A stretch of 55,576 nt of DNA from Accumulibacter sp. (GTDB lineage: Bacteria; Pseudomonadota; Gammaproteobacteria; Burkholderiales; Rhodocyclaceae). How positions within the stretch are numbered: position 1 is the first letter of the stretch; each line of letters opens with the position of its first letter. The position numbers and the translations under genes are program-made. This document shows positions 1 to 55,576 of the stretch, in pieces. The DNA is taken from contig NZ_JAPUVR010000116.1 in NCBI RefSeq assembly GCF_029255125.1, forward strand, positions 1 through 55,576, in the 5' to 3' direction. The notes beneath the pieces were generated by a model. The model was not told the DNA's origin. It searched no databases and saw only the letters and a list, made by a program, of their open reading frames with translations.

Positions 1-1
1 A

Positions 2-85
2 GAACTTGCTTCGCTTGCCATCGAGCGCGACGCGTTTCATGGCGAATGGAACTACCGGCTGATACCCCGGAACAATGACAAATAG
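2..85 (+). pseudogene. C-terminal tail of an ISAzo13-like transposase (cut by window edge)
   Basis: Reading from base 2 gives 27 residues and a TAG stop at 83-85. The peptide carries the block FHGEWNY near its end, which I recognise from the extreme C terminus of ISAzo13-family (Rhodopirellula-type) transposases. The rest lies outside the window, so whether the element is intact cannot be judged. The motif match is seen directly; the family assignment is from memory. Confidence 0.6.
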
Positions 86-376
86 CTCGTATTGTTCAAG
101 TTATTTTTGCTTGCGTCCTAAGCGGGCGAGACCCGTCGGCAGCGCTGACCGCGCAGCCGGCAACACGAGCCCGTCATCTGCGCGGGCCGTTGCTGCTCGC
201 GTAGCGCATCAGCTAGAACGCACCAGCCGCATCTGAGCACTGGGCGACCACGCCGGCCGGCGCGCCATCGATACAGCCCGGGTCAGCCTCGTCGAGGAAA
301 GGATGCGCCGCGCCGCGCGTCCACACAGCGTCTGCGCGTGCCGGCAGCGCCCGCGACGCGGTCGGTCTTCCCGCCG
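86..376. other. Gene-free stretch between transposase tail and Fur-like gene
   Basis: No reading frame here looks like a protein; the overlapping frames are high-GC shadows. The stretch probably holds the right end of the ISAzo13-like element and the 3' flank of the Fur-like gene. I could not pick out a convincing terminal repeat or terminator. Confidence 0.4.
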
Positions 377-994
377 TCAACAGTTCGGACAAACACCGTA
401 GACAGTGAGCTCTGCTCGCTCGAACCGGAAGCCCGGGGGTAGCGTCGCAGCGAGCGTCGGCGAGGTAGTCTCGAGGCAAAAGACTGCTCCGCAGCGCGCA
501 CACTGAAAATGGGCGTGGCTTCGGCCCTCTTCAACGGTTGCGTTGAAGCGCCAGATGCGGTCGCTACCGGCCACACGATGCGCCAGACCATGGGTCACCA
601 GCCAATCGAGCGTGCGGTATAGCGTCACCCGATCGTGCGCAATGCCGGCAGCGGCGAGTGCCGCACCGACCTCCTCGTGCGCCAGCGGCTGACTGGCGCT
701 ACACAGCGTATCGAGGACGGCGGTACGCGTGCGCGTGACTCGCCCGCCACGCGCGGCAATCCGCTGCGAACTGCTGGGTCCGACGACTGACGCCAGACCA
801 TAGGGCGACGCCAAACTGTCGCCGCGCTCCGAACGGCCAGTGGCGGCGCGCTGATTCGGTGGAATCGACTCAACCCTCGGCGCGTCGCGCTGCTCCGCTG
901 CCCCTTCCCGCCCCGAGTTGTTGGCACTCGCTCCGCTTGCCCAGCCAGATCGCATACTCGCCCATTCGCTCTGAAAGCTGCTTGCCCTTGACAT
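377..994 (-). CDS. Fur-family metal-responsive transcriptional regulator (Fur/Zur-like)
   Basis: The C-terminal 120 or so residues form a Fur-family repressor: a winged helix (RVTRTRTAVLDTL to DRVTLYRTLDWL), then a metal-binding dimerisation domain with HAHFQCARCGAVFC and a terminal CPNC. The two CxxC pairs are the structural zinc site. The family binds operators when loaded with Fe, Zn or Mn. The maximal frame opens at an ATG at 994 and adds about 85 Ser/Arg/Gly-rich residues with no domain; the true start may be internal (for example a TTG near 814), giving the usual ~145 aa. Few acidic and His ligands in the sensory region make Zur or an atypical Fur more likely than classical Fur, but the metal cannot be told. 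It lies alone between a transposase remnant and the symporter cluster. Confidence 0.8.
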   Translation of the reverse strand: MSRASSFQSEWASMRSGWASGASANNSGREGAAEQRDAPRVESIPPNQRAATGRSERGDSLASPYGLASVVGPSSSQRIAARGGRVTRTRTAVLDTLCSASQPLAHEEVGAALAAAGIAHDRVTLYRTLDWLVTHGLAHRVAGSDRIWRFNATVEEGRSHAHFQCARCGAVFCLETTSPTLAATLPPGFRFERAELTVYGVCPNC

Positions 995-1198
995 CGTCCT
1001 GAGGCGAATTATGCGACCTTCCGCTGCCCGGGCTCAATCCGCTATCGCTGATGGACACCCGCCGTCACAGCACTGCGCGCGAGGAGAGCAACGTGCGCTG
1101 TCCTGCGCTCGAAGCGCTCGCGCTCGCTCAGCCCGATCGCCCTTCGAGTCGGCACACCTGGCGAACTGAACTGCCGGAAGCGAAAGTTGCTGCCGCTT

Positions 1199-1465
1199 TC
1201 ATGGCTCGGCGTCCGTCTCGCGTACGCCATACTCGCTGTCCAGCTTGTTCATGTAGCGCGCGTACCACCAGATGATCAGGACATAAACGATTGGTGCCCC
1301 CTGCGCCCCCATGTAGAAGCCGAGGGGAAAGCCAAGGATGACGATGTCCGCGAGTTCACGCGCATAGAAACTGACCACGAAGGTGACGATGAACCAGATC
1401 GTAAGAAGGACCGCCGTCATCTGCAGATTGCGTCGCCAATAGCTTTCGCGCCCGGGCCGGCTCAT
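1199..1465 (-). CDS. DUF4212 small membrane subunit of sodium/solute symporter
   Basis: The 88-residue protein has a short basic N terminus with YWRRNL, two hydrophobic helices (about residues 15-37 and 48-70) and a polar tail, the pattern of DUF4212. This family is encoded beside VC_2705-type sodium/solute symporters and is thought to be an accessory subunit. I chose the ATG at 1465 because GGGGAG lies about 8 nt upstream; the frame can extend to 1507. It lies 67 nt downstream of the permease on the same strand, so it is probably the last gene of that operon. Confidence 0.82.
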   Translation of the reverse strand: MSRPGRESYWRRNLQMTAVLLTIWFIVTFVVSFYARELADIVILGFPLGFYMGAQGAPIVYVLIIWWYARYMNKLDSEYGVRETDAEP

Positions 1466-1532
1466 CCCGCGCGCTCCCCGCTGCCTTGCGCGCGCGCCGT
1501 CGTCCAAGCTGCTGTCCGGCCGCGACCAGGCA

Positions 1533-3569
1533 TCAGGCGTCGCCTTCCGGATGGCGAACGCTCTCGACGAATTCCTGGGTTTCCCGGCTGGGCGGGCTGC
1601 CGATCAGGCTGACGGCAATGATCGTCAGGAATCCGGCAGCCACTCCCCAAACACCAGCAGCCGTCGACTGAATTCCCAGCCAGGGCTCCATGCCTATCCC
1701 CTGTATACCTAGCCATGGAATGTTGTCGAACTGGACACGCACCATGTAGTAGATGGTCACGAGCAGACCTACCAGCATCCCGCTGATCGCTCCCACACGA
1801 TTGGCTCGCTTCCAGAAAACGCCGAGAATCAAGGCCGGAAAAAGCGCCGCGCCGGCAAGGGAAAAAGCCCAGGCGACCATGAACAGGATCGTTGCCGGCT
1901 TCTGCGAGGCTACCGTCGCAGCCAATACGGCAACAACCAGAAGGAGCGACTTGGAAACGACCAAGCGCCACTGGGTCGAGGCTTGCGGCCGGAAGACCTT
2001 GTAGTACACGTCGTGCGACAGCGCGCTGGCGATGGTCAGCAGCAGACCATCGGCGGTCGACAACGCGGCGGCCAGCGCACCAGCGGCCACCAGCCCCGAA
2101 ATGACGTAGGGCAGACCGGCAATCTCGGGCGTAGCAAGCAGGATTACATCGGGATTGAGCGCCAGCTCTGCCAGTTGGAGGAGACCGTCGCCATTGACAT
2201 CTTCGATCGAGACCAGGCCGATCTTGCCCCAGGCACTGACCCAGACGGGCAGTTGAGCAATCGAGGAACCGACGAGCGTGGTGTACACCTCGTACTTGGC
2301 AAAAACGGCATAGGCCGGCGCGGTCAGGTAAAGCACGAGAATGAAGAAGAGCGACCAGAACACCGAGGTGCGCGCTTCTCGCACGCTGGGCGTCGTGTAG
2401 TAGCGCATGAGCACGTGCGGCAGCGCCGCGGTGCCCACCATCAGGCAGAAGACGAGGCTGAGGAAGTTGACGCGTGCGGTATCGTTCGCCGTTTCGCCGG
2501 AGCCAGGATAGGGCGTCACATGGTGTTCGGGCGCGCTGGCGCGCTGCCCGGATTCGCGCAGCAGGTCTTCCCAGTACTTGCGTGCATCCTCGCTGGTTGC
2601 GGGAAGTTCCCGCCGCTGGCGCTCGAGCGCAGCGACCTCGCGCATCTGGGCGTTGCTGCTCTTCAACGCATCGATCTGCTCGGCGAGACTACGTCGTTCG
2701 TCAGCCAGTGACTCGGGCAGCGTCAAGATTCGCTGGTAATAGGCATCGGCACGCTGACGAAAGTGCTGGCGAGCGTCGATCTCTGCGGGGTCGGCGAAGA
2801 TCTTTTCCTCCAGCACCTGCACCTTCTGGAGAACCTGTCCGTAAGTGAGCTGCGGCAAGGGGATGCCGGTCACCTGATAGGAGAGGATGGTCACCGGAAC
2901 GAGGTAGGCGACGATCAGAATGGCATACTGAGCAACCTGCGTCCAGGTGACGGCACGCATCCCACCCAGAAACGAGCAGACAAGAATGCCGGCAAGTCCG
3001 ACGAAGACGCCGATTTCGAACTGCAAACCGACGAAGCGGCTGGTGATCAGGCCGACGCCGTAAATCTGGGCAACGACGTAGATGAACGAGGCAAGAACGG
3101 TCGCGAAGACGCCGACCAGTCGCGCCGGGCTACCACCGTAGCGCGCGGCAAGGAAGTCGGGAATGGTGAACTGGCCAAATCGCCGCAAATAGGGAGCCAA
3201 CAGCAGCGCGACCAATACGTAACCACCGGTCCACCCCATGACGTAAGCCAGGCCCTGATAACCGGAAAGGTAGAGCGTCCCGGCGAGCCCCATGAAGGAT
3301 GCTGAACTCATCCAGTCGGCACCGGTCGCCATCCCGTTGAAGACCGCCGGCACTCGTCGGCCGGCGACATAGTACTCGGAGACGCTGGCCGTGCGCGCCA
3401 GAACGCCGATCGTTGCGTAGAGGAAAATGGTCAGGAAGAGGAAGGAGTAGCCAACCCAGCGTGGCGGCATGCCGTAGCGCTCGAGAATGGCAAGAACCAG
3501 AATGAAGACGAAGAAGCCGGCCGTGTAGAAAGCGTAGTAACGTCGCAGCGGGGTCGTGTATTCAGCCAT
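1533..3569 (-). CDS. VC_2705-type sodium/solute symporter (acetate permease-like)
   Basis: The 678-residue protein is a sodium:solute symporter (SSS) of the inner membrane with about 13 hydrophobic helices. SSS features seen include YYVAGRRVPAVFNGMATGADW near residue 67 and FLGGMRAVTWTQVAQ near 205. A long charged, coiled-coil-like insertion (about residues 245-350) between helices is typical of the VC_2705 subfamily and absent from plain ActP. Relatives are linked to acetate and other short-chain acids. The genomic link to acetyl-CoA synthetase supports acetate uptake here, but the substrate is inferred. It sits 12 nt downstream of the exonuclease gene, in one transcription unit. Confidence 0.85.
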   Translation of the reverse strand: MAEYTTPLRRYYAFYTAGFFVFILVLAILERYGMPPRWVGYSFLFLTIFLYATIGVLARTASVSEYYVAGRRVPAVFNGMATGADWMSSASFMGLAGTLYLSGYQGLAYVMGWTGGYVLVALLLAPYLRRFGQFTIPDFLAARYGGSPARLVGVFATVLASFIYVVAQIYGVGLITSRFVGLQFEIGVFVGLAGILVCSFLGGMRAVTWTQVAQYAILIVAYLVPVTILSYQVTGIPLPQLTYGQVLQKVQVLEEKIFADPAEIDARQHFRQRADAYYQRILTLPESLADERRSLAEQIDALKSSNAQMREVAALERQRRELPATSEDARKYWEDLLRESGQRASAPEHHVTPYPGSGETANDTARVNFLSLVFCLMVGTAALPHVLMRYYTTPSVREARTSVFWSLFFILVLYLTAPAYAVFAKYEVYTTLVGSSIAQLPVWVSAWGKIGLVSIEDVNGDGLLQLAELALNPDVILLATPEIAGLPYVISGLVAAGALAAALSTADGLLLTIASALSHDVYYKVFRPQASTQWRLVVSKSLLLVVAVLAATVASQKPATILFMVAWAFSLAGAALFPALILGVFWKRANRVGAISGMLVGLLVTIYYMVRVQFDNIPWLGIQGIGMEPWLGIQSTAAGVWGVAAGFLTIIAVSLIGSPPSRETQEFVESVRHPEGDA

Positions 3570-3581
3570 TGGCGATCGACG

Positions 3582-4283
3582 CTAGACACTCTGGTGCATG
3601 TGGCGACGTGCTTTTTCGACCTCGAGCAAAGCGGCCGGCGTGTCAAACCCCTTGCGCGCCGCGCGCGCGATCGTGATCTGCAGCAACTTGGCAGTCACGT
3701 AGGCATCCGAAACGGGATGATGCCGCTGGATGCTGTCAATGTCGAAGTGCATCAACCAGTCGTCGAGACGACTGCGCGCCTCGACTTCACGGAAAAGGTC
3801 CGACATCACCCAGTCGAGATCGATCCAGGGCTGGCGCCAAACGATGCCCAGTGTCGCTGCCAGCGTCTGCTCGACCAGTCTGGCGGTAAAGGCCGCGTGA
3901 TAGGCAACGAGTGGGGCCTTGGCCGTGAAACCGAGAAACGAAATCAGTTCATCGATCAAACGCCCCTCCGACGACGCGCGCGCCGCGCCCTGCTGTGAGT
4001 CGTCCGCCTGATGCCCAGGCGCAAGCGACGAGAGGTCCACGTACGCAGCATCGGCAAAATCGATCAATCCGTCGACGACGGCCACACTGCCCAGTGTCTG
4101 CAGGCAGTCGCTGTTCGCACCGGCCGCTTCGACATCGATGACGACGTAGCGCGAGCGATAGTGCGAACGCCGGAGGTCGGCTGCCGGCAACTGCTCCCAG
4201 GCAGCAATCGCCTGCTGCTGCTCGGCCGCCAAGGCAGGCTGACGCAGGTCGGGTGATGGGAAGAAGCGGGAGTACCAGGCCAT
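3582..4283 (-). CDS. DnaQ-like 3'-5' exonuclease domain protein, motif II altered
   Basis: This 233-residue protein has the DEDDh exonuclease fold. Motif I reads VIDVEAAG (Asp-x-Glu near residue 51) and motif III reads HHPVSDAYV (His-x4-Asp near residue 195). At motif II, where the family has an Asp after Phe (HNAxFD type), the sequence is AYHAAFTARL, so the catalytic Asp appears to be Thr. Homologues in this position sit between DUF294 proteins and SSS permeases in many proteobacteria; their role is unknown. Spacing is 5 nt from the DUF294 gene and 12 nt to the permease. Activity is doubtful given the missing Asp, unless a nearby residue substitutes. Confidence 0.8.
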   Translation of the reverse strand: MAWYSRFFPSPDLRQPALAAEQQQAIAAWEQLPAADLRRSHYRSRYVVIDVEAAGANSDCLQTLGSVAVVDGLIDFADAAYVDLSSLAPGHQADDSQQGAARASSEGRLIDELISFLGFTAKAPLVAYHAAFTARLVEQTLAATLGIVWRQPWIDLDWVMSDLFREVEARSRLDDWLMHFDIDSIQRHHPVSDAYVTAKLLQITIARAARKGFDTPAALLEVEKARRHMHQSV

Positions 4284-4288
4284 GCGGA

Positions 4289-6199
4289 TCAGAGTTGATA
4301 GTCGATTTTCAGGCGCGCCTGCAGCTTGCGAGCCTGGCGGAACGCTTCCTTCAGGATCCGGCGTTCGATTTCGTTCAAGTCGTCCGGGCTAACGAAATTG
4401 TCGCCGGCCCGCCCTTGTTCCTGTTCGAAATGCTGGTGGCGCAAACGTAGCAGTTGCAGAAAATTGAAACCTTCGATGCTCGCTGCCACATCTTCAGCCG
4501 GGATGTTCATCAAGGCACCGGCCCGCTTCAAGCGGTGCACGGTGTTGGTCGCCTCGACCTGGCGGGCCAGGGCAAAAACGCGCGCCGCATCGGTGAACAG
4601 GCGAACCCCGAACTTCTTCAAGTCGATGCAGCCGGGATGATCGGGATCGCCGTCGGTAACAAAGTCGCGAAAGCGCCCGAGCGGCGGCGCAACGCTGAGT
4701 GCGTTCTGCGCCAACATGCGCAGGAAGAGCGGATTTCCCCGCGTCTGGCGAAGCAGTGACAGGCGCAGGCGATGCGCCAGATTGAAGCGGCCATGCAGCG
4801 GCCGAAAGTCAAAGAAGATCGTTGCATTGAGCAGCGCCTGCGGCTCCGGAGTATGTATCCACTGGGCAAACCTCTCCTCCCACTCGTCGATGGTCAGGCA
4901 GAGGTCGGGGTTGCTCGCCATGATGTTGCCCTTGCACAACGGGAAGCCACACCTGTCGAGATCCTCATTGACCTCGCGCGCGAACTCGATGAAGCGCAGT
5001 TGCGTCTGCTCGCGGTCCATGATGTCGGTACACACGAAGACGATGCCATTGTCCTGGTCCGTGCTGAACGTCTGCTCGTCGCGTCCCTCCGAACCAAACG
5101 AGAGCCACGCCCAGTCAATACCGTAGAAGTCGTGACGTTCCAGATTGAGGCTGATGATGCGCCGCGTCACCGTATCGTTCAGCGTCGAAATGAACTGTGT
5201 GATCTCCTGCGCGCCGACCCCCTCGGCCAACATCGTCAGCGCCAGTTGGCGTACGTCGGCGCGTGCATGCTGCAGAACCTGAATGCTGGTTGCCGCATCG
5301 ATCGCGTGCCGAATCTGGCGCAGACCGGCGCCTTGCAGCTTGAACAGATCGCGCTCGGAGATCACCCCGCGCAGACTGCCGCCTTCGTCCACGGCGAGCA
5401 CGTGGCGAACCCCGTGCATCGCCATGACGAGCGCCGCGTCGTGCGCGTTGGCCGCCAGCGGCAGCGTCTGCGGCGACCCCGACATCACGCTGGAAATCGG
5501 CTGGTCAAGCGGAACACCTGGCAGGACGATGCGTTTCAGCACATCCGACAGCGTGAAAATGCCTATCGGATGACTCGCTTCGTCCACCACGACCATCGAG
5601 CCAAGATGCTGTCCGGCCATCGTTTCGACGACCTGGCGAATCGTCGCCTGGGGTCCAACGGCAACGGGTTCTCGCTTGACGATCGCGGTCAGCGGCGAGT
5701 TCATCGTCTTCTGTTCGGATGCGCGTTGAGCGAACTGGAGCTGCAGTTGCTGGCGCGACTGGTTGAGCAGACCGGCGATGTGTTGCGTGCAGAAGAGGTT
5801 GAACGCGGTGCTCTTTTGGGTCAGCGTGAAGAAATCGTCTGACGGCAACTCGTAGCAGAAGACATCTTCGCGCGCTACGTAGGCATTGGCCGACGGACGT
5901 TGGGCCATCAGGGCGCCGATCGAGAACGCCTGGCCCGGCCCGAGGGTAACCGACGAGTACTCGACGTTGGCAAGCGGGCTGCCTGCCTTCACCCGCACCC
6001 GGCCACATTGAACGATGTAGAGACTGCGCGCGACGCCCATCTCGCTGCCGAGGATCTGCGCGCCTTTTGGGTAATGCGCCAACTTGGCGCGCTCGGCAAT
6101 GAAGCGTACGGCCTCGACTTCCATCCGGTCGAAAGGCGGGTAGGCTTGCAGGAAGCGGATGCACGCCGAAATCAACATCTCAGTCGCACTATTGGCCAT
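4289..6199 (-). CDS. cNMP-binding/CBS-pair/DUF294 nucleotidyltransferase-like signalling protein
   Basis: The 636-residue cytoplasmic protein has, in order, a cyclic-nucleotide-binding beta-barrel (about 20-145), a CBS pair (about 165-295), a DUF294 GlnD-like nucleotidyltransferase domain (about 320-460) and a helical DUF294 C-terminal domain (to about 630). The nucleotidyltransferase motif is visible as GSEGRDEQ followed by STDQDNG, so the catalytic acidic residues are kept. The architecture suggests a sensor of cNMP and adenylates that modifies or regulates a partner. It is the first gene of a tight group with the exonuclease and permease, so control of acetate or carboxylate uptake is the natural inference. 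Confidence 0.87.
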   Translation of the reverse strand: MANSATEMLISACIRFLQAYPPFDRMEVEAVRFIAERAKLAHYPKGAQILGSEMGVARSLYIVQCGRVRVKAGSPLANVEYSSVTLGPGQAFSIGALMAQRPSANAYVAREDVFCYELPSDDFFTLTQKSTAFNLFCTQHIAGLLNQSRQQLQLQFAQRASEQKTMNSPLTAIVKREPVAVGPQATIRQVVETMAGQHLGSMVVVDEASHPIGIFTLSDVLKRIVLPGVPLDQPISSVMSGSPQTLPLAANAHDAALVMAMHGVRHVLAVDEGGSLRGVISERDLFKLQGAGLRQIRHAIDAATSIQVLQHARADVRQLALTMLAEGVGAQEITQFISTLNDTVTRRIISLNLERHDFYGIDWAWLSFGSEGRDEQTFSTDQDNGIVFVCTDIMDREQTQLRFIEFAREVNEDLDRCGFPLCKGNIMASNPDLCLTIDEWEERFAQWIHTPEPQALLNATIFFDFRPLHGRFNLAHRLRLSLLRQTRGNPLFLRMLAQNALSVAPPLGRFRDFVTDGDPDHPGCIDLKKFGVRLFTDAARVFALARQVEATNTVHRLKRAGALMNIPAEDVAASIEGFNFLQLLRLRHQHFEQEQGRAGDNFVSPDDLNEIERRILKEAFRQARKLQARLKIDYQL

Positions 6200-6408
6200 T
6201 CCTGTTCCCTGGCTTTACCGGCCGGCCGGCGTCTCCGGCGCCGGTCCGGAAGTCTGTTGCTGTTTGCCCTGACGCTTGCCGCACGGGTAGCGGCCTGCCG
6301 CGCCAGCCGTGCGGGGCCAGGGTCAGGCGCCCCTGACGCGCCTGCCGTGCGCCAGGGATTTCCGGGGCTGGGCGCGCACCGCGCCTAGCCCCCTTGCCTA
6401 TGGTCAGG
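6200..6408. other. Spacer between acs and the DUF294 gene, with a hairpin
   Basis: This 209-nt spacer has no gene. GTCAGG (6322-6327) and CCTGAC (6332-6337) form a 6-bp hairpin around a 4-nt loop. No T-run follows on the minus strand, so it may attenuate or process acs mRNA rather than terminate it. The promoter of the DUF294-exonuclease-permease group must lie here or the group is read from acs. Confidence 0.4.
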
Positions 6409-8373
<1,965 letters not shown>

Positions 8374-8602
8374 GTCGCATCTCCCATGCAGAATATTGTG
8401 TTGGAGGAGTGAAGGAGTCAGGACAGCAAGCGGAAAAAACCGAATCCACTCAGGATGTATTGTGCGCCCGGCCTGAGGCGGCAAGCGAACAGACGCCGGC
8501 AGCCGCACAGTCGGTCGCGTCAATGCCAAGCGATTAAACCCCCGCTTTCTTACACACCACTTACGGGGCGCGGAACGGCGGCAGGAGAAAGGCCCTTTTT
8601 GG

Positions 8603-8611
8603 TGCTAGAAT
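8603..8611 (+). promoter_or_regulatory. Extended -10 promoter candidate for the UPF0114 gene
   Basis: TGCTAGAAT fits an extended -10 element (TGn followed by TAGAAT) and ends 31 nt before the ATG at 8643. No good -35 box is seen, which is normal for extended -10 promoters. It lies in the 269-nt divergent region (8374-8642) shared with acs; I did not find a clear acs promoter there. Confidence 0.45.
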
Positions 8612-8642
8612 CCGGCGTCCCGAACCCTCCGAAGAACTGCCA

Positions 8643-9200
8643 ATGGCCTCTCTGAAACCTACCGTGGACCGGCTCGAGATGTTCATCTTCTGGAGCCGGT
8701 GGCTACAGGCGCCGCTCTACCTCGGCCTGATCATCGCGCAGGGCGTCTATGTCTATCTCTTCATGGTCGAGCTCTCGCATCTGATTCACAACCTGTTCTT
8801 CAGCAGCACGCGGATCAACGAAACCGAGGTGATGCTTGTCGTCCTCGGCCTGATCGATGTCGTGATGATCGCCAACCTCTTGATCATGGTAATCATCGGC
8901 GGTTACGAGACCTTTGTCTCCCGGCTTGACCTGGAAGGTCACCCAGACCAGCCCGAATGGCTCTCGCACGTCAACGCCGGCGTACTCAAGATCAAGCTGT
9001 CGACGGCGATCATCGGTATTTCGTCGATCCACCTGCTGAAGACCTTCATCAACGCCGGCAACCTCAACGAGCATACGATCAAGTGGCAGGTCGTCATCCA
9101 CGCCCTTTTCCTCTGTTCTGCCCTGGCCATGGTCTGGGTCGATCGGGTGATGACGCAGACCCTGGCGATGAGCAAGCAGCAGCACGCCGGCCAGCACTGA
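8643..9200 (+). CDS. UPF0114 / TIGR00645 (YqhA-like) inner membrane protein
   Basis: The 185-residue protein has four hydrophobic helices (about 18-40, 55-80, 110-130 and 135-160) and the YqhA/TIGR00645 pattern, including FWSRWLQAPLYLGL near the N terminus and GGYETFVSRL after the second helix. Function in the family is unknown. The start follows an extended -10 promoter candidate. Fumarase begins 53 nt downstream, so the two may be co-transcribed. Confidence 0.88.
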   Translation: MASLKPTVDRLEMFIFWSRWLQAPLYLGLIIAQGVYVYLFMVELSHLIHNLFFSSTRINETEVMLVVLGLIDVVMIANLLIMVIIGGYETFVSRLDLEGHPDQPEWLSHVNAGVLKIKLSTAIIGISSIHLLKTFINAGNLNEHTIKWQVVIHALFLCSALAMVWVDRVMTQTLAMSKQQHAGQH

Positions 9201-9253
9201 CACGAGCACCGCAGCGGGACTCGCCCCGCCAAACCTACCGGAGAGCGCCTGAA

Positions 9254-10774
9254 ATGACAACTATCAAGCAGGAAGATTTTATCCAGAGCATCGCTGATGC
9301 GTTTCAGTACATCAGCTACTATCATCCGCTCGACTACATCAAGGCGCTGGGCGCGGCCTACGAACGCGAGCAAAGCCCGGCCGCCAAGGACGCCATCGCA
9401 CAGATTCTGACCAACAGCCGGATGTGCGCCGAAGGTCGGCGTCCGATCTGCCAGGATACCGGCATCGCGGTCATCTTCCTCAAGGTCGGCATGGACGTCC
9501 ATTGGGATGCCACGCTGTCCGTCCAGGAAATGTGTGACGAGGGCGTCCGCCGGGCGTACAACGACCCGGACAACAAATTGCGCGCCTCGGTCCTGCTCGA
9601 CCCCGCCGGAGCACGTCGGAACTCGAAGGACAATACACCGGCCGTCGTGCATTATGAGATCGTTCCTGGCCATCATGTCGAGGTCATCTGCGCGGCCAAG
9701 GGCGGCGGCTCGGAGAACAAGACGAAGTTCTACGCGCTCAATCCGTCCGACTCGATCGTGGACTGGGTGCTGAAGACCGTCCCCACGATGGGCGCCGGAT
9801 GGTGCCCGCCGGGGATCCTCGGCATCGGTATTGGTGGTACACCGGAGAAGGCGATGCTGCTGGCCAAGGAATCCCTGATGGCGCCGGTCGACATCCATGA
9901 GCTGATCGCTCGCGGGGCAGGCAACCGCGTCGAGGAACTGCGGCTGGAGCTTTACGAAAAGGTAAACGCGCTCGGCATTGGCGCGCAGGGACTCGGTGGC
10001 CTGACGACGGTCCTCGACGTCAAGATCCTCGACTACCCGACACACGCGGCAAGCCTGCCGGTCGCCATGATTCCCAACTGCGCGGCCACCCGACATGCGC
10101 ATTTTCACCTCGACGGTAGCGGCCCGGCCCACCTGACTCCACCCGATCTCGACGAGTGGCCCAAGGTCAACTGGACGCCGAATACCCAGGCTTCAACGCG
10201 GGTCAATCTCGACACCTTGACGCCGGCCGAGGTCGCCGCCTGGAAGCCAGGACAGACATTGCTACTCAACGGCAAGATGCTGACCGGGCGCGATGCCGCA
10301 CACAAGCGAATTCAGGACATGCTGGCCAGGGGCGAGAAGCTGCCGGTCGATTTCACCAACCGGGTGATCTACTATGTCGGCCCGGTCGATCCGGTACGTG
10401 ACGAGGTGGTTGGTCCGGCTGGACCGACAACGGCGACACGCATGGACAAGTTCACCGAGATGATGCTTGCTCAAACCGGGTTGATTTCGATGGTCGGCAA
10501 GGCCGAGCGCGGGCCGGCAGCGATCGAGGCGATTCGCCAGCACAAATCCGCCTATCTGATGGCGGTAGGCGGCGCGGCATATCTCGTCGCGAAGGCCATC
10601 CGGGCAGCGCGCGTCGCCGGGTTCGCTGACCTCGGCATGGAGGCGATCTACGAATTCGAAGTGCGCGACATGCCGGTCACCGTCGCGGTCGATTCCAACG
10701 GCACATCGGTGCACAACACGGGTCCGCGCGAATGGCAAGCCCGAATCGGCAAGATTCCGGTCGCCGCTGGTTGA
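9254..10774 (+). CDS. Class I fumarate hydratase (4Fe-4S, homodimeric type)
   Basis: The 506-residue protein is an oxygen-sensitive class I fumarase converting fumarate and malate in the TCA cycle. Cluster cysteines are seen in PICQDTGIA (near residue 68), GWCPPGILGIG (near 184) and MIPNCAATRH (near 277). The C-terminal beta domain begins around NGKMLTGRDAAHKRI. Length equals single-chain FumA/FumB-type enzymes. The ATG at 9254 is preceded by GGAGAG about 8 nt upstream; the open frame extends further but overlaps the upstream gene. Together with acs it suits acetate oxidation. Confidence 0.94.
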   Translation: MTTIKQEDFIQSIADAFQYISYYHPLDYIKALGAAYEREQSPAAKDAIAQILTNSRMCAEGRRPICQDTGIAVIFLKVGMDVHWDATLSVQEMCDEGVRRAYNDPDNKLRASVLLDPAGARRNSKDNTPAVVHYEIVPGHHVEVICAAKGGGSENKTKFYALNPSDSIVDWVLKTVPTMGAGWCPPGILGIGIGGTPEKAMLLAKESLMAPVDIHELIARGAGNRVEELRLELYEKVNALGIGAQGLGGLTTVLDVKILDYPTHAASLPVAMIPNCAATRHAHFHLDGSGPAHLTPPDLDEWPKVNWTPNTQASTRVNLDTLTPAEVAAWKPGQTLLLNGKMLTGRDAAHKRIQDMLARGEKLPVDFTNRVIYYVGPVDPVRDEVVGPAGPTTATRMDKFTEMMLAQTGLISMVGKAERGPAAIEAIRQHKSAYLMAVGGAAYLVAKAIRAARVAGFADLGMEAIYEFEVRDMPVTVAVDSNGTSVHNTGPREWQARIGKIPVAAG

Positions 10775-10795
10775 GCCTTTGGGCACGAAACCGAC

Positions 10796-10816
10796 GAGCC
10801 GGCCGCGCGCCGGCTC
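10796..10816 (+). other. Stem-loop between fumarase and murI
   Basis: GAGCCGGC (10796-10803) and GCCGGCTC (10809-10816) form a perfect 8-bp GC-rich stem with a 5-nt loop. No T-run follows on the plus strand, so it is at best a weak terminator or an mRNA 3'-end stabiliser. Confidence 0.5.
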
Positions 10817-10849
10817 AGATATTGTTGATGCCGGTTTCCGGGTCGCCGA

Positions 10850-11635
10850 ATGATCGGGGTTTTTGATAGCGGCCTTGGCGGGCTCTCGGTGCTCGCGGCA
10901 ATCGCTGATGGATTGCCGCGCGCCGACCTGGTTTACTTGGCCGATACCGCGCACGTGCCCTATGGCGACAAGGACGATAGCTTTATCCGCCACCGTGTTC
11001 TGCGCATCGGCACCCACCTGGTCGACCAGGGTTGCCGAGTCGTCGTCGTCGCCTGCAATACGGCGACCGCCGCGGCGGTGTCGGCTTTCCGCGAGACCTA
11101 TCCCGAGCTGCGCGTGGTCGGCGTCGAGCCGGGCGTGAAACCGGCGGCAGCCGCCTCGCGCAGTCGACGGATCGCCGTTCTAGCGACGGCGTCGACTGCC
11201 CGCAGCCAGCGGCTGGCACAACTCATCGAGCGCCACGCGACGAGCGTCGAGGTTCTCGTCGAGGCGTGTCCAGGCTGGGCGACGCGGGTCGAGGCCCTGC
11301 GCTTGACCGACGGCGACTTCGTCGACGAAGCGCACCGTCATCTCGACCCGCTGCTCGAGTCCGGCGTCGATCAGATCGTCCTCGGCTGCACGCACTACGC
11401 CTTCCTGCGGCCGACGCTGGAACCTATCGTCGCCGGCAAAGCGATGCTGGTCGACGTGGCGGAAGCGGTCGCCCGGCAGTGCATCCGCCTGGCCGACGCG
11501 CCTGCCGCCGGTGGTGGGAGGCTGACGCTCGCCGCCACCGCGCAGCCCGAGCGTCTGCAGGCTGCGCTGCCGGCGCTCGGCTTGAAAAGGCTTGCCCGCC
11601 GCCTGGCGCAGCCAGCGCACCTCGTTATTGCATGA
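10850..11635 (+). CDS. murI: Glutamate racemase
   Basis: The 261-residue enzyme converts L- to D-glutamate for peptidoglycan. Family motifs are complete: IGVFDSGLGGLSV at the N terminus, VVACNTATAAA with the first catalytic Cys (near residue 68), and VLGCTHYAF with the second (near 180). Length is normal. The start at 10850 gives the canonical N terminus. It is followed 15 nt later by prfC. Confidence 0.95.
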   Translation: MIGVFDSGLGGLSVLAAIADGLPRADLVYLADTAHVPYGDKDDSFIRHRVLRIGTHLVDQGCRVVVVACNTATAAAVSAFRETYPELRVVGVEPGVKPAAAASRSRRIAVLATASTARSQRLAQLIERHATSVEVLVEACPGWATRVEALRLTDGDFVDEAHRHLDPLLESGVDQIVLGCTHYAFLRPTLEPIVAGKAMLVDVAEAVARQCIRLADAPAAGGGRLTLAATAQPERLQAALPALGLKRLARRLAQPAHLVIA

Positions 11636-11650
11636 GATGATCGGGAAACG

Positions 11651-13285
11651 ATGACCACCCTAGAGGCGAGCGACAGCGAAGGCGCCCTCCAACCTGTAGA
11701 TATCCAACGCGATGTCGCCAGGCGACGCACTTTCGCCATCATTTCGCACCCCGACGCGGGCAAGACCACGTTAACTGAGAAGCTGCTGCTCTTCGGCGGT
11801 GCCATACAATTGGCGGGCACCGTCAAGGGACGCAAGAGCGCCCGCCACGCCACTTCGGACTGGATGGAAGTGGAAAAGCAGCGGGGCATCTCGGTCACCA
11901 GCTCGGTGATGCAGTTCGAGTACCAAGGGCACACCATCAACCTGCTCGATACGCCGGGCCATGAGGACTTTTCCGAAGACACCTACCGCGTGTTGACCGC
12001 AGTCGACGCTGCGGTGATGGTGATCGACGCAGCCAAGGGCGTCGAGGCACAGACGATCAAGCTGCTCAACGTCTGCCGGATGCGCAACACGCCGATCATT
12101 ACCTTCGTCAACAAGCTCGATCGGGAAGTACGCGAGCCGTTTGACCTGCTGGAAGAAATAGAGCGTGTCCTGGCCATCGAGTGCGCGCCGATTACGTGGC
12201 CGATTGGCATGGGTAAGACCTTCGGTGGCGTCTATCACCTGCTCGACGACCGGCTGCTGCACTTCGCTCCCGGCGAGGAGAGACGCAGCGAATCGGCCTG
12301 GCTCGAAGGCTTGGCGAACCCGCTTCTCGACGCCCGATTTCCGGGAGAGATCGGACGGCTGCGCGAGGATGTCGAGCTGATTCAGAGCGCCAGCAGCCCC
12401 TTCGACCTGGTCGGTTTCCTGGCTGGGCACCAGTCACCCGTTTTTTTTGGATCGGCGATCAACAACTTCGGGGTGCAGGAAGTCCTCCAAGCCCTGCTCG
12501 ACTGGGCGCCGTCACCACAGGAGCGCGACGGCGGTAGCCGCTTGGTTCATCCCGCAGAAAGCAGCTTCAGCGGCTTCGTGTTCAAGATCCAGGCCAACAT
12601 GGACCCCAAGCATCGCGACCGCATCGCGTTTTTCCGCGTCTGCTCGGGCCGTTACGCGCCTGGAATGAAGGTGAAACATCTGCGACTCGAGCGCGAGATG
12701 AAGCTGGCCAACGTCCTCACCTTCATGGCCAACGAAAGGCAGTTGATGGAGGACGCCGTAGCGGGCGACATCATCGGAATCCACAACCATGGCAATCTGC
12801 ACATTGGCGACACCCTGAGCGAGGGTGAGGCGCTGGCCTTCAAGGGCATTCCGTACTTCTCGCCCGAGCTCTTCCGCGTCGCGCGCCTGCGCGACCCCTT
12901 GAAGAGCAAGCAGCTACTCAAGGGCCTGCAGGAACTGGGCGAGGAAGGCGCGATCCAGGTGTTCGAGAACGTGGCGAGCGGCGCACTCCTGCTCGGTGCG
13001 GTGGGTAGCCTGCAGTTCGAAGTGGTCGCACACCGCTTGCAGACCGAGTACAAGGTCGATGCGATCTTTGAAGCGGCAGACATCCATACCGCACGCTGGC
13101 TGACCTTTCCCGACGCGACCACCCGGCGCAACTTCGAACGCGAACAGTTCCAGCGTCTGGCAAAAGACGTAGACGGCAACCCGGTGTACCTGGCGAGCAC
13201 ACGCTACAACCTCGAAGTCACCAGTGAAAAATGGCCACGCGTCGGATTCCACAGTTCACGCGAGCACGGCCAATTGTTCGCCTGA
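11651..13285 (+). CDS. prfC: Peptide chain release factor 3
   Basis: The 544-residue GTPase recycles RF1/RF2 from the ribosome after termination. G motifs are SHPDAGKTT (G1, near residue 37), DTPGHEDF (G3, near 99) and NKLDRE (G4, near 153), followed by the beta-barrel domain and the RF3 C-terminal domain. Length is slightly over the usual ~530 because of an N-terminal segment of about 20 residues. It is the last plus-strand gene before convergent signalling genes. Confidence 0.96.
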
Positions 13286-13369
13286 CCAAGCGCTTGCAGC
13301 GACGGCGCAGCGAGGCAACGCTCTTGCGCGGCTGATCCATCGCGCACCAGCTCGCTGCTTGCCGTTTGC

Positions 13370-13396
13370 CCAGGTAGGCAAGGTACGGTTACCTGG
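13370..13396. terminator. Possible bidirectional terminator between convergent genes
   Basis: CCAGGTA (13370-13376) and TACCTGG (13390-13396) form a perfect 7-bp stem with a 13-nt loop between the 3' ends of prfC and the HD-GYP gene. No strong T-run is seen on either side, so termination is only inferred from position. Confidence 0.35.
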
Positions 13397-13428
13397 CGCT
13401 TGGCCGCGCAGCGCCTGGTTGTCGGAAC

Positions 13429-14586
13429 CTAGGCGTCGACCGCAACGGCCTGCGCGAGGAACTCGATCTTTTTCTGCAAGTCGTCGGCGGAATCCGGAAA
13501 GCGCTCGGCAATGCGCCGGAAGTCCTCCTGAATCCGGACGAACGCATCGACCATATCCGGATCGAAGTGCGTGGCACGGCCCTTGACGATGATCTGTACC
13601 GCCTGCTCGTGCGACATTCGCTCCTTGTAGACCCGACGACTGATCAGCGCGTCGTACACATCGGCGATGGCCATCAGGCGCGCGGATACCGGTATGCGAT
13701 CGCCTGACAGTGCTTCCGGGTAGCCACTGCCGTCCCACTTTTCCTGATGGTAAAGCGCGATTTCCTTCGCGATGGTGAGAAACTCGACCGGCGTCCCCAG
13801 CCAGTCTTCGGCCAGTTGAATAGCGTCGCGCCCGAGCAGGGTGTGACTCTTCATGATTTCGAACTCGGCAGGTTCGAAGCGCCCGGGTTTGAGCAGAATG
13901 CGGTCGGGTATTCCCACCTTGCCGATGTCGTGCAGCGGCGCCGACTTGAAGAGCACCTTGATGTTCTGCTCGGTGAGAAAATCGGCGAAACGCGGGTGCG
14001 CGCGCAGGCTCTCGGCAAGCACCTTGACATAGCGCTGAGTGCGCAGAATGTGTTTACCGGTCTCGGCATCGCGGGTTTCGGCCAGCGACGCCAGGGCAAG
14101 GATCGTGACATCCTGAACGGCCTCGAGGTCGCGCGTCCGGCGCTCGACCTCCGCACGCAAGAAGTCATTCTTGCTGCGCAGAAAATCAGCGCTGCTCTTC
14201 AGCGAGAGCTGCGTGGCAACGCGCGCGAGCAGAATGGGAGGACTGATCGGCTTGGTAATGTAATCGACCGCGCCTAGCGCCAAGCCCTTCTGTTCATCCT
14301 CCAGTTCCGTCCGGGCGGTAAGAAAAATTACCGGAATGTCGGCCGTTCCGGGATTCGCCTTCAGTCGCCGACAAACCTCGTAGCCGTCGATATCGGGCAT
14401 CATCACGTCAAGCAGAATGAGATCGGGCGGCGCTGCGGAGGCGGCAATCTGGAGCCCGCGGTCACCCCGGTTGGCCACCTTCACCTTGTACGTCTCTTTC
14501 AACAAGGCTGACATCAGGGCCAGGTTGTCGGGCGTGTCGTCGACGACGAGAACCGTTGCCTTTTCGTTGAAGTCGAGAATCTCCAT
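13429..14586 (-). CDS. REC/HD-GYP response regulator (probable c-di-GMP phosphodiesterase)
   Basis: The 385-residue protein has a receiver domain (about 10-125) with VLVVDD, the phosphoacceptor Asp in LILLDVMMPD and the Lys in ITKPI, and an HD-GYP domain (about 160-365). HD-GYP residues are present: HDIGKVGIPD, the H of IMKSHTLLG, YHQEKWDGSGYPE and ADVYDAL. The family hydrolyses c-di-GMP. It lies 18 nt downstream of the hybrid kinase on the same strand, so it is the likely phosphorylation target and could set motile versus attached growth. Confidence 0.92.
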   Translation of the reverse strand: MEILDFNEKATVLVVDDTPDNLALMSALLKETYKVKVANRGDRGLQIAASAAPPDLILLDVMMPDIDGYEVCRRLKANPGTADIPVIFLTARTELEDEQKGLALGAVDYITKPISPPILLARVATQLSLKSSADFLRSKNDFLRAEVERRTRDLEAVQDVTILALASLAETRDAETGKHILRTQRYVKVLAESLRAHPRFADFLTEQNIKVLFKSAPLHDIGKVGIPDRILLKPGRFEPAEFEIMKSHTLLGRDAIQLAEDWLGTPVEFLTIAKEIALYHQEKWDGSGYPEALSGDRIPVSARLMAIADVYDALISRRVYKERMSHEQAVQIIVKGRATHFDPDMVDAFVRIQEDFRRIAERFPDSADDLQKKIEFLAQAVAVDA

Positions 14587-14604
14587 GCGTCTCCGCCAAT
14601 TCCG

Positions 14605-17600
14605 TCAAACGACGAGTCCGGCTGCCGCAGCCGCCTCGCGCAGTGCCCGCAGTGCGGCGTCGTAATCGAAACGATTGACTGCACCCTCGAGCGCCCGATA
14701 GCTTCCACCAAACGCGTTGCGCAAGACGCTGGCCTGACTCGCCAGGAGATCACCGGCCTCAGCGTCGCTTTCCGCCAACAGGGCTGCCAGCCGCCGGCAG
14801 ACCACCCCGAATTGGACCGGGTCGACCGGCACAGTTCCCTCTTCCGCCGGCCGTGGTGGCAGCTTCGCCAGCAATTCGGCGACCAACGCGGCGAGTATTC
14901 TAGCCGCAGAATCGAGCCGCGCATCAACCTGCGAACGCGACTGTGTCGCGGCAATCGCCTCCTCAAGCTTGCCCGCTTCGGCCTGCAGGTCGCACGCACC
15001 GATGCTTCCGGCCACGCCCTTCAGGCTGTGCGCCAGACGCTCGGCGGTCGACCAATCGGCGGCATCCAACGCCGCTGAAATTTCGCTCGGCACCATCCGC
15101 TGCCCGTCGACGAACTTGCGCAGCAGCGAGAGATACACGTGCTTCTTGCCCAAGACACGGCGCAGCCCGAGCGCCGTGTCGAGGCCGCCAATCGTCGCCA
15201 GTACGAGGTCGCCGTCCGCATCCGCTGGCTCAGGCGTGGCGACCGCCGGTGCTACCGATTGCCGCGGTGCAACCCACTTGATCAGCACGCGCCAAAGCTC
15301 ATCCGGTTCGATCGGCTTGGCGACGAAATCGACCATGCCAGCCGCCATACACGCTTCGCGGTCGCTGACCAAAGCGTTGGCGGTCATGGCCACGATCGGC
15401 AATTCGCGACACATGGACAGCGAAGTGATCGCGCGCGTCGCCGCGACACCATCCAGGATCGGCAGATGCATGTCCATCAAGACGATGTCGTACGGCCGGC
15501 TGCGCGCCTTCTCCACCGCCATCTGCCCATCAACCGCCAGATCTACGACCAGGCCTGCGCCAGTCAACAATTCGATCGCAACCTGCTGGTTCAGGTCATT
15601 GTCCTCAACCAGCAGGATCTGCGCACCCTGGATCGCCGATAGGCGCTCGTCCACGGGACGCGGGACGACACTTTGCGGCGACAGATCTGTACGCTCGCCA
15701 CCAATCAGGCGCATGGCCGTATCGAAGAGGAGCGATGCATTGACCGGCTTGAGGAGGACATCGCGAACACCCACCGTCGTTGCCTGCTCGAGCACCGTCT
15801 CGGAACTGTCGGCAGTAACGATGACGATATGCGGAGGAACCGGCAGTGATAGCAGCTGAAGCTGTTGGGCGGTCTCCAGTCCGCTCATTTCCGGCATCCG
15901 CCAATCAAGAAAAACAATCTCATACGGGTCATTGCGCGCAGCCCGCGCGACCTGCTCGACGGCCGCCGAACCACTCGCCACATCGTTGACGACGAACGTC
16001 ATCGTTTTCAGGAGCTCACGCATTACGCTGCGAGCGGTTCGATTGTCATCGACCACCAACACCTTCCTGCCGCGCAGGTCCGGGCTGGGAAGGAGCGGGC
16101 GGGCACCGTCGGCCGCCCGCCCCAGGCGAGCGGTAAACCAGAAGACCGAGCCCTTGCCGTATTCGCTCCTGACACCGACCTCGCCGCCCATCAGCTCGAC
16201 CAGTTTCTTTGAAATCGCGAGGCCCAAGCCTGTTCCGCCGAAGCGTCTCGTCGTCGACACATCGCCTTGCGAAAAGCTCTCGAACAGCCCCGCCAACTGG
16301 CCGCTGCTGAGACCTATGCCGGTGTCCTGAACGGCGAAATGCAGCAGGAGCGTTTTCTCGTTCGACTCCTGCACACTGACGCGAATCGCCACCTCACCTT
16401 CTTGAGTGAACTTGACGGCATTGTTGGCGTAGTTGATCAGCACCTGGCCTAGACGCAAGGGGTCGCCGACCACAACTGAAGGAACCGCCGGATCAACATC
16501 AATCACCAGTTCCAGATCCTTGGCACTGCTCTTTTCGGCAATCAGGTTGGCCACGTTATCAAGCACTTCTTCGAGCGCGAACTCGGTTTCCTCAATCGAC
16601 AGCTTGCCAGCTTCGACTTTTGAAAAGTCAAGAATGTCGTTGACGATGCCTAGCAAGTGCTGGCCAGAATCCTGAATCTTTCGCGCGTAGTCGCGCTGCC
16701 GAGGAGTCAGTTCCGTCTTCGAGAGGAGGTGCGCCATGCCGATGATCGCGTTCATCGGCGTACGTATCTCGTGGCTCATGTTGGCGAGAAAGGCACTCTT
16801 CATCCGCGTCGTTTCTTCGACCAGCTCGGTCTGTTCCGCGTGAACTCGGCGAACCAGGTCTTCTGCCGCGCGCCTCTCGCTGATATCGCGAAAGACGACT
16901 ACCGTGCCGATCAGCTTCTCGGCCTTGTAAAAAGGGGTGGTCGCGTATTCGACGATGAGTGGTCTGCCATCGCGCCGCCATAGGACTTCACAGTCGACCT
17001 TACGTGACTGCCCGTCGCATGAGGTCAAGCGCATGGCGCAGAGTTCGTAGGGAAGCTCGCTTCCATCAGGATAGGCGTAGTGAATCAACTCATGTACCGG
17101 CCGCCGAGCAAGCTCCTCGGTCGTATAACCAAGCAGCGCGGTCACCGCCCGATTGGCAAACATCATCCAGCCGTCCAGATCAATGCCCAATATTCCTTCA
17201 TTGACTGCCCCGAGAATCAAGCGACTGTGTTCCTCAAGCACGGCAAGTTCGGCCGCCTGCTTTTCGAGTTGCGCTGCCTGCTGCTGGGTTGCTTCGAGCA
17301 AGCGGCTGGCGCGCGTGCTGCGCTCGATGATTTCGAGACTCAAGGCAACGATTGGCAGCAGGCCGTCGAGCAGAGCGAGTTGCTGGTCGTCGAAGGAGCG
17401 CAAGGTCGTCAGTTCGATTACCGCCAGCGGGCGGTCGGATCGCATCACCGGTGCGAGCAACGCTTTTCGCGCCACTTCACTCGCCCTTTCCTTGCCGACG
17501 GTTGGAGCTTCGCGCGGCATGGCGTCCGACAAGTCACTCGGGAACAGCCGCGTCCCGCGCGCCGCGCACTCGCCGATGGTTCCTTCACCGACCCTGATCA

Positions 17601-18024
17601 GGGCGTTGGTGCAACTTCCCGTGCCAAGAGTGGCGATCATCTTCAGCGTTGCGCGATCTTCGGTAACGATGAAGAATGCGCCGCGTTCCGCCCCCAACAG
17701 CGGCGCCAAGCCTGCCAGCAGTTTCTCGGCGAGTTCGGTGAACGTGCCCGCATCGCGGAGCAGTCCGGAGACCAGGGCAATGTTTGACCTGATCCAGCGT
17801 TCGGCCGCCATCGCTTCCTTCAGGCGCGCCAGCGCGGCTCCGTTCGGCACATCCTCGGCGGTCTGCGAGGCGACTCGATCCGAGTGAAGCATGCGGCCAT
17901 CGGATGGTATGACGTTCGTCTGCTCGCTGCGCCCGCCTTCCCGCCGTCGTCTCCGCCAGATCGTAGCGAGGACGATGCCGGCCACCGTGACCAGCACGAG
18001 CAGGCAACCCAGGCTTGTGCTCAA
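14605..18024 (-). CDS. Hybrid histidine kinase: TM-GAF-PAS-HisKA-HATPase-REC-REC-Hpt
   Basis: The protein of about 1140 residues has one N-terminal membrane helix, a short basic stretch, a GAF domain (about 75-240), a PAS domain (about 270-385), HisKA with the phospho-His in [14 protein letters not shown] (near 425), HATPase with [14 protein letters not shown] (near 600), two receivers (VLVVDD with [17 protein letters not shown] with LMDMHLP) and a C-terminal Hpt with [12 protein letters not shown]. This is a BarA/LuxQ-like phosphorelay. The longest frame starts at 18078 but overlaps the Nudix gene by 44 nt; a TTG at 18024 just after that gene is a better start. The HD-GYP regulator follows directly. 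Confidence 0.9.
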
Positions 18025-18034
18025 GGCGGCTGCC

Positions 18035-18595
18035 TCACCAACCGGAGTCGAGCACCTTCTCGGCCCAGAACAGGCCACTCAAAGTCTTGGCGTCGGTAAT
18101 CCGACCTTCGCGTGCTGCCTCCAGCGCCTCCGCCAGGGACAAGGTGAACACATCGATGAACTCGTTGTCGTCGAGTTCGCGTGGTGAGCAGCGCTGCACA
18201 TTGCTGGCGAGAAAGATCTCGATACGCTCATCGGAATAGCCAACACAGGGATGCATCACGCCCAAGTGCCGCCATTGCTCGGCGACATAGCCGGTCTCCT
18301 CACGCAGTTCTCGCCTGGCAGTGTCGGCAGGCGTTTCGCCGGGATCGATCTTGCCGGCTGGCAGCTCAAGGAAGGGTCGTTGAAGTGGGTAGCGGTACTG
18401 GCGAACGAACAACAGGCGCTGATCGGCGCGCTGGGCAATGACGACCGCCGCACCCTGATGCTTGACGTACTCGCGTAAGCAAGTCCCGCCGTTCGGCAGC
18501 CGCACCCGGTCGCAGCGAACGTCGAGCAGGCTTCCCCGGAAGACCGATGTGCTGTCGATTTGGCTTTCCCGCAAGTGTTCGTACTCGTCTTCCAT
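18035..18595 (-). CDS. Nudix hydrolase, ADP-ribose pyrophosphatase type
   Basis: The 186-residue protein has a full Nudix box: [20 protein letters not shown] (about residues 81-100), following the LELPAGK lead-in of the ADP-ribose pyrophosphatase (NudF) group, which splits ADP-ribose to AMP and ribose 5-phosphate. The ATG at 18595 is used; a GTG four codons upstream is also open. It begins just after the nuo terminator, so it is the first gene of the signalling operon. Confidence 0.88.
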
Positions 18596-18610
18596 TGGCG
18601 AACTCACAAC

Positions 18611-18636
18611 AAAAACGCCCCGCCAAGGCGGGGCGT
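18611..18636 (-). terminator. Rho-independent terminator of the nuo operon
   Basis: On the minus strand a perfect 10-bp stem, ACGCCCCGCC/GGCGGGGCGT around a 2-nt centre (18615-18636), runs into TTTTT (18611-18615) right after nuoN. It should stop transcription before the Nudix gene. Confidence 0.85.
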
Positions 18637-18656
18637 CGGGATGAAGGTAGGCGCGG

Positions 18657-20156
18657 TCAAAGCCACAACGACCGGGCCAGCGTGTAGTGGCAAACCGACA
18701 TCAGCCGACCCGGGAAGATGCCGAGCAGTGCCACCGCGAGACCATTGGCCGACAGCAGTATCTTCATGTCGATCGGCGCCTCGATCGGGGCTGTGCTCAC
18801 CGGCGTATCGAAATACATGATCTTGACGACGCGCAGGTAGTAGAAACAACCGATTAGCGAGAATGCGACGGCGGTGATGGCCAACCAGAGGTAGCCGGCG
18901 GCAACGACCGCCTGCAGCACCGAGAACTTGGCAAAGAAGCCAACGAAAAACGGGATTCCGGCCATCGAAAACATCATCATCATCATTACGGCGGCAAACC
19001 AGGGACTGCGCTTGTTCAGCCCCTTGAAGTCGTTGAGATCGTCCGACTCCATCCCACCGCGAGCCAGGAGAAGGATGACCCCGAAGGTGCCAGCGCTGGT
19101 TAAAACATAAGTGATGACGTAGAACATCGAAGAGCTGTAGGCGTTCAGGCCGAAGCGAGCGTCGCCGCCGACCACTCCCGTAACGATGCCGAGCAGCATG
19201 AAGCCCATGTGCGAGATCGCCGAGTAAGCGAGCATGCGCTTCAGATTGGTTTGCGCGATGGCTGCAATATTGCCGACTGCCATCGAGAGCACTGAAAGCA
19301 GGATCAACATCGTCTGCCAGTCCTGAGCCAGCATGAGCAGTCCGTTAGCCAGCATACGGATGACCATGGCGAATGCAGCCAGCTTCGGAGCGGTAGCAAT
19401 AAACAACGTGACGGCCGTCGGCGCCCCGTGGTAGACGTCGGGAATCCACATGTGGAAGGGCACGACGCCGAGCTTGAAGGCGATTCCGGAAACCACGAAG
19501 ACCAGACCAAAAACCAGAATCGTCCGTTCTCCCTGATAGCCCATGGTCATCAGGCGCTCGGCTACCGCATTCATTTCGAGCGTGCCCACTGCCCCGTAGA
19601 TCATCGAGATGCCGTACAGCAGCAGCCCGGAAGCAAGCGCACCAAGGACGAAATACTTCATCGCTGCCTCGGTAGCGGGGATCGAGTCCCGATTCATCGC
19701 GACCATTGCGTACAACGAGAGCGACAGCAGCTCGATACCGATATAGACCGAGAGGAAATGATTGGCGGAAATCATGACCATCATCCCGAGTGTCGCGAAA
19801 AGCGCGAGAACGTAGTACTCGCCTTTCGCCATCTGCTCACGCTCCAGCACGTAGCCACGCGAATAGAGCAGGACGATGATCACCGTCAGGTAAAGGAGCA
19901 GCTTGAGGACATCGCCGAGCAGGTCGGCAATGTACATGTTGCTGAAGGTAAAGCCGACGTCATTTGAAGCGGTGGCCAAAGTGACCACCGCCGCGCCGAT
20001 CAGCGTCAGTTGCGTGGCCAGGAAAGTCACGGTGCGCTTGCCGTCCCTGACGAAGAGATCAAGGATCAGGACGAGGCACGCCATGAACAGCACGAAGATC
20101 TCTGCGCTGGCTAGGCGCAGATCGGGCATCTGGAACTGCAGTTCGGCAAGAGTCAT
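18657..20156 (-). CDS. nuoN: NADH-quinone oxidoreductase subunit N
   Basis: The 499-residue antiporter-like membrane subunit of complex I has about 14 helices and the proton-channel family core (for example [19 protein letters not shown] near residue 228). It forms one of the three proton-pumping modules. It is the last gene of the operon, 12 nt after nuoM and ending 20 nt before the terminator stem. Confidence 0.97.
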
Positions 20157-20168
20157 AGCGGCTACCAG

Positions 20169-21653
20169 TTATTGGATCTTGCTCAAGGCAACGTGACGCA
20201 ACAGTTCATTGACCGAGCTGTGCATGATTTCGGTGAAGGGCTGCGGATAGAGACCCATGACCAGGGTGCCGACGGCAAACAGCACGAAGACCAGGAACTC
20301 GCGCGCGTTGATGTCGGTCAGTTCAGCCACGTGATGATTGCTGACGGCGCCAAAAACGACGCGCTTGTACATCCAGAGCGTGTAAGCAGCCCCAACGATC
20401 ATGGTCGTCGCAGCCGCAAAGGCGATCCAGAAATTGTGGCCGACCGCAGCCAGGATGACCATGAACTCGCCGACGAATCCTGAAGTCGCCGGCAACCCGG
20501 CGTTAGCCATGGCAAAGAGCATGAAGAACGCGGCAAACTTCGGCATGCGATTGACTACGCCGCCGTAGTCCGCGATTTGTCGCGAGTGTGCTCGGTCGTA
20601 CATGACGCCGATCGAGAAGAACATGGCCCCGGAAACGAAGCCGTGCGAAATCATCTGGACCAAAGCGCCTTCGATCGCCAAGGCACTGAACATGAAGAAG
20701 CCGAGCGTGACGAAACCCATGTGGGCAATCGAAGAATAGGCGACGAGCTTCTTCATGTCGTCCTGGACCAGCGCGACGAAGCCGATGTAGATGATGGCAA
20801 TCAACGACAGCCCGACGACCATGCCGGCCATCGCGTGCGAAGCGTCCGGAGCGATTGGCAACGAGAAGCGCAGAAAGCCGTACGCACCGAGCTTCAGGGC
20901 GATCGCGGCAAGGACGATCGAGCCCCCGGTCGGGGCTTCGACGTGCGCATCGGGTAGCCAGGTGTGTACCGGCCACATCGGAACCTTGACCGCAAAGGCA
21001 ACCAGGAAAGCCAGGAACAGCCAGGTCTGGGCGTTGAGCGCAAGGGGCATCTTGTGCCAGTCGAGGATGGCAAAGCTGCCACCCGACTGCATGTACAGAT
21101 AGAGGAGCGCGATCAGGAAGAGCAGGGACCCGAAAAGCGTGAACAGGAAGAACTTGAACGCTGCGTAGACGCGCCGAGGGCCGCCCCAGATCCCGATGAT
21201 CAGATAGAGCGGGATGAGCGAGGCTTCAAAGAAGACGTAAAACAGCACACCGTCGAGGGCGGAAAATATTCCGTTCAGCAGACCCGACATGATCAGGAAG
21301 CCGGCGTTGTACTGCGCAACCTTGCTCTCGATCACCTGCCAGCCAGCAAGGACGACGGTAACCGTGATGAAGCTGTTGAGGATCACGAAGGGCATCGATA
21401 TGCCATCGACCCCGAGATGGTAGTTGGCGTTGAAGCCCCTTATCCAGGGACTCAGCTCGACGAACTGCATCGCCGGCGTACTCATGTCGAAACCCGTGTA
21501 GAGGGGAATCGTCACGAGCAGGCCGGCAAGTGCACCGATCAGCGACAACATCCGGGCCAATGGTGCATTGCGATCAGAGCCCGTCGCCAGTACGACCAGC
21601 CCGGCGAGGATCGGTACCCAGATGGCAAGAGAGAGAAGCGGCGTGCCTGACAT
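20169..21653 (-). CDS. nuoM: NADH-quinone oxidoreductase subunit M
   Basis: The 494-residue antiporter-like subunit of complex I carries the typical KVPMWPVHTWLPDAHVEAPTG block (near residue 222, shown in part) with channel lysines and histidines, and SSIAHMGFVTLGFF downstream. It lies between nuoL and nuoN with short spacers. Confidence 0.97.
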   Translation of the reverse strand: MSGTPLLSLAIWVPILAGLVVLATGSDRNAPLARMLSLIGALAGLLVTIPLYTGFDMSTPAMQFVELSPWIRGFNANYHLGVDGISMPFVILNSFITVTVVLAGWQVIESKVAQYNAGFLIMSGLLNGIFSALDGVLFYVFFEASLIPLYLIIGIWGGPRRVYAAFKFFLFTLFGSLLFLIALLYLYMQSGGSFAILDWHKMPLALNAQTWLFLAFLVAFAVKVPMWPVHTWLPDAHVEAPTGGSIVLAAIALKLGAYGFLRFSLPIAPDASHAMAGMVVGLSLIAIIYIGFVALVQDDMKKLVAYSSIAHMGFVTLGFFMFSALAIEGALVQMISHGFVSGAMFFSIGVMYDRAHSRQIADYGGVVNRMPKFAAFFMLFAMANAGLPATSGFVGEFMVILAAVGHNFWIAFAAATTMIVGAAYTLWMYKRVVFGAVSNHHVAELTDINAREFLVFVLFAVGTLVMGLYPQPFTEIMHSSVNELLRHVALSKIQ

Positions 21654-21675
21654 ATCGTTCCCAGTCTTCCTCAGC

Positions 21676-23784
21676 TCAGGCGCGCGTGACCCACAGGGTC
21701 ATCAGAATGAACACGCCGATAATCATCGTAAATGCGTAGTGGTAGATGTGCCCTGTTTGGAAAAGGCGAGCCAGGGTCGCAAACCAGGCAACCAGGCGGG
21801 TTGCACCATTGACGATCACACCATCGATCAGACCAGCGTCACCGCCCTTCCACAGTCCCTTGCCGAGCAGACGCGCGCCGCCGGCAAAAACGACCTCGTT
21901 GAAACGGTCGAAGTAATACTTGTTGTCGAGCAGCGTGTAGATGAACCCGCTACGCTCCTTGATGGCCGCCGGGATATCGGGGCGCTTCATGTACATGAAC
22001 CAGGCGCTGGCGACGCCGAGCAAGGCGAGCCAGAACACGGGTGTGGTGACCGCGTGCGTGGCCATCGCGAAAGCACCGTGGAAGTGGCTCGCAAGCTCCA
22101 CCATCACCGGGTGCGCGGTCGAGTCAACGACGATGGCGCCCTTGAAGAAGTCGCCAAACAGCATTGGCTCGATCGCGACAAAGCCAATGATCACCGAGGG
22201 GATCGCCAGCATGATCAGCGGCAGCGTCACCACCCAAGGCGTTTCGTGCGGTTTCTGGCCGGGAGCCAGGCCGTGGTGTTCTTCGGCGTGTGCCTGATCG
22301 GCATGATGCGCGCCGTGTCCATCGTCGCCCGCCAAGTGAGCGTGTGCGGCGTCGTGGGCTACCGCGTGTGCACTCGTCGCGTGTCCAGCGCCGTGCGCGT
22401 GGTGCGCCGCTCGGCCGAAGCGTTCCTCGCCGTGAAAGACGAGAAAGTACATGCGGAAGGAATAGAAGGCGGTGACGAAGACCCCCGCCATCACGGCAAA
22501 ATAGGCAAAGCCTGAGCCCGGGAGATGTGAAAGGGCGACCGCCTCAATGATCGAATCCTTGGAATAGAAGCCGGCAAAGAAGGGCGTGCCAATCAACGCC
22601 AGCGATCCGATCAGGGAAGTGATCCAGGTAATCGGCATATACTTGCGCAGACCGCCCATGTTCCGGATGTCCTGGTCGTGATGCATGCCGATGATCACCG
22701 AGCCCGCGGCCAGGAAGAGAAGCGCTTTGAAGAAGGCGTGCGTCATCAGGTGGAAAATCGCCACCGAGTAGGCCGAAGCGCCCAGCGCGACCGTCATGTA
22801 ACCCAGTTGTGACAGCGTCGAATAAGCCACGACGCGCTTGATGTCGTTCTGGATGATCCCGAGAAAACCCATGAACAGGGCGGTCAGCGCGCCGATGACG
22901 ATGACGAAGGAGAGTGCCGTGTCGGACAATTCGAAGAGCGGCGACATTCGAGCGACCATGAAGATCCCCGCCGTTACCATCGTCGCAGCGTGAATCAGGG
23001 CAGAAATCGGCGTCGGACCTTCCATCGAATCAGGCAGCCAGACGTGCAGCGGTACCTGAGCCGACTTGCCCATGGCACCAACAAACAACAGTATGCAAAC
23101 CGCCGTAAGCAAGGCGACGCCACCCTTTTCGGCGCCAAACAAGGCGATCGTTTCGCCGGCCAGGGCAGGCGCCTTGGCGAAGACGGCCGCATAGTCGAGC
23201 GTACCGAAGTAGGTGAGAACCAGGCCGATGCCGAGAATGAACCCAAAGTCGCCAACGCGATTGACCAGGAAAGCTTTCAGATTGGCGAAAATCGCACTCG
23301 GTCGCGTGTACCAGAAACCGATCAGCAAGTAGGACACCAGGCCGACAGCTTCCCAGCCGAAAAAGAGCTGCATGAAGTTGTTGCTCATGACCAGCATCAA
23401 CATCGAGAAGGTGAACAGCGAGATATAGCTGAAGAAACGGTTGTAGCCCGGATCGTCCTGCATGTAGCCGATGGTGTAGATGTGCACCATCAGCGAGACG
23501 AAGGTGACGACCAGCATCATCGTGACGGTCAGTTGATCGATCAGGAAACCGACTTCGAACTGATACTCGCCAGAGCTCAGCCAGCGATAAACCGGGCCAT
23601 TGTAGGTATTGCCGGCCATCACATCCTTGAAGATGACGAAAGACGCGGCACAGGAAATCGCAACCCCGGCAATCGTTACCGTATGCGCCAACCAGCGCGG
23701 AATCACCCGGCAGAACAGGCCGGCAATGATGGCGCCGAGCAAGGGTGCCAGCGGGACAAGCAGGTACAGCTTTTGCATTTCCAT
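21676..23784 (-). CDS. nuoL: NADH-quinone oxidoreductase subunit L
   Basis: The 702-residue distal proton-pumping subunit has the antiporter core (PLHVWLPDSMEGPTP near residue 245) and the long lateral helix at the C terminus. A His/Ala-rich loop near residues 455-510 (repeated HAHGAGHA, HADQAHAEEHHG) is longer and more histidine-rich than in E. coli NuoL and might bind metal; its role is unknown. The ATG at 23784 has GAAGGG upstream inside the end of nuoK and overlaps or abuts the nuoK stop. Confidence 0.96.
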   Translation of the reverse strand: MEMQKLYLLVPLAPLLGAIIAGLFCRVIPRWLAHTVTIAGVAISCAASFVIFKDVMAGNTYNGPVYRWLSSGEYQFEVGFLIDQLTVTMMLVVTFVSLMVHIYTIGYMQDDPGYNRFFSYISLFTFSMLMLVMSNNFMQLFFGWEAVGLVSYLLIGFWYTRPSAIFANLKAFLVNRVGDFGFILGIGLVLTYFGTLDYAAVFAKAPALAGETIALFGAEKGGVALLTAVCILLFVGAMGKSAQVPLHVWLPDSMEGPTPISALIHAATMVTAGIFMVARMSPLFELSDTALSFVIVIGALTALFMGFLGIIQNDIKRVVAYSTLSQLGYMTVALGASAYSVAIFHLMTHAFFKALLFLAAGSVIIGMHHDQDIRNMGGLRKYMPITWITSLIGSLALIGTPFFAGFYSKDSIIEAVALSHLPGSGFAYFAVMAGVFVTAFYSFRMYFLVFHGEERFGRAAHHAHGAGHATSAHAVAHDAAHAHLAGDDGHGAHHADQAHAEEHHGLAPGQKPHETPWVVTLPLIMLAIPSVIIGFVAIEPMLFGDFFKGAIVVDSTAHPVMVELASHFHGAFAMATHAVTTPVFWLALLGVASAWFMYMKRPDIPAAIKERSGFIYTLLDNKYYFDRFNEVVFAGGARLLGKGLWKGGDAGLIDGVIVNGATRLVAWFATLARLFQTGHIYHYAFTMIIGVFILMTLWVTRA

Positions 23785-23786
23785 GA

Positions 23787-24092
23787 TCAACCCTTCAGGC
23801 TGTCCAGATCATCCACGTGGATGGTCTTCAGATTGCGGAACAGCACCACGAGAATCGCCAGCCCGATAGCCGACTCGGCCGCCGCCACGGTCAGGATGAA
23901 GAAGACGAAAACCTGTCCACCAAGATCCTGCATGTAATGCGAAAAAGCGATGAAATTCATATTGACGGCGAGCAGCATCAACTCGATCGACATCAGGATG
24001 ATGATCAGGTTCTTGCGGTTGAGAAAAATGCCGACGATGCTGATCGCGAAAAGAATCGCGCCCAGGATCAGAAAATGGGACAGTGTGAGCAA
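23787..24092 (-). CDS. nuoK: NADH-quinone oxidoreductase subunit K
   Basis: The 101-residue, three-helix subunit of the membrane arm has the conserved glutamates in [12 protein letters not shown] and [14 protein letters not shown] at 24092 is chosen as start because AGGGAGG lies about 5 nt upstream and the resulting length equals NuoK exactly; an ATG at 24134 would add 14 residues without homology. Confidence 0.93.
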
Positions 24093-24170
24093 GGTGCCTC
24101 CCTGATTCCTTTTGCTTCGAGCGGCACAGAGCACCGCCGCCCGGTCTTATACCTGTTGTGCTTCGATCGC

Positions 24171-24776
24171 CTAGTTGTCGCGCTTCTCGGCAGGCATCGA
24201 GAGCACGCGCACGCGATCCTTCCACTTGACGAAAACCTGCTGCCCCGGACTTACCGCCTTGTTCTTCCGCTTCTCGCGCTGAGTCAGGGCGACGGCGGCG
24301 ACGATCCCGACCAGCAGGATGACCGATGCCAATTCGAAGGGATAGACGTAATCGGTGAACAGCAGGCGTCCGACCGCCTGCACGTTGCTGTCCTCAGTGG
24401 TCGCCTGTCGCACGCTACTCTCCAGCAGACCAAGCTGGCGGCCGCCGAGCACGAGTGCCATTTCGGCGACCATCAGCAGCGCAATGATCGACCCCAGCGG
24501 GAGATAGCTCCAGAAACCCTCGCGCAAGCGGTCCAGATTGATGTCGAGCATCATCACGACGAACAGGAAAAGGACCATCACCGCACCGACATAGACCAGA
24601 ATCAGCGCCATGGCGAGAAACTCGGCCTGTAGCAACATCCAGATACCGCTCGCCGAGAAAAAGGCGAGGACGAGATAGAGCGCGGCATGTACTGGATTGC
24701 GCGCGGTGATGACGCGCAGCGCAGCCAGCAACAGCACGCCCGACAGAAAGAAGAAAACGAAGGTTCGGAATTCCAT
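24171..24776 (-). CDS. nuoJ: NADH-quinone oxidoreductase subunit J
   Basis: The 201-residue membrane subunit has five helices, including the region VYVGAVMVLFLFVVMMLD with the pi-bulge helix important for coupling. The C terminus is a basic tail. It follows nuoI by 12 nt. Confidence 0.96.
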   Translation of the reverse strand: MEFRTFVFFFLSGVLLLAALRVITARNPVHAALYLVLAFFSASGIWMLLQAEFLAMALILVYVGAVMVLFLFVVMMLDINLDRLREGFWSYLPLGSIIALLMVAEMALVLGGRQLGLLESSVRQATTEDSNVQAVGRLLFTDYVYPFELASVILLVGIVAAVALTQREKRKNKAVSPGQQVFVKWKDRVRVLSMPAEKRDN

Positions 24777-24788
24777 CGTGGCGCCCCG

Positions 24789-25277
24789 TCAGCGGTACTT
24801 TGAATCGAGTGCGCGGTCGGCGGCAATCTGGGTTTCGTACCGATCGCCATTCGCCAACAGCATCGCCTTTGTATAATAGAGGTCGCCGCGCACTTCGCCG
24901 TGGTACTCGTAGACCCTGGTCTCGACGATTGCGTCGACCGGGCAGGCCTCCTCGCAAAAGCCGCAGAATATGCACTTGGTCAAGTCGATGTCGTAGCGCG
25001 TCGTGCGGCGCGAGCCATCGTCGCGCTGATCGGACTCGATGGTAATCGCCATCGCCGGGCAAACGGCTTCGCAAAGCTTACAGGCAATGCAGCGCTCTTC
25101 ACCATTGGGATAGCGCCGCAAGGCATGCAAGCCGCGAAAGCGAAAGCTCTGTGGAGTCTTTTCCTCGGGATATTGCACGGTGATCTTGCGCGCGAACATG
25201 TAGCGCCCGGTAACCGACAAGCCCTTGAACAGCTCCCTGAGCAGCAGGCTGTTGAAAATCTCCTTCATCGAACCCAT
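24789..25277 (-). CDS. nuoI: NADH-quinone oxidoreductase subunit I (2x 4Fe-4S)
   Basis: The 162-residue ferredoxin-like subunit binds clusters N6a and N6b through [12 protein letters not shown] (near residue 63) and [12 protein letters not shown] (near 103). It passes electrons to NuoB. Length is normal. Confidence 0.97.
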
Positions 25278-25287
25278 GACTGGCCTC

Positions 25288-26340
25288 TCACTGCCAAATG
25301 TTCAAAGGCGACATCATCCAGCACCCGACGACGACCAGCCAGATCAGGCAAAGCGGGATGAAGACCTTCCAGCCCAGGCGCATGATCTGATCGTAGCGGT
25401 AGCGCGGATAAGTGGCGCGCACCCAAAGGAAGATGAACAGGACGGCGGAAATCTTGACGAACAGCCAGAAAATACCGTCCGGAAGGAAACCGACCGGCGA
25501 CAGCCAGCCGCCCAGAAAGAGGATCGAGGTCAGCGTCGAGACCAGGATCATGTTGGCGTATTCGGCCAGGAAGAAGACCGCGAAGGCCATGCCGGAATAC
25601 TCGACGTGGAAACCGACAATCTCCGACTCGCCTTCGGCCAAGTCGAAAGGCGCCCGGTTGGTCTCAGCCACGATGGCAACCAGATAAACCACGAACATCG
25701 GAAGTAGCGGCAGCCAGTTCCAGGAAAGGAAGCCAATTCCGTTTTCGGCGAAATAGCCTTTCCCCTGTCCCTGCACGATGTCGCCCAGGTTGAGGCTGTT
25801 CGATACCATGAGAACGACGACCAGCGCCAAACCCATCGCGACCTCGTACGAAATCATTTGCGCCGCCGAGCGCATGCTGCCGAGAAAGGCATACTTGGAG
25901 TTCGACGCCCAGCCGGAAAGGATGATCCCGTACACGCCAATCGAGGTCACCGACATGATGTAGAGCAGGCTGGCATCGACGTCGGCGAGGACGAGATGGT
26001 CGGTAAACGGAATTACTGCCCACGCGGCGAGGGCCGGCGCAAAGGCGAACATCGGCGCCAGAAGGAAAACGCTCTTGTCTGCGCCGGTGGGAATCACCAC
26101 CTCTTTGAGGAGCAGCTTGAGGCCGTCGGCGATCGGCTGGATCAGGCCCCAGGGACCGACACGGTTGGGGCCAATGCGCACCTGCATCCAGCCGATGACC
26201 TTGCGCTCGACAAAAGTGAGGTAGGCGACGCCGAGCAGGAGCGGCGCAATGATCAGGACGATCTTGAGCACCGTCCAGACGAGCGGGTAAACCGGCCCGA
26301 ACAAGCCTTGCAACATTGCCTGCAGCGCTTCCACCATCAT
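25288..26340 (-). CDS. nuoH: NADH-quinone oxidoreductase subunit H
   Basis: The 350-residue membrane subunit at the quinone site has eight or nine helices and conserved [18 protein letters not shown] (near residue 37) and [12 protein letters not shown] (near 223). The ATG at 26340 overlaps the nuoG stop by 4 nt (ATGA), showing translational coupling. A longer open frame upstream lies inside nuoG and is not used. Confidence 0.97.
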
Positions 26341-28664
26341 GCTCGCTCCACGTTGATCGCACCGAACATCTCGCCCAGCGTCGCGGTCAACGCGTGGCCA
26401 GCAGCCACACGGATGCAGTCGGGAGGCACCGTAGCATCGGCGACGAGCGCCAGCAGGGCTTCGCCACCAGCTTGTTTGACCCGTACCGTAGCGCCCTCGC
26501 TCAGCCCCAGTCTGGCCAGCGTAGCAGCGCACGCACGAGCCGCCGGCGCTGCCGCGTCGCGTGTCTTCTGCAATGCCGGCGCGCGCCGAACGAGCGCGTC
26601 GGCAAAATGGATCGGCACGTCGGCGATGCGCTGCAGACCGCCCGCTTTGCCAGGCAAGGACAGCGCAGACTCGCGCAAGCCGTTGTCCAGACCGCCAACA
26701 AAACCCTCGGCGAGCGGCGTGATATCGGCACGCACCTGCTCGCTCGTTTCGTAGGCAAAGCCAGGCAGTTCGAGCAGGTTGCCGAGGACTCGCAGGACCT
26801 TCCAGCCCGGGCGTGCATCGGCAAACGGGCGTAGCGCCCCGCTGAAACTCTGGATTCGCCCCTCAGTGTTGACAAAGCTACCTGAGGTCTCGCTGAAGGG
26901 CGCAATCGGCAGCAGCGCGTCGGCATGGTCGCACGCTGCGCCGTCAGCGAAGGCGCTGAGAGCAACGACAAAGTCGGCCGAGCGCAGAGCGGAAGTGGCC
27001 ATCTGTGGGTCGTGGCAATCGAGCTCGGGTTCGACGCCAAGCAGGATATAGGCCTTGCGCGGCCGCGCGAACATCTCGTACGCGTTGAGCGAGGTCGGAA
27101 CGGCTTGGGCCAGATGGCCACCAACGCTGTTCGCCGCTTCACCGATGAAGCCGCAACTTGCCCCGGTCAGTTCGGCCAAGGCGTTGGCCAGGGCGTGCAA
27201 TTGTCCGGCGTACGGACTCTGCTCGGCGGCATTGCCGAGAAAGATCGCGCTTTTCTCGCCCTCGATCAGACTTCTGGCAATGGCCTGGCTGGCGGCGCAG
27301 GTGGTCACCGATTCCACGCCCGCCGGCAGCGGCTTGCCTTGCTGTTCGGCTGCAGCTTTCACCACGGCCGCCAGCGCTACCGGCAGGTCCGCCGGGGAAA
27401 CGGCCATCCGGGCATGCAGCGGGAGCAATGGATCGTCGGCGCTGACCGAGACCAAGCTGACCTTGCCCCACTTTCTGGCCAACTGGCGCAGACGTTGCGC
27501 GAATAGAGGGTGATCCTTGCGCAGGAAGCTGCCGACGACGAGCGCCGCGTCGAGTTGGGAGATTTCGGCCAGCTTCATACCGAGCCAGGGAACGCCGAGG
27601 CGTTTGCCGTCGGTCGAGAAATCGCGCCGCCGCGGGCGAAAATCGACATTCCCCGAGCCCAGCCCGCGCGTCAGCTTCTGGAGCAGGAACAGCTCTTCCA
27701 GCGTCGCGTGCGGAGAACCCAGGGCAGCGATCGATTCGCCGCCGTGCTGTCTGGCGATGTCGCGCAAGGCGTGCGCAACATAGTCGAGGGCGACGTTCCA
27801 CTCAACCTCGCGCAGAGCCCCGTCGATGCGGATCAGCGGCTTGCCCAGGCGCGCCGGGGAGTTCAGCGCTTCGTAGGAGAAGCGGTCCTTGTCGGAGATC
27901 CAGCACTCATTGACGTCCTCGTTTTCGCGCGGCAGGGCTCGCATCACGACGTTGTTCTTGATCTGCAGCGTCAAGTTGGTTCCCAGACTATCGTGCGGGC
28001 TGATCGAGCGGCGGCGCGCCAGCTCCCAACTGCGCGCCGAATAACGGAAAGGCTTGGAGGTGAGCGCGCCGACCGGGCAGAGGTCGATCATGTTCCCGGA
28101 CAACTCGGAATCGACCGAGCGACCCAGAAAGGTGACAATTTCCGAGTGCATATTGCGGTTCGCCATGCCCAGTTCCATGACGCCGGCGATTTCCTGACCG
28201 AAGCGCACACAGCGCGTACAGTGGATACAGCGGGTCATCTCCTGCATCGAGATCAGCGGACCGACGTCCTTGTACATGACCACGCGCTTGCTTTCCTGAT
28301 AGCGTGACGCACCGCCGCCATAGCCTACCGCCAGGTCCTGCAACTGACACTCGCCACCTTGGTCGCAGATCGGACAGTCGAGCGGGTGGTTGATCAGGAG
28401 AAACTCCATCACACCCTTCTGCGCCTTCACGGCAAGATCGGAATGTGTGAAGACCTTCATGCCGTTGGTCACCGGAGTGGCGCAAGCCGGCAGCGGCTTC
28501 GGGGCCTTTTCGACCTGGACCAAGCACATCCGACAATTGGCGGCGATCGACAACTTCTTGTGGTAGCAGAAGTGCGGGATGTAGGCACCCACCTGTTGCG
28601 CGGCATCCATGATCGTGCCGCCATCCGGCACGTGCGCCAGCTTGCCGTCAATTTCGATGTCCAT
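26337..28664 (-). CDS. nuoG: NADH-quinone oxidoreductase subunit G
   Basis: The 775-residue peripheral subunit has an N-terminal 2Fe-2S ferredoxin domain ([15 protein letters not shown]), the His/Cys 4Fe-4S site ([14 protein letters not shown]), a further [11 protein letters not shown] cluster and a molybdopterin-oxidoreductase-like body without catalytic role. It relays electrons from NuoF/E to NuoI. Confidence 0.97.
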
Positions 28665-28675
28665 CGTGTCGTACC

Positions 28676-30004
28676 CTAAACGCTAGCCTTGAAGAAGCCA
28701 CTGCCGGCGCGCTGCAGCTCAACGGGCACGAGGCACTTCCTGTGTTCGATGTGGTACGCGAACTCGTCGCGAAAATGCTTGATGAAGCTCTGTACCGGCA
28801 TTGACGCGGCGTCACCCAGTGCGCAGATCGTCCGCCCCATGATGTTGCTGGTTACGCTGGACAGCAGATCAAGGTCGTCGGGCCGTCCATGACCGTGCTC
28901 GATACGGTGCACGACCTTGTACAGCCAACTCGTTCCTTCGCGACAAGGCGTGCACTGCCCGCAGGATTCCTCGTAGTAGAAGAAGGAAAGACGCTCGAGC
29001 GCCTTGACCATGCACGTTGTTTCATCCATCACGATCACCGCGCCAGAACCGAGCATCGAACCGGCTTTGCTGATCGAATCGTAGTCCATCGTGCATTCCA
29101 TCATCGCCGCCGCCGGCACGACCGGAGCCGACGATCCACCGGGAATGCAGGCTTTCAGCTTGCGCCCGTGGCGCACGCCGCCGGCCATTTCGAGCAGGGT
29201 CGCGAACGGTGTGCCGAGCGGAACCTCGTAGTTGCCCGGCCGATTGACATGACCGGACACCGAAAAAAGCTTGGTACCGCCGTTATTCGCTTTGCCCGCG
29301 TCGAGATACGCTTCGCCGCCCAGGTTGATGATGTAGGGAACGGAGGCAAAAGTCTCGGTGTTGTTGATCGTCGTCGGCTTGCCGTAGAGACCGAACGACG
29401 CCGGGAAAGGCGGCTTGAAACGCGGCTGCCCCTTCTTCCCTTCGATCGATTCGAGCAGCGCCGTTTCCTCGCCGCAGATATACGCGCCGTAGCCGTGGTG
29501 CGCGAAAAGCTCGAAATTGAACCCCGAGCCAAGGATGTTCGCACCCAGAAAACCCGCTGCCCGCGCCTCGGCCAGAGCCTCTTCGAAGCGCTCGTAGATC
29601 TCCCAAATCTCGCCGTGAATGTAGTTGTAGCCGCGCCCGGCGCCCATCGCGTAGCCCGCGATCACCATGCCCTCGATGACCGAATGCGGGTTGTAACGCA
29701 GGATGTCGCGGTCTTTGAAGGTGCCCGGTTCTCCTTCGTCGGAATTGCACACGACATACTTGTCGCCGGGGAACGAGCGCGGCATGAAGCTCCATTTCAG
29801 GCCGGTCGGGAACCCCGCGCCACCACGCCCACGCAGCACCGACTTCTTGACCTCGTTGATCACCTGTTCCTGCGGCAGCTTGCCCTCGAGCACACGGCGC
29901 AGCGCGGAATAGCCTCCCCGTTTGACGTAATCGGCCAAGCGCCACGCGTTGTCGCCGTCCAAACCGACGCTGAGCATCGGGTTGATTGCCCCAAGGATTG
30001 CCAT
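28676..30004 (-). CDS. nuoF: NADH-quinone oxidoreductase subunit F
   Basis: The 442-residue NADH dehydrogenase subunit has the NADH-binding [13 protein letters not shown] (near residue 59), the FMN-site region [15 protein letters not shown] (near 175) and the N3 4Fe-4S motif [11 protein letters not shown] (near 350). Its ATG overlaps the nuoE stop by one base. Confidence 0.97.
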
Positions 30005-30477
30005 TACTTGAGCTCCGCCAACAGTTTGTCGATCTGCTCCGGGTCCATCCAGCTACACATCCGGCGGTTGTTGACGATCATCACCGGCGCATCGCCACAA
30101 GCCCCCATGCACTCGCCTTCCTTCAGCGTGATCAGACCGTCGGCGGTCGTTTCGTTGTAGCCAATCCCGAGCTTTTTCTTCAGGTACTCGCCAGCATCGA
30201 CTCCCCCGCTGAGCATGCACGGCAGGTTGGTGCAAACCGAGATCTTGTACTTGCCGACCGGTTTCAGGTCGTACATGTTGTAGAAGGTCGCCACCTCAAG
30301 AGCTGCTATCGGCGGCATCGCCAGATAGCCGGCGACGAACTCGATCGCCTCGCCGGGCAACCAGCCCAGTTCCTCCTGTGCAATGGCGAGCGCCGCCATC
30401 ACCGCCGACTGCTTCTGATCAGCCGGATACTTGGCTATTTCGCGATCGATTCTCGCGATCGATTGTGAACTCAACAT
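30004..30477 (-). CDS. nuoE: NADH-quinone oxidoreductase subunit E
   Basis: The 157-residue thioredoxin-like subunit binds the N1a 2Fe-2S cluster through CTNLPC (near residue 82) and CMGAC (near 123). It overlaps nuoD and nuoF by one base each. Confidence 0.97.
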
Positions 30478-31730
30478 CAGCGGTCAATCTCGCCAAAAAC
30501 AACGTCCTGCGATCCAATGATGGTCACCACATCGGCCAGCATGTGGCCACAGACCATTTCGTTCATGGCCGACAGGTGAACGTACCCGGGCGCGCGAATC
30601 TTCAAGCGATACGGCTTGTTCGCTCCGTCGGACACCAGATAGATGCCGAACTCGCCTTTCGGATGCTCAACCGCCGAATACACCTCTCCCGCCGGCACAT
30701 GTATTCCCTCGGTGCACAGCTTGAAGTGGTGAATCAGTTCTTCCATGTTCGACTTCATCGCCTCGCGGCTCGGCGGAGCCACTTTGTGGTTGTCCGAGAT
30801 GACCGGGCCGGGGTTCTGCCGCAGCCAGTCGATGCATTGCTTGACGATGCGATTCGCCTGGCGCATTTCCTCCATGCGAACGAGGTAGCGATCGTACGAG
30901 TCGCCGTTCACACCCACCGGAATGTCGAAGTCAACCCGATCATAAACCTCGTACGGCTGCTTTTTGCGCAGATCCCAGGCGATCCCTGAGCCACGCAGCA
31001 TCGGCCCGGTGAAACCACGCTGCAGCGCACGCTCGGGCGAGACGATGCCGACGTCGACCAAGCGTTGTTTCCAGATTCTGTTGTCGGTCAGCAGCGTCTC
31101 GTACTCGTCGAGCAACTTCGGGAAGCGGTTCACGAAGTCTTCGAGGAAGTCGAGCAAGGAGCCGCTGCGCACCTCATTGAGCGCCTTGACCTGCGTCGCG
31201 CTGTGCCACTTCGATTCGCGATATTGCGGCATGCTGTCGGGCAGGTCACGGTAGACGCCACCCGGACGGTAATAAGCCGCGTGCATGCGCGCACCGGACA
31301 CCGCTTCGTAGCAATCGACCAGATCCTCGCGCTCGCGGAAGGCGTAAAGGACCATGGTCATCGCACCGACATCCAGGCCGTGGCAACCCACCCAGAGCAG
31401 GTGGTTGAGGATGCGCGTGATCTCGTCGAACATCACGCGGATGTACTGGGCACGGATCGGCACTTCGATCTGCAGCAGACGTTCGATTGCCATGCAATAG
31501 GCGTGCTCGTTACACATCATCGACATGTAGTCAAGCCGGTCCATATAGGGCACCGACTGAATCCAGGTCTTGTTCTCGGCCAGTTTCTCGGTCGCCCGAT
31601 GCAGCAAGCCGATGTGCGGGTCAGCCCGCATGACGACCTCACCGTCGAGTTCGAGCACCATGCGCAGCACACCATGCGCCGCCGGGTGTTGCGGCCCGAA
31701 GTTCAGGGTAAAGTTGCGCAGTTCAGGCAT
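30477..31730 (-). CDS. nuoD: NADH-quinone oxidoreductase subunit D
   Basis: The 417-residue 49-kDa-type subunit lines the quinone pocket. The N-terminal [10 protein letters not shown] motif, with the quinone-site His, and the C-terminal DVVFGEIDR are intact. It is separate from NuoC here, unlike the fused NuoCD of E. coli, and overlaps nuoC by 8 nt. Confidence 0.97.
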
Positions 31731-32328
31731 TGTCGGTGTTCCCGTAGGTCGACTCGCGAACGATTCGCGGCGTCACCTCGCGCGGTTCGATGGTCACCGG
31801 CTCATAGATGACGCGTTGCTGATCCGGGTCGTAGCGCATTTCGACGTAGCCCGAAAGGGGGAAATCCTTGCGGAACGGATGGCCAATGAAGCCATAGTCG
31901 GTAAGGATACGCCGCAGGTCGGTGTGCCCCGGAAAGACGATGCCGTACAGGTCGAAAGCCTCGCGTTCGAACCAATCGGCGCAGTTCCAGATTGCGGTCA
32001 CCGAAGGCAGCGACGGAAAGTCGTCGTCCGGCGCGAAGGCGCGCACGCGCAAACGCCAGTTGCGGCTGACCGAGAGCAGGTGCACCACCGCCGCAAAACG
32101 TCGCCCGGTGCGCGGCACGTTGGCATAGGTCGAGTAATCGACGCCACACAGATCGATCAGCTCCTCGAACGCCAGGGCAGGCTCGTCGCGCAGCGACATC
32201 ATTACAGGGAGATAATCGGCCGCGTCCACCTCAAGGGTGACCTCACCGAAGGCCACCTCGAGGGACTTGACTCGATCACCGAGATGCGTGTTCAGCGTCT
32301 TGCTAAGCGCTTCCAGCGTGGCGGACAT
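31723..32328 (-). CDS. nuoC: NADH-quinone oxidoreductase subunit C
   Basis: The 201-residue 30-kDa subunit has the family signature [20 protein letters not shown] (split around residue 128) and ends in a short tail. It is a peripheral-arm structural subunit next to NuoD. Confidence 0.96.
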
Positions 32329-32364
32329 GAGTCACACTCTTGGTTGGTTGGGGGGTGTCGGGGA

Positions 32365-32841
32365 TCAACGGGCGATCGTGCTCGTTCGACGAATCTTGTT
32401 CTGCAGCTGAATCAAGCCATAAATGAGCGCTTCGGCCGTTGGCGGGCAACCCGGCACGTAAATGTCTACCGGAACGATGCGGTCGCAACCACGCACCACC
32501 GAATACGAATAATGGTAGTAGCCACCCCCGTTGGCGCACGAACCCATCGAAATCACCCAGCGCGGCTCGGCCATCTGGTCGTAGACCTTGCGCATTGCCG
32601 GCGCCATCTTGTTGGTCAGCGTACCGGCCACCACCATGACATCGGACTGACGGGGGCTGGGCCGGAAGACGATGCCGAAGCGGTCAAGGTCGTAACGTGA
32701 ACAACCGGCGTGAATCATCTCGATGGCGCAACACGCAAGGCCGAAAGTCATCGGCCAGAGCGAACCGGTACGGACGTAGTTGATCAGCTTGTCCGCGGTC
32801 GTCGTGACGAAACCTTCTTGCAGGATGCCTTCGATGCCCAT
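32365..32841 (-). CDS. nuoB: NADH-quinone oxidoreductase subunit B
   Basis: The 158-residue subunit holds cluster N2, the electron donor to quinone. The tandem cysteines in GLACCAIEM and those in [10 protein letters not shown] and [10 protein letters not shown] are all present. Confidence 0.97.
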
Positions 32842-32847
32842 GATTCG

Positions 32848-33222
32848 TCACTCCCAATCCAGAGCGCCCCTGGCCCAGGCGTACACGTAACCGACGACCA
32901 GGATGGCGATGAAGACCAGCATCTCGACGAAACCGAACCACCGCACCGACTCGGTACTGGCGATCTCCTTGAAGATCGTCGCCCACGGCAGGAGGAAAGC
33001 GACTTCCAGGTCAAAAAGGATGAAGATGATGGCGATCAGGTAATAGCGCACGTCGAACTTCATGCGCGCATCTTCGAAGGCCTCGAAGCCGCACTCGTAG
33101 GGCGACAGCTTCTCTCTGTCCGGTCGGTGGGGGGCGACGATCATGCCGGCGATGACCGGCGCGAAGCCGAAGGCAATACCGATCAATATGAAGACAAATA
33201 CAGGGAAATAGCTTTCCAGCAT
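32848..33222 (-). CDS. nuoA: NADH-quinone oxidoreductase subunit A
   Basis: The 124-residue, three-helix membrane subunit has [12 protein letters not shown] (near residue 41), which carries the redox-state-sensitive Cys loop. The ATG at 33222 (MLESYFP) is chosen over a GTG four codons upstream. It opens the nuo series after tRNA-Leu. Confidence 0.95.
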
Positions 33223-33281
33223 GATCCGCCCCACAAGCCCTTCAGTTCAGTCCCCAGCCATCCGCTGCGGATGGCTTCGTT

Positions 33282-33368
33282 TGGTGCCGACGATGAGAGT
33301 CGAACTCATACGACCGAAGTCACTACCCCCTCAAGATAGCGTGTATACCAATTTCACCACGTCGGCAC
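33282..33368 (-). tRNA. tRNA-Leu, anticodon GAG
   Basis: The 87-nt tRNA folds with acceptor GTGCCGA/TCGGCAC, a long variable arm typical of class II tRNA, anticodon stem CTATC/GGTAG around a loop with GAG, a T loop with GTTCGAC, and encoded CCA. It sits between secG and nuoA, the same neighbourhood as in many betaproteobacteria, and is probably cut from the secG-nuo transcript. Confidence 0.96.
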
Positions 33369-33433
33369 TGCTACAGACAGCGAGGGCATCAAACCGAGGG
33401 AAGCTGCACTTGCCACACCGCCGCCATACCCAA

Positions 33434-33805
33434 TTACTTGGGAATTTCCTTCGCTTTCGAATCAGCATCCGCCGGTAGGGCACTCTTCTCGGTGCCGGCT
33501 CCCGGCGCCACTGGAACGGGTGCCGATTTTACCGCATCCTGCATCACGCTGCCAGACGTTTTTGGCTTGCTCGACGCGAGGTACGCCAGGGACAGGCTGG
33601 TGACGAAGAACACTGTCGCCAGGACTGCGGTCGTCCGGCTGAGAAAGTTGGCCGAGCCGGTCGCGCCGAACAGGCTGCCTGAGGCTCCACTGCCAAAAGC
33701 CGCCCCCATGTCGGCCCCTTTGCCATGCTGAACGAGAACCAGCCCGATCACACCCAAAGCCGCCAGGATGTGCACTACAAGTATGAGAGAGAAAAGGTAG
33801 TCCAT
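33434..33805 (-). CDS. secG: SecG subunit of the SecYEG translocon
   Basis: The 123-residue protein has two membrane helices (about 1-22 and 52-73) around the SecG loop VLVQHGKGADMGAAFG and GASGSLFGATGSANFLSR. A Pro/Ala/Lys-rich cytoplasmic tail follows. The ATG at 33805 gives the normal N terminus; an upstream in-frame extension has no homology. A sigma-70 promoter lies 72 nt upstream. tpiA, often upstream of secG, is absent. Confidence 0.95.
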   Translation of the reverse strand: MDYLFSLILVVHILAALGVIGLVLVQHGKGADMGAAFGSGASGSLFGATGSANFLSRTTAVLATVFFVTSLSLAYLASSKPKTSGSVMQDAVKSAPVPVAPGAGTEKSALPADADSKAKEIPK

Positions 33806-33876
33806 GCGCCTCCAGGTCGACCCGGCAGCCGAGAAGGAACTCGAACGCCGCATGGCCGCACGCGGAAAAATGGAAA

Positions 33877-33906
33877 AGTATAGTCAGTTTGGCTCATCGC
33901 GGTCAA
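33877..33906 (-). promoter_or_regulatory. Sigma-70 promoter for secG-tRNA-Leu-nuo
   Basis: On the minus strand TTGACC (33906-33901) and TATACT (33882-33877) are separated by 18 nt. This is the best housekeeping promoter match seen in the window and lies 72 nt before the secG start. Confidence 0.8.
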
Positions 33907-34163
33907 ATTCCGCGCTTGGGGCGCAGACCTGACGCATGACCCTGCCGAAAGGGAGCCGTTTGCCGCTAGGGCCTGCTTCCGCCGCCTGCGCGGTCAGATT
34001 GGGGGTATGGGGCGACCCATCGGCGCGTGCGGCGTGGAGGGTGCAGGGTCAATCGGGAGGCTGTCGAGAGGTCGTTTGAGCTCCGGTATGATCGCCAGGC
34101 GAGCCCTTCCCGCTGCGGAGCAGGCCGGGCTTGAGGAGAGGGCTTGGGCGGCGGTGTGCAACA
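33907..34163. other. Spacer between secG promoter and transposase 3' end
   Basis: No gene is seen. The left end of the DUF4338/transposase element should lie in this stretch, but I could not find a convincing terminal inverted repeat matching 36531-36650. An overlapping plus-strand reading frame through 34332-36323 is the antisense shadow of the element genes. Confidence 0.4.
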
Positions 34164-35607
34164 CTATTCGAGTTGGAGGAGGAACGGTTTGGCGAGGAGC
34201 ACGCGCATGTGCGCAGGATCGAGCCAGGGGGCAGCGCAGGAGTCGCGGATGAAGCGAATGGCGCCACGCACGCCGAGTTCGTAATACAGGTGGCGTAGCT
34301 GACGAGTGCGCCTGGCCAGGGCATTGAACACATGCGCCAAGCGCATCAGGAGGTGATAGCCGCGCATGGCATTCCAGTGCAGGGCAAAGGCATGCTCGCA
34401 GGGGTAGCCCTGATGTTTCTCGACGAGGAAGCCCGCTTCGATGCCCCAGCGGTGGCGGGCGCCGAGGTTGCAGCGCGCATGGACATTGTCTGGGCTGAGT
34501 GGCTCGCTGGAGAGCCAGGCGTGGCGCGATTTTTGGGTGACGGTCGTGGCGTGTGGGTCGATCCTCTCCCAACTTTCCTCGCAGACGACCAGGTGCAGCT
34601 TGAGATGCCGAGACCCGTTCACAGCGTAGGTAGTGTCGATATCGTTGACCCAGGAGAAGCGCTGTCGGCGTCGTCCCCAGCAACGCTGCAAGACCAGCGG
34701 CTTCAGGCCATGCAGGGCGTTGAACTCGCGCCAGACCGAGGGCAGGTCCTTGTCCTTGAGCACGATCATGAACTGCCAGTGGTAGGCACGGCAGCGCTGC
34801 ATCACCGGCCCTTTGGCGTAGAGGCCGTCGAGCAGCAGCAGGATGGGCAGGCGGGGGAACAGCGTCTTGAGCCGGTCGCTCAAGCGCGCGAAGCCGCGCA
34901 GCCCGCAATCCTGCTTGTGCGCGTCGCTATCGCCCAGCGCGTATTCGAGGAACTCGCTGAGCAGCGGGATGACCAGGCCGTTGTGGAAGACCAGGCTGGC
35001 CTCGAGGACGTAGACGAAGTACTGCGTATGGCGGTTTTCCGCCTGGCCGACGGTGCGCTGCAGGAGCTCCTCCGCCCACAGGGTGTCGCCGGCGAGCTTC
35101 TGCGAGCCGTCGATGGCAATCGGATAGCAGTGCTTGATCAGATAGCGGTGAAAGCACTTGCCGCGGATCAGCCGCTTGACCAGATCGACATGCACCTGCT
35201 CGAGGTGAGTCAGGTCGATGTCGCGCAGCAGCCGAAACAGGGTGTCGGCGTGGGCCAGGGCGTTGATCTCCGGGAACAGCAGCTGCAGGCTGGCGATGAA
35301 CTGCGGGCGGGTCATTTCGCGGTTGACCTCGCGTCGGGAGGCAAACTGAAAGACGAACATCAACAGGCCATAGAGCAGGAGCACGGTCAGCTTGTGCCGG
35401 CACTTTTTCGGGTCTCTGGGGTCGGGAATCGTCGCCAATTGCTCGAGCATGGCGGGCAGCTCTTTGCGCAGCAGGCGCATCTGTCGGCTGACGGCTTCCT
35501 CGCGGGCCGCTTGTTCCTCGGCGACGGTGGCAAAAGTCGAACATCGGTTGGGCAAAGGAACAGGGGCGCGGGGCAGCGCGTGTGGGGCGACGACAGGGTT
35601 TGCTCAT
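34164..35607 (-). CDS. DDE transposase (IS4-like fold), frameshifted near its start
   Basis: About 480 residues with DDE features: IDGSQKL (first Asp), LLDGLYAKG (second Asp) and RWGIEAGFLVEKHQG (catalytic Glu), plus the N-terminal IPDPRDPKKCRHK block. I do not assign an IS family. The continuous frame can be read from a TTG at 35555, but the sequence upstream of that codon still encodes protein-like PVPLPN. An ATG at 35607 overlaps the DUF4338 stop (ATGA) and gives MSKP, which joins the main frame only after one base is skipped at CCC-T (35598-35595). So either there is a one-base indel, or the ribosome shifts +1, or an alternative internal start is used. Confidence 0.75.
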
Positions 35608-36530
35608 GGCCGTGGGCTCCCCTGCGCCGCGCACAGCGAAGCGCGACAGTCCAGGGTCAGCGGTTTGACCCACACCTGCCGGGGCGTGCTATGGTACGAC
35701 TGGCCGGGCCGGGCCAGTCCGCGCCCGCTGGTCGTCCCCAGCAACTGCCAGCCGGCAGCACGGTAGCAGGTGCCGGCATGGTGACGCGGGTCGACGAAGG
35801 TCTCCAGCAGCAGCGGCTCGAAGCCCCAGTGATCGAGCCAGTCGGCGCGTGTGCGCCGCGCGAGTTGTCCCAGGACATGGCTGGCCAGATGCGCTACCCG
35901 GACGTGGGGAAAGATCAGGAAGCGGCTGTTGTTTACCACCCGCGGCACGTTCGCGCGCCGGGCCTGAACCGTCCAGCCGATCCAGCGGTCGCGCACGGCG
36001 ACCGCCCGCGCCGCTCCAGCCAGCAGCAGGCACCCGAGCCGCCGGTCGTCGGCCGTGATGAAGTAGCGCAGCCGGTAACCGAACGCCCCCTGGAAACCCA
36101 GCGGGTGCCAGCGCGCCACCAGCGCATCCCACTGCGCCGCCAGCATCGTCTCGCGCACGATCTCCAGGCGCACCGGGCCGAGCGCCTGCAACGGACCGTG
36201 AATCGGTGCTTCGTCAATCGGCTCCACCGCTGGCAAGAGGCGCTCCGGACGGTCCGGACGCGCCGGCCGCGCCGGCCGCGCCGGCCGCAACGGCGGCAGT
36301 TCCAGCAGCCCGGCCGCCTGTAAGCGCTCCAGGAACTCTTGGCAAGCGTGAATCTTCGGCGTTCCCGACAGGGTGAACCAAGCCAGATGTTCGCACAGCG
36401 TCGCTGCCAACTCCTGCCGCGGTAATCCCGGCAGCCAGGCCACGGTCGCACAGAGATCAGCAATCTCCGCCGCGCTGAACTCGCGACCGCAGTGCACCCA
36501 ATTCCGCGTACTCAGGACCGCCACCACCAA
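35604..36530 (-). CDS. DUF4338 (DruA-like) protein associated with the transposase
   Basis: The 308-residue protein matches DUF4338: an N-terminal helical part, a Pro/Ala/Arg-rich linker (about residues 80-100), then FGYRLRYFITADDRRLGCLLL, RDRWIGW, VVNNSRFLIFPHV and HWGFEPLLLETFVDP. DUF4338 includes DruA of the Druantia defence system, but here it is paired with a transposase and no other Druantia genes are present, so an accessory role in transposition is more likely. The start is uncertain: TTG at 36530 or GTG codons at 36527 and 36524, which lie just after GGGGGG. Its stop codon overlaps the ATG of the transposase. Confidence 0.75.
   Translation of the reverse strand: MVVAVLSTRNWVHCGREFSAAEIADLCATVAWLPGLPRQELAATLCEHLAWFTLSGTPKIHACQEFLERLQAAGLLELPPLRPARPARPARPDRPERLLPAVEPIDEAPIHGPLQALGPVRLEIVRETMLAAQWDALVARWHPLGFQGAFGYRLRYFITADDRRLGCLLLAGAARAVAVRDRWIGWTVQARRANVPRVVNNSRFLIFPHVRVAHLASHVLGQLARRTRADWLDHWGFEPLLLETFVDPRHHAGTCYRAAGWQLLGTTSGRGLARPGQSYHSTPRQVWVKPLTLDCRASLCAAQGSPRP
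36259..36285. repeat. Three perfect 9-bp tandem repeats in the DUF4338 gene
   Basis: CGCGCCGGC is repeated three times in a row (36259-36285), encoding a Pro-Ala-Arg repeat in the linker of the DUF4338 protein. The 9-bp unit keeps frame if copy number changes. Confidence 0.85.
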
Positions 36531-36801
36531 CCCCCCAGCTCAAGCGTAAACCGTTGTCCTCCACGTATCCTGCCAGAAGCCCGTACGCTTGTCTAGCCCC
36601 CCTTTGCGAAAGTTATTTCTTGCGGTGGCCGCAAAGCCTTGCTACCACTGGGCTCCGCTAGTCATGCTTCAGGGCTGCTTGGGGCCAGGCCACGCGGACG
36701 CTTGCCCGGGCACCCCGCTCCACCCGAAGTCCGCCTTGTCCCGACGGATGACCGGGGTAACACCTCCTGTGGACTGCCGACGCAGACGCTTTGCGGGTCA
36801 C
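36531..36801. other. Spacer upstream of the flagellin promoter
   Basis: No gene is supported. The right end of the DUF4338/transposase element must fall here or shortly beyond, but I see no clear terminal repeat. Confidence 0.4.
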
Positions 36802-36828
36802 TCAACTTTCTTCGACACCGGTCGATAG
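36802..36828 (+). promoter_or_regulatory. Sigma-28 (FliA) promoter of the flagellin gene
   Basis: TCAACTTT (36802-36809), an 11-nt spacer, and GTCGATAG (36821-36828) match the FliA consensus TCAAGTTT-N11-GCCGATAA closely. It is 166 nt upstream of the flagellin ATG, implying a leader of about 160 nt. Confidence 0.82.
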
Positions 36829-36921
36829 AACACTTACACGACAGGCTGGAAGATGAACCCTCAAGTTTCCCAACCACCAGTCGTTAGGAAAAATGTAGGC
36901 GAAACAAGCGCCAAACACAGT

Positions 36922-36962
36922 GGGCTGGGGGCGGCCCCAACAGATAGCACCGCCCGCAGCCC
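36922..36962 (+). promoter_or_regulatory. Long stem-loop in the flagellin mRNA leader
   Basis: The 13-nt arms 36922-36934 and 36950-36962 pair at 12 of 13 positions (one G-G mismatch) around a 15-nt loop. The stem ends about 20 nt before the AGGAG ribosome binding site of fliC. It could stabilise the mRNA or gate translation; no T-run follows. Confidence 0.6.
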
Positions 36963-36994
36963 GGATTGAACCGTGATAATAACAGGAGAAAGAA

Positions 36995-38746
36995 ATGCCC
37001 CAAATCATCAACACCAACGTCGCTTCGCTCAATTCGCAACGCAGCCTGAACAGCTCGCAGAATTCGCTGGCGACGTCGCTGCAGCGCCTGTCTTCAGGTC
37101 TGCGCATCAACAGCGCCAAGGACGACGCTGCCGGCCTCGCGATCTCGGCCCGCATGAGTTCGCAGATCAATGGCCTCAATCAGGCTTCGCGCAACGCCAA
37201 TGACGGTATCTCGCTGGCGCAGACGGCGGAAGGTGGTCTGCAGAGCGTGACCGAATCGCTGCAGCGGATGCGCGAACTTTCGGTGCAGGCAGCCAACGCG
37301 ACGAACACGGCAACCGACCGCTTGGCCCTGCAGCAGGAAGTCGATCAACTCGTCCAGCAGATCAACACGGTGGCCAGTCAGACTGCTTTCAACGGTGTCA
37401 AACTGCTCGACGGCACGTTCAACACACAGGCTTTCCAGATCGGCGCCAACAGCGGCGAAACGATCTCGATCAATTCGATCGCCAGCGCCAAAGCTGATGC
37501 GCTTGGCGTCGGGACGACTTCCTCCTATGTCACGACGATGACGGCCACGGTGACCAACGGCGCCATCTCGACCGGCGGCGTGACGGTGAACGGTTATGGT
37601 GTCGGCCCGTCGGTAACCGACGGGGTCTCCAGCTCGGTGAGCATCAACGGCGCTGCCGCCGCGGCGGGGACGATCGCTGGCGACGCCACCGACTACATCA
37701 AGATCAACGGAACGACGATTGGTGCAATCGCCGCTGGCACCGACGCAGCGACGCAGGGAACCGCCGTCGCCGCCGCGATCAATCTGCTCACGACGACCAC
37801 TGGCGTCGTTGCGGCGAGCAACGCCGGCGTCCTCACGCTGTCCTCGATCAACGGCCGCGACATCAAGATCGAACTGGGTGGGACCGCCGCGGCGGGCAGC
37901 GGTCTGACCGCCGGGACGACCAAGGTCGGCTCCGACAGCGCGATCGCCAAGGCCGCCGCATTCAATACCGTCAGCGGGCAGACTGGCGTCTCAGCCGTAG
38001 CCACCGTCACCTCGGTCACCAGCGGAGCGATTTCCGGGCTGACTGCGGTCGCCGGCGACAACACCGACTATGTCAAGATCAACGGTGTCAAGCTGAGCGC
38101 GATTGCCGCTGGCGGAACCGCGGCAGCGCAGGGCAACAACGTCGTTGCAGCGATCAACGCGGTTTCCAACCAGACCGGGGTGACCGCCACCTTCGACACG
38201 AGCAGCGCCAAGATCAGCCTGTCCGCCTCCGATGGGCGGACGATCACGGTGCAAACCGCGGGTACGGCCGACCTGCAGAACGTCGGTTTTGCCACCGCCA
38301 CGGTAAGCAACACCTACGGCGGCATCAAGCTGAGTTCGACGAGCAGCGCCGGCATCACCCTCGGCGGCGCCAACATCGCGGCGACCAATCTGACCGCGGG
38401 CTATACGGCGGCAACGGCAACCTTTGGCGCAGGTATCTCGAGCGTCGACGTGACGACGGCGAGTGGCGCGCAGAATGCCATCGCGACGATCGATTCCGCG
38501 CTTGCCAACATCAACTCGAGTCGGGCCAACCTGGGCGCCGTGCAGAACCGCTTCAGCAGCGTCGTCAGCAACCTGGCAACGACTTCGGAAAACCTGTCGA
38601 GCTCGCGCAGCCGCATCCTCGACGCCGACTTCGCGGCTGAAACGGCCAACCTGTCGCGCGCCCAGATTCTGCAGCAGGCCGGTACGGCGATGCTGGCGCA
38701 GGCCAATGCCCTGCCGCAGAATGTGCTTTCGCTCCTGCGTGGATAG
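36995..38746 (+). CDS. fliC: Flagellin with enlarged central domain
   Basis: The 583-residue filament subunit has conserved D0/D1 ends (starting PQIINTNVASLNSQR, ending ANALPQNVLSLLRG) and a Ser/Thr/Ala/Gly-rich central region (about 170-490). Two Flagellin_IN-type repeats are visible there: YIKINGTTIGAIAAG with INGRDIKIELGG, and YVKINGVKLSAIAAGG with SDGRTITVQTAG. AGGAG lies 7 nt before the ATG. Expression is from the sigma-28 promoter at 36802. The Ser/Thr-rich surface domain and the downstream glycan genes make O-glycosylation likely by inference. No cysteines are seen. Confidence 0.96.
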   Translation: MPQIINTNVASLNSQRSLNSSQNSLATSLQRLSSGLRINSAKDDAAGLAISARMSSQINGLNQASRNANDGISLAQTAEGGLQSVTESLQRMRELSVQAANATNTATDRLALQQEVDQLVQQINTVASQTAFNGVKLLDGTFNTQAFQIGANSGETISINSIASAKADALGVGTTSSYVTTMTATVTNGAISTGGVTVNGYGVGPSVTDGVSSSVSINGAAAAAGTIAGDATDYIKINGTTIGAIAAGTDAATQGTAVAAAINLLTTTTGVVAASNAGVLTLSSINGRDIKIELGGTAAAGSGLTAGTTKVGSDSAIAKAAAFNTVSGQTGVSAVATVTSVTSGAISGLTAVAGDNTDYVKINGVKLSAIAAGGTAAAQGNNVVAAINAVSNQTGVTATFDTSSAKISLSASDGRTITVQTAGTADLQNVGFATATVSNTYGGIKLSSTSSAGITLGGANIAATNLTAGYTAATATFGAGISSVDVTTASGAQNAIATIDSALANINSSRANLGAVQNRFSSVVSNLATTSENLSSSRSRILDADFAAETANLSRAQILQQAGTAMLAQANALPQNVLSLLRG

Positions 38747-38775
38747 GTGGAACCGATTAAACCGAAGTAACATCA

Positions 38776-38807
38776 GGGGCACGGGCGCGGTGACGCGGTC
38801 GTGCCCC
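38776..38807 (+). terminator. Stem-loop after flagellin with GNRA-type tip
   Basis: GGGGCACG (38776-38783) pairs with CGTGCCCC (38800-38807); inside it CGCG (38786-38789) pairs with CGCG (38794-38797) around GTGA. There is no T-run, so it may be a processing or stabilising stem at the fliC 3' end rather than a full terminator, leaving read-through into flaG. Confidence 0.5.
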
Positions 38808-38833
38808 GCAGTCACTTCCCGACGGAGTGAAGG

Positions 38834-39208
38834 ATGAACATTCAACCTACCGGCGCTACTCTGCCCCCGCAGAGCAATCCCGCAGTGAGCAACGCGCAGC
38901 GCGAACCACGACCAAGCATGGACGTTGCAGCGAAACCGGCCGAAACCGCGCAAATGGCGCCCGCATCGGCAGCAAATCCGCCCGATCGTGCGGCGGTCGA
39001 GGCAGCAACGAAGAGCGTGCGCGAGTTCGTCGCACCGATCAACAGCAACATCGAGTTCAGCGTCAATGACGACACCGGTCAACTCGTCGTGAAGATCGTC
39101 GACCGAACCACCAAGGAGGTGATTCGCCAGATGCCCTCGGCCGAGATGCTCGCCATCGCCAAGGCGCTCGACAGCATCAAAGGTCTCTTCGTCAAGCAAT
39201 CGGCCTGA
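38834..39208 (+). CDS. flaG: FlaG family protein
   Basis: The 124-residue protein has a disordered Pro/Ala-rich first half and a FlaG domain with IEFSVNDDTGQLVVKIVD, TKEVIRQMPSAEML and a C-terminal helix. FlaG influences filament length in polar flagella. GAAGG precedes the ATG by a few bases. It lies between fliC and fliD as usual. Confidence 0.9.
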   Translation: MNIQPTGATLPPQSNPAVSNAQREPRPSMDVAAKPAETAQMAPASAANPPDRAAVEAATKSVREFVAPINSNIEFSVNDDTGQLVVKIVDRTTKEVIRQMPSAEMLAIAKALDSIKGLFVKQSA

Positions 39209-39253
39209 GCGAGCACTACCCGGCCCGCCGCCAGGACGAAAGGAGAAACAAGC

Positions 39254-40681
39254 ATGGCCATATCATCCCCCGGCCTGGGCTCGAACCTCGACGTCAACAG
39301 CATCGTCAGCCAGTTGATGGCCCTCGAACAGAAGCCGCTGACGGCGTTGGCCAAGAAGGAAGCGGGCTACCAGGCGAAGATCTCGGCGCTCGGCTCGCTG
39401 CAGAGCGCCTCATCGGCGTTGCAAAGCGCTGCCGCCAGCCTCGTCCCGGCCAGCGGCAGCACGGCGGTGCAGAAGTTCTCGGTGTTCAAGGCGAGCGTCG
39501 CCGATCCGACGATAGCCTCGGCCACCGCATCTTCAGCCGCCGTCGCCGGGACTTACAGCCTGGAAGTCACGCAGATTGCCAAGCCGCACAGTATCGTCAG
39601 CGCGACCGGGGCGGCGAGCCCCTTTTCCGGCGCAGGCGGGACGCTGGCGGTCGGTGGCACGCTGACCATTTCGCTCGACAGCCTGGGTGGCAGCAGTCCC
39701 AACCGGACAACGACGGTCACCATCGCCGACGGCGCGTCACCCGAGAATGTGCGCGACGCAATCAACAATGCCGGCGCCGGTGTCGCGGCGGTGGTGATCA
39801 ATGGAACAGCCGGCAAGCAGCTCGTCCTGAGCAGCGAAACAGCCGGCAGCAACCAGTTCGTCAAACTGTCCGGAATCGCCGGCCTGGCTTACGATCCGAA
39901 TGCCGTACCAGCACCGCTGACCGACCCCTTTGCCCAGACACAAGCGGCTCAGGGCGCGACGTTCAAGCTTAACGGCATCGCCGTCAGCGCAGCGACCAAC
40001 AACGTGACGACGGCAATCGACGGGGTCACGCTGAATCTGCTGAAAGGCCCCGAAGCGCCGGCCGTCTCGCTCAGCACGAGCGTGACGATCAGCAAGGACA
40101 ACGCCAGCCTGAGCACCGGGCTCAGCGCGCTGGTCAAGGCCTTCAACGACTTTCAGACGACCGCCAACAGCCTCGGCAGCTACGATGCAACGACCAAGAA
40201 GGCCGGTGCGCTGAACGGTGACAGCACGCTGCGCACGGCGCAGGCAAACGTACGAGCAGCGCTCGGCACAGTGCCGTCCGAACTGGCCAGCGCCTCGCTG
40301 CAGCGACTGTCCGATATCGGCGTGACGCAGCAGAAGGACGGCAAGCTCCTGATCGATTCGAGCAAGCTGAGCGCGGCGATCACCAGCGACCTGACCGGTG
40401 TCGCCAATCTCGTTGCCGCGTACGGAAAGTCATTCAAGGAAGCAACCGACGGATTGATCGGCAGCAGCGGACTGATCGCTGCGCGCAACGAGGGTCTCAG
40501 CGCGTCGATCAAGAGCCTCGGCAAACAGTCGGAAGTGATCTCGGCTCGCCTGACGCAGATCGAAGCGCGTTACCGGAGACAATTCACCGCACTGGATACG
40601 CTGATGTCGGGAATGACCAAGACCAGCACTTTCCTCGAGCAGCAACTCGCCAACCTGCCCAGCTACAACCAGGGGTCCTGA
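39254..40681 (+). CDS. fliD: Flagellar filament capping protein FliD
   Basis: The 475-residue cap protein begins SSPGLGSNLDVNSIVSQLM and has the FliD N- and C-terminal coiled-coil ends with a variable centre. A C-terminal block (RNEGLSASIKSL, LTQIEARYRRQFTALDTLMSGM) is typical. It promotes flagellin polymerisation at the filament tip. AGGAG lies just upstream. Its TGA is directly followed by the fliS ATG. Confidence 0.94.
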   Translation: MAISSPGLGSNLDVNSIVSQLMALEQKPLTALAKKEAGYQAKISALGSLQSASSALQSAAASLVPASGSTAVQKFSVFKASVADPTIASATASSAAVAGTYSLEVTQIAKPHSIVSATGAASPFSGAGGTLAVGGTLTISLDSLGGSSPNRTTTVTIADGASPENVRDAINNAGAGVAAVVINGTAGKQLVLSSETAGSNQFVKLSGIAGLAYDPNAVPAPLTDPFAQTQAAQGATFKLNGIAVSAATNNVTTAIDGVTLNLLKGPEAPAVSLSTSVTISKDNASLSTGLSALVKAFNDFQTTANSLGSYDATTKKAGALNGDSTLRTAQANVRAALGTVPSELASASLQRLSDIGVTQQKDGKLLIDSSKLSAAITSDLTGVANLVAAYGKSFKEATDGLIGSSGLIAARNEGLSASIKSLGKQSEVISARLTQIEARYRRQFTALDTLMSGMTKTSTFLEQQLANLPSYNQGS

Positions 40682-41095
40682 ATGTACGGCAAGGCCAGAC
40701 TCGCCATTTCCGCCTATCAGAAGGTAGGCGTTGACGCAGCCGTCGAGGTCGCCGACCCGCACCGGCTGATCCTTCTCCTCTTTTCCGGCGCGCAGGCGGC
40801 GCTCGGCAACGCCCGCGCAGCGTTCCGCCAACAACAGGTCGCCGCCCGCGGTGAAGCCCTCTCGAAAGCCATCGACATCATCACCAATGGCCTCAAGGTG
40901 AGCCTCGACCTCGAGCAGGGCGGTGAAATCGCCGAACGACTGTCGGCTCTTTACGATTACATGGTCATGCGCCTGCTGCATGCCAATCTGGCCAGCGACC
41001 CGGCAGCGCTGGAGGAAGTCTCCGGCCTGCTGGAAGAGATCCACAGTGCCTGGCGCGAGATCTCGCCGGCCGCGGCGGAACAGGCAATCGCATGA
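40682..41095 (+). CDS. fliS: Flagellin export chaperone FliS
   Basis: The 137-residue helical protein opens MYGKARLAISAYQKVGVDA and has PHRLILLLFSGAQAAL and LYDYMVMRLLHAN, the FliS signature. It binds the flagellin C terminus before export. It abuts fliD and overlaps the next gene by 4 nt. Confidence 0.94.
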   Translation: MYGKARLAISAYQKVGVDAAVEVADPHRLILLLFSGAQAALGNARAAFRQQQVAARGEALSKAIDIITNGLKVSLDLEQGGEIAERLSALYDYMVMRLLHANLASDPAALEEVSGLLEEIHSAWREISPAAAEQAIA

Positions 41096-41382
41096 ACCCG
41101 GGGCTGAGCGGACTGGAGGAAGTGCTCACGCTTTCCGAACAGATGGTCGGCGCGGCGCGCAGCGGCGACTGGCAGGAACTGACCCGGCTGGAAGACCGAC
41201 GCCGCGCACTCGCCGGTACGTTGCCGGCCGACCTGGGACAGCACCTGCGGACCGCCGAACAGGCGCGTGCGCGCCGCCTGATGGAGGCCTGCCGACATTG
41301 TGACGACGAGGTCCGCCCGCTCGTCACCGCCCGCCTGAACGAGTTGCGCACGCTGCTGCGCGTCGCCGAGCCGGCCTCGTAA
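41092..41382 (+). CDS. Small FliT-like flagellar chaperone
   Basis: The 96-residue helical protein starts at an ATGA overlap with fliS. Its pattern (EEVLTLSEQMVGAARSGDWQEL, then a Cys/His-containing helix) resembles FliT chaperones that follow fliS and hold FliD. Similarity is weak at sequence level, so the call rests on length, helical pattern and position. Confidence 0.68.
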   Translation: MNPGLSGLEEVLTLSEQMVGAARSGDWQELTRLEDRRRALAGTLPADLGQHLRTAEQARARRLMEACRHCDDEVRPLVTARLNELRTLLRVAEPAS

Positions 41383-41386
41383 GCGA

Positions 41387-42583
41387 ATGATTCGCAGCGA
41401 CCTGGCCAACCGGATCGGGACGCCTGCCGACCTGCCGCTGCGCTCGGCGCTGCCGGCACAGGACATCACCGACAAGTTGCCCGGTCTGGTCGCCGGGCAG
41501 CGCTTGCTGGCGCAGATCGAAGCGCTATTACCCAACGGCACCTATCGCGCCGTGATCAGCCAGCGGAGCGTAACCTTGGCGCTGCCTTTTGCCGCCAAGA
41601 GCGGCGATGCCATCGAACTCGAAGTCGCCGAGAGCAACGGCAGGCTGACTCTCGCCGTCGTCGCCCGAAGCGGCAGCAGCGCGACGACGGAAGCTGGCGA
41701 TGCCTCGTTCACGACCAAGCTCAGCCGAACCGGACAACTGATCGGCGATCTCTTTTCAGGAGCGCCCGAGGGCCGCCGGCGGGCGGCCTTGCCGCTGAAC
41801 GAAAATCGGCCGCTCGCCATGGGTCCGCCGGCAAGCGGCCGGGACTTGCTGCCGGTGCTGGAAAAGGCGATTGTCGCCAGCGGCATGTTCTACGAAGCGC
41901 ACCAGGCGGAATGGGTTGAAGGACGCTTCAGCAAAGCGCAGTTGCTGCTCGAACCGCAGGGCAGGCTCTCGCCACAACACACGCCGTTGCCCGCCGGAGC
42001 CCCGCCGTCGGCCGAGGCAAGGACACCAGGGGCGAGCGATGCTGGCCAGCGGTCGCCGCCGACCGTCGCGCCGCCGTCCGGACGGATCGACGAAGCTGGC
42101 CCACAGGTCACAGCGGCGGCCAGCGCAACGACCACTGCGCCCACCGCGGGGATGCCGGCAAGCACGCCAGCCGATGTTGTCGCGCCACCCGCACTCGCCG
42201 TCGTCCAGCAGCAACTGGAAGCCTTCGCCACGCAGGTCTTCACCTGGCAGGGGCAGGTGTGGCCGGGGCAGCAGCTACATTGGCAGATCGAGGACCCGGT
42301 GCACGATCGAGCGAGCGGCGAAAACGCCGATGACGGCAACGAACAGTGGCAGACGCGCCTGCGCCTGACGCTCCCCAGGCTGGGTGAGGTCGAGGCGCGC
42401 CTGGGGGTTCGGCGCGAGCAGATCGCGTTGTCGATCATCGCCCCCGAAGCGGCAACGCGCCAGTTGTTGAGCGGTACGGCGAGCGACCTGCGCGGCGCAC
42501 TGGAACGTGCCGGGCTCTCGCTTGCCTCGTTCGGCATCGGCGCACCCGCCGAAAGACCTGCGCATGCGCAAGATGCCGGATGA
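41387..42583 (+). CDS. FliK-like flagellar hook-length control protein
   Basis: The 398-residue protein has an N-terminal beta-rich part, a Pro/Ala/Thr-rich linker (about 200-265) and a C-terminal domain with WQTRLRLTLPRLGEVEARLG, SIIAPEAATRQLL and LRGALERAGLSLASFGI, the pattern of FliK C-terminal (Flg_hook) domains. FliK measures hook length and switches export through FlhB. In many betaproteobacteria such a gene in this place is followed by a small FlhB-like gene; here the TPR glycosyltransferase gene overlaps its 3' end instead. Confidence 0.7.
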   Translation: MIRSDLANRIGTPADLPLRSALPAQDITDKLPGLVAGQRLLAQIEALLPNGTYRAVISQRSVTLALPFAAKSGDAIELEVAESNGRLTLAVVARSGSSATTEAGDASFTTKLSRTGQLIGDLFSGAPEGRRRAALPLNENRPLAMGPPASGRDLLPVLEKAIVASGMFYEAHQAEWVEGRFSKAQLLLEPQGRLSPQHTPLPAGAPPSAEARTPGASDAGQRSPPTVAPPSGRIDEAGPQVTAAASATTTAPTAGMPASTPADVVAPPALAVVQQQLEAFATQVFTWQGQVWPGQQLHWQIEDPVHDRASGENADDGNEQWQTRLRLTLPRLGEVEARLGVRREQIALSIIAPEAATRQLLSGTASDLRGALERAGLSLASFGIGAPAERPAHAQDAG

Positions 42584-45500
42584 TTCGCCGGCCGCCAGCA
42601 GCGCGGCCGAATCAGCAGTTCGCACAGCCGCTCCCGCCAGCGCGCTGGACGACGCGCTGGCGCAAGCGCTGAAGGGAGCGCTGGCGCTGCACGCCGACGG
42701 TCACCTCGACCAGGCCCGGCAACTGTACTGCGCAATCCTGCAGGCGCAGCCGCAACATGCGCCGGCGAACCATCAGCTCGGATTGTTGATGGTCACCCTC
42801 GGTCAGTCAGCCGAGGCTTTGCCGCATCTGGCCGCGGCGCTCGAAGCGGCGCCCGCGGAAGGCGCCTACTGGGTCAGCTACATCGATACGCTGGCGCTCG
42901 CCGGGCAGGCGGATACAGCACGCCAAGTCCTTGCCCTCGGGCAGCAGCACGGTTTGGCCGGGGAAGCGGTGGACGCGCTGATCCGACGCCTGGGCACGGT
43001 GGCTGCGAGCGATGTCGCAGAATGTGCCGTCGCCAACGCGCGACAAGCCGCCGCAACGACCGTTCAGCAGCGCGCAACGGCAGATCCGGCATTGCCGGCA
43101 AGCCGCGGCCAACCGTCGGTGGAGCAGCTCGACGCTGTCGTTGCCCTGTTCAATGCGGGCCGTTACCACGCCGGCGAGAAGCGCGCTCGCCGCCTGACCG
43201 AACGTTATCCGAACGACGGAAGAAGCTGGAAGCTGCACGGCACGCTGCTCAAGGCGCTGGGAAACAACGCGCGGGCGCTGCCCGCGCTGCGTCGCGCCGC
43301 GCAACTGCTGTCCGACGACGAGCAGGTCCACAGCAACCTGGGCCTGGTCCTGGCCGACAGCGGAGACCTCCCGGCGGCCGAACAGGCGCAGCGACGAGCG
43401 CTGCACATCCGGGCGCTCTTCCCGCAAGCGCACTACAACCTGGGTAACGTACTGGCGCGGCAGGGACGGCACAGCGAGGCCGAGCTCAGTTTCCGTCAGG
43501 CAATCGCCCAGCAAGCTGATTTCGCCGCCGCGCACTGCAACCTGGGCAACGCCTTGCTCGCGCAAGGCCGGCTTGCCGAAGCCGAGATCTGTTATCGGCA
43601 GGCGCTCGCGCTGCAACCCGAAATGGCTGAGGCGTATGCCAATCTGGGCGATGCGCTGCACGGCCAAGGCCGGTCGGAGGAGGCCGCTACCGTACTCGAC
43701 CAAGCCTTGCAGTACCGGCCGGAGTTTCCCGAGGCGCTCTTCCACCTCGGCAACGTGTTCGCCACGCTCGGGCGAACCGCTGACGCCGAAGCTGCCTGGC
43801 GGCGCGCACTCTCCGCCCGACCCGTCTTCCCCGAAGCGCTCGCCGTCCTCGGTGCGGCGCTGCTCGAAGGAGGACGGCTGAGCGAGGCCGAGGAACTTCT
43901 CCAGCGCGCGGTCGAACAGCGGCCGCACCTGGTCGAAGCGAACTACAACCTGGCCAGCGCGCTCGGCCAACAAGGCCGTCTGGTCGAGGCCGACAGCGCC
44001 TGGCAGCGTACGCTGGCGATCCAGCCGGACTTTCCGGCAGCGCTGGTTGGCCAGGCGATCGTCCTCAAGCAGCTTGGCCGGCTTGCCGAGGCCGAGGCGA
44101 GTGTGCGGCATGCGCTGGCCTGCCAACCCGACTTGGCCGAAGCGTACAACACGCTGGGCGCCATTCTGCGCGACCAGGAACGCCTGAGCGATGCCGAAAC
44201 CAGCCTGCGTCGCGCGCTCGAACTCAAACCCGAGCTGGCCGGTGCCTACCTCAACCTGGGCGTTACGCTGGCCGATCTCGGCCGCCATCGCGAAGCCGAG
44301 CATATCTGCCGGCAAGCGCTGGCGCTCAAGCCGGACTACGCGCTGGCACACAGCAATCTACTCTTCTGCCTGACGCACAACGAGGACATCGACGCACCCG
44401 CACTGTTCGCCGAGCACCGACTTTTCGCGGAGAAATTTGAAGCGCCGCTGCTCGCCTGTCGGCGGCCACACGACAATACGGCGGACCCCGATCGTCGCCT
44501 GCGCATCGGATTCGTTTCCGGCGACCTGCGCCACCATGCGGTTGCCAACTACGTCGAGCCCGTCCTCGCGCATCTGGCCGGACGCGCCGACCTGGCCCTG
44601 CATGCCTACTCCACGCACCCGGTCGAGGACCATGTCAGCGCGCGCCTGCACCGCCATTTCGCGCACTGGCATGCGGTCAGCGGGATGAACGACGCCGACC
44701 TCGCCGAGCGCATCAGGAGCGACCGGATCGACATCCTGCTCGACCTCAGCGGACACACGGCGCACAACCGACTGTTGAGCTTTGCCCGCAAACCAGCGCC
44801 GCTGCAGGCAAGCTGGATGGGCTATCCGGCGACGACCGGCCTGCAGGCGATGGACTACTTTCTGGCCGACCGCTTCTTCCTGCCGCTTGGCGAGTACGAC
44901 GACCAGTTCAGCGAAAAGATCGTCCGCTTGCCGGCCGGCGCGCCCTTCCTCCCCTTTGCCGACGCACCGCCGGTGGCGCGCTTGCCGGCGCTGGCGCGCG
45001 GCCACGTCACCTTCGGCAGCTTCAACCGGCCAAACAAAATCAGCTCGTCGGTGGTCGCGCTGTGGGCCGAGCTGATGCAGGCGGTTCCCGGCTCGCGCCT
45101 GCTCCTCGCCGCGATGCGTCCCGACGGACGCAGCGAGCAGTTGACCGACGAATTCTCCCGCCACGGTATCGCTGCCGAACGCCTTACTTTTCACCCGCGC
45201 TGCGCCATGGTCGACTACCTGGCGCTGCATCAGCAGGTCGATCTTGGCCTCGACACCTTCCCCTACGCGGGCGGCACGACGACCTTGCACGCCTTGTGGA
45301 TGGGCGTTCCGACGCTTACGCTGAGCGGCCGGACGGTCCCGGGACGATCCGGCGCGGCGATTCTCGGCCACGCCGGCGTCGCCGTCTTCGTCGCCCGCGA
45401 AGCCGGCGAATTCATCGCCTGCGGGCGACAGTGGGCGAACGACCTCAGCGCGCTCGCCGCCTTGCGCGGCGAGCTGCGCGAACGCCTGCGCCAATCGGCG

Positions 45501-45662
45501 ATGGGCCGGCCCGAACTCGTTGCGGCAGGCATGGCGCACGCCCTGCGCCGCATGTGGCAGCGCTGGTGCGAGCAGTTGCCCCCCGCATCCTTCGAGGTTT
45601 CGACGCCGGAAGCGCTCGCCGAATTGGCCGCGGGCACCGGCCAAGCGTCTGGTGCAGACTAG
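42564..45662 (+). CDS. TPR-repeat O-GlcNAc-transferase-like (GT41/SPINDLY) protein
   Basis: The protein of about 1030 residues has a dozen or more TPR units (about 25-620; for example LGNALLAQGRLAEAEICYRQ) and a C-terminal GT41 domain (about 645-1010) with RIGFVSGDLRHHAVANY, QASWMGYPATTGLQAMDY, GSFNRPNKIS and LDTFPYAGGTTTLHALWMG. GT41 enzymes add GlcNAc or another sugar to Ser/Thr of proteins. Directly downstream of flagellar genes and overlapping the FliK-like gene by about 20 nt, it is a good candidate flagellin O-glycosyltransferase. Start is ATG 42564 or 42573. No secretion signal is seen. Confidence 0.9.
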   Translation: MRKMPDDSPAASSAAESAVRTAAPASALDDALAQALKGALALHADGHLDQARQLYCAILQAQPQHAPANHQLGLLMVTLGQSAEALPHLAAALEAAPAEGAYWVSYIDTLALAGQADTARQVLALGQQHGLAGEAVDALIRRLGTVAASDVAECAVANARQAAATTVQQRATADPALPASRGQPSVEQLDAVVALFNAGRYHAGEKRARRLTERYPNDGRSWKLHGTLLKALGNNARALPALRRAAQLLSDDEQVHSNLGLVLADSGDLPAAEQAQRRALHIRALFPQAHYNLGNVLARQGRHSEAELSFRQAIAQQADFAAAHCNLGNALLAQGRLAEAEICYRQALALQPEMAEAYANLGDALHGQGRSEEAATVLDQALQYRPEFPEALFHLGNVFATLGRTADAEAAWRRALSARPVFPEALAVLGAALLEGGRLSEAEELLQRAVEQRPHLVEANYNLASALGQQGRLVEADSAWQRTLAIQPDFPAALVGQAIVLKQLGRLAEAEASVRHALACQPDLAEAYNTLGAILRDQERLSDAETSLRRALELKPELAGAYLNLGVTLADLGRHREAEHICRQALALKPDYALAHSNLLFCLTHNEDIDAPALFAEHRLFAEKFEAPLLACRRPHDNTADPDRRLRIGFVSGDLRHHAVANYVEPVLAHLAGRADLALHAYSTHPVEDHVSARLHRHFAHWHAVSGMNDADLAERIRSDRIDILLDLSGHTAHNRLLSFARKPAPLQASWMGYPATTGLQAMDYFLADRFFLPLGEYDDQFSEKIVRLPAGAPFLPFADAPPVARLPALARGHVTFGSFNRPNKISSSVVALWAELMQAVPGSRLLLAAMRPDGRSEQLTDEFSRHGIAAERLTFHPRCAMVDYLALHQQVDLGLDTFPYAGGTTTLHALWMGVPTLTLSGRTVPGRSGAAILGHAGVAVFVAREAGEFIACGRQWANDLSALAALRGELRERLRQSAMGRPELVAAGMAHALRRMWQRWCEQLPPASFEVSTPEALAELAAGTGQASGAD

Positions 45663-45680
45663 TTCGGTCGGCAACCGTCG

Positions 45681-46436
45681 ATGCCCGCCCAGCATCAAGC
45701 GCCAACACCTTCGGCGACCGCCGCCACACCGCCTTGCTGCGTGGCGATCATGCAGCCCTATTTCCTGCCCTACATCGGCTACTACCAGTTGATCGCCGCG
45801 GTCGATCGTTTCGTCGTGTACGACAATATCCAATACACCAAGAAGGGCTGGATCAACCGCAACCGGATCCTCCGCCGTGACGGATGCACCGCGCTGATTT
45901 CGCTGCCGCTGATGAGCGATTCCGCCGCACTCGACGTACGCCAGCGGCAATTGGCCGGAGCTTTCCGACGCGACAAGCTGCTCAACCAGATCAGGGAGGC
46001 CTACCACGACGCACCGCAGTTTGCCCGCGTGTACCCGGTTGTTGAACAGGTGGTGAACTGCTCGGAGAACAATCTGTTTGCTTATCTGTTTCACTCGCTG
46101 ACGACGGTCTGCACCTACCTGGAGATCGCCACTCCGCTCGTCGTCTCTTCTTCCTTGCCGATCGACCACCGTCTGCACGGACAGGACAAGGTGCTGGCGC
46201 TCTGTCACCAGCTCGCGGCGAGCCGCTACGTCAATCCGATCGGCGGGCTCGGCCTGTACTCGCGCGATTGCTTCTCCGCCAACGGCATCGAGCTGAAGTT
46301 TCTCCAGGCGCGTCCGTCGGCTTACGCGCAAAGGCGCAACGACTTCGTTCCCGCACTGTCGATCGTCGATGTCATGATGTTCAACCCGCTGGCCGATGTC
46401 CGCCGGCAACTGGCGCAGGACTACGAACTCCTATGA
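45681..46436 (+). CDS. WbqC-family protein
   Basis: The 251-residue protein has a short leader of about 22 residues, then the WbqC signature AIMQPYFLPYIGYYQLI, DRFVVYDNIQYTKKGWINRN and, further on, NPIGGLGLYSRDCF. WbqC proteins occur in O-antigen and flagellin-glycan loci and are thought to act on nucleotide sugars or as amino/formyl transfer partners; the exact reaction is not established. It begins 18 nt after the glycosyltransferase stop and is co-directional. Confidence 0.88.
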   Translation: MPAQHQAPTPSATAATPPCCVAIMQPYFLPYIGYYQLIAAVDRFVVYDNIQYTKKGWINRNRILRRDGCTALISLPLMSDSAALDVRQRQLAGAFRRDKLLNQIREAYHDAPQFARVYPVVEQVVNCSENNLFAYLFHSLTTVCTYLEIATPLVVSSSLPIDHRLHGQDKVLALCHQLAASRYVNPIGGLGLYSRDCFSANGIELKFLQARPSAYAQRRNDFVPALSIVDVMMFNPLADVRRQLAQDYELL

Positions 46437-46490
46437 AGCCAGCGTTGCGCACCCGACACACAGCGAGCGAGCGGCGGGCGAGCGCCTGAG

Positions 46491-47465
46491 ATGAGCATGC
46501 GCGCAAGACAATGGCGCAAGCTCAGGCGGATTTTCGATCCACGCGATTTCCGCCTGGCCAACGGCTGCCGCGAGTTCGCGCAGGCGCCGCAGGCGGTCGT
46601 CTTCACCGATTTCGTCCGGATCTATTTTTCGACCCGCTGCCGGGATCCGGCCGGCGGCGGCAACTATCTGAGCCACGTGGCCTTCGTCGATGTCGCGAAG
46701 CACAGCTTCGAGATTCTTGCCGTGGCCGGGCACACGGTCATCCCGCTCGGTCGGCCCGGCTGCTTCGACGAACACGGAATCTTTCCGCTGCACGTTCTGC
46801 GGCACGGCGCTCTGCTTTATGGCTATGTCTGTGGCGTCAATCGTCGCGTCTCGGTGCCCGTCGACAGCGCGATCGGGCTCGCCGTCAGCCGCGATCAGGG
46901 CCTCACCTTTCAGCGCGTCGGGCGCGGCCCGCTGCTCGCCGCAAGCCTGCATGAACCCTGCCTGATCGCCGATCCGTGCGTGCGCGTGGTCAACGATGTC
47001 TTCCACATGTGGCACATCTTCGGCGCTGGCTGGCAGCGCTCAGGCGCCTCGCCGACAATCGACCGAATCTACAAGATCGGCCACGCGCAATCGCCTGATG
47101 GCGTGCGCTGGGCAAAGGACGACGGCCGGCAGATCGTCAGCACGCGGCTCGGCGCCGACGAGTGCCAGGCGATGCCGACGGTGATCGAGCTTGCCGGGCG
47201 GCACCACATGTTCTTCTGCTACCGCGCATGCCACGACTTCCGACACAATCGCGCGCGCGCCTACCGCCTAGGACACGCCCATTCCGACGACCTGCTGACC
47301 TGGACGCGCGACGACGACGAGATGCGGCTGGAGCGAAGTGCAGACGGCTGGGATTCTGAAATGCTCTGCTACCCGAACGTCTTCGCTTGCGACGACGCCG
47401 TCTACCTGCTCTACAACGGCAACGACTTCGGACGCCACGGCTTCGGCGTGGCCATTCTCGACTGA
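46491..47465 (+). CDS. Beta-propeller glycosidase-like protein, copy A
   Basis: The 324-residue protein looks like a five-bladed propeller of the GH43/GH32/GH130-like type: WRKLRRIFDP at the start, AIGLAVSRDQGLTFQRVGRGP in the middle, and ADGWDSEMLCYP with YNGNDFGRHGFGVA near the end. No signal peptide is seen, so it acts in the cytoplasm. Whether it is a hydrolase, a phosphorylase or a non-catalytic binder is not known. A paralogue lies at 48658-49638 on the other strand. Confidence 0.75.
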   Translation: MSMRARQWRKLRRIFDPRDFRLANGCREFAQAPQAVVFTDFVRIYFSTRCRDPAGGGNYLSHVAFVDVAKHSFEILAVAGHTVIPLGRPGCFDEHGIFPLHVLRHGALLYGYVCGVNRRVSVPVDSAIGLAVSRDQGLTFQRVGRGPLLAASLHEPCLIADPCVRVVNDVFHMWHIFGAGWQRSGASPTIDRIYKIGHAQSPDGVRWAKDDGRQIVSTRLGADECQAMPTVIELAGRHHMFFCYRACHDFRHNRARAYRLGHAHSDDLLTWTRDDDEMRLERSADGWDSEMLCYPNVFACDDAVYLLYNGNDFGRHGFGVAILD

Positions 47466-47545
47466 GGACCGGCTTGGCGGCTACCCAGCGTCTTGCCACC
47501 AGCACGCAGCGGACGCCGCGCAACGAATGTGGCACGGACCCCAGC

Positions 47546-48661
47546 TCAAACGCCGGCAGGCGGCTCGATAACGGCATAAAGAACCGCCATCATCGACATG
47601 AAGTTGCGTTGGCGCACGTAGAGCCTGGCCTCGGGAAGCAGGCGATTGAGCAGGATGGGCACGCGGAAGAGGTCCTCGCGCGTGTGCAGGCGAACGGCGA
47701 TGCGTGGTCGGTCGCGCCGGATCGTCTCGCTGGCGCCGCACAGCGCGCGGTACTCGGCGCCGTTGATGTCCAACTTGAGCAGACTGACGCGCACGTTCAG
47801 TCGGGCGAGCAGCGCGTCGATCGGCTCGACCGCGATCCGCTTTTCACCGTCGGCGGCGATCTGATTGTCGATATGCATTTCCTTGCCGACGAAACGTAAC
47901 GTCGTCGTCTCGTCCCAGGCGCCGACCTGCAAGGCGACAACCTTGTCCAGACCAAGCTCGGCGATCGTCGCCAGAAGTTGCGCGAAATTGTCTTCGTCCG
48001 GCTCGAGCGCGATGATCCGCGCGTAGCGGCCGCCGCGCAAATGGTGGAATTCGCGCACCGTGTCACCGGTAAAAGCACCGACATCGAGCAGCACTTCGTC
48101 GTCGTCCAGGTGAAACTCGCCTTGCGGGAAATAGAGCTTGTCCAGCCGCACATGAGGCTGGAGAAAAGCCAGGTCTTCGTTGATCTTGCAGTTGATCAGG
48201 GCTGCGTACGTAGCGCGCGACAGATCGTCGGCCAACAGCGAAGCCGCCCTTTCGAACGACTCGGCGTGCGCGCGAACGAATTCCAGATCCATGAACGGAT
48301 GCGGCAGGTTCAAATAATCCGGCACATCGATGACATGGATTTCGCCGGCGCCGAGGCGGCGCAGCTTGTCGACCACCGGCGGGTAATTGACGACACCGAC
48401 GATGACCTGGCTGGTGCGCAGCAGGTCGGCGCTCTCTTCGGTGATGAGAGGCGTAAAGCCGAGAAACGGGCGCTCCGGTCGATACGCGGCGTCGACCATC
48501 ACCGCGCTCAGCGCAATGTGCTCGGCGTCGAGCAGACGCTTGAGAACGTAGGCATAGACGCCGGCGCCGTAGAGAATCTTCGGCTTGTGCGAAGCGCGCA
48601 GCCGGGCAAGCCGGGCGCGCTGTTCGTTCTTGACTTCGACGATCTGGTCGAGGAGCTTCAA
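47546..48661 (-). CDS. FkbM-family methyltransferase
   Basis: The 371-residue protein has an N-terminal Rossmann-like part (ILYGAGVYAYVLKRLL near residue 29, about 1-110) and an FkbM SAM methyltransferase domain (about 180-350) with EVLLDVGAFTGDTVREF, IIALEPDEDNF, VSLLKLDINGAEY and IAVRLHTREDLFRVP. In this family the last block is often AISIYHKxxDLWEIP. Sugar or hydroxyl O-methylation is likely. It overlaps copy B of the propeller gene by 4 nt. Confidence 0.85.
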   Translation of the reverse strand: MKLLDQIVEVKNEQRARLARLRASHKPKILYGAGVYAYVLKRLLDAEHIALSAVMVDAAYRPERPFLGFTPLITEESADLLRTSQVIVGVVNYPPVVDKLRRLGAGEIHVIDVPDYLNLPHPFMDLEFVRAHAESFERAASLLADDLSRATYAALINCKINEDLAFLQPHVRLDKLYFPQGEFHLDDDEVLLDVGAFTGDTVREFHHLRGGRYARIIALEPDEDNFAQLLATIAELGLDKVVALQVGAWDETTTLRFVGKEMHIDNQIAADGEKRIAVEPIDALLARLNVRVSLLKLDINGAEYRALCGASETIRRDRPRIAVRLHTREDLFRVPILLNRLLPEARLYVRQRNFMSMMAVLYAVIEPPAGV

Positions 48662-49638
48662 CGCAAACGCCGTTCGCCGCCGACCGGTGGCGCGTCGGCG
48701 ACGAGTTCGGCAACGCCGAAGCCCTCACGCCCGAAGTCGTTGCCGCAATAGAACATCAGAATCCGCCCATCGACTTCGATCACCTGCGGGTAGCACATCA
48801 TCTGCGAGTCCCAGCCGTCCGCCGAAAGCTCGATGCCGACCGCCGAATCGTCGCGCTGCCAGGTCGTCAGATCGGTCGACCAGGCGTAGCCCAGGCGATA
48901 GCCGCCGAGAAAAGCCGACGGCTGACGCCAGGCGAAGATCGCATGCCATGTCCCGGCGAAAAAGAATGGCGCCAGAATGTCCTGGCATTCGTTTTCCGAA
49001 AGCAGCGGCATGACCGCCGCGCTTTCGCGCTGCCAATGGATTCCGTCGCTCGACCCCGCGCGCGCGATCTGATAGACGGGCTCCGGCTGTCCGCCGTCGA
49101 ACAGCCACCTGCGGCAGCTCAGATACCACATGATCCACTGGTCGTCGACGATGCGAACGACCGGGCCGGTAACGAAATACGGCTCGTCGAGCGACAGGCC
49201 GAGGACTGGACCGGGGCCGGCCCGGAAGAAGGTTTCGCCCCCGTCCCGGCTGACTGCCAGACCGATGGCCAGCGTATAGGGCACAGACTGCATGCGCGTC
49301 CAGCCCGTGTAATAGAGGTAGACATCGCTTCCCTCGCGCAGCACGCTGCCAGGCATGGCGCCGAATTCGTCGAAGGTCCCCGAATCGCCGCCCGGCAGCA
49401 ACGGCGTCTGCGCGACGCGCACGATACGCGTGAGGTCGTCGCGCGCCAGGTCGACGTAGGCGGGATGCGACACGTATTGCCGGTCGGCCCCGCGTCGCGG
49501 GCGACAGGCGAAATAGACGCGCAGCACATCGTCATTGAGGACGAAGGGCGTCGGACACTGCGCGAACTCCTGCATCCACGGCCACGGCCGGCTGTGCGCC
49601 GGGTTGAACAGGCGGCCGAGCTTTCTCCAGCGGAGCAT
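48658..49638 (-). CDS. Beta-propeller glycosidase-like protein, copy B
   Basis: The 326-residue protein is a clear paralogue of the protein at 46491-47465: LRWRKLGRLFNP at the start, AIGLAVSRDGGETFFRAGPGP in the middle, and ADGWDSQMMCYP with YCGNDFGREGFGVA at the end. It is translationally coupled (ATGA) to the FkbM gene and follows the acyltransferase by 6 nt. Function is unknown; the co-localisation with sugar-modifying genes suggests handling of a glycan or nucleotide sugar. Confidence 0.75.
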   Translation of the reverse strand: MLRWRKLGRLFNPAHSRPWPWMQEFAQCPTPFVLNDDVLRVYFACRPRRGADRQYVSHPAYVDLARDDLTRIVRVAQTPLLPGGDSGTFDEFGAMPGSVLREGSDVYLYYTGWTRMQSVPYTLAIGLAVSRDGGETFFRAGPGPVLGLSLDEPYFVTGPVVRIVDDQWIMWYLSCRRWLFDGGQPEPVYQIARAGSSDGIHWQRESAAVMPLLSENECQDILAPFFFAGTWHAIFAWRQPSAFLGGYRLGYAWSTDLTTWQRDDSAVGIELSADGWDSQMMCYPQVIEVDGRILMFYCGNDFGREGFGVAELVADAPPVGGERRLR

Positions 49639-49644
49639 GCCGGC

Positions 49645-50358
49645 TCAGCCTTTCGCCGCGCGCGCGAGCGCAGGCATGCGCGACATGCGCAGAAATGCGT
49701 CACTCTCCAGACGGAACTTCTCAGTCGCGCCGGCGATGAAGACGCTGCGCGGCGGGGCGTTCTTCAGGATGAGAACGGCGGCTCCGAGAAACGAATCGGC
49801 GCCGATCGTCAGTTCGCCGCCGATCGTCGCGTTCAGACCGACGAAACAACGCTCGCCGACCACCGCACAACCGCCGAGCGTCGCGCCGGCAGCGAGCCAG
49901 CAGTCGTCATGCACGACCGAATGGTGGCCAATCAGCGTGTTGTTCCAGACGAAGACATTGTTCCCCAGGCGGACCCCGGGCTGAATTCCGACGCCGTCCA
50001 GAATCAGGCAGTTGTCGCCCAGATCGAGCCACGGACCCTGATCGGCACGCGGGCTGACATAGCTCGCCAAGCGGTACCCCTTGGCGCGCGCCTGCGCGCA
50101 CTTGCGTACGCGCAGCGCGTTGAGCTCCTGATAGCCGACGGCGACAAAGAGGGCAAAGGCCGCCGGCGGAAAATGGCGCTCGATCTCCTCGAAAGCGAGC
50201 AGGGGCAAATCATGGTGCGTCGGCTCGCTCCCGGCCAGCGACGGCAACGAGGCGGCGTCGCAAGTAAACGCCACCACCTGATACTCGCTGTCGCGCAAGA
50301 AATGCTGGTAAGCGACATCGGCGATCTTGCCGGTTCCGAAAATGATCAGCGGCTTCAT
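49645..50358 (-). CDS. PglD-like sugar O-/N-acyltransferase (left-handed beta-helix)
   Basis: The 237-residue protein has an N-terminal Rossmann domain (LIIFGTGKIADVAYQHF, as in PglD/NeuD enzymes) and hexapeptide repeats forming a left-handed beta-helix (about 110-205; LGDNCLILDGVGIQPG, LGNNVFVWNNTLIGHH). The His in the IGHHS motif is the usual catalytic base. These enzymes acylate sugar amines or hydroxyls using acyl-CoA. The ATG at 50358 gives the family N terminus; the frame is open to 50517 without homology. Confidence 0.87.
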   Translation of the reverse strand: MKPLIIFGTGKIADVAYQHFLRDSEYQVVAFTCDAASLPSLAGSEPTHHDLPLLAFEEIERHFPPAAFALFVAVGYQELNALRVRKCAQARAKGYRLASYVSPRADQGPWLDLGDNCLILDGVGIQPGVRLGNNVFVWNNTLIGHHSVVHDDCWLAAGATLGGCAVVGERCFVGLNATIGGELTIGADSFLGAAVLILKNAPPRSVFIAGATEKFRLESDAFLRMSRMPALARAAKG

Positions 50359-50677
50359 GCTTGGTGTCCCGATATCCTGATGTTTCGCGTCTCGCGCGGT
50401 AGTCGGCGCGTAGTCCCACCGTCCACTTGCTCGTGCAAGCCCGGCGCGCCCGCGCCACCACGCCGCCGACGACCCACCGGAGCAGACGCCGGCCGGCCAT
50501 TTTGTCGCGCCATGCACGCCGCCAGCAGACTACGAGTAGTATATTCGTCTTTACCATGGTTGCGCAGCCGGCCAGTTCGTCCGCCCACCGACGGTCTGCC
50601 ACCGCCACACTGCGCAGACCGCCAAGGCGGCAAGCGGCTGGCCGGCCGACCATCGTTCTGCGGCAGAGGAAAGAGAA
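50359..50677. other. Divergent promoter region between acyltransferase and methyltransferase
   Basis: This 319-nt region has no supported gene. An AT-rich patch in otherwise GC-rich DNA, with TATATT on the plus strand (50540-50545) and overlapping TATACT on the minus strand (50543-50538), marks the likely back-to-back -10 sites. Good -35 boxes were not found. Confidence 0.4.
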
Positions 50678-51694
50678 ATGCGTTTCGGAGAAGAAGATTT
50701 CTACGTCGACCCGGTGAGTCTCGAGCGTCTGACGCTGAGCGTCGACGAGTGCACCGGCGACCAGGTCGTGTGCGGCGAGCTGCGCAGCCCGTCCGGATAT
50801 CGTTTCGCCATTCGTCGGGGCGTTCCCGATCTGGTCTATCCCTTCGAACTGCCTCCGGTCGACCGCCAGGCCTTGCAGCAGTACGAAGAGCGCGCCGACG
50901 CCTACGACCGCTATCTGCCCTTGACCTTCAGCACGTACGGCGAGGACGAGCAGGCCGTACGTACGGCAATGGTCGACAAGCTGGCGCTGCGCCCCGACTC
51001 GCGCGTGCTCGAAACCGGTGCCGGCACCGGGCGGGATTCGGTGATCATCGCCGGACGTCTGGGCACCGCCGGGCGGCTCTACATCCAGGATCTTTCGCCC
51101 TCGTTCCTCGCGCGCAACATCGATCGCCTGCGCGACATACCGGCGCGCGTCGAACCGGCGCTGGCCAACGGCTACTACCTGCCCTTCGCCGACAACAGCT
51201 TCGACGCCTGCTTCCACTTTGGCGGAATCAACGCTTTTGGCGACATCCAGCGCGCCTTTAGCGAAATGGCGCGCGTCACCAAGCCTGGCGGCAAGGTCGT
51301 CGTCGGCGACGAGAGCATGCCCCCGTGGCTGCGCGAAACCGAATTCGGCCGCATCCTGATGAACTCCAACCCCGAGTTCAGATATCCGCTGCCGCTCGAC
51401 AAACTGCCGGTGGCCGCGCGCAAGACGCGCCTGGAGTGGATCATCGGCGGCGTCTTCTACGTCATCGACTTCGTCGTCGGCGAAGGCGAACCGCCGGCCG
51501 ACTTCGACTTCCCGATCCCCGGTGTGCGCGGCGGGACGCATCGGACGCGCTACTACGGCCAACTCGAGGGCGTCACGCCGGAAGCCAAGCGGCTGGCGCA
51601 GGAAGCCCGCGCGCGCACCGGCAAGAGCATGCATCAGTGGCTCGACGAGGCCGTGCGGGCGGCCGCGCGGCGCGACCTGGAAAGCCCCGAATAA
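50678..51694 (+). CDS. Class I SAM methyltransferase with Trm112-like N terminus
   Basis: The 338-residue protein opens with a Trm112-like segment (about 1-55: FYVDPVSLERLTLSV, YRFAIRRGVPDLVYP) lacking the zinc cysteines, followed by a class I methyltransferase core (about 95-230) with RVLETGAGTGRDSVIIAG (motif I), GYYLPFADNSFDACFHFGG and MARVTKPGGKVVVGDES. A C-terminal extension follows. AGAG is just upstream of the ATG. The substrate is unknown; the locus suggests a sugar or lipid-linked glycan. Confidence 0.85.
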   Translation: MRFGEEDFYVDPVSLERLTLSVDECTGDQVVCGELRSPSGYRFAIRRGVPDLVYPFELPPVDRQALQQYEERADAYDRYLPLTFSTYGEDEQAVRTAMVDKLALRPDSRVLETGAGTGRDSVIIAGRLGTAGRLYIQDLSPSFLARNIDRLRDIPARVEPALANGYYLPFADNSFDACFHFGGINAFGDIQRAFSEMARVTKPGGKVVVGDESMPPWLRETEFGRILMNSNPEFRYPLPLDKLPVAARKTRLEWIIGGVFYVIDFVVGEGEPPADFDFPIPGVRGGTHRTRYYGQLEGVTPEAKRLAQEARARTGKSMHQWLDEAVRAAARRDLESPE

Positions 51695-51707
51695 GCCCCG
51701 GCCAGCG

Positions 51708-52799
51708 ATGACTCCGCGCCCCGCCAGCAGCGCCACGCTCGTTTTCCCGGCCGTCGACCGCAGTGCCATCGACTATGTGGCAGCCGCCCGTCAGCGCGGC
51801 GAAGCGACAGTCCTTGCCGCCTCGGTCGCCAATCCCGAAGTCGCCGCCGAATGTGGCGAAGTGCACCGCCTGCCGTCGATCTACGACGCCGACTTCGCCG
51901 AGCGTTTGCTCGCCCTCGTCGAAACACACGATGTCGCGCGTGTGTTCTGCCCGGTCGCCGGCGTGCATGCCTTCGTCCGCCGCTTCATCGCGACGCACGG
52001 CCTGGCACTCACCGTCCTCGGCGCCTCGCCGATCACCCAGCAGGTCGAGGCGCACCGGCGCCTGATGGCGCGCGCGCAGCGCCTGCTGCCGCTCGCCGAA
52101 ACCTGCGCCGACGGCGCCGCGACGCTGTCGCTCGTCGAGCTCGCCGGCGTTCTCCGCCAGGCTGGGCTGATCTACGGCGAATCGAACGACGACAAACTGG
52201 CGGCGATGATCGGCGTCGCCGCCGACGCGCCTGCCGGCGATGTCGTCGAGATCGGTTCGCTGATGGGCCGTTCGGCCTCTGTCCTGCTCTACCTGGCGTG
52301 GCGTCACCAGCTTGGACCCCTGCTGACGATCGATCCCTGGACGGCCGGCAATGCGCTGCAACGCCAATCGCCGCAGTCTTTTCAGGAGCTGGTCGACGAA
52401 TGGGATTTCGAGGTCCTGCGCGAGGGCTTCCTGGTCAACATGGTCCCCTTGCGGGCCGAGCGGCACGCCCACCTGCGTCTGCCGTCCGCCGCCGCATTCG
52501 AGGTGTATGCGCAGGGGCAACCGATCGCCGCATCACCGGAATCAGCGCCGCCGGTCGCCTTCGACGGGCGCATCGGACTGATCCACATCGACGGCAACCA
52601 TGACTACGACTGCGTCGCCAACGACTGCCGCCAGTGGCTGCCGCGCCTGCTGCCGCAAGCCTGGCTGATCCTCGACGACTACCTCTGGGCCCACGGCGAC
52701 GGCCCCTACCGTGTCGGCAACGCCCTGCTGCACGAACAGGGCGAGCGCGTCAGCCGCGCCTTCACCTGCGGCAAGGCTCTTTTCGTCAAGTTCAAATGA
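51708..52799 (+). CDS. Methyltransferase with an N-terminal pre-ATP-grasp-like domain
   Basis: The 363-residue protein seems a fusion. Residues about 8-110 resemble the Rossmann-like pre-ATP-grasp domain of carboxylate-amine ligases (LVFPAVDRSAIDYVAAARQRG, RVFCPVAGVHAFVRRFI), but no ATP-grasp domain follows. Residues about 160-360 are a SAM methyltransferase of the cephalosporin-hydroxylase/Methyltransf_24 type (DVVEIGSLMGRSASVLLYL, LLTIDPWTAG, GLIHIDGNHDYDCVAND, WLILDDYLWAHGDG). The ATG at 51708 begins 13 nt after the preceding stop. Substrate unknown. Confidence 0.75.
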   Translation: MTPRPASSATLVFPAVDRSAIDYVAAARQRGEATVLAASVANPEVAAECGEVHRLPSIYDADFAERLLALVETHDVARVFCPVAGVHAFVRRFIATHGLALTVLGASPITQQVEAHRRLMARAQRLLPLAETCADGAATLSLVELAGVLRQAGLIYGESNDDKLAAMIGVAADAPAGDVVEIGSLMGRSASVLLYLAWRHQLGPLLTIDPWTAGNALQRQSPQSFQELVDEWDFEVLREGFLVNMVPLRAERHAHLRLPSAAAFEVYAQGQPIAASPESAPPVAFDGRIGLIHIDGNHDYDCVANDCRQWLPRLLPQAWLILDDYLWAHGDGPYRVGNALLHEQGERVSRAFTCGKALFVKFK

Positions 52800-52885
52800 G
52801 CGCGCGCATGGGCACGACACGCACCGAACCGACGCCGCCGCCCGACGCGCCCGGCCACCCGCAACGACCACGGCAGCACGCTTGA

Positions 52886-54454
52886 ATGCGCTACGACTAC
52901 AACCTCGGCAGGCATTTCGAAACGATCGCCGCTCAGCATGGCGAACGACCCGCGCTGCGCCTGGCCGCCGATCATCAGGTGAGCTACAGCGAACTTGCAC
53001 GCACCGTCGACCGCATGGCGCACTGGCTGCTGCAACGCGGTTTGCGCGCGCGCGATGTACTGGCGCTGTTCAACGACAAGCGCATCGAAGGCTACGCCGC
53101 GATGCTCGCCGCACTCAAGATCGGCGCGGCCTACGTCAATCTCGATGAGCAGAACCCGGCGGCGCGCATCAGCAAGATCCTGGCCACCTGCCAGCCGCGC
53201 CTGCTGGTCAGCGACCACCCGCTGCCAGCGGAAGTCGAGGCGTGCTGCCGGGCGAACGGCGCACCGCCAACACGCCTGCCGACGCCTGCCGAACTCGCCG
53301 CCCTGCCCGCGCAACGGCCACCGACGGTCGACCGCGTCACCGGCAGCGACCCGGCCTACCTGATGTTCACCTCAGGTTCCACCGGTATGCCCAAAGGCGT
53401 CGCCATCGCGCACGCCAGCGTCCTCAACTTCATCGCCTGGGCACGCAGCGAATTCGACCTCACCCCGCAAGACGTGCTGAGTGGCGTCAATCCGGTCTAC
53501 TTCGACAACTCGGTGTTCGATTTCTACGCGTCGCTCTTTTCCGGCGCGGTGCTCGCTCCGCTGACGCGCGCGACCGTCGCCGCACCAACCGAACTCGTCC
53601 GCCGGATCGGCGAACTGGGCTGTACCTTGTGGTTCTCGGTGCCCTCGCTGCTCATCTATCTGACCACGTTGCGCCAGCTTCGGCCGACGACTTGGCCGGC
53701 GATGCGCTGCCTGGTCTTTGGCGGCGAGGGCTACCCCAAACCGGAGCTCAAGAAGCTGTACGACCTCTTCCATCCGCGCTGCCGGCTGGTCAACGTTTAC
53801 GGCCCGACCGAAGGCACGTGCATCTGCTCGGCCTGCACGCTGAGCGACACCGACTTCGCCGACCTCAGCGGCCTGCCGCCGCTCGGCCGGCTCGCTGGCA
53901 ACTTCGCCTACCTCATCCAGCACGCTGACGGCAGCCTCGCGCCCCCCGGCGAAGCTGGCGAACTGTGCCTGCTCGGCCCGCAACTTGCCCTCGGCTATTA
54001 CCACGACACCGAAAGAACGGCAGCGAGTTTCGTTGCACCACCCGCACCGGCGTCACCCGGCGAGCGCATGTACCGCACCGGCGACCTGGTGTGCGAGGAC
54101 ACCAACGGCGTTCTCTGGTTCGTCGGCCGGGCCGACAACCAGATCAAGCACCTCGGCTACCGCATCGAACTGGAAGAGATCGAAGCCGCCCTGCAAGCGC
54201 TGCCGCAGGTACGCCAGGCGGTCGTCGTTTACCAGCGACGGCGCGAGCAACACGGCGAAATCGTCGCCTTCGTCAGCGCTGACCAGCCGCTCGACGGCGA
54301 AGCAATCCGTCAGCGCCTGCGCCAGACGCTGCCGTCGTACATGATTCCCGGCCAGATCGAACTGCTCGACGAACTGCCGAAGAACGCCAACGGCAAGCTC
54401 GACCGCCGACGCCTGGCAGAAGCAGCACTCACCCGCACGCCTCCGTCATCCTGA
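52886..54454 (+). CDS. Free-standing amino-acid adenylation enzyme (NRPS A-domain/DltA-like)
   Basis: The 522-residue ANL enzyme has the A-domain core motifs: LKIGAAYVNLD (A2), FTSGSTGMPKGVAIAH (A3), YFDNSVFDFY (A4), NVYGPTEGTC (A5), GELCLLGPQLALGY (A6), YRTGDLV (A7), GRADNQIKHLGYRIELEEIE (A8, part) and PKNANGKLDRR (A10 Lys). The Asp in YFDNSVFD suggests an alpha-amino-acid-type substrate, as in DltA. No carrier-protein or condensation domain is present in it or beside it. It likely activates an amino or other acid for attachment to a glycan amine; the acceptor is unknown. Confidence 0.9.
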   Translation: MRYDYNLGRHFETIAAQHGERPALRLAADHQVSYSELARTVDRMAHWLLQRGLRARDVLALFNDKRIEGYAAMLAALKIGAAYVNLDEQNPAARISKILATCQPRLLVSDHPLPAEVEACCRANGAPPTRLPTPAELAALPAQRPPTVDRVTGSDPAYLMFTSGSTGMPKGVAIAHASVLNFIAWARSEFDLTPQDVLSGVNPVYFDNSVFDFYASLFSGAVLAPLTRATVAAPTELVRRIGELGCTLWFSVPSLLIYLTTLRQLRPTTWPAMRCLVFGGEGYPKPELKKLYDLFHPRCRLVNVYGPTEGTCICSACTLSDTDFADLSGLPPLGRLAGNFAYLIQHADGSLAPPGEAGELCLLGPQLALGYYHDTERTAASFVAPPAPASPGERMYRTGDLVCEDTNGVLWFVGRADNQIKHLGYRIELEEIEAALQALPQVRQAVVVYQRRREQHGEIVAFVSADQPLDGEAIRQRLRQTLPSYMIPGQIELLDELPKNANGKLDRRRLAEAALTRTPPSS

Positions 54455-54645
54455 AGCTACGACCGCCGCCGCACAAGCCCCGGCGCGCAACCCAGCAGCG
54501 CGCTGCGGCGCAGCTCCACTCGCCAGAGGCCGCGCGAACGCGTTCGACGCTGGAACCAACCGCGCACCTCGAACGTGTTCGCGCAGTTCCGCCCACCGGG
54601 AAGTACAAAGTAAGGCGAAACGGTCCTAAGCCACAGCCAAGCCTG
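54455..54645. other. Spacer between adenylation gene and the split tRNA
   Basis: No gene is supported. In particular I looked for a small carrier protein after the adenylation gene and saw none. Confidence 0.4.
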
Positions 54646-54651
54646 TAAAAT
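54646..54651 (+). promoter_or_regulatory. -10 element for the intron-bearing tRNA
   Basis: TAAAAT ends 9 nt before the tRNA 5' end, the expected place for a stable-RNA promoter -10. A matching -35 box is not clear. Confidence 0.45.
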
Positions 54652-54660
54652 GATGCGCTC

Positions 54661-54986
54661 GGGCCTGTAGCTCAGTTGGTCAGAGCAGAGGACTCAAGGA
54701 GGGCAGAACGTCCCCAGGTCGTCCTGCCTGCATGGGTTGCCCGCCGCCAGCTCACCGCTGGCGACGGGTAGAACTGGTCAAAGTCGGTGAACGCTAAAAC
54801 CACACCACAAGTGACATGCGAATACCGAGCCAAGCCCCCGCGAGCAGCGGAGGAAGGTGTAGAGACTAGACGGCCAGCCTGTAACGGGAAGGTATAGTCC
54901 AGACCACAAACTCGCACGAGGCGGCGAAAGCCGTAGTGGCAAGCATAATCCTCTGGTCCAGGGTTCAAGTCCCTGCGGGCCCACCA
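54661..54986 (+). tRNA. tRNA with CAU anticodon (probably tRNA-Ile2), split by a group I intron
   Basis: The 5' half (54661-54694) and 3' half (54944-54986) join to a 77-nt tRNA. Acceptor stem is GGGCCTG/CGGGCCC (one G-U pair), D stem GCTC/GAGC, anticodon stem GAGGA/TCCTC around loop CTCATAA, T arm CCAGG/CCTGG-type pairing with TTCAAGT, and CCA is encoded. The anticodon CAU could be Met or Ile2. The GGGCC acceptor start and general resemblance to the Azoarcus tRNA-Ile favour Ile2, which needs TilS to make lysidine at C34. The halves are separated by 249 nt between U33 and C34. Splicing must precede function; no intact copy is in the window. Confidence 0.93.
54695..54943 (+). ncRNA. Group I self-splicing intron (IC3/Azoarcus-like) in the tRNA anticodon loop
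   Basis: The 249-nt insert has a group I core that can be paired by eye: P3 CTGGTC (54774-54779) with GGCCAG (54872-54877); P4 TCGGT (54784-54788) with ACCGA (54824-54828); P7 GACTA (54864-54868) with TAGTC (54895-54899). The blocks CCGAGCCAAGC and GGTGTAGAGACTAGACGG are those I remember from the Azoarcus tRNA-Ile intron. P2 is a strong hairpin around GCCAGC/GCTGGC near 54750. The 5' exon ends in U (54694), which can wobble with G at 54717 in an internal guide GGTC (54717-54720); the intron ends in G (54943), as group I introns require. There is no endonuclease ORF, so it is a minimal, non-mobile-looking form. Confidence 0.93.
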
Positions 54987-54992
54987 GACAAG

Positions 54993-55025
54993 AAGACCAA
55001 CCCCTCATCGGGTTGGTCTTTTTTT
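54993..55025 (+). terminator. Rho-independent terminator of the split tRNA
   Basis: A perfect 11-bp stem, AAGACCAACCC (54993-55003) with GGGTTGGTCTT (55010-55020), has a 6-nt loop and is followed by a T-run to 55025. It starts 7 nt after the tRNA CCA. Confidence 0.93.
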
Positions 55026-55119
55026 GCGTACTGCCGCGGACTCCCGCGCGCTGGCGCGGGTTTGAGAGGTGGCCCCCGCTTGTTTGGACAGCAAAGGCAA
55101 TTCGCCAAGTGGATCTCTG

Positions 55120-55372
55120 CGAGTTCCGGTCGGCTGGCCGGAGATGCGCGTCAGCGAGCACGCCCAGCGCGGGCCCAGCAGGCCCTTCCCCGTGGCGCCA
55201 TCATTGGCCAGGAAGCGCTATAGCCCGCGATCGTCTCTGCCCACCCAGAACGCGCCGACGGGATGCTCATCGTCGGCTTGGCAGCCAGCCTGTCCAACAA
55301 CGCGATCGCTCGCTTGTCCGGCCTTCGTTCCCCCAGATCAACTTCCTTCAGGTCCTCCGCAGTCCACGCCAC
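55120..55372 (-). pseudogene. Remnant of a Tn5/IS4-like transposase, N-terminal domain, frameshifted
   Basis: On the minus strand the peptide WTAEDLKEVDLGERRPDKRA, then AAKPTMSIPSARSGWAETIAGY, matches the N-terminal DNA-binding domain of Tn5-type transposases. After the Tyr codon (55222-55220) the frame breaks; skipping two bases restores RFLANDGATGKGLLGPRWAC and about 10 further residues, after which the match fades. No catalytic domain follows, because the sequence runs into the tRNA terminator region. It is a dead fragment inserted just downstream of the split tRNA. Confidence 0.72.
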
Positions 55373-55576
55373 CCTGCCAGCTTCTGCAAAAAAATCTCCA
55401 GTTGCAACGAGGCCCTGAGAGCTTGCGTATAAGCATATGACTTGACTGAAGGAAAACTGAAGTTTAGACACACGCCTCTCCCGCAGGCCGCGATTTCCCG
55501 GGTGGCGCGGGCTGACCAACAGGACAAAGGCATGCCCCGACACTGGCCGAGGCAGGGTGAGACGGGCTCAGCACTG
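55373..55576. other. Right edge: flank of the transposase remnant, no gene seen
   Basis: This stretch upstream (minus strand) of the transposase remnant probably includes its promoter end and terminal repeat. I could not identify either with confidence. Confidence 0.35.

Follow-up and report, generated by a model that had tools for sequence, protein, structure and literature searches.

Can a tRNA-Ile2(CAU) gene that is split in its anticodon loop still supply the cell with a tRNA for AUA codons? The question is raised by a locus of Accumulibacter, a key organism of wastewater phosphorus removal. In the window (the whole stretch of DNA analysed, 55,576 nucleotides), the sequence reads as a tRNA-Ile2(CAU) gene at 54661–54986 with a group I intron of 249 nt at 54695–54943. 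We consider it highly probable that the gene is functional and is probably the only one of its kind in the cell, and that an intron whose core is of the IC3 type separates its U33 from its C34. The 249-base RNA very probably cuts itself out.

The interrupted gene and the fold of its intron

A sequence-only reading had assigned these coordinates and this insert length, and the sequence bears out both (Table 1). As that reading had stated, the two halves join to a full cloverleaf; the joined tRNA is 77 nt long and has the anticodon CAU and an encoded CCA, with exon 2 opening with CATAATCC and closing with CCA. By eye, most of 25 compared loci show inverted repeats at the place matching the probable terminator, in flanks that stop short of any T run. 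A pattern scan did not return the inverted repeat at 54994–55025, nor did it return a sigma-70-like promoter. Two antisense open reading frames, at 54778–55161 (−) and 54672–54968 (−), cross the tRNA. The antisense frame containing GPQGLEPWTRGL is presumably of the false-gene type often placed by annotation pipelines over the 3′ half of a tRNA.

Table 1. Features of the interrupted tRNA-Ile2(CAU) gene (window coordinates)
Feature	Position	Strand	Basis
tRNA-Ile2(CAU) 5′ exon, tRNA positions 1–33, last base U33	54661–54694	+	Sequence; exon end GAGGACT in 25/25 rows
Group I intron, 249 nt, assigned IC3-type core, omega-G 54943 as final base	54695–54943	+	RF00028 match, alignment, fold, pair counts
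AUG, candidate P10 partner of the CAU opening exon 2	54732–54734	+	Pairs kept: C34 in 25/25, A35 in 21/25, U36 in 23/25 rows
Internal guide GGUU; P1 with exon GACU 54691–54694, U.G at splice site	54735–54738	+	Invariant in 25/25; guide and exon both differ where CAU tRNAs of other phyla are split
P2 hairpin	54740–54768	+	Double changes in 5/11 pairs; 90.9% of cells paired; present in MFE fold
P3 5′ strand; 3′ strand 54872–54877	54774–54779	+	100% of cells paired
P4–P5: P4 54784–54789 with 54823–54828; P5 54793–54794 with 54818–54819	54784–54828	+	Pair count over alignment; no room for P5abc
P6/P6a	54830–54857	+	Double changes in 4/4 counted P6a pairs
P7 5′ strand, guanosine-binding helix; 3′ strand 54895–54899	54864–54868	+	Invariant and paired in 25/25; in MFE fold
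P8	54878–54888	+	89% of cells paired
P9 and two side hairpins, one with GAAA tetraloop 54926–54929	54904–54939	+	Pair count; hairpin without GAAA 78% of cells paired
tRNA-Ile2 3′ exon, C34 to encoded CCA; anticodon CAU 54944–54946	54944–54986	+	Sequence and alignment
Probable terminator: 10-bp perfect inverted repeat and T run directly 3′ of gene	54994–55025	+	Sequence reading

With the whole interrupted gene as query and a cut-off of E < 1e-50 within the genus, the gene was found in 25 of 28 genomes (its own included), 22 of which carry all 326 positions and three of which have it cut by contig ends (G009, G018 and G024). Full-length matches within the genus are 79–84% identical. We aligned 25 genes, comprising 22 from the genus and L189, L193 and L083, and counted 76 named pairs of the tRNA stems and the intron, drawn on the window sequence with knowledge of group I introns. 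Over the 25 sequences, 96.2% of cells are paired, a share that this way of drawing the structure biases upward (the double changes less so). Both sides change in 16 pairs, four in the T stem of the tRNA and 12 in the intron (five in P2, four in P6a, one in P4 and two in the P9 hairpins). The covariation score is 0.116, against 0.072 in shuffles, none of 500 of which reaches it, and 0.024–0.038 in slid controls; a weaker measure, the number of further pair types, gives 38 against 34.9, and 31 of 500 shuffles reach 38.

The group I pairings P3, P4 and P7 that had been claimed from the sequence alone are paired in all 25 rows, as is P6; P3, P6 and P7 add little support because they barely vary or are invariant. 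The weakest helices are the P9 hairpin at columns 298–307, P8 and P2, in that order. Compared with dinucleotide shuffles, the intron folds with z = −2.69 (1 of 200 shuffles is as good), and the single-sequence fold shows P2, P4, P5, P6a, P7, P8 and the GAAA hairpin. Together, the RF00028 match and the pair counts reveal a group I core from P3 to P8 with the guanosine site of P7. Introns of the IC3 subgroup are small, lack P5abc and have an Azoarcus-like core. The Accumulibacter intron is likewise small, with no P5abc and a short P5, and, in line with the IC3-like core blocks noticed earlier, it has an 18-base motif that is identical in many tRNA introns; we assign its core to the IC3 type, that is, Azoarcus-like.

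Standard searches pass over this gene. As had been predicted for gene callers, ARAGORN misses the split tRNA, its sole call in the window being a tRNA-Leu elsewhere, and Rfam at curated gathering thresholds gives no match in the window. By E-value threshold, a search of 54400–55200 gives 12 matches in all, among which the sensible ones are RF00028 (Intron_gpI) at 54772–54878, spanning P3 to P3′, and weak tRNA-type matches to the exons (RF00005 with 16 bits; RF01684 and RF00023 over the 3′ exon); the others were set aside as chance-like. The Intron_gpI match foreseen by the sequence-only reading is therefore present by E-value (1.3e-4) but, at 26.5 bits, lies under the curated cut-off of 50. 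Searched over the whole genome of the same organism, RF00028 has no match at E ≤ 1.

The curated RF00028 score is reached by none of eight loci of this intron (the window and seven similar ones). Among 15 further loci it is reached by five: L084, L088 and L115, with the intron between tRNA positions 33 and 34 (33/34) in other phyla, and L003 and L021, with the intron between positions 36 and 37 (36/37). It is missed by L031, L042 and L109 (36/37), by L032 and L083 (33/34), and by five Leu- or Arg-intron-like loci; three of five Azoarcus-type Ile2 loci are thus also below it. The score sets a limit on detection and does not describe the RNA itself. The authors of a 2018 study judged it unlikely that the single Rfam alignment spans the range of structures among group I introns (PMC6125680). 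Because ARAGORN is silent and the Rfam threshold is not reached, genomes like this one would seem to be without Ile2.

Proposed splicing and the supply of AUA-reading tRNA

In the mechanism we propose, the precursor would be transcribed and the guide GGUU would pair with the last four exon bases, GACU, to form P1. An external guanosine bound in P7 would attack after U33, and the freed U33 would in turn attack after omega-G (54943), joining U33 to C34. TilS could then turn C34 of the joined anticodon loop into lysidine, yielding an AUA-reading tRNA.

The Azoarcus group I intron, the closest studied relative, splices without protein. Since both the core and the GAAA loop of the Accumulibacter intron are also intact, we regard it as unlikely that this RNA depends on a protein helper (RNA chaperone or synthetase-type cofactor) and would fail to splice alone in vitro. 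Such a need would be in keeping with a P1 of just four pairs and a short P8, and proteins are needed by some group I introns, according to the available part of one paper (PMC3984707). Self-splicing stays the preferred reading.

A second alternative is that the split gene is dead and no longer splices, Ile2 being supplied from another locus or AUA being read by another decoding route. The own assembly (G000; 3.83 Mb, rated 99.96% complete) bears on this in two ways. It contains 41 RF00005 matches, 40 of which were given to ARAGORN, the 41st being the tRNA-Leu of the window. Among the 40, only L124 and L140 have CAT anticodons, and from general knowledge of such features we take their sequences to be those of elongator and initiator Met; L165–L167 have no ARAGORN call, and tRNA-Ile(UAU) was not called at any of these loci. 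Furthermore, the spliced tRNA as query finds in this genome only the two halves and less similar tRNAs (the best, Lys, at 83%) and no second copy. The search for another CAU Ile2 gene that the sequence-only reading had proposed therefore came out as it had supposed, with no such gene in the own assembly and the other CAT tRNAs Met-like. In favour of the dead gene, the assembly is in 150 contigs and some tRNA genes are absent; no Ile-GAU, Ala or Glu tRNA was called in it, although the cell cannot do without them. A second Ile2 gene could be hidden in the same way, and its absence is no proof. One of the uncalled loci, L166 (G000:C66:34016-34272), is a partial tRNA of 23.7 bits that resembles the 3′ part of tRNA-Thr(CGU) and is a possible integration scar.

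The other genomes of the genus point both ways. No interrupted gene was found in G012, G017 and G019 (88, 90 and 83% complete), with one match at E 0.001 in G012, and a search of these three with the spliced tRNA gave eight matches that ARAGORN calls Phe, Lys, Met or Thr and no Ile2, split or whole; three of 28 genomes in which no Ile2 gene is found would suit another supply. Against this, the interrupted gene matches once in each of the single-contig genomes G010 and G016, where no additional Ile2-like piece turns up at E ≤ 0.001 (six candidates scored in each). Given also that exons and core are intact and the helices covary, a dead gene is very improbable, and the functional gene remains our reading.

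Its identity as tRNA-Ile2 is suggested by the anticodon CAU within a cloverleaf, by the presence of a TilS gene, and by the eMet- and fMet-like character of the other two CAU tRNAs. Specifically, the TilS gene at L241 scores 162.7 bits against a cut-off of 93.6, in a search that also matched in 14 of 14 control genomes and exceeded the cut-off in 10. AUA makes up 26 of 741 Ile codons in 35 open reading frames of the window chosen by codon-position GC composition. The interrupted gene is probably the cell's only Ile2 gene. With no other in sight in the own assembly, splicing should be a precondition for reading AUA, and AUA decoding in Accumulibacter appears to rest on a ribozyme.

The predicted splice site and its guide

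In the window sequence alone, the split point is ambiguous among three places because CA stands at both junctions. GGACT is followed by T in 18 of the 25 aligned sequences, by C and then G in six, and by CA in the window alone. Because of the T, a split between U33 and C34 is the only one that rebuilds the tRNA in the 18 rows. The same choice leaves G as the final intron base (omega-G) in 25 of 25 rows and sets exon GACU against guide GGUU with U.G at the 5′ site, again in 25 of 25, exon and guide bases that prove little alone because they are invariant across the alignment. Beyond the alignment, exon GGCU and guide GGCU were seen by eye, also at 33/34, in CAU tRNAs of Thermoflexales (Chloroflexota), Gracilibacteria and Desulforudis genomes and in an initiator-like (fMet-like) tRNA of Omnitrophica. 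On these sequence comparisons, we place the intron directly after U33 and before C34; the Azoarcus intron follows U36.

Splicing after U36 might be expected from the tRNA and intron class, which are shared with Azoarcus-type loci showing 36/37 (e.g. L003, L042 and L109). It is hardly credible here: the window has no CAT after GGACT, the rows with T at that place restore the tRNA at 33/34 only, and the U.G of P1 and omega-G agree with 33/34. Archaeal-type enzymatic splicing was rejected on account of the guide pairing and the group I core into which the insert folds.

Distribution and comparison with known tRNA introns

Outside the genus, the search with the interrupted gene found the full-length form in two of 45 genomes of the family (G044 and G068). 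A second, partial match in another genome of the genus (G007:C107:668-709), 82% identical to the P6–P7 part of the intron (query 165–213), is possibly another tRNA intron. For the order, we surveyed 399 Burkholderiales genomes of 159 genera, evenly drawn from a larger group, with 3′ signatures of the two sites, allowing one mismatch in the 33/34 signature. The 33/34 signature occurs in at least 10 of 399 genomes (8 of 159 genera) and the 36/37 signature in at least 7 (6 of 159 genera), both counts being lower bounds because the signatures are narrow and were written from the loci at hand. No genome of the 399 has both signatures, and reversed-pattern controls were zero. Nine of the ten 33/34 loci also have the 5′ exon and the guide GGGTTG. 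Near a contig edge, L227 (G293:C60) has the 3′ part of a 33/34 intron without 5′ exon, guide or the usual P3 strand upstream, and is either a truncated intron or an assembly join.

Bacterial tRNA introns of this kind had been called rare in the sequence-only reading, but they are not very rare: the 18-base core motif alone occurs in at least 119 stretches of genome contigs, and the available part of a 2021 paper traces missing Ile2 calls in Acidovorax and Burkholderia to group I introns within that gene, with 36 genomes lacking fMet or Ile2 calls owing to group I introns (PMC8450103). As far as that part goes, these introns may be at either 33/34 or 36/37. Neither the Accumulibacter intron nor an Ile2 intron at 33/34 is mentioned in the literature we could consult, seen in part. 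Measured against that literature, the two would be a modest addition to the tRNA-Ile(CAU) group I introns already known from Azoarcus, Acidovorax and Burkholderia.

At some loci, an intronless partial tRNA-Ile2 5′ half, ending near CATAA, lies 192–233 bp upstream of the intron-bearing gene. A scan given 18 36/37 loci and 37 33/34 loci found the gene in 16 and 33 of them, and such halves at six of the 16 (L003, L042, L109, L198, L236 and L239) and two of the 33 (L083 and L233); three pairs among these look identical in sequence. Halves at L196/L229 and L232, also 33/34, were noticed separately, the scan not having found the gene there. None was found in the Accumulibacter loci scanned. The halves look like scars of something recombining at the Ile2 anticodon loop.

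Among known systems, the tRNA-fMet(CAU) group I introns (of cyanobacteria and of Omnitrophica locus L117) also interrupt a CAU tRNA, and that of L117 is cut at 33/34 with its GGCU guide and exon, but they belong to an initiator tRNA and another phylum. IC3-type introns of bacterial tRNA-Leu(UAA) and tRNA-Arg(CCU) have the same core motif, in another tRNA and at another site. The IC3 intron of Azoarcus sp. BH72 interrupts the same gene, tRNA-Ile(CAU). Azoarcus-type loci, not the BH72 sequence itself, served for the comparison; they resemble the Accumulibacter intron in the core motif GGTGTAGAGACTAGACGG, in a P9 that has a GAAA loop, and in the U.G pair of the 5′ splice site. The likeness to Azoarcus drawn earlier thus stands for the tRNA and the core type and fails for the insertion site, which in Azoarcus follows CAU (36/37), three bases away. 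Specifically, Azoarcus-type loci have GGACTCAT on the 5′ side and AACCNG/AATCC on the 3′ side, that is, a junction after U36, and the available part of one paper gives CAU as the triplet that this intron uses in vivo in Azoarcus (PMC6274277). The Accumulibacter intron further differs in a longer 5′ part with an extra hairpin before the guide, and in a P9 with two side hairpins.

The site difference may mark a separate lineage. In a tree of intron cores built from 60 of 130 extracted rows (left out were 55 whose tRNA is unnamed by simple labels, three 'other' and 12 of 26 Leu), the 13 36/37 Ile2 introns fall into a single clade (100/99), with 14 proteobacterial 33/34 introns in another group (94/99, not starred). 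An independent origin is suggested, not established, because AU tests reject none of three alternatives: the two groups together (p-AU 0.272), a single clade of all 22 CAU introns (p 0.306), and all 35 together (p 0.238). We see about even chances that a distinct U33/C34 lineage, with guides following the exon, occupies CAU tRNAs (Ile2, Met-like and fMet) of several phyla and entered the Ile2 of Burkholderiales independently of the 36/37 lineage, the loop having been invaded twice, three bases apart, at sites about equally common. The 33/34 and 36/37 introns, found in one and the same tRNA, offer a natural pair for intron entry and site choice in the anticodon loop, and for how guide sequences follow their exon.
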